Below are positions 1 through 20,119 of a stretch of DNA of 20,119 bases, one piece after another (position 1 is the stretch's first letter; every line of letters starts with the position of its first letter). Location of the stretch: IMG/VR virus record IMGVR_UViG_3300044956_000006, positions 1 to 20,119 of that record. One strand, given 5' to 3'. Source of the DNA: a virus. The position numbers were made by a program, and so were the translations under genes. The notes beneath the pieces were generated by a model. The model did no database searches and was not told the DNA's origin. It saw nothing but the letters and a program-made list of their open reading frames with translations.

Positions 1-2
1 AG

Positions 3-809
3 CCGGTGGCAAATCAAGCCTTCCCGATGCTCGAGTATCTGGATCAGGTCCAGGCCAAGCGCACAGGTGTTTCTGATGCTTCCCAGGGTCTAGACCCGAA
101 CATCCTCCAGAATGTGACCGCCACGGCTGTGGCTGCATTCCAAAACGCTTCCTCTGGTAAGTTGGAACTCATCGCCCGGATCTTTGCCGAGACGGGTGTA
201 AAGAGTCTGTTCAAGGGCATCCTGCACCTGCTGTGCAAGTTTCAGGACAAGCCTCGGATCATTCGGATGCGCGGGGAGTATGTGCCGATGGACCCTCGAG
301 AGTGGTCGAATCAGTACGATGTGAGCATCTCTGTTGGGTTGGGGACTGGTAACCGCCAAGAGCAGATGGCGATGCTGGCGATGATCCTCGACAAGCAAGA
401 GCGCATCCTGCAGCAGTTTGGGCCTGGAAATCCTCTGGTGTCGGTGGCGCAGTACCGGGACACCCTCGGAAGGATGATCGAGGCCGCGGGGTTTAAGGAT
501 TCTGCGACATTCTTCAAGCCGGTCCCGCCCGAGGTGGATCAGGCTCTGTCCAACCCGCCTCCGCAGCAGCCTGATCCTGCGATCCAGGCGATGATGATGC
601 AGGCGCAGGCTCAACTGGAGATTGACCGCCAGAAGGCAATGGCCGATATTCAGGCCAAGAGGGAAAAGGCTGCGGCTGAGATTCGGCTTGCCAGGGAGAA
701 GGCTGCGGCAGAACTCCAACTCAGGCAGCAGGAGTTCGAGGCCGAGGTCCAGCTCAAGGCAGCGAAGATCGGCGCAGGCATCAGTGGCAATGTAGAGATT
801 CCGGGGTAA
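3..809 (+). CDS. Portal protein, C-terminal part (5' end outside window)
   Basis: This is the end of a phage portal protein, the dodecameric ring at the capsid vertex through which DNA is packaged and ejected. The frame is open to the left edge: a CCG codon precedes the GTG at 6, so that GTG is probably internal and the true start lies upstream. The segment RTGVSDASQGLDPNILQN followed by TATAVAAFQNAS, and the later helical GVKSLFKGILHLLCKF stretch, are typical of the clip/stem part of P22/SU10-type portals. From about residue 185 onward the visible protein turns into a Gln/Ala/Lys/Glu-rich heptad-like helix, consistent with a C-terminal barrel or crown. It is the first gene of the head module and ends 3 nt before the next start. 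Assignment is by family resemblance and position; identity as a portal is fairly sure, the subtype less so. Confidence 0.82.
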   Translation, partial: PVANQAFPMLEYLDQVQAKRTGVSDASQGLDPNILQNVTATAVAAFQNASSGKLELIARIFAETGVKSLFKGILHLLCKFQDKPRIIRMRGEYVPMDPREWSNQYDVSISVGLGTGNRQEQMAMLAMILDKQERILQQFGPGNPLVSVAQYRDTLGRMIEAAGFKDSATFFKPVPPEVDQALSNPPPQQPDPAIQAMMMQAQAQLEIDRQKAMADIQAKREKAAAEIRLAREKAAAELQLRQQEFEAEVQLKAAKIGAGISGNVEIPG

Positions 810-812
810 GAC

Positions 813-2309
813 ATGGCACTCACCACTGCACAGAAAAACGAACTAGCGACCCGGCTCATTGAAGCCCAACAGACCAACAATTACGGATCATTCAATGATC
901 TTGTAAAGCAACTGCGGCTGACTCAAACAGACTTTCTGGAGAACTTCCCCGCCATCAACCAGGCCGGGATAAATGAGCAGATTGGCCGAGGCGCTGTAGT
1001 CCCAAAGACCGCACCGGCTGCGACAACCTTCACCACTGGTCAAGTTTCAGCTGCTATTCGTGATGCCTTGAATGCCGGTTACACCGTCCAGCAGGCCCGA
1101 ATGGGCGCGATGACAAACTTCGGTTTGTCTTCAGAAGAATTCGACAAAGCCTTGAAAAGTATTCAGGGAAGCAGATACACCACCACATTCAGTGATGCTC
1201 AAGTGGCGCAAGCCATTAGAGACTCACTCGCGCAGGGGTTCACCTTTGACCAAGCTCGACAAGGCGCACTGGCGAACTATGGGGTAAGCGATACTCAGTT
1301 TGATCGCGCACTGGCTTTAGCCTCTGGAGGAGTTTTGGGCACAAGAGGGTCAGCCCCGCTTTACCAGTTTCCCGGGCTTCTAGCGGACCGTCAAGATATG
1401 CCAACCGGCGCACAACGGTTTATTTCACGCGCCCCTGGCTCGCTTTTGTTTGATGTGCCAAAGGTAGAGGGCGGTCAGTTCACCTTTACGCCTGGTGCTT
1501 TTGACTACAACGCCATCAGGAATCAGCAAGCTGGAGCAGATCAAGTTAAAGAGTTTGAAGCACAGCAGGCCCAGATTCAACCAACCGTCACAACAACACC
1601 AAAAACAACCCCAACAACGATCATTAAGCCGCCAGCTGCCCCTTATTCAGATGCTCAAGTCGCTCAGGCTCTCAAAGAGTCTATGGGCCAAGGGTTTAGT
1701 CTAGAGCAGTCTTTGTTTGGGGCTGCTTCAAAATACGGGATTACGCAAGATCAGCTTACTCGGGCACAGGCTCTGCTGCCATCAACAACTACGGCAGCCA
1801 CAAGCACCACGCCAACTGCGTCAACAGTTGTACCCTCGTCAAGTGTAAATACAGGCTTGACAGCTACCAGTCAATACACTGATGCTCAAGTCGCGCAGGC
1901 CATCAAAGAGTCTATGGCTCAGGGCTTCAGTTTGGTTGATTCAATGGCCGGGGCAACTCGAGTCTATGGAATCCCATCAGATCAGGTATATAGGGCTGCT
2001 GATTCTTTGTTTGCTACAAATCAAAACACCCAGCAAGGTTTGCCGCCTGAGGAAATCAACCAAGTGGTTGGCATTGAATACTTCAACACACAACCACCAT
2101 ATCAAGCCAATCTCCTAGCGCCAACAACGCAATTCAGTGATTTACAGATTGCTCAAGCAATCATGGATTCGCTTGGGCAGGGCTTTGACATGGGTCAGAT
2201 TCAGATGGGAGCATTTAACAACTTTGGTGTAGATCAGGAACAATTTACCCGTGCAGCAAGTTTGCTTCCGAGCATGGGATACACCATCGGCCAAGGATTC
2301 ACTCGGTGA
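813..2309 (+). CDS. Five-repeat phage protein between portal and scaffold, function unknown
   Basis: The 498-residue protein carries five copies of a repeat of about 45 residues, starting near residues 73, 126, 278, 355 and 441. The consensus is roughly [FY]-S-D-A-Q-V-A-Q-A-I-x2-S-[LM]-x-Q-G-F, then a GA pair, then [YF]-G-[VI], x3, Q-[FV]-x-R-A. Each repeat looks like three short helices. Copies are joined by Thr/Pro/Ser/Gln-rich linkers, most clearly at about residues 255-275 and 325-352. There is no signal peptide, membrane segment or catalytic motif. The ATG follows the portal stop by 3 nt and the end overlaps the next GTG start (GTGA), so it is cotranslated with head genes. A minor virion component or an assembly/ejection factor is inferred from position only. 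I cannot name a family. Confidence 0.8.
   Translation: MALTTAQKNELATRLIEAQQTNNYGSFNDLVKQLRLTQTDFLENFPAINQAGINEQIGRGAVVPKTAPAATTFTTGQVSAAIRDALNAGYTVQQARMGAMTNFGLSSEEFDKALKSIQGSRYTTTFSDAQVAQAIRDSLAQGFTFDQARQGALANYGVSDTQFDRALALASGGVLGTRGSAPLYQFPGLLADRQDMPTGAQRFISRAPGSLLFDVPKVEGGQFTFTPGAFDYNAIRNQQAGADQVKEFEAQQAQIQPTVTTTPKTTPTTIIKPPAAPYSDAQVAQALKESMGQGFSLEQSLFGAASKYGITQDQLTRAQALLPSTTTAATSTTPTASTVVPSSSVNTGLTATSQYTDAQVAQAIKESMAQGFSLVDSMAGATRVYGIPSDQVYRAADSLFATNQNTQQGLPPEEINQVVGIEYFNTQPPYQANLLAPTTQFSDLQIAQAIMDSLGQGFDMGQIQMGAFNNFGVDQEQFTRAASLLPSMGYTIGQGFTR
1029..2267 (+). repeat. Five dispersed copies of a 135-nt coding repeat
   Basis: The copies lie at 1029-1163, 1188-1322, 1644-1778, 1875-2009 and 2133-2267, all in the same reading frame and all 45 codons long. 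The first two are separated by 24 nt; the others by long linkers rich in Thr and Pro codons. The third and fourth copies are most alike: over their first 57 nt about 46 bases match, and many differences are at third codon positions. This suggests duplication followed by selection on the protein. Confidence 0.8.
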
Positions 2310-2536
2310 ACAAAGCAGAACGCGCTCAAACGCTCCTCAAGGACGAGTGGTTTCAAGAGGAAATCAAGTCCATCAGGAAAACACTCATAAGCCAGTTGAT
2401 GAACTCAAACGAAGTTGAGACAGAGATTCGAGAGCGGTGCTATTTGAAATTGCGCGTACTTGATGAAATAATGGGGCATTTTTCTTCCATAGCCTCGAGT
2501 GACCAGTTGGTCAAAAGGCGGTGGAAGATTCTGTAA
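2306..2536 (+). CDS. Small conserved phage protein, function unknown
   Basis: A 76-residue charged, mostly helical protein. The GTG start overlaps the upstream stop (GTGA) and has an AAGGA-type ribosome site about 10 nt upstream, so translation is probably coupled. The N-terminal NKAERAQTLLKDEWFQ and the central RERCYLKLRVLDEI-GHF pattern resemble small proteins that often sit between portal and scaffold genes in short-tailed phages and whose role is unknown. It has no cysteine pair, membrane segment or catalytic signature. It could be a head-assembly accessory, but that is inferred from location only. Confidence 0.65.
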   Translation: MNKAERAQTLLKDEWFQEEIKSIRKTLISQLMNSNEVETEIRERCYLKLRVLDEIMGHFSSIASSDQLVKRRWKIL

Positions 2537-2574
2537 GCGGCCAGGCGCATCCTGGTGAAACGAAGGAAACTGAA

Positions 2575-3519
2575 ATGGCAGACACCAACCCGCAAGGGAG
2601 TGCCTCGATGTCGGTGAACGAAGCCGCAGGCGCGTTTCTTGGACTGATGGAGCCGAAGGAAGCTGAACAAGCCGCTCCCGAAACTTCAGAACAAGAGGAG
2701 CGAGTCGAGGCGTCCGAGCCTGAAGAACACGAAACCCAGGAACAGGAAGCAGCACCCGAACCGCAGCGATTCCGTGTGAAAGCCGCTGGCGAGGAAAGGG
2801 AAGTCACTTTCGATGAACTGGTGGACGGGTATCAGAAGGGGCTGGACTACACCAAGAAGAATCAATTCGTAGCGGAGCAGCGTAAGGCTGTCGAAGCAGA
2901 TCGGATCGCCATTGAAGAGGCCAAGCGATTGAGGGACGCCTATTCTCAACGCTTAGGTCTGATTGAGCAGTTTCTTGAGAAACAAAATGAAGGTGAAGAC
3001 CTCAGTGCGTTGAAAGATGTTGACCCCCTTGGTTTCGCCGTCAAGGTTGCCGAGCGCACAGAGCGTGATAAGCAGCTGGCGATGTTGCGAGCCGAGCAGC
3101 AGCGGATTGCTCAACAGCAGACCGCCGAGCAGCAGGCCGACTTTGTGCAGTACATCAACAATGAAGCGAAGCGATTGGCTGAGTTCATTCCCGAATACGG
3201 CGACGAGAAAAAGTCCAACGAGGTCAAGCAGACGATCCGATCTTTTGCAAAAGAGATTGGATACAGTGATCGGGAACTTGCTCAGGCTTACGACCATCGC
3301 CATGTTCGTGTGCTGTGGATGGCGGCTCAATTGGCGGCCCTTCAAAAGCAGCGGCCAGAGCTAACCAAGAAAGTTCAAGACGCACCGAAGATGCTCCGTC
3401 CAGGCGTGGCGGCGAACCAAAAGAACGCTGCCGACGAGAACGTCAAGAAAGCCCACTCGCAGTTGAGGAAGTCTGGAAAAATCTCTGATGCTGCGGCCCT
3501 GTTTGAACGAATGCTTTAG
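2575..3519 (+). CDS. Capsid scaffolding protein
   Basis: This 314-residue protein is a putative internal scaffold that would guide coat protein into the procapsid. Residues about 24-62 are a strongly acidic Glu/Gln/Ala/Pro tract. Next comes FRVKAAGEEREVTFDELVDG with a following DYTKK, a pattern common in phage scaffolds, then long Gln/Ala/Glu/Arg coiled-coil helices (about 95-200). The C-terminus is basic (KKAHSQLRKSGKISDAAALF), like the coat-binding tail of known scaffolds. The frame is also open from a GTG at 2521, but the ATG at 2575 has an AAGGAAAC site 8-13 nt upstream and avoids overlapping the previous gene, so it is preferred. It sits directly before the major capsid gene, the usual order. 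No protease motif is visible. Confidence 0.8.
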   Translation: MADTNPQGSASMSVNEAAGAFLGLMEPKEAEQAAPETSEQEERVEASEPEEHETQEQEAAPEPQRFRVKAAGEEREVTFDELVDGYQKGLDYTKKNQFVAEQRKAVEADRIAIEEAKRLRDAYSQRLGLIEQFLEKQNEGEDLSALKDVDPLGFAVKVAERTERDKQLAMLRAEQQRIAQQQTAEQQADFVQYINNEAKRLAEFIPEYGDEKKSNEVKQTIRSFAKEIGYSDRELAQAYDHRHVRVLWMAAQLAALQKQRPELTKKVQDAPKMLRPGVAANQKNAADENVKKAHSQLRKSGKISDAAALFERML

Positions 3520-3527
3520 GAGCAAAA

Positions 3528-4475
3528 ATGACTCAATTCCGTACCTACGCTGCCATTGGTCAGCGGGAGGATTTGTCGGATGTGATCTACAACATCTCGC
3601 CGACTGACACCCCGTTCATGTCCACGATTGGCAAAAACAAGGCCACTGCCGTCTATCACGAATGGCAGACCGACTCGCTTGCAGCAGCAGCGACTAACGC
3701 TGCGGTGGAAGGTGCTGACGCATCAACTGCCACGCTGTCGCCCACGGTTCGCGTTGGCAACCGCACTCAGATTTCCCAGAAGACCATTGGTGTGACGGGA
3801 ACCCTGGAGGCTGTTAACAAGGCTGGCCGCAAGTCTGAGATGGCCTACCAGCTTGCAAAGGCTTCGAGCGAAATCAAGCGCGACATGGAGTTCACGCTCC
3901 TGAACAACACCGTCCAGAGCAACGGAAGCGCTGGTTCAACTGCTCGCGTGTTGGGTGGCTTGCAGACTTGGCTGGCGACCAATGGTGACTTTGGCACCAG
4001 CGGCGCTGCTGGATCGCTTGGCACAACCGCTCGCACGAACGGCACAAACCGCACCTTTACAGAGGCGCTGTTGCAAACCGTCGTGAGGGAGGTGTTTGAG
4101 TCCGGTGGTTCTCCGAAGATCCTGATGGTTACGCCTGCCCACAAGCAGACCGTGTCGGCCTTTACGGGTATCGCTGCACAGCGCTACATGGCTCCTTCGG
4201 ATGCTCCCACCACCATAATTGGCGCGGCAGACATCTACCTGTCGGACTTCGGTTCGATGAGCGTAGTGCCTAACCGCTTCATGGTGGCGGGCAACTCTGC
4301 AAACGAAGTGGCCTTTGTGCTGGACCCCGAGTATGCATCGGTGGCGTATCTGCGGCCTTTCTTTACCAACGACCTGGCGAAGAACGGTGACGCTGATCGC
4401 ACACAGCTGCTTGTGGAGTACACGCTTGAGGTCAAGAATGAGGCCGCTCACGGCATCATCGCTGATCTTTTGTAA
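3528..4475 (+). CDS. Major capsid protein, SU10/DUF5309-like
   Basis: A 315-residue HK97-fold coat protein, the main shell component of the head. The opening region (QREDLSDVIYNISPTDTPFM), then the HEWQTDSL segment, the RVGNRTQISQKTIGVTGT strand and the ELAK-like helix ending in KRDMEFTLLNN, match the SU10-type major capsid family (DUF5309) as I know it. The C-terminal half has the usual ILMVTPAHKQTVSAFTG spine segment and ends with AAHGIIADLL. AGGAG lies 6 nt before the ATG. It follows the scaffold by 8 nt and is followed by an intrinsic terminator, which fits a need for high expression of this gene relative to those downstream. No N-terminal delta domain or cleavage site is obvious, in line with a separate scaffold gene. 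Confidence 0.88.
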   Translation: MTQFRTYAAIGQREDLSDVIYNISPTDTPFMSTIGKNKATAVYHEWQTDSLAAAATNAAVEGADASTATLSPTVRVGNRTQISQKTIGVTGTLEAVNKAGRKSEMAYQLAKASSEIKRDMEFTLLNNTVQSNGSAGSTARVLGGLQTWLATNGDFGTSGAAGSLGTTARTNGTNRTFTEALLQTVVREVFESGGSPKILMVTPAHKQTVSAFTGIAAQRYMAPSDAPTTIIGAADIYLSDFGSMSVVPNRFMVAGNSANEVAFVLDPEYASVAYLRPFFTNDLAKNGDADRTQLLVEYTLEVKNEAAHGIIADLL

Positions 4476-4495
4476 GCCGAGTGATCGGTGACAAC

Positions 4496-4527
4496 AAAGG
4501 GGGCCGGGGCAACCTAGCCCCCTTTTT
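4496..4527 (+). terminator. Rho-independent terminator after the capsid gene
   Basis: AAAGGGGGC (4496-4504) pairs perfectly with GCCCCCTTT (4517-4525) to give a 9-bp stem with a 12-nt loop, and a run of five T closes it at 4523-4527. It lies 20 nt after the capsid stop. Such sites after the coat gene in phages are usually leaky and set the ratio of coat to minor proteins; that role is inferred here. Confidence 0.85.
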
Positions 4528-4530
4528 CAC

Positions 4531-4860
4531 ATGAACATCAACGAATTCTCAAAGACCGCAAAGGTTGTTGATCGCAAGGCCCATAAGACTGATGACGGGG
4601 GGCTGGTGATTGAAAGCACTCAAGATGTGGGTGGCATCATTGAGTCCAATCGCAAGCAATTCAATGCTTATGATGAGCGTTCCCGATGGTCCGATCATCT
4701 GTTTGGCAATAAGATTGCCTCGATCCCGTTGGCGGTCGTTGATGAGTTGAACAAGCAAGGCATCATGCGCGGTTTTCATGTGCTGGATCAGTCTCGGTTC
4801 AAGGCATGGCTCAATGAGCCAGACAATCGCGCATTCCGCACTCGGCCTGGGAGGATTTGA
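4531..4860 (+). CDS. Small head-associated phage protein, function unknown
   Basis: A 109-residue protein coded directly after the capsid terminator. It contains VDRKAHKTDDGGLVIESTQD near the N-terminus, then SIPLAVVDELNKQGI and a C-terminal FRTRPGRI. Short proteins with an ASIPL-V-E segment and an F-RT-PGR-type end are frequent after the major capsid gene in short-tailed phages; their role is not known to me. The ATG begins only 3 nt after the terminator T-run and has no free purine-rich site: the nearest G-rich bases are in the hairpin. The end overlaps the next start (TGATG). It may be a head-decoration or head-completion protein, but this is inference from place. Confidence 0.7.
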   Translation: MNINEFSKTAKVVDRKAHKTDDGGLVIESTQDVGGIIESNRKQFNAYDERSRWSDHLFGNKIASIPLAVVDELNKQGIMRGFHVLDQSRFKAWLNEPDNRAFRTRPGRI

Positions 4861-5480
4861 TGGCTCTGTCAACATATTCAGACCTCAAGACCGCGATTGC
4901 GAACTATCTGGCGCGGTCTGATCTGACCTCGGTGATTCCTGACTTCATCACTCTTGCGGAGAACCGTCTTCGCAGAGACCTCAGAACCAGGAAGATGCTC
5001 AAACTGGTCACGGCCACCATGACCGCAAACGACTCCACCCTGTCGCTCCCGGCGGACTTCCTCCAGTTGCGAGACCTTGTTCTGACGGCAACACCGGCCA
5101 GGCCCGTCAATTATTTGTCACCGAGCATTTTTTACAGGAATGCCCGGACCACGGACACGGGTGTTCCAACCGACTACACGATTCTTGATGCCGAGTTCAA
5201 GTTTGCGCCGATTCCCGACACGAACTACACGGCGCAGCTTCTGTATTACGCATCACCAACTTTTCTGGGTGATGCAAACACCTCAAATGTGTTTCTTGCG
5301 AACTACCCGGATGCGTTGATCTATGCCTCTCTAGGTGAGGCCGAGCCGTATTTGATGAATGATGAGCGCCTTGCGACCTGGGCGGCGCTGTACTCCAAAG
5401 CAGTTGATTCAATCTCATCGTCTGACGATCAGGATGAATACTCTGCGGTTCCCCTCACGATGACTCTTTCACGGAGATAA
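4860..5480 (+). CDS. Head-tail adaptor protein, SU10-like
   Basis: A 206-residue putative adaptor that would bind below the portal ring and link it to the tail. It opens with STYSDLKTAIANYLARSDL and IPDFITLAENRLRRDLRTR, the helical start that marks SU10-type phage adaptors. A beta-rich middle follows with LSLPADFLQLRDL and the later YYASPTFL. The C-terminal helices contain FLANYPDALIYASLGEAEPY and WAALYSKAVD, also typical of the family. The ATG at 4860 overlaps the upstream stop (TGATG) and has GGGAGG 5 nt upstream; a TTG one codon earlier is less likely. Its place after capsid genes and before tail genes supports the call. Confidence 0.78.
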   Translation: MALSTYSDLKTAIANYLARSDLTSVIPDFITLAENRLRRDLRTRKMLKLVTATMTANDSTLSLPADFLQLRDLVLTATPARPVNYLSPSIFYRNARTTDTGVPTDYTILDAEFKFAPIPDTNYTAQLLYYASPTFLGDANTSNVFLANYPDALIYASLGEAEPYLMNDERLATWAALYSKAVDSISSSDDQDEYSAVPLTMTLSRR

Positions 5481-5482
5481 AA

Positions 5483-5869
5483 ATGGCTGAAATGTCAAAC
5501 TACCTGGAGAATGCGTTGATCAATGCAACGCTCAGGGCCACCTCGTTTACCTCGCCTGCAACGGTGTATCTGGCGCTGTATACATCAGATCCAACGGACG
5601 CAGACTCTGGAACCGAATGCTCTGGCAGCGGATATGCGCGGCAATCAATCACTTTTGGTGCGCCAGCGAATGGGGTCAGCACGAACTCGGCTGCAATCGA
5701 GTACGCACAGGCCGGTGGGTCTTGGGGAACGATCAGTCACATTGGAATTCGTGATGCCGTGACCGCCGGAAATCTGCTGTATCACTCTGCGCTTGACGCC
5801 TCAAAGACCATTGCCACGGGTGATGTGTTTCGGGTGGCTGCGGGATCGCTGAGTGTAACGCTTGCATAA
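5483..5869 (+). CDS. Small tail fiber-like structural protein
   Basis: A 128-residue beta-rich protein. It has YLENALINATLRATSF then TVYLALYTSDPTDADSG, a GYARQSITFGAPANG segment, an IRDA turn and a final GDVFRVAAGSLSVTLA. This layout is shared by small phage proteins often labelled tail fiber protein; the true role is uncertain, perhaps a virion surface or head-tail part. The ATG at 5483 has GGAGA upstream and comes 2 nt after the adaptor stop. The ATG at 5492 is a possible alternative, since homologous openings usually start close to NYLENALLN. The stop abuts the next start (TAAATG). Confidence 0.65.
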   Translation: MAEMSNYLENALINATLRATSFTSPATVYLALYTSDPTDADSGTECSGSGYARQSITFGAPANGVSTNSAAIEYAQAGGSWGTISHIGIRDAVTAGNLLYHSALDASKTIATGDVFRVAAGSLSVTLA

Positions 5870-6400
5870 ATGGCCGACCTGCTCCCGCCGTGGACAATTG
5901 ACTCCCTTGATAACCTCAAGGCGAGCCTGGATGACCTCACGCTCACGCTTGACAGTGCGCTATACGAGACAACGGTCACTCGGTGGGATGCCTATGGCGA
6001 CATCAGCGCAAGCGCATCGGTCACGGCTGATGCCACAAGGGTTCAGCTTGCCGCATCGTCAATAACTGCATCCTCCTCTGTCACTTGTGATGCGGCCGTC
6101 ATTCAATCTACTGCTGCTGCTGCAATCACCGCAAGCGCAGATATCTCTGCTTCGGCGATCAGGGTTCAATTCGGATCAGGCTCAATTGATGGAGTGGCAA
6201 CAGTCACTGCTCTTGGGGGTTTTACTGCCGATGGCAGCGCATCAATTGTTGTGGAGGCCGTGGTTTCTTGTGCTGCAAACAGTACAGTTGTTGGCGCAGC
6301 ATCTATTCTGTCAGGGGCAACGGTTACTTGTGAAGGCTTCAAGCAAGGCCAGGAATGGTCAATCGTAGTGCCTGGAGAGACCATATGGAACAACGCTTAA
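5870..6400 (+). CDS. Beta-repeat virion protein, function unknown
   Basis: A 176-residue protein rich in Ala, Ser, Thr and Val. After a leader of about 42 residues (WTIDSLDNLKASLDDL) it carries about five or six degenerate units of 20-25 residues, each with a pattern like I-x-A-S-A-x-V-T-A-x-A, often followed by RVQ and a Gly or Ser turn. Examples are SASASVTADATRVQ, SSITASSSVTCDAAV, ADISASAIRVQFGSGS and SASIVVEAVVSC. The alternating small and hydrophobic residues suggest a beta-solenoid or a stack of beta hairpins, as in fiber shafts. The end (EWSIVVPGETIWNNA) breaks the pattern. The start abuts the upstream stop, and the 3' end overlaps the next gene by 16 nt. Fiber-like function is inferred from composition and context. 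Confidence 0.65.
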   Translation: MADLLPPWTIDSLDNLKASLDDLTLTLDSALYETTVTRWDAYGDISASASVTADATRVQLAASSITASSSVTCDAAVIQSTAAAAITASADISASAIRVQFGSGSIDGVATVTALGGFTADGSASIVVEAVVSCAANSTVVGAASILSGATVTCEGFKQGQEWSIVVPGETIWNNA

Positions 6401-7806
6401 ATTTCGGTGAGTGGCTTCCTGATCAGCCTGGGATGGCCGGGGCACTCCAAGACGCGAAGGGCGTGGTGGCCCAAACGGTGGGTTATGGGCCTTTTCCCGG
6501 CGAGATGGACTATTCGCAAAACGCCTCGGAAAACCTGACTGCGGTGTTTACGGGCAAGTTTGGCTCCACGGCCAACATCTTTGCCGGTGGAAACTCCAAG
6601 CTCTTTAAGTTTGACTCTTCCGATCTGTCGATGGACGATGTTTCACAGGCTGGCGGCTACACTGGCACACAGCCGTGGAAGTTCACTCAATTTGGCAAGG
6701 TTGTTCTAGCTGCAAATGGCGCAGAAAAGGTCCAGGCGTGGACGCTCGGTGTGTCAGCAACTTTTGCGGACCTGGCTGCTGCTGCGCCTATTGCATCATT
6801 TGTGACTGTGGTGCGTGATTTCGTAGTCTGCGCCAACATCTTAACTTTTCCCAATCGAGTTCAATGGTCCGATATCAACGATGAGACAGATTGGACCGCC
6901 GGAGCCGCCTCGCAGTCTGATTCGCAGGACATACCGGATGGCGGGAATATCGTCGGCATCACCGGGGGAGAGTTTGGCATCGTGCTGCTGGAAAGGGCCA
7001 TTGTCCGAATGTCCTACATTGGTGCGCCGTTCTTTTTTCAGTTTGACACGATCTCAAAAGCATTGGGATGCTACGACGCTGGATCGGTTGCCCAGTACGG
7101 CCCGCTGACTTTCTTTCTCTCTGATGATGGGTTCTATGTCTGCGATGGACAGTCTGTAAAACCCATCGGTGCGGAGAAGGTTGATCGGTGGTTCTTTGAT
7201 GACCTAGACCCGGCCAATGTCAACAAGATGAGTGCGGCGGTCGATCCAATCCGCAAGGTCGTGGCGTGGAGTTACCCCAACACACGGGCTGGGCAGTCAA
7301 TTCTCATCTACAACTGGCAAATCCAGAGGTGGACTTACGCCGACACGACAGCCGACTTCATCAGTTCAATGGCAACTTCTGCCGTCACCCTCGAGGGTCT
7401 TGACCTTTACAGTGCGAGTTTGGATGCCCTGGATACCTCGCTTGATTCCCGGCTTTGGGCGGGAGGCAGATTCGTCTTTGCTGGGCTGAGTGATGCCAAG
7501 ATCGTGACTTTTGCGGGCGATGCGGTAGCCGCGAACATCGAAACCGGAGATTTCGTGGCTGGTCAAAACTCCGTGGTCAAGCTCGCTCGGCCACAGGTGG
7601 ACAACGGATCAGCTGCCGTGGCGGTGGCCTCGAGGGACCGGCTGGATGACCCCATCTCATTTGGAGCATCCACCGCAGCGGATTCAGACAACCGGGTCAG
7701 TCTTCGCAGCTTTGGGAAATACCATCGGATTAGGGTTGTCCCTAGCGGGACTTGGACAACGATTGTGGGTGTGGATGTGGACACCACTCAGGCTGGCGGG
7801 CGCTGA
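6385..7806 (+). CDS. Tail/head-tail stabilisation protein, gp10-like
   Basis: A 473-residue structural protein. It starts in the FGEWLPDQPGMAGALQDAK region and continues with repeated beta blades: FTGKFGSTANIFAGG, GNSKLFKFD, FGKVVLAANGAEKVQAW, FPNRVQWSDINDETDW, SYIGAPFFFQFDTISKALGC, FFLSDDGFYVCDGQSVKPIG and QRWTYADTTADF. Such repeats (lookup of a value, source, units in each blade) resemble the propeller-like tail proteins that follow adaptors in P22/SU10-type phages, where gp10 plugs the portal channel and holds the packaged DNA. I chose ATG 6385 over ATG 6355 because GGAGAG lies 6 nt upstream and the overlap with the previous gene falls to 16 nt. The stop overlaps the next start (TGATG). 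Exact role is inferred. Confidence 0.6.
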   Translation: MEQRLNFGEWLPDQPGMAGALQDAKGVVAQTVGYGPFPGEMDYSQNASENLTAVFTGKFGSTANIFAGGNSKLFKFDSSDLSMDDVSQAGGYTGTQPWKFTQFGKVVLAANGAEKVQAWTLGVSATFADLAAAAPIASFVTVVRDFVVCANILTFPNRVQWSDINDETDWTAGAASQSDSQDIPDGGNIVGITGGEFGIVLLERAIVRMSYIGAPFFFQFDTISKALGCYDAGSVAQYGPLTFFLSDDGFYVCDGQSVKPIGAEKVDRWFFDDLDPANVNKMSAAVDPIRKVVAWSYPNTRAGQSILIYNWQIQRWTYADTTADFISSMATSAVTLEGLDLYSASLDALDTSLDSRLWAGGRFVFAGLSDAKIVTFAGDAVAANIETGDFVAGQNSVVKLARPQVDNGSAAVAVASRDRLDDPISFGASTAADSDNRVSLRSFGKYHRIRVVPSGTWTTIVGVDVDTTQAGGR

Positions 7807-8585
7807 TGTTTCGAGTCCTTCCTCCGTTTGGCGCTGATCCTCGAGGGATCGCGGAGGTCGTCAATGGCTTGATGAACGGCAAGTCCAACAACACCGGGAC
7901 GGTGACCCTTTCCACGGGCGGGGCCACAACGACCACGATCTACGATGCCCGGATCAGCCCAGAGTCCAAAATCATCCTGGTTCCGTATTCGGCGGCGGCA
8001 TTCTTAGACCGTGTGCCTTATGGGGCGTTCCAGGACTCAACAGACCAGAATGCGGCTTCCACGACCACGGCATACGCAATAACCCTTAACACCACCGACC
8101 ACACAAACGGGGTATCAATCTCCAATTCGTCCAGAATAAATGTCACAAATCCAGGCCTGTACAACATTCAGTTCTCGATTCAATTGCAGAACGCAGACAC
8201 GCAGATTCAGGATGTTGATATTTGGTTCAGAAAGAACGGGTCGGATGTTGCGGCCTCAAACAGCAAGTTTTCTGTACCAAATAGGCACGGTGGCGTCAAT
8301 GGACACCTTATCGCTGCTCTAAATTATTTTATTGAACTGGTGGCTGGCGACTATGTGGAAATCATGTGGGCAACCGGCAGCACCCAGGTGAGCATTGAGC
8401 AATTGGCCGCGCAGACAAGCCCGACAAGGCCAACAACGCCGTCTGTCATCGTCACGGTTTCTTTTGTCTCGACGGCTTCGATTCAGAATGTCTATGTCAG
8501 TTCTCAGTCGCAGGGGAGTGCGGTGGTGACCCATTTTGCCAATTCCACAGCGGACAAGACTTTTGCTTATGTGGTGGTGGGATGA
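7806..8585 (+). CDS. Virion protein with C1q-like jelly-roll domain
   Basis: A 259-residue protein. Residues 1-65 hold an opening seen in many short-tailed phage structural proteins: PRGIAEVVNGLMNGK, then Thr-rich strands TLSTGGATTTTIYD and SKIILVP. Residues about 67-222 resemble a C1q/TNF-type jelly roll: PYGAFQDSTDQ, SRINVTNPGLYNIQFSIQL, VDIWFRKNG, VPNRHGG, YFIELVAGDYVEIMWAT and VIVTVSF. Such trimeric folds occur in phage receptor-binding or tail-needle parts. The last 37 residues are a separate small strand region. Its ATG overlaps the previous stop (TGATG), and its stop overlaps the next start (ATGA). An upstream ATG at 7752 would add 18 residues but lies inside the previous gene and has no good ribosome site. 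Confidence 0.62.
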   Translation: MFRVLPPFGADPRGIAEVVNGLMNGKSNNTGTVTLSTGGATTTTIYDARISPESKIILVPYSAAAFLDRVPYGAFQDSTDQNAASTTTAYAITLNTTDHTNGVSISNSSRINVTNPGLYNIQFSIQLQNADTQIQDVDIWFRKNGSDVAASNSKFSVPNRHGGVNGHLIAALNYFIELVAGDYVEIMWATGSTQVSIEQLAAQTSPTRPTTPSVIVTVSFVSTASIQNVYVSSQSQGSAVVTHFANSTADKTFAYVVVG

Positions 8586-8974
8586 ATGTCCGCTTGATTT
8601 CTCCCAACGATCTGAGACAATGGTGGAGATTCGTCAGGCCAGGTCTGAAGCAGATCCTGCATAAGACGCCCGAGAACTGGATACCCGAGGACATCTACAC
8701 AGACTGTTTTAATGGGAAGTCCATGCTCTGGGTGGGATTGGATGACGCAAGGCCAGTGGGGTTCATGGTGTTGCAACCCAAAGGACGCACCCTTCATGTT
8801 TGGTGCGCGTACTTGGCCGAAGCCGGTTACTTTGAAGAGGGCTGGCAGCATCTCATGAACATAGCTCAACAAGGTGATGCCCAGCGCATTACTTTTGAAT
8901 CTTGGCGTCCGGGTTGGGCGCGTAAAGCTCAACAACTCGGATTTAAGCCCCGTTCATGGGCACTGGAGGTCTAA
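8582..8974 (+). CDS. GNAT-fold-like protein, possible gp13-type virion factor
   Basis: A 130-residue protein with the layout of a small GNAT acetyltransferase: an N-terminal helix pair (SPNDLRQWWRFVRPGLKQ), a strand MLWVGLDDARPVGFMVLQP, a second strand LHVWCAYLA, a helix EEGWQHLMNIAQQ, then RITFESWRPGW and a C-terminal ARKAQQLGFKPRSWALEV of the usual late-GNAT type. The acetyl-CoA loop (Q/RxxGxG/A) is not clear, so enzyme activity is doubtful. T7 gp13, a similar-sized GNAT-like protein coded just before the T7 internal virion proteins, holds the same genomic place and is an attractive parallel. The start overlaps the previous stop (ATGA), and the next gene begins directly after its stop. Confidence 0.5.
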   Translation: MNVRLISPNDLRQWWRFVRPGLKQILHKTPENWIPEDIYTDCFNGKSMLWVGLDDARPVGFMVLQPKGRTLHVWCAYLAEAGYFEEGWQHLMNIAQQGDAQRITFESWRPGWARKAQQLGFKPRSWALEV

Positions 8975-10099
8975 ATGGGTGGCGGTGGAAGCACAGTAAC
9001 TCGCACGGAGCTTGACCCAAATGTCGCTCCGTATGTCACTTATGGACTCAGTGAGGCACAGCGTCTATACGCCACTCCAACGCCTCAATACTATCCAGGG
9101 CAGACTTACATCAGCCCATCCCAGCAGACTCAAGCCGCACTTTCCGCTGCACAGACTCGGGCGCTTGCCGGGAGTCCTTTGGTTGGCCGGGCGCAAGGAA
9201 CCGTTTCTGCGTTGATGCAGGCGCAAAACCCTGCTCTTGGCGCATACCAGCAGCTTTACAACACGGCTTCTCGTGATCCGTCTCTCGGGTTTTATGAGGC
9301 TCTAAAGCAGGGCGAGATGGTCAATCCTGCGATGCAGCAGGCACGGAAAACCGCAGGCGGTGAATATCTTGGGCTAAGTCCGTTCTTCAATCAGGCATTT
9401 GATCCTGCTGCTCAACGCGCCCAACAGCAATACACGGATGCAATCCGTCAGATTCAGTCTACTGCTTCTCGTTCTGGGCGATATGGGTCTGGCGCTGCTC
9501 AGGAACTTCAAGACCGCGCCGCGGCTCAGTTCGCTCAAGCCCTGACGGGGACCGCCGGTCAACTGGCATATCAAGGCTACGGAATGGAGCGAGGTCTCCA
9601 AGAGCAGGCGATTGGCCGACTCGGTGCTTTGGGTCAGCAAGAACTTGCTAATCGCTTGGCTGGCGCTGGCGCACTTGGTGCTGAGGCGCAGCAGGCTTAT
9701 CAGAATCAACTTGCTGCTGCCAGTGGTGTTGGGACTCTTGCGAGTCAGGACTTGGCTCGCCAGATGGCTGCTGCTCAGTTGGCTCCGTCGTTGGCAGAGA
9801 CTGAATACGGCGACATCAATAAACTTCTCCAGGTCGGGCAAGCAGCGGAACAGTATCAGCAGGCTGCGCTCGAGGCAGATCTTCAGCGGTTCAATTTCCA
9901 GCAGAATCTTCCATCTGCCAAACTTCAGCAGTTCTTGTCTGCTGCGTATGGCTCCCCGATGGGCGGGATTCAAGTCAGCCCGATTTACAGAAACCCGTTG
10001 GCTGGTGCTGCGGGTGGCGCGATTCTTGGCAATGTTTTAACTCAAGGCGGCACTACCGGAACGGCAGCAGGTGCGCTCCTTGGGGGGCTACTGGGATGA
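8975..10099 (+). CDS. Putative internal (ejection) virion protein with glycine zipper
   Basis: A 374-residue Ala/Gln/Gly-rich protein. It opens MGGGGSTVTRTELDPNVAPY and continues through QYYPGQTYISPSQQTQAAL. The middle is long Ala/Gln helices (about 130-290), including SRSGRYGSGAAQELQDRAAA and TAGQLAYQGYGMERGLQEQA. After an RFNFQQNLPSAKLQQFL region it ends with small-residue hydrophobic segments, AGAAGGAILGNVLTQ and GTAAGALLGGLLG, that could insert in membranes. P22 and T7-type ejected proteins share this kind of make-up: they leave the capsid before DNA and form a channel across the cell envelope. The gene abuts the GNAT-like gene and its stop overlaps the next start (ATGA). The ejection role is inferred from composition and place. 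Confidence 0.6.
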   Translation: MGGGGSTVTRTELDPNVAPYVTYGLSEAQRLYATPTPQYYPGQTYISPSQQTQAALSAAQTRALAGSPLVGRAQGTVSALMQAQNPALGAYQQLYNTASRDPSLGFYEALKQGEMVNPAMQQARKTAGGEYLGLSPFFNQAFDPAAQRAQQQYTDAIRQIQSTASRSGRYGSGAAQELQDRAAAQFAQALTGTAGQLAYQGYGMERGLQEQAIGRLGALGQQELANRLAGAGALGAEAQQAYQNQLAAASGVGTLASQDLARQMAAAQLAPSLAETEYGDINKLLQVGQAAEQYQQAALEADLQRFNFQQNLPSAKLQQFLSAAYGSPMGGIQVSPIYRNPLAGAAGGAILGNVLTQGGTTGTAAGALLGGLLG

Positions 10100-10638
10100 G
10101 CGGAGCAGAGCCAATCCTTGCAGCTGAGGCTATTGGAACTGTTGCGGCGGGTACTGCGGCCGCTGAGGCGGCTGCGGCTGCGGAGGCATTGGCGGCTGCT
10201 GAGGCGGCTGCGGCTGCACAAGCTGCTGCGACTGCTGCTCAGGCCACTACTGCGATGGAGGCGACTTCTGCTGCGGCTTCCGCTAGTAATGTTGCAAACC
10301 CGTTCTTTGATCCATCTCAGTACGCAAGGCAGTTTTCGCAAGGTTTGCTTCAAAGCTTTAGTGGGCTTCCTATTGATCCCTCGCTAGGCAATCTTGCTAA
10401 CGCTCCTGGCGCTAGTCTTGCTCCTGGTAGCTTTCGGCCTGAGTTGCTTGGTAAAACCGCAGGCGGGATGACTCTGATGCAGGGACTCCAGGCTGCTCGT
10501 ATGGTTAGCTCATTAGGCCCGAAACAACAGACCGCAGTTGGGCCGCCGATGCGCCGTGGTCAGCCAGTGAATCTAATGCGGCCTGCTTCGCTGCTTGAGC
10601 AGAAGCGCAAGCGCAACCCGATCATTTCTCTGCTGTGA
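10096..10638 (+). CDS. Alanine-rich putative internal virion protein
   Basis: A 180-residue protein whose first 68 residues are a long low-complexity Ala/Glu/Thr/Ser helix (AAEAAAAAEALAAAEAAAAA is the core), coded by GCT/GCG/GCC-rich DNA. This is followed by a different region with NPFFDPSQYARQFSQGLLQ, then FRPELLGKTAGGMTLMQG, and a basic C-terminus QKRKRNPIISLL. It starts in an ATGA overlap with the preceding putative ejection protein. The helical tract suggests a coiled-coil or membrane-active partner of its neighbours; this is inference. The ORF itself is solid, given the overlap chain and the ordered C-terminal half. Confidence 0.6.
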   Translation: MSGAEPILAAEAIGTVAAGTAAAEAAAAAEALAAAEAAAAAQAAATAAQATTAMEATSAAASASNVANPFFDPSQYARQFSQGLLQSFSGLPIDPSLGNLANAPGASLAPGSFRPELLGKTAGGMTLMQGLQAARMVSSLGPKQQTAVGPPMRRGQPVNLMRPASLLEQKRKRNPIISLL

Positions 10639-10645
10639 GGAATAA

Positions 10646-11935
10646 ATGAACGAACTACTCGCACAGCTCTTCGGTCAGCAGCCCGCATACGCCACAGACC
10701 TTCTTGGTGAGGAAGAGGCTCGCCGTCTGAGGCAGCAGGCCCAACAACAGGGCTTGTTGAATGTTGGTTTGTCTCTCTTGGCGGGGTCTGGGCCTTCGGC
10801 ACAGCCTCGAGGGATTGGGCAGCTTCTCGCCCAAGGCGTTCAAGCTGGTCAACAGGCATACCAGGGGGCGTATACCCGCGCACTCCAAGAGCAGGCTCTG
10901 AGGGAGCAACTCGCAGAGCGCCGCCAGCTTCAGATGGAGCAGCAGGCTGCAAGGCAACTCCTTCCGCAGATTCTGCGACCTGGCGCACAGACACCGACCT
11001 TCTATGGTCAGCCCACACAGATGCCTCTGCGTGATGACGAAGGTAACATCATGCCCGGTGCCGGTGTATCTGTTGGTCAGCCTCAGATTGATATGAACAC
11101 GCTTCGACAACTGTTGACGCAGGCTCCGAGCGTGGCTGGTAAGGTTCTGCCGACGGTTGAGGCATTCCGTAAGATGACTGCTCCTGAGCGCCTTACCTTG
11201 AGTGAGGGACAGCAGGTCTTTGAGATGACACCGGAAGGCCCGCGAGCGATTGCTGGTGCTCCGAAGCAAGAGAAGCCAACATCGGATATTCAGGAGTACA
11301 ACAAAGCTGTTGAGCAGGGCTTCAAGGGGTCATTTCTTGATTACCAGACCCAACTCCAGCAGGCTGGCGCAACTCGCGTGAATGTTGATACCGCAGGACC
11401 AAGGGAGTTTGAAAAGAAAGCCGCTGGATTTGCTGCTGAGAATTTCAACAACCTTCGTACTCAAGCAACTGCAGCATCGCGCAATCTAATCCAGGTCGGA
11501 CGACTTGAGAACCTTCTGCAGTCAACTGGTGGTGGACTTGTGCCGCAAGCAAAAGCCATTGCAGGTAATCTTGGAATCCCAATCAAGGGACTTGATGACA
11601 TTCAGGCTGCAACAGCAATTATTAATTCAATGATTCCTCAACAGCGTCCACCTGGCTCCGGTACGATGTCTGACAAGGATGTCGAACTCTTCAAGTCTTC
11701 GCTGCCGCGACTCATCAATCAGCCGGGCGGCAATCAGAAGATCATTGACACGATCAAGGCAATCAACCAATACGATCAGCAGATCGGCAAGATTGCAAAC
11801 GATGCGCTGGCCGGGAAAATTAAGCCTCAAGAAGCCGACGAATTGATTAGCAAAGTCCCGAACCCGTTGGCTGTTCCAGTTGCCGGGAAGTTGGTCTTCA
11901 ACCCCAAAACTGGGCGGCTTGAGGAGCAAAAATAA
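10646..11935 (+). CDS. Putative internal (ejection) virion protein
   Basis: A 429-residue protein. The first 115 residues are Gln/Ala/Leu-rich helices with hydrophobic GLLNVGLSLLAGSG and a LGEEEARRLRQQAQQQ segment, as in many phage internal virion proteins. The middle (about 185-225) has a beta-like ERLTLSEGQQVFEMTPEGP. The C-terminal half contains a helical ALRTQATAASRNLIQVGRLE-type stretch (residues 265-290), a loop PQQRPPGSGTMSDKDVELFK and a final FNPKTGRLEEQK. GAGGA lies just before the ATG, and the stop overlaps the next start (TAATG). By analogy with the set of three ejection proteins of P22 (gp7, gp16, gp20), this and its neighbours may act together in delivery; this is inferred from position and composition. 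Confidence 0.6.
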   Translation: MNELLAQLFGQQPAYATDLLGEEEARRLRQQAQQQGLLNVGLSLLAGSGPSAQPRGIGQLLAQGVQAGQQAYQGAYTRALQEQALREQLAERRQLQMEQQAARQLLPQILRPGAQTPTFYGQPTQMPLRDDEGNIMPGAGVSVGQPQIDMNTLRQLLTQAPSVAGKVLPTVEAFRKMTAPERLTLSEGQQVFEMTPEGPRAIAGAPKQEKPTSDIQEYNKAVEQGFKGSFLDYQTQLQQAGATRVNVDTAGPREFEKKAAGFAAENFNNLRTQATAASRNLIQVGRLENLLQSTGGGLVPQAKAIAGNLGIPIKGLDDIQAATAIINSMIPQQRPPGSGTMSDKDVELFKSSLPRLINQPGGNQKIIDTIKAINQYDQQIGKIANDALAGKIKPQEADELISKVPNPLAVPVAGKLVFNPKTGRLEEQK

Positions 11936-13485
11936 TGGCGATCACGGTTCAGCTTCCTGATGGGCGCACTGCTGAATTCCCGGATGGGATGAGCCGTGCA
12001 GAGATTGAAGAAATCCTAAAGAAACAATTTCCACCACCGGAAGAGCAGCCTAGTGCTTTGGTTCGTGGCGCTGGATTGGTTACTCGAGCAGCCGCGCCAA
12101 CCCTAGTCGGCGCACAACTTGGAGCAGCCGGTGGCCCAATGGGGGCTGTTCTTGGCTCTGTAGCGGTTCCTGCTGCTGATGTTCTTAATCAGCTTCTGAA
12201 TGCAATTGCTTCGCCGTTTACCGATAGGCGACTGATGCCTGCTAGTCAGGCGATTCAGAATTTGATGACTCGTGCAGGTGTTCCTGCCGCGCCAGAGACT
12301 CAAACTCCAACCGAGCGAGTGGCTTTTGCTGGCTTGGAGACCATGACATCTCTTGGCCGCACTCTTCCAGAGTTCATTCGGCGTGGAGCTGAGGTTGCCC
12401 CTTCTTTTGCTCAGGGCATCTCTCGTCAAATGGCGGTTGCTCCTAGAACTCAGGCGGCAGTCGCGCCTACTGCGGTAATGGCTGGTCAAACGGTCACAGA
12501 GGCTACGGATAGTCCGTTGGCTGGTCTTGCAACGACATTGGCAACCGGGGCTGTTGGAGGAATGAAGCGGCCTCAACGAGAGGTCCCGCCTCAGCAGGTT
12601 TTAAGTCGAGTCGCTGAGGATAGATATGCCCAACTGCAAGAGTCTGGGATTCAACTAAACAATGAAGCCTTTACTCAGCAGATGAGCAAGATTGCCAAGA
12701 CTCTGCGTAATGAGGGATATACACCCACTGGATACCCAAAGATCACTGGGGCGATTGAAGAACTGACATCAACAGCACAGCCGAAGGATTGGACGGAGCT
12801 TCAGGCTCTGCGCAAGATGATTAAGTCTGGTCAAAAGAGTGTTGACCCAGAAGAGCGCCGTCTTGCGTCTATTCTTCTTGATGAGTACGACAGCTATCTA
12901 ACCACTGTTCCAAAGACGGACATTGTTGCCGGTGATGGCAAGGCTGTTGGTAAGGCTTGGGACGAGGCCCGAAACGCTTATTCTCGGATGAAGAAGGCCG
13001 AGGTCTTTGAGGATATGCTTGAGGCCGCAAAGCTAGATCGAAGCAAGTTCACTCAGTCTGGTGAAGAGAACTCTCTGGCAAAACAACTGCGTGATCTCGC
13101 CAAAAATGAGAAGCGTATGCGCCTGTTCACCAAAGAAGAGCAGCAGGCAATTACCAAGGCCGCACAGGGCGGGACACCTCAAAACCTTCTGAAATTCTTT
13201 GGGCGTTTTGCTCCAACCGGACCAGTCGCAGGTATCTTTACTGGCGGCATGACTGTTGCTAATCCTTATGTCGGAGTTCCTGCTGCGACTGCCGCTGCAC
13301 TATCTCGGGCCGGTGCCGCTGGTATGCGCCGCTCATCGGTTGAGGATTTGGCAAACATCATGCGAGCAGGCCAGATCCCGCAGGTTACTGGTGGAGTAAT
13401 GCGAGCGGCCCCGGCGATCACAGCTCAAGGCCTGTTGACTCTTCCAGAAATCGAGGAAGAGCAACTGCGGTTCTTGGGCCGCTAG
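11935..13485 (+). CDS. Putative large internal (ejection) virion protein
   Basis: A 516-residue protein. Residues 1-35 form a small ubiquitin-like opening (ITVQLPDGRTAEFPDGMSR, then AEIEEILKKQFPPP) that recurs at the N-terminus of phage internal proteins. Residues about 42-100 are hydrophobic and rich in Ala and Gly (LVGAQLGAAGGPMGAVLGSV), a possible membrane segment. The middle (about 215-400) is charged helix with RVAEDRYAQLQESGIQLN, a LRKMIKSGQKSVDPEERRL segment and AYSRMKKAEVFEDMLEAAK. The end has a second Gly/Ala tract, PTGPVAGIFTGGMTVANPY. No lysozyme or transglycosylase catalytic motif is clear. It overlaps the previous stop (TAATG) and is the last gene before the fiber set. Confidence 0.62.
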   Translation: MAITVQLPDGRTAEFPDGMSRAEIEEILKKQFPPPEEQPSALVRGAGLVTRAAAPTLVGAQLGAAGGPMGAVLGSVAVPAADVLNQLLNAIASPFTDRRLMPASQAIQNLMTRAGVPAAPETQTPTERVAFAGLETMTSLGRTLPEFIRRGAEVAPSFAQGISRQMAVAPRTQAAVAPTAVMAGQTVTEATDSPLAGLATTLATGAVGGMKRPQREVPPQQVLSRVAEDRYAQLQESGIQLNNEAFTQQMSKIAKTLRNEGYTPTGYPKITGAIEELTSTAQPKDWTELQALRKMIKSGQKSVDPEERRLASILLDEYDSYLTTVPKTDIVAGDGKAVGKAWDEARNAYSRMKKAEVFEDMLEAAKLDRSKFTQSGEENSLAKQLRDLAKNEKRMRLFTKEEQQAITKAAQGGTPQNLLKFFGRFAPTGPVAGIFTGGMTVANPYVGVPAATAAALSRAGAAGMRRSSVEDLANIMRAGQIPQVTGGVMRAAPAITAQGLLTLPEIEEEQLRFLGR

Positions 13486-13529
13486 ATAAAGCAACGCGCA
13501 GTAAATAGAATCGGATCAAGGAGCATCAA

Positions 13530-14834
13530 ATGCCGAAGACAAAAATCTCAGAATTCTCCGCAACCGCAGGAAACAACACCGACATTGACGGTATCAACAT
13601 AGCGGAGGGCTGTGCGCCTTCTGGCATCAACGATGCCATCCGTGAGTTGATGGCGCAGCTGAAGGACTTCCAGGCCGGTGATGCTGGAGACCCGATCACG
13701 GTGGTTGGGACGCTTGGCGCGAAGGGAACCTCCTCTGTAGCGGGTGACCTGAAGCTCTATGAGCAGACCACGAACGGCACGAATTACGCTGGATTCAAGT
13801 CTCCGACCTCTCTAGCGGCGAACATCCAATGGGTGCTTCCGAATGCTGATGGAACGGCCAACCAGGTTCTCAAGACTGACGGATCTGGCAATCTTGGGTG
13901 GGCCACAGCCGCTACTGGTGATGTTGTTGGGCCTTCATCGGCAACAGACACGGCCATTGCGTTGTTTGACTTGACGACGGGCAAGTTGATCAAAAACAGC
14001 GTGGTCACCGTATCTGCGGCGGGCGCAATTGTTGCACCGCAAGCAGGCAGCACAATTCCCTTTTACTTTGCCAACCAAGCGGCGTTCCCCTCTGCATCTA
14101 CTTCTCACGGCGCAATAGCGCATTCACATGCAGACGGGGCCATGTACTACGCCCACGGGGGGAGTTGGGTACAACTTTTATCTTCGGGCGGCGCACTTGG
14201 CACTCCCTCTTCAGGCACGCTGACCAATGCTACGGGCCTGCCTTTGACCACGGGGGTCACGGGTACTCTGCCTGTTGCCAACGGCGGCTCTGGCGCGGTC
14301 ACACTGACCGGAGTTTTGAAGGGCAACGGCACATCTGCATTCTCTGCGGCGACAGCAGGCACTGACTATGTGGCCCCGGCAACGGCCACGACCTTCACAG
14401 CGACACAGACCTTCTCGGGCACTTCGTCTGCCTTGGGAATGATCCTCAATGACGCTGCTGAGGTTGTGACTGTCTCGGCGACTGCTGCCACGGGAACCAT
14501 CAACTACGATGTCACCACCCAGTCGGTTCTTTATTACACATCCAACGCCTCTGCGAATTGGACGGTGAACTTCCGCGCTTCTTCGGGGACTTCGCTCAAC
14601 ACAGCCATGTCCACGGGGCAGAGCGTGACGGTGGCCCTCCTTGTAACTAACGGCGCAACGGCGTATTACAACTCTGCTGTGCAAGTTGATGGAACAAGCG
14701 TCACTCCAAAATATCAAGGTGGCACGGCGTTCTCTTCGGGGAACGCAAGTTCAATTGATGTATACGCCTACACGATCATTAAAACGGCATCGGCCACCTT
14801 TACGGTCTTGGTCTCGCAGACCAAATTTGCATAA
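13530..14834 (+). CDS. Tail fiber protein
   Basis: A 434-residue putative tail fiber. Residues 1-50 (TKISEFSATAGNNTDIDGIN, then APSGINDAIRELMAQLKDF) are a common virion-attachment opening in fibers of short-tailed phages. A strand-rich shaft follows with IQWVLPNADGTANQVLKTDG. Around 170-205 lies FYFANQAAFPSASTSHG with AHSHADGAMYYAHGG, a motif often seen in fibers. Then come Gly/Thr turns, GTPSSGTLTNATGLPLTTGV and GTLPVANGGSGAVTL. The last 120 residues form a compact beta domain ending SATFTVLVSQTKFA. An AAGGAG site lies 6 nt upstream of the ATG. It leads a three-gene recognition set with the glycine-rich protein and the assembly chaperone. Confidence 0.82.
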   Translation: MPKTKISEFSATAGNNTDIDGINIAEGCAPSGINDAIRELMAQLKDFQAGDAGDPITVVGTLGAKGTSSVAGDLKLYEQTTNGTNYAGFKSPTSLAANIQWVLPNADGTANQVLKTDGSGNLGWATAATGDVVGPSSATDTAIALFDLTTGKLIKNSVVTVSAAGAIVAPQAGSTIPFYFANQAAFPSASTSHGAIAHSHADGAMYYAHGGSWVQLLSSGGALGTPSSGTLTNATGLPLTTGVTGTLPVANGGSGAVTLTGVLKGNGTSAFSAATAGTDYVAPATATTFTATQTFSGTSSALGMILNDAAEVVTVSATAATGTINYDVTTQSVLYYTSNASANWTVNFRASSGTSLNTAMSTGQSVTVALLVTNGATAYYNSAVQVDGTSVTPKYQGGTAFSSGNASSIDVYAYTIIKTASATFTVLVSQTKFA

Positions 14835-14844
14835 GGAGTCCACC

Positions 14845-15681
14845 ATGCCGATGCTTGGTACACGCGGAGCAGCCTCGGCCCGAGGGTTTGGGCTTCTTTC
14901 GCGTTCTGATGGCCCCAGTCAGCAAGAATACACAACGCCCGGCACTTACACCTGGGTCTGCCCTGCGGGCGTGACTTCTGTTTCTGTTGTTTGCGTTGGG
15001 GGCGGAGGCGGCGGCGGAGGCGGCGGTGGAAGCGCTGGTGCCGGGGGAGGTGCGCTTGCTTACGCCAACAACATTTCGGTTACAGCAGGAAGTTCTTATA
15101 CCGTTGTTGTTGGTTCTGGCGGGGCCTCTAGTCCACCTACTGATGGTGGGAATAGCAGTTTTAATTCAACCACCGTAAGAGCAGGGGGCGGCAAATCTTC
15201 CACTCGTGCAGGTGGAACTGTACTTAACGGAACCGGCGGTGCAGGCGGCAGCGGGGGATCGGGTGATGTCAATCTTGGCGGGGGCGGCGGAGCAGGTGGA
15301 TACGCAGGGTCTGGTGGAAATGGATCGGCCGGAACTTATGACAATGCTTGGAATTTTGGTAACGATGGTGCGGGTGGTGGTGGCGCCGGGGGCCCAGGCG
15401 GTAATTCTGCGGCGGGAACCGCGGGCTCCGGCGGCGGCGTTGGTATTTTGGGGCAAGGTTCTAGCGGCAACGGCGGTTATATTACTTTTCCCGATGGAAC
15501 TATTTTACAGTCAACCGGTGGAAGCGGTGGCGGTAACGCACTGAATAATGGAACGCCGGGATCTTATGGTGGCGGCGCAGCACCTGGCAATAGTGTCACT
15601 TCGGGTGCTGGTGGCGCAGTTCGGATTATTTGGCCCGGAACAACTCGTCAGTTTCCTTCAACTAACACGGGGAATGTGTAA
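14845..15681 (+). CDS. Glycine-rich tail adhesin
   Basis: A 278-residue glycine-rich protein, likely a receptor-binding tip. Residues about 28-60 fit the start of a Gly-rich domain: EYTTPGTYTWVCPAGVTSVS, then an uninterrupted run of eleven glycines. From there to about 260 the chain is built of GG-x-GG units with Asn, Ser and Ala, interrupted by short strand segments such as YTVVVGSGG and GYITFPDGTILQST. This is the make-up of polyglycine II sandwich adhesins such as S16 gp38. It ends GGAVRIIWPGTTRQFPSTN, an ending I recognise from such phage proteins. The frame is open back to 14686, but the ATG at 14845 has AAGGAG 6 nt upstream, while the earlier start lies wholly inside the fiber gene. The stop abuts the next start (TAAATG). 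Confidence 0.78.
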   Translation: MPMLGTRGAASARGFGLLSRSDGPSQQEYTTPGTYTWVCPAGVTSVSVVCVGGGGGGGGGGGSAGAGGGALAYANNISVTAGSSYTVVVGSGGASSPPTDGGNSSFNSTTVRAGGGKSSTRAGGTVLNGTGGAGGSGGSGDVNLGGGGGAGGYAGSGGNGSAGTYDNAWNFGNDGAGGGGAGGPGGNSAAGTAGSGGGVGILGQGSSGNGGYITFPDGTILQSTGGSGGGNALNNGTPGSYGGGAAPGNSVTSGAGGAVRIIWPGTTRQFPSTNTGNV

Positions 15682-16140
15682 ATGACCTTCTTCATCAAAC
15701 TCGAAAACGGACAACCTGTAGGCAACGCAATTGCGGAAGATAACCTAAAGCAAGTGCTTGCAGGAATAGATTTCCCCGCAGTAGTAACTTCTGCATTTAT
15801 TGAACAATTCGGCTACGGCATATATGACTTCAGCAACCAGCCCGAGTGCGGTAAGTATCAGAAGGTTGTAGAAATTGCGCCGGTTCGCAACGAGTTCGGC
15901 ATCTGGCGTCAAACATGGCAGTTGGTGGACATGAACGATGAAGAGAAGGCGGCAGAGGACGCAGCAAAGGCAGGGCAGATGCGCAGTTATCGAAACTCGC
16001 TTTTAGCACAATCTGACTGGACTCAGGTAGCCGACGCTCCGGTGGACAAGGCTGTTTGGGCTACGCATCGTCAGGCACTGCGCGACATCACTGCTCAGCA
16101 AGGCTTCCCTTGGACTGTGACTTGGCCTGAAGCCCCGTGA
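15682..16140 (+). CDS. Tail fiber assembly chaperone-like protein
   Basis: A 152-residue protein. The N-terminal half is a small beta domain starting TFFIKLENGQPVGNAIAEDN. The last 55 residues hold RSYRNSLLAQSDWTQVADAP, then KAVWATHRQALRDITAQQGF and a final PWTVTWPEAP. This R-x2-LL-x-SDWTQ ... WA-YRQALRDI ... WP-P pattern is the hallmark of the phage tail-assembly chaperone / fiber-assembly domain (PF16778-like). Such proteins help the fiber or adhesin fold and trimerise and may not stay in the virion. It directly follows the adhesin and fiber genes, as expected. The stop overlaps the next start (TGATG). The C-terminal domain is clear; the partner is inferred. Confidence 0.78.
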   Translation: MTFFIKLENGQPVGNAIAEDNLKQVLAGIDFPAVVTSAFIEQFGYGIYDFSNQPECGKYQKVVEIAPVRNEFGIWRQTWQLVDMNDEEKAAEDAAKAGQMRSYRNSLLAQSDWTQVADAPVDKAVWATHRQALRDITAQQGFPWTVTWPEAP

Positions 16141-16337
16141 TGGAAGAAACCACCGAAACCCGCCTTGCTGTTCACGAGGCTGTCTGTGCCGAAAGGTACG
16201 CGGCCATTGAAAAACGCCTTGAGAACAACAACAAGCGGATGAGCCGCATTGAGATTTGGCTCTACATCACGCTTGGAGCGGTGCTTCTAGGGCCCGGTGC
16301 GATGGCCGAGGTGGTCAAAAAACTTGTAGGTTTGTGA
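16140..16337 (+). CDS. Small membrane protein, possible lysis (XhlA-like) factor
   Basis: A 65-residue protein. Residues 1-36 are charged and helical (RLAVHEAVCAERYAAIEKRL with following NNNKRMSRIE) and could form a coiled coil. Residues about 38-56 (IWLYITLGAVLLGPGAMAE) form one likely membrane segment, and the tail is basic. Coiled coil followed by one C-terminal membrane span is the layout of hemolysin XhlA-type and related phage lysis accessories. It starts a run of genes leading to holin and lysozyme. The ATG at 16140 overlaps the chaperone stop (TGATG); a GTG one codon earlier is less likely. A lysis role is inferred. Confidence 0.6.
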   Translation: MEETTETRLAVHEAVCAERYAAIEKRLENNNKRMSRIEIWLYITLGAVLLGPGAMAEVVKKLVGL

Positions 16338-16444
16338 TGGCTTGGCGTCGCGTTATCATCAAAGAGCAGATAATGCAACACATTACCGAGTTGCAGGTTA
16401 AGGTCAGGCTCTTGGAAGAACGCGAAAAAATTAGGGCGAAGTAA
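16337..16444 (+). CDS. 35-residue ORF, function unknown
   Basis: A very short reading frame in the pattern of its neighbours: its ATG overlaps the upstream stop (TGATG), as seen throughout this operon. The product is a single charged, likely coiled-coil helix (QIMQHITELQVKVRLLEERE) with no membrane segment or signal peptide, and with basic residues at both ends. The upstream frame runs on in phase, but only inside the previous gene. Expression is plausible from coupling alone. No function is recognised, and it may be non-coding. Confidence 0.4.
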   Translation: MAWRRVIIKEQIMQHITELQVKVRLLEEREKIRAK

Positions 16445-16512
16445 GGTGTATGGAACCGATCACCAGCATTCCTGGCCGTGTTCTTGTGGCTTAAAGACTT
16501 AGTGAGGCACGG
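16445..16512 (+). other. Gap before the holin gene
   Basis: The longest plus-strand gap inside the lysis genes. It holds a 15-codon ATG-to-TAA frame (16450-16494) preceded by AAGG, too short to call a gene. No sigma-70-like promoter with good -35 and -10 boxes and no terminator is visible. It may carry a lysis-gene promoter of a phage polymerase, which I cannot recognise. Confidence 0.3.
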
Positions 16513-17007
16513 ATGTTGGAATTATTCAGCGGCGGTATCTTTGGCTCCCTAATTGGGGGCCTTTTCCGTCTGGCCCCGGAAGTCCTGAAGTTTTTCGACA
16601 AGAAGAATGAGCGTGCTCACGAACTCAATATGTTCAACCGCCAGTGCGAACTGGAGCAACTGCGGGGGCAGCAAAAACTGGCCGAGATTGGAGCCGTTCG
16701 GGATGCAGCGATTGATGTGGGGGTTATGGATGCCTTCAACGCCGCCATCAATCAACAGGCTGAGATGGCAAAAGCCGCAGGTGGTTGGGCTGCAGCCTTG
16801 TCCGCTTCTGTGCGCCCGGTGGTCACATACTGGGTGATTTTGCTGTGGTCGTTCATTCACCTGTGGTTTGCGTGGAACGCGTGGATGGCGGGCGCTGCGC
16901 CCAAAGAAGTCTTCATGACCATGATGACGGCTGACTTCATGGCTTTGGTTTCTGGAACAATAAACTACTGGTTCCTCGACAGAACTTTGAAGCAGCGTGG
17001 CCTATGA
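16513..17007 (+). CDS. Holin, 3TM type
   Basis: A 164-residue putative holin that would permeabilise the inner membrane and let the lysozyme reach the cell wall. The N-terminal MLELFSGGIFGSLIGGLF is a weakly hydrophobic first segment. Residues 27-95 are a charged cytoplasmic helix (KKNERAHELNMFNRQ). Two stronger spans follow at about 101-122 (RPVVTYWVILLWSFIHLWFA) and 138-157 (FMALVSGTINYWFLDRTLK). The SVRPV-x-YW and final WF-DR-LK pattern is that of the GTA-type 3TM holin family. It follows a 68-nt gap, has GAGG about 9 nt before the ATG, and its stop overlaps the lysozyme start (ATGA), so holin and lysozyme are coupled. Confidence 0.75.
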   Translation: MLELFSGGIFGSLIGGLFRLAPEVLKFFDKKNERAHELNMFNRQCELEQLRGQQKLAEIGAVRDAAIDVGVMDAFNAAINQQAEMAKAAGGWAAALSASVRPVVTYWVILLWSFIHLWFAWNAWMAGAAPKEVFMTMMTADFMALVSGTINYWFLDRTLKQRGL

Positions 17008-17447
17008 ACCTCGACCTCGCAGCAGAACTCTGCCGCAAGTTTGAAGGGTTTAGGGCTAACCCTTACCTCTGCCCTGCCGGGGTGCCCACAATCGGTTTCG
17101 GAAGTACCTATTACGCCGACGGGCGGAAGGTCACTTTGCAGGATGCGCCGATCACCAAGGAAGAGGCGGATGTGCTTTTGATGCACGAACTCCAGACAAC
17201 TTATGCGGCTGGAGTTATTCGCCTGTGTCCGGGGTTGGTTTCCCACGAAGGCCGGTTTAATGCCGTCGTGGACTTCTGCTACAACCTGGGCGTTGGGCGC
17301 TTGCAAACCTCAACGCTACGAAGGAAAATCAACGCCCAAGACTGGGAGGGTGCGGTTGAGCAACTCCTGCTCTGGAACAAGGCGGGGGGACGGATACTCC
17401 TTGGCTTGGAGCGCAGACGCCAAGCCGAAGCCGTATTGATGAGGTGA
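17004..17447 (+). CDS. Endolysin: GH24 lysozyme with Glu-Cys-Thr triad
   Basis: A 147-residue T4/P21-type lysozyme that cleaves the peptidoglycan N-acetylmuramate to N-acetylglucosamine bond. LCRKFEGFRANPY carries the catalytic Glu14. The catalytic spacing E-x8-(D/C)-x5-T is met as Glu14, Cys23 and Thr29 (PAGVPTIGFGST), so the Asp of T4 lysozyme is replaced by Cys, a variant known in this family. The later QTTYAAGVIRLCPG, NAVVDFCYNLGVG and GLERRRQAEAVLM segments are also typical. There is no signal peptide or SAR segment at the N-terminus, so it should depend on the holin just upstream. The start is in an ATGA overlap with that gene. Confidence 0.85.
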   Translation: MNLDLAAELCRKFEGFRANPYLCPAGVPTIGFGSTYYADGRKVTLQDAPITKEEADVLLMHELQTTYAAGVIRLCPGLVSHEGRFNAVVDFCYNLGVGRLQTSTLRRKINAQDWEGAVEQLLLWNKAGGRILLGLERRRQAEAVLMR

Positions 17448-17475
17448 CTACCCATTGAGAGCAGAGAAGTGACTC

Positions 17476-17871
17476 ATGGCAAAGCATCAGAATGTCCCTA
17501 CCGTTGTCCAGGCAGAGCAATTTGATGATTTCGTAAAGCACTGGCAGGAGATGCTCGGCCTTCAGCGCTGGCGCATTGAGCGCGGCCGGAAGCAGGCTAA
17601 AGACGCAATGGCATCTGTCGAGTTCAACGACGATGCGAAGCTGGCGACATACCGGCTTGGGAATTTCGGTGCAACGCCGATCAACGAAGAATCACTTTCC
17701 CAGACGGCACTCCATGAAGTGCTCCATGTTTTCCTACACGAGTTGATCGCCACTGCACAAGACCGTGGCGCAGAACCGAGCCTGGATGCTGTAGAGCACT
17801 CGGTCATCAATGTTCTTGAGTCGATCCTGTATGGAGTTGTGAATGGGTTACCCAAGCAAGAAAAGGGATGA
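17476..17871 (+). CDS. HEXXH metallopeptidase-like phage protein
   Basis: A 131-residue protein. The zinc-type motif HEVLH lies at residues 80-84 in a helix (QTALHEVLHVFLHEL), with a possible third ligand Glu107 or His108 in the next helix (AVEHSVINVLESIL). The N-terminal half has QFDDFVKHWQEMLGLQRWRI and strand-like ASVEFNDDAKLATYRLG, which together fit a small SprT/metallopeptidase-like fold. There is no signal peptide, so it probably works in the cytoplasm. It follows the lysozyme after a 28-nt gap, and its end overlaps the phosphoesterase gene by 29 nt. Role and substrate are unknown; peptidase activity is inferred from the motif alone. Confidence 0.6.
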   Translation: MAKHQNVPTVVQAEQFDDFVKHWQEMLGLQRWRIERGRKQAKDAMASVEFNDDAKLATYRLGNFGATPINEESLSQTALHEVLHVFLHELIATAQDRGAEPSLDAVEHSVINVLESILYGVVNGLPKQEKG

Positions 17872-18829
17872 CCAGTTCATCTCCGCATGGCACAAATACG
17901 GTGGGTCTCCCATCCGTTTGGCAAAGGCTCTAGCGGTCACCACAAGGGCCATTTACGCCCGTAGAAACGACATTGAGCAGCGCCGTGGAATCATGCTTGT
18001 GGCTAGCAGCGAAAGGGCCCTAAAACACCACGGAGAGCTGTCCAAGATGGTGATGTCCTCCCGGCGGGATGTGAACCGCTTGGAGATTTCTGAGGGGATG
18101 ATTCTTGTCGGGTCGGATGCCCACTACACCCCTGGCGTGATCCCGATTGCTCATAAGGCCCTGTGCAATCTTATCGTTGACATGGGATCTGAGGTGAAGG
18201 CTGTCATTCTCAATGGGGACATCCTTGACGGGGGTTCAATCAGTAGCCACCCGAGAGTCCGCTGGAAGAAGCCTCCCACTGTGAAGGAAGAGCTTGATGC
18301 GGTGATTGCTAGGACCACAGACATCGAACAGGCGATCCGTCCTGGGACTCGGTTGATGAGGACCTATGGAAACCACTGTGCCCGCTTCGAGTCCAGGCTG
18401 TCAGCCCAGGTCCCGGAGTACGAGGGCATCGGCGGGTTTCTGCTCAAGGATCACCTGCCGCACTGGATGGACTCTGACCGCATCGATGTGAACGATGACA
18501 TGGTCATCATCCACGACTGGCACAGCGGCATCCATTCTGGGTGGAACGATGTCTTGAAGGGCGGCTGTCATACAGTGACGGGTCACACTCATGAGCTAGG
18601 CACGAAAGCACACAAAGGCTTCAAGGGGCTGCACTATGGCATCAAGACGGGGATGCTGGCAGATGACGACCAGGGGGAGTTTGACTACCGGCTGGGCAAG
18701 CCGGGCCTGAACTGGCAGTCAGGGTTTGCGGTTCTAACCTGGAGGAACGGGGTTCTGTTGCATCCTGAGTTCTGCGCGGTCAGAGACAATGGGAAAGCCT
18801 ACTTTCGGGGGAAGTTGTATGCCGAATAG
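17843..18829 (+). CDS. Metallophosphoesterase with N-terminal helix-turn-helix
   Basis: A 328-residue protein. Residues about 8-50 look like a helix-turn-helix (FISAWHKYGGSPIRLAKALA, then TTRAIYARRNDIEQRRG). From about 85 the calcineurin-type phosphoesterase metal motifs come in order: Asp92-x-His94 (SDAHYTP), GD-x2-D at 125-129 (NGDILDGG), GNH at 176-178 (YGNHCARFE), His224 and His227 (IIHDWHSG), and GHTH at 247-250. All expected metal ligands are present. The family cleaves phosphomono- or diesters; some members are nucleases. The ATG follows a GGAG site and overlaps the previous gene by 29 nt. A phage nuclease or phosphatase guided to DNA is a reasonable guess, but the substrate is unknown. 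Confidence 0.75.
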   Translation: MGYPSKKRDDQFISAWHKYGGSPIRLAKALAVTTRAIYARRNDIEQRRGIMLVASSERALKHHGELSKMVMSSRRDVNRLEISEGMILVGSDAHYTPGVIPIAHKALCNLIVDMGSEVKAVILNGDILDGGSISSHPRVRWKKPPTVKEELDAVIARTTDIEQAIRPGTRLMRTYGNHCARFESRLSAQVPEYEGIGGFLLKDHLPHWMDSDRIDVNDDMVIIHDWHSGIHSGWNDVLKGGCHTVTGHTHELGTKAHKGFKGLHYGIKTGMLADDDQGEFDYRLGKPGLNWQSGFAVLTWRNGVLLHPEFCAVRDNGKAYFRGKLYAE

Positions 18830-19016
18830 ATACGCGATTGAGTTTGCACCTAATTGTTTTGATGACTTTGAAGGGACCCAGGAGGAGCTAGAGCAGTTCG
18901 TTCTTCAGATCATGACGATGGCTGATACGGGTGAGTTGTTTACCGAGTCCGTGCCGGTGTCTGAGGAAGAGGCACACAAGATATTTGAGCGCATTAAAAA
19001 GAGATTGACCAATTGA
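18819..19016 (+). CDS. Small acidic phage protein, function unknown
   Basis: A 65-residue acidic protein with FDDFEGTQEELEQFVLQIMT, then a GELFTESVPVSEEEA segment and a basic end KRLTN. Similar short acidic proteins with an F-x-G-x-QEEL-x-x-F core and an ESVPV segment occur in phages, with no known role. I chose ATG 18819 because GGGGGAAG lies just upstream; the ATG at 18789 lies deeper inside the phosphoesterase gene. The overlap with that gene is 11 nt. It is the last plus-strand gene, and a small hairpin overlaps its stop. Confidence 0.62.
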   Translation: MPNRYAIEFAPNCFDDFEGTQEELEQFVLQIMTMADTGELFTESVPVSEEEAHKIFERIKKRLTN

Positions 19017-19030
19017 GCGCCCGGCTCAAT
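19012..19030. terminator. Possible hairpin terminator at convergent gene ends
   Basis: ATTGAGC (19012-19018) pairs with GCTCAAT (19024-19030), a perfect 7-bp stem with a 5-nt loop that includes the stop codon of the acidic protein gene. Neither strand has a strong T-run directly after it; the minus strand has a CTCTTTTT tract about 10 nt beyond. It may end both transcripts weakly. Confidence 0.35.
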
Positions 19031-19093
19031 GCTTTGCTCTAGGAACCCCCTCAACGCTCCACATCTGCCTTACAAGCCTTAATGCTCTTGTTC

Positions 19094-19516
19094 TCATTTG
19101 ATACCCCACCTAGCTTCAAGCTCTCGAATGAGAGACACAACATCCATCGCCCAAGCCGTTTTGCCGGTCATGTATTTTGTGTGGCGTTGAGCGATTTCGA
19201 GGATCTCTTTTTCTTCTAGTTTTCTTGTTTTTGTCGGCTCTGGAATGATCTCCTCGGCTGCGGCCCACACGATCCGAGACCGCCCAGAGGCGCCGTTCCT
19301 CCTGAGTCCTGAGTCGAAGATGAATCCTTTCCTCCGCAGAGGAGCGATTCTTGGTGTGATTGATTGAAGGGGTGTTGCCAACTGAATGGCGACCTCTTCA
19401 CTTGTTGATGGGCTGAGTGCGATGACTGAGAAGACCTCGCCTTCAAGCCTGGTGACATCGAATTTCGATGCCTCCTTTGAAGTGTCTGGGTCGTCTTTCC
19501 TGTGTGCGCCTTGCAT
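19094..19516 (-). CDS. Winged-helix DNA-binding phage protein
   Basis: A 140-residue protein. It opens with RKDDPDTSKEASKFDVTRLE and continues FSVIALSPSTSEEVAIQLAT, with ITPRIAPLRRKGFIFDSGLR and then GRSRIVWAAAEE. The SP-T-EEVA ... ITPR-APLRRKG-I-DSG-RR-G-SGR-x-IVW pattern is a well-recognised small phage winged helix, where the PLRRKG helix would read DNA. The C-terminal 45 residues are charged helix, less conserved by eye. The start has a GGGGG ribosome site. It is the last gene of the leftward unit, converging on the late operon, with 77 nt between stops. Repressor, activator or replication role cannot be told. Confidence 0.7.
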   Translation of the reverse strand: MQGAHRKDDPDTSKEASKFDVTRLEGEVFSVIALSPSTSEEVAIQLATPLQSITPRIAPLRRKGFIFDSGLRRNGASGRSRIVWAAAEEIIPEPTKTRKLEEKEILEIAQRHTKYMTGKTAWAMDVVSLIRELEARWGIK

Positions 19517-19524
19517 CTGGCCCC

Positions 19525-19749
19525 CTAGAAGTCAATGTCGCGGCCTTTTCGGGCCTCTTCACGCGGCGGGTTCATGTAGGCCCATCCGTCCCAGCCTTGG
19601 TCTTTGAGTGGGATTGAGTCCAGCTTCAGCATAGGGCCGTTCTTTGTGTCAATGACCGATCCGATCCGCATGTACCGCTTCTTCTCATCTCCGTCTTTGT
19701 TGGTGTAAGTCCCAACAACAGCGCTGATCTCATAAAGTATCTTGCTCAC
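19525..19749 (-). CDS. Small conserved phage protein beside the exonuclease
   Basis: A 74-residue beta-rich protein: ILYEISAVVGTYTNKDGDEK, then KRYMRIGSVIDTKNGPMLKL, SIPLKDQGWDGWAYMNPPRE and a final RKGRDIDF. The strand pairs around the NKDG and TKNGPML turns suggest a small barrel. This protein type is common in phages and prophages but its role is not known to me; the neighbouring YqaJ gene suggests recombination or single-strand DNA handling, which is inference. The GTG start overlaps the exonuclease stop (GTGA), with GGAGG upstream, so the two are coupled. It ends 8 nt before the next gene. Confidence 0.62.
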   Translation of the reverse strand: MSKILYEISAVVGTYTNKDGDEKKRYMRIGSVIDTKNGPMLKLDSIPLKDQGWDGWAYMNPPREEARKGRDIDF

Positions 19750-20119
19750 AGAGCCTCCAGTCGTTTCACTTTCTCATCGACTTCAGCCAGGAACTTCACG
19801 ATCTCGGCTTCCATCTCCCCAATCTCATCTCGCTCCACGCGAATGATGAGCAGCTGGAGTCTCTCGGGCATCCTCGGGTCGAAACACACGAAGTCGCACC
19901 ATTTCTTGTCCGTGCAGCGCATCTGAAGTTGCATCTGCTTGAGATACTTATCTGGGATTTTCCGGGTGAGTTGCATCTCAATCATCGTGGCCGTCTCAGG
20001 GCACTTGATCTCGATGAGTCCCTCCCCAACGATCCCGTCGGGGCTGGCTCCGCACATCTCAATGGTAGGGTGAGGGATGAACCCCACCTCCTCCACCAGA
20101 TTGCCTGTATGGGCCTCAT
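19746..20119 (-). CDS. YqaJ-family (lambda exonuclease-like) nuclease, C-terminal part
   Basis: This gene runs off the right edge. The frame is open from the last base, and the visible product begins EAHTGNLVEEVGF upstream of the first in-window start (a GTG at 20096), so that GTG is internal. It has the core of the YqaJ/PD-(D/E)XK nucleases: GASPDGIVGEGLIEIKCPE, with the Asp in SPDG and Glu-Lys in IEIK as the catalytic metal residues. Then comes DKYLKQMQLQMRCTDKKWCD, the usual strand-helix with Gln, and a helical end. These 5'-3' exonucleases make 3' tails for phage recombination, usually with an annealing protein. The visible part shows all active-site residues, so it is probably intact; it is the first seen gene of an early recombination set. 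Confidence 0.82.
   Translation of the reverse strand, partial: EAHTGNLVEEVGFIPHPTIEMCGASPDGIVGEGLIEIKCPETATMIEMQLTRKIPDKYLKQMQLQMRCTDKKWCDFVCFDPRMPERLQLLIIRVERDEIGEMEAEIVKFLAEVDEKVKRLEAL

Follow-up and report, generated by a model that had tools for sequence, protein, structure and literature searches.

A variable slot between phage portal and scaffold genes and the five-unit repeat protein encoded in it

The window (the whole stretch of DNA analysed here, 20,119 bases) is an entire virus record, the start of which falls within a portal gene. The window features from the portal to the two ORFs after the ejection gene, described in this paragraph, are on the plus strand. The C-terminal part of the portal protein (3..809) was identified based on matches to PHROG 1216 (E 3e-56) and Pfam SU10_portal (E 2.7e-71). 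It is followed by a gene with an ATG start for a protein of 498 aa, with a net charge of -9, a pI of 4.8 and an array of five repeat units (813..2309; hereafter the slot protein). The right-hand border of the slot is a 76-aa gene (2306..2536), which has a homologue between slot and scaffold in relatives. Genes for a head scaffolding protein (2521..3519; PHROG 3927, E 2.6e-50) and the major head protein (3528..4475; PHROG 1328, E 1.3e-111) come next. An earlier note on this DNA had placed the repeat gene among the head genes, after the portal and before the scaffold, and this position is supported. Also encoded are a DNA ejection protein (8975..10099; PHROG 4287, E 6e-17) and, 3' of it, two ORFs of 180 and 429 aa (10096..11935) that may have a role in ejection, given their position. 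The slot gene follows the portal gene and lies outside this ejection-gene cluster.

The ORF at 11935-13485 has PHROG 21712, labelled 'major head protein', as its best PHROG match (E 1e-25). Given that this ORF comes after the ejection gene and that a different gene encodes a major head protein of this phage, the label may be a mis-annotation. The ORF at 14686-15681 (331 aa), which overlaps the end of 13530-14834 in another frame, is very Gly-rich and fibre-like by eye. A small ORF occurs immediately before the ejection gene both in the window (8582-8974; sole match PHROG 610, a family of unknown function, E 6e-4) and in record L173 (4934-5344; acetyltransferase-like by eye). Upstream of terminase in two relatives, L009 (1319-2296) and L028 (223-1296), are genes that match ART-PolyVal (PF18760) at E 4.7e-5 and 7.7e-5. 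These values are under the curated cut-off, so the genes encode only possible polyvalent-type ADP-ribosyltransferases.

The five in-frame 45-residue repeats described previously in 813-2309 were confirmed. An N-terminal region (residues 1-66; 813..1010), with predicted helices at 5-21, 25-33, 38-44 and 50-58, precedes copies 1 (residues 73-117; 1029..1163) and 2 (residues 126-170; 1188..1322). Further along are copies 3 (residues 278-322; 1644..1778), 4 (residues 355-399; 1875..2009) and 5 (residues 441-485; 2133..2267). The top off-diagonal identity over 45 residues in the protein is 28/45, and the maximum over 200 shuffles is 15. The domains were thought to be identical; the copies in fact differ, with pairwise identities of 9-28 of 45. 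The linkers had been described as Thr/Pro-rich. This is correct ahead of copy 3, at the end of 171-277 (PTVTTTPKTTPTTIIKPPAAP), and before copy 4, where a Thr/Ser/Pro-rich linker (residues 323-354; 1779..1874) is 66% S/T/P. Overall, 171-277 is 26% and 400-440 is 24% S/T/P. The 8-residue linker at 118-125 is 50% S/T/P. The N-terminal region was considered as a further unit copy and rejected: none of seven unit/N-terminal groups matched in profile comparison (best E 0.039).

Nine distinct relatives were tested with a profile of the five copies. It identified five copies in L003 (a 99%-identical relative), four copies each in L005, L006, L007, L008, L009, L011 and L023, and three copies plus one partial (E 5e-5) in L028, from which copy 2 is missing. 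Copy 3 is, by alignment, absent from the four-unit relatives. Units of the array seem to have been gained, lost and exchanged. Copies 3 and 4 do have 46 of their first 57 bases in common, as noted earlier, but the recent copying proposed to account for this was not borne out, because copy 3 is nearer to units of other phages than to copy 4. The two copies have 28 residues in common, with an identical codon at 13 of the 28. Copy 3 is identical at 34/45 residues to a unit of L040, 32/45 to L044, 30/45 to L042 and 29/45 to L046, followed by copy 4 and two other units at 28/45. In the DNA, 96/135 bases are identical to L040, 91/135 to L044 and 85/135 to copy 4. The nearest sequences to copy 4 are its counterparts in L023, L008, L028 and L005 (33-35 of 45). 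We relied on these identities instead of a unit tree, as the tree has few columns and 3 of 24 branches starred.

Structure prediction, which the earlier note had called for, yielded a predicted repeated fold and not the absence of one, and the earlier description of small helical domains arranged in tandem and joined by linkers is supported. The full-length model (mean pLDDT 51.6, pTM 0.22) has three helices per copy, N-terminal helices and linkers of low confidence; because this model is poor, no arrangement of the beads is readable from it. Copy 5 predicted alone, with 33 units aligned, has a pLDDT of 88 and helices at 6-19, 23-34 and 38-47. Foldseek matches at E up to 10 numbered 105 among solved structures, and matches at the same limit numbered 261 among viral structure models, with none at 0.001 in either set. 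A sequence search of solved structures found none for the slot protein at E 1, and the unit profile returned four chance-level rows (best E 1.2). The top VIA-align score (Z 6.1, rmsd 2.2 over 46) is for the Pex14 N-terminal domain; ribosome chains (Z about 5), KorB (Z 4.9, rmsd 2.2 over 46) and a TrpR-like protein (Z 4.2) follow. For this predicted model, the scores are all within the range of common three-helix arrangements, and other three-helix chains tie with or outscore KorB.

The KorB and TrpR-like rows are relevant to the suggestion that the protein is a tandem helix-turn-helix array that binds DNA and organises or marks packaged DNA. Consistent with this, the whole-protein score for HTH_Tnp_1 (PF01527) is 30.2 versus a Pfam cut-off of 24.1 (E 5e-7), and a helix-turn-helix PHROG (686) matches at E 0.0013. 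However, no stretch of the window slot protein passes alone for PF01527 or for HTH_54 (PF18607), and at E 0.1 HTH_Tnp_1 is matched in just four of eight family members and HTH_54 in seven. The fold rows are a mix of three-helix proteins, none significant by Foldseek. Further, the net charge of 33 units ranges from -4 to +1 (mean about -1.6), and such mostly acidic units make DNA, one of the partners put forward earlier, less likely. We regard a DNA-binding array as very improbable, the least probable of the explanations considered here.

No single stretch of the slot protein has an accepted domain match in Pfam or PHROG, in agreement with the earlier statement that it has no known head-protein signature. 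No confident match to a domain of known function, which would have counted against the earlier reading, appeared. The 45-residue unit also has no accepted domain match in the libraries searched. The UBA-like model UBA_DHX29 (PF24899) matches proteins of L045 (E 3e-4) and L042 (E 0.095), both under cut-off, and is not among the matches of the window slot protein at E 1. There is no match to DUF4214 (PF13946) anywhere in the window record.

Values of pN and pS were determined for the window versus L023, L005 and L028. The pS is 0.54-0.91 in all regions. The pN of the portal is 0.04-0.06, that of the slot-protein N-terminal region 0.07-0.12 (conserved like copy 2) and that of a middle element discussed below 0.12-0.21. 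Unit regions (copies 1, 2 and 4, and copy 5 together with the C-terminus) have pN 0.06-0.26 in 10 of 11 comparisons; the value for copy 4 versus L028 is 0.36, with 28 codons aligned only. For the linkers, pN is 0.46-0.51. The units are under purifying selection. The low pN in units and middle element and high pN in linkers indicate that units and middle element are maintained and that linkers drift.

A profile of 33 units matched 74 ORFs at 1e-3 in six-frame translations of 174 sequences, many of the 74 being one contig represented repeatedly, and the same ORFs reversed gave nothing at E up to 10. Full-length and shorter units match each other in profile comparison (E 3.6e-10, 0/100 column-shuffled controls as good) with two short units present in both sets left out. 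By eye, the unit is present in at least five different protein architectures. In L038, L039 and L041 the unit protein is in the same slot and has one full-length and one shorter unit. In L042, L044 and L046 unit proteins are encoded downstream of PHROG 3287 genes, and in L045 two units occur on an Ala-rich linker. L173 encodes a 793-aa protein in which two units were confirmed by the profile and a further, similar stretch was recognized by eye. A single small ORF separates its gene from a PHROG 3287 gene (E 7e-57) on one side and from a DNA ejection gene of PHROG 4287 (E 2e-9) on the other; the PHROG 4287 match of the next gene in L044 is weak (E 0.064).

The N-terminus of the MW202710 slot protein matches the shorter unit (E 4.3e-7 over 40 columns, 0/100 column-shuffled controls as good). 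It was not found with a profile of 25 full-length units, and the 33-unit profile matched the whole protein at E 0.005 only. Full-length units match the N-termini of L121/L122 (5e-5) and L142 (1.4e-4), again with 0/100 column-shuffled controls as good. For the L083-type N-terminus, E is 7e-4 over 28 columns, which is only a hint, as the lowest E among reversed controls is 0.0088 and values near 0.001 deserve little weight. Searches of named phages with tblastn yielded, for the window slot protein, nothing at E 0.01 and five chance-level records at E 10; for five other slot/unit proteins, nothing at 1e-3; and for the MW202710 slot protein, its self-match only. Seventy-six stretches in prokaryote genomes fit the unit pattern, of which 0 were confirmed.

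The slot was surveyed with a portal-profile scan, in the best 80 of at least 563 confirmed loci, and the interval is complete in 65 of these. The slot ORF scored is the longest ORF between portal and 76-aa gene; in L123, L134 and L135 some 370 bases separate the portal stop from its start, and thus another gene may precede it. In these best 80 of at least 563 loci, the slot is filled (ORF of at least 100 aa) in 54/65 complete intervals, by 46 distinct proteins of 283-1080 aa (median 557), and empty in 11/65, where portal and 76-aa genes overlap. It is directly 3' of the portal and 5' of the 76-aa gene in all family members with both sides in the locus. The 76-aa gene is matched in most survey loci (that of the window has no match in L139, L140 and L146), and scaffold and head protein are matched wherever they are in view.

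The portal C-terminal region is at least 89% (rounded) identical to that of the window in 31 of the 65 loci (best 80 of at least 563). At seven of the 31 the slot protein matches that of the window, two of the seven being near-identical copies of the window phage, and at 24 (21 distinct proteins) it has no tblastn match to the window protein at E 1e-3. The slot protein is thus variable and mosaic relative to the portal. The frequent occurrence of a quite different protein at this position in close relatives gives the impression of an interchangeable accessory slot, and these comparisons speak for an accessory module, next to the portal gene, that close relatives swap. By all-against-all BLAST (1e-5, single linkage), 72 of 82 distinct slot proteins, including cut ones and that of the window, form one chain; the remainder fall into groups of 5, 4 and 1. 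On this sequence evidence, the slot proteins are mosaics of common modules and not 46 unrelated families.

The modules include the 45-residue unit, DUF4214, GDSL/SGNH esterase and apparent coiled-coil rods. Among the 46 distinct slot proteins (best 80 of at least 563 loci), Pfam models identified DUF4214 in 10, GDSL/SGNH esterase in nine, HTH_Tnp_1 in three and HTH_54 in two, and the unit profile identified the 45-residue unit in 10 (six of window type, three that have two units each, and L142, which has a single unit). In three (L116, L139 and L146) the C-terminus gives a match to PHROG 3547, a tape-measure family, and for one of the SGNH slot proteins there is a match to a tail fiber family of PHROG (E 1.5e-9). 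A hydrophobic segment is present in 11/65 slot proteins, and there is none such in the window protein. 

In the slot proteins of L107-L112, a repeat of ~20 residues (DLTSLQDQLTSLKDLYQP and variants), likely a coiled-coil rod by eye, continues through much of the L107 protein. The C-termini of L116, L139 and L146 carry a GEYVVRKKAVNKYG..FLEALN-type motif, and a similar GEFVV motif was seen by eye in the L173 array protein. Matches of rod-like variants to minor-head, SbcC-like and other families were not relied on, nor were those of the Hpt and Phage_scaffold models, each of which matches 4/46 slot proteins.

The esterase and DUF4214 modules, the apparent rods of L107-L112 and the tail fiber match are all features that would suit a surface appendage, displayed outside the head or at the neck, that binds or trims host-surface glycans. 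The beads would then be a multivalent adhesin. Frequent replacement next to conserved genes and Thr/Pro-rich linkers are also in keeping with such an appendage. However, the slot gene is apart from the tail genes, the L173 unit array is near an ejection gene, and the slot protein is free of Cys, His and Trp like the ejection-region ORFs, whereas the fibre-like ORFs at 13530-14834 and 14686-15681 have all three. We consider a surface appendage rather unlikely, though second among the explanations weighed.

Twelve named relatives were read, chosen among 60 of 306 records with a head-protein match. The portal of one, MW202496, lies outside the stretch. No slot protein is present in eight of the 11 with portal and scaffold in view (Venkman, ctXG6705, ctyzp037, phiM5, HTVC106P, PaP3, ctjtQ328 and RHph_N3_2), and the slot is filled in three: MW202710, MW202462 and MJing1, which has two genes there and whose portal, scaffold and head protein were confirmed by tblastn. 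The MJing1 (Microcystis phage; L152:3019-5225) slot genes encode a 231-aa protein that is weakly methyltransferase-like (E 6.5e-5, under cut-off) and a 504-aa protein with DUF7178. The record of phiM5 marks its GDSL protein as detected in the particle proteome. At E 0.01, BLAST found no match to the slot proteins for this protein or for the two from the MJing1 slot.

The slot ORF appears dispensable, given that it is missing in 11/65 related contigs (best 80 of at least 563 loci) and in 8/11 named relatives. This, and the weakly methyltransferase-like gene in MJing1, would be expected if the gene encoded a non-virion protein, expressed late among the head genes and acting on a target inside the host cell. 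The tape-measure-like ends of three slot proteins, and a C-terminal element common to the otherwise different groups C1 and C2 (97%, see below), instead suggest a common structural context. An intracellular late protein is, in our assessment, unlikely, and is placed third, after the surface appendage. Lower still we place an assembly helper, in other words an accessory to portal or scaffold in head assembly that is absent from the mature particle. The position between portal and scaffold would suit this, as would the lack of Cys, which is shared with the scaffold. Yet relatives whose portal, scaffold and head protein are recognisable lack the protein or have another in its place, and module swapping is hard to reconcile with a helper of this kind; we find it improbable, ahead only of the DNA-binding array.

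Between copies 2 and 3 is a conserved middle element (residues 178-236; 1344..1520; RGSAP..GAQRF..PGSLLFDVP..PGAFDYNAI), a candidate docking element based on weak profile matches and low pN. Residues 170-262 (8 distinct sequences) were compared by hhalign with the terminal elements of four slot-protein groups, C1-C4. The same stretch matches C2 (3 sequences; E 1.9e-4) and C1 (19 sequences; E 0.0019), in each case with 0/100 column-shuffled controls as good, at hhalign probabilities of just 47% and 14%, respectively. Comparisons with C4 (5 sequences; E 0.022, 2/100 controls as good) and C3 (20 sequences; E 0.12, 17/100 controls as good) were not beyond controls. The hhalign probability for C1 versus C2 is 97%, and for C3 versus C4 only 20%. 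A docking function for residues 178-236 is weakly supported by these alignments, and the element would not be common to all slot proteins.

The window slot protein has no Cys, His or Trp. All three are absent from four of the 23 window ORFs taken as genes: 813-2309, 8975-10099, 10096-10638 and 10646-11935. In 65 distinct complete slot proteins (36,941 residues), Cys is absent from 65/65 and His from 53/65, with His at 0.04% and Trp at 0.25%. The aligned parts of other proteins at the same loci contain 0.79% His, 0.49% Cys and 0.66% Trp (portal), 0.63%, 0.00% and 0.15% (scaffold, Cys-free in 51/51), and 0.85%, 0.09% and 0.67% (head protein). As Cys and Trp are low in the scaffold too, only the joint lack of His and Cys stands out in slot proteins (53/65, versus 1/64 for portal, 11/51 for scaffold, 0/44 for head protein and 6/47 for the 76-aa gene). 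The P22 proteins gp7, gp20 and gp16 have 0.66-1.27% Cys+His+Trp, versus 1.32-4.24% in six other P22 proteins, and T7 gp14, gp15 and gp16 have 1.02-2.28% versus 1.30-5.42% in five others. T7 gp14 contains a Cys, and T7 gp16, at 2.28%, shows no depletion when set against the portal or scaffold of that phage (1.3%). The 793-residue L173 array protein contains 7 His. The trend is a hint that fits ejection proteins and is not decisive.

We tentatively favour, at somewhat less than even odds, a role for the slot protein as a portal-docked virion accessory protein that is delivered, or acts, during entry in the manner of podovirus ejection proteins. We place this ahead of the surface appendage, the intracellular late protein, the assembly helper and the DNA-binding array, in that order. 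The gene would fill a hypervariable accessory slot between portal and scaffold, and its product would be a virion protein assembled with the portal. The conserved element at residues of about 178-236 may dock the protein near the portal, and the remainder may be an interchangeable module that leaves the head with the ejection proteins, or acts alongside them, on entry. The module of the window phage would be five mostly acidic 45-residue beads, each of three predicted helices, on mobile linkers. The beads probably bind several copies of, or sites on, one envelope or ejectosome partner.

Several lines of evidence point to this ejection-type role: the position of the slot by the portal, the contrast between constrained units and free linkers, the turnover at 24/31 near-identical-portal loci, the lack of Cys, His and Trp shared with the ejection-region ORFs, the location of the L173 array near an ejection gene, the PHROG 3547-like ends of 3/46 slot proteins, and the weak match of the middle element to two groups. 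There is also a precedent in T7 gp6.7, a small protein that is bound to the portal and ejected, according to the available part of PMC11784390. Counting against it, neither sequence nor profile comparison links the slot protein to a known ejection family in PHROG or Pfam, its gene is outside the ejection cluster, the composition is only a hint, the docking match is weak and does not exceed controls for C3 and C4, the window protein is without a hydrophobic segment, and the GDSL/SGNH and rod modules would be in keeping with a surface fibre as well.

A broader proposal, possible but held more loosely than the ejection-type role itself, is that the portal-scaffold interval of this podovirus group is a dedicated cargo slot. 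Interchangeable modules (bead arrays, esterases, DUF4214 proteins, rods) would be loaded at the portal vertex through a short conserved element and be delivered into the host envelope during entry. If so, the slot would amount to a naturally occurring cassette for protein delivery with swappable contents, and the 45-residue bead to a mobile domain new among phage virion proteins. Should the slot protein be part of the virion, the difference between phages with near-identical portals would lie in an entry module next to the portal that can be swapped. The slot would then provide a handle on the host-envelope features that select phage variation and a site to study the loading of proteins into heads.

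Mosaic virion accessory proteins are already known; the portal-scaffold slot and the unit are not, as far as our searches reach. Among the literature matches listed, including the available part of PMC10386132, there is no recognised description of the slot or the repeat; most subscription papers are outside this scope. In the available parts of two other papers, the words 'portal' and 'scaffold' are absent (PMC8024684) or 'portal' occurs just in a reference (PMC9004378).

Comparison with known systems gives a mixed picture. As in HTH_Tnp_1 (PF01527) and HTH_54 (PF18607), the unit has a predicted three-helix core; unlike in these families, no stretch of the slot protein passes alone and the units are mostly acidic. 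The ejection proteins of podoviruses vary in size, diverge fast and swap domains, according to the available part of PMC8954989, and the slot proteins resemble T7 gp14/15/16 and P22 gp7/20/16 in all three respects. Like the P22 ejection proteins, the slot protein is low in Cys, His and Trp. Unlike the T7 and P22 ejection proteins, it has no sequence match to them, is encoded elsewhere in a phage with its own ejection gene at 8975, and is missing in 11/65 relatives (best 80 of at least 563 loci). The proteins of L038, L039, L041, L048, L051 and L121 occupy the same slot, the first four with one full-length and one shorter unit. Their main body differs, and they lack a five-unit array; DUF4214 is matched in L041, L051 and L121 and not in L038 or L039. 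The proteins of L042, L044, L045, L046 and L173 differ from the window protein in their other domains and have no adjoining recognised portal, and four of them (L042, L044, L046 and L173) are encoded downstream of PHROG 3287 genes. They are like it in having the same unit and no Cys (the contig end truncates L042 and L046).
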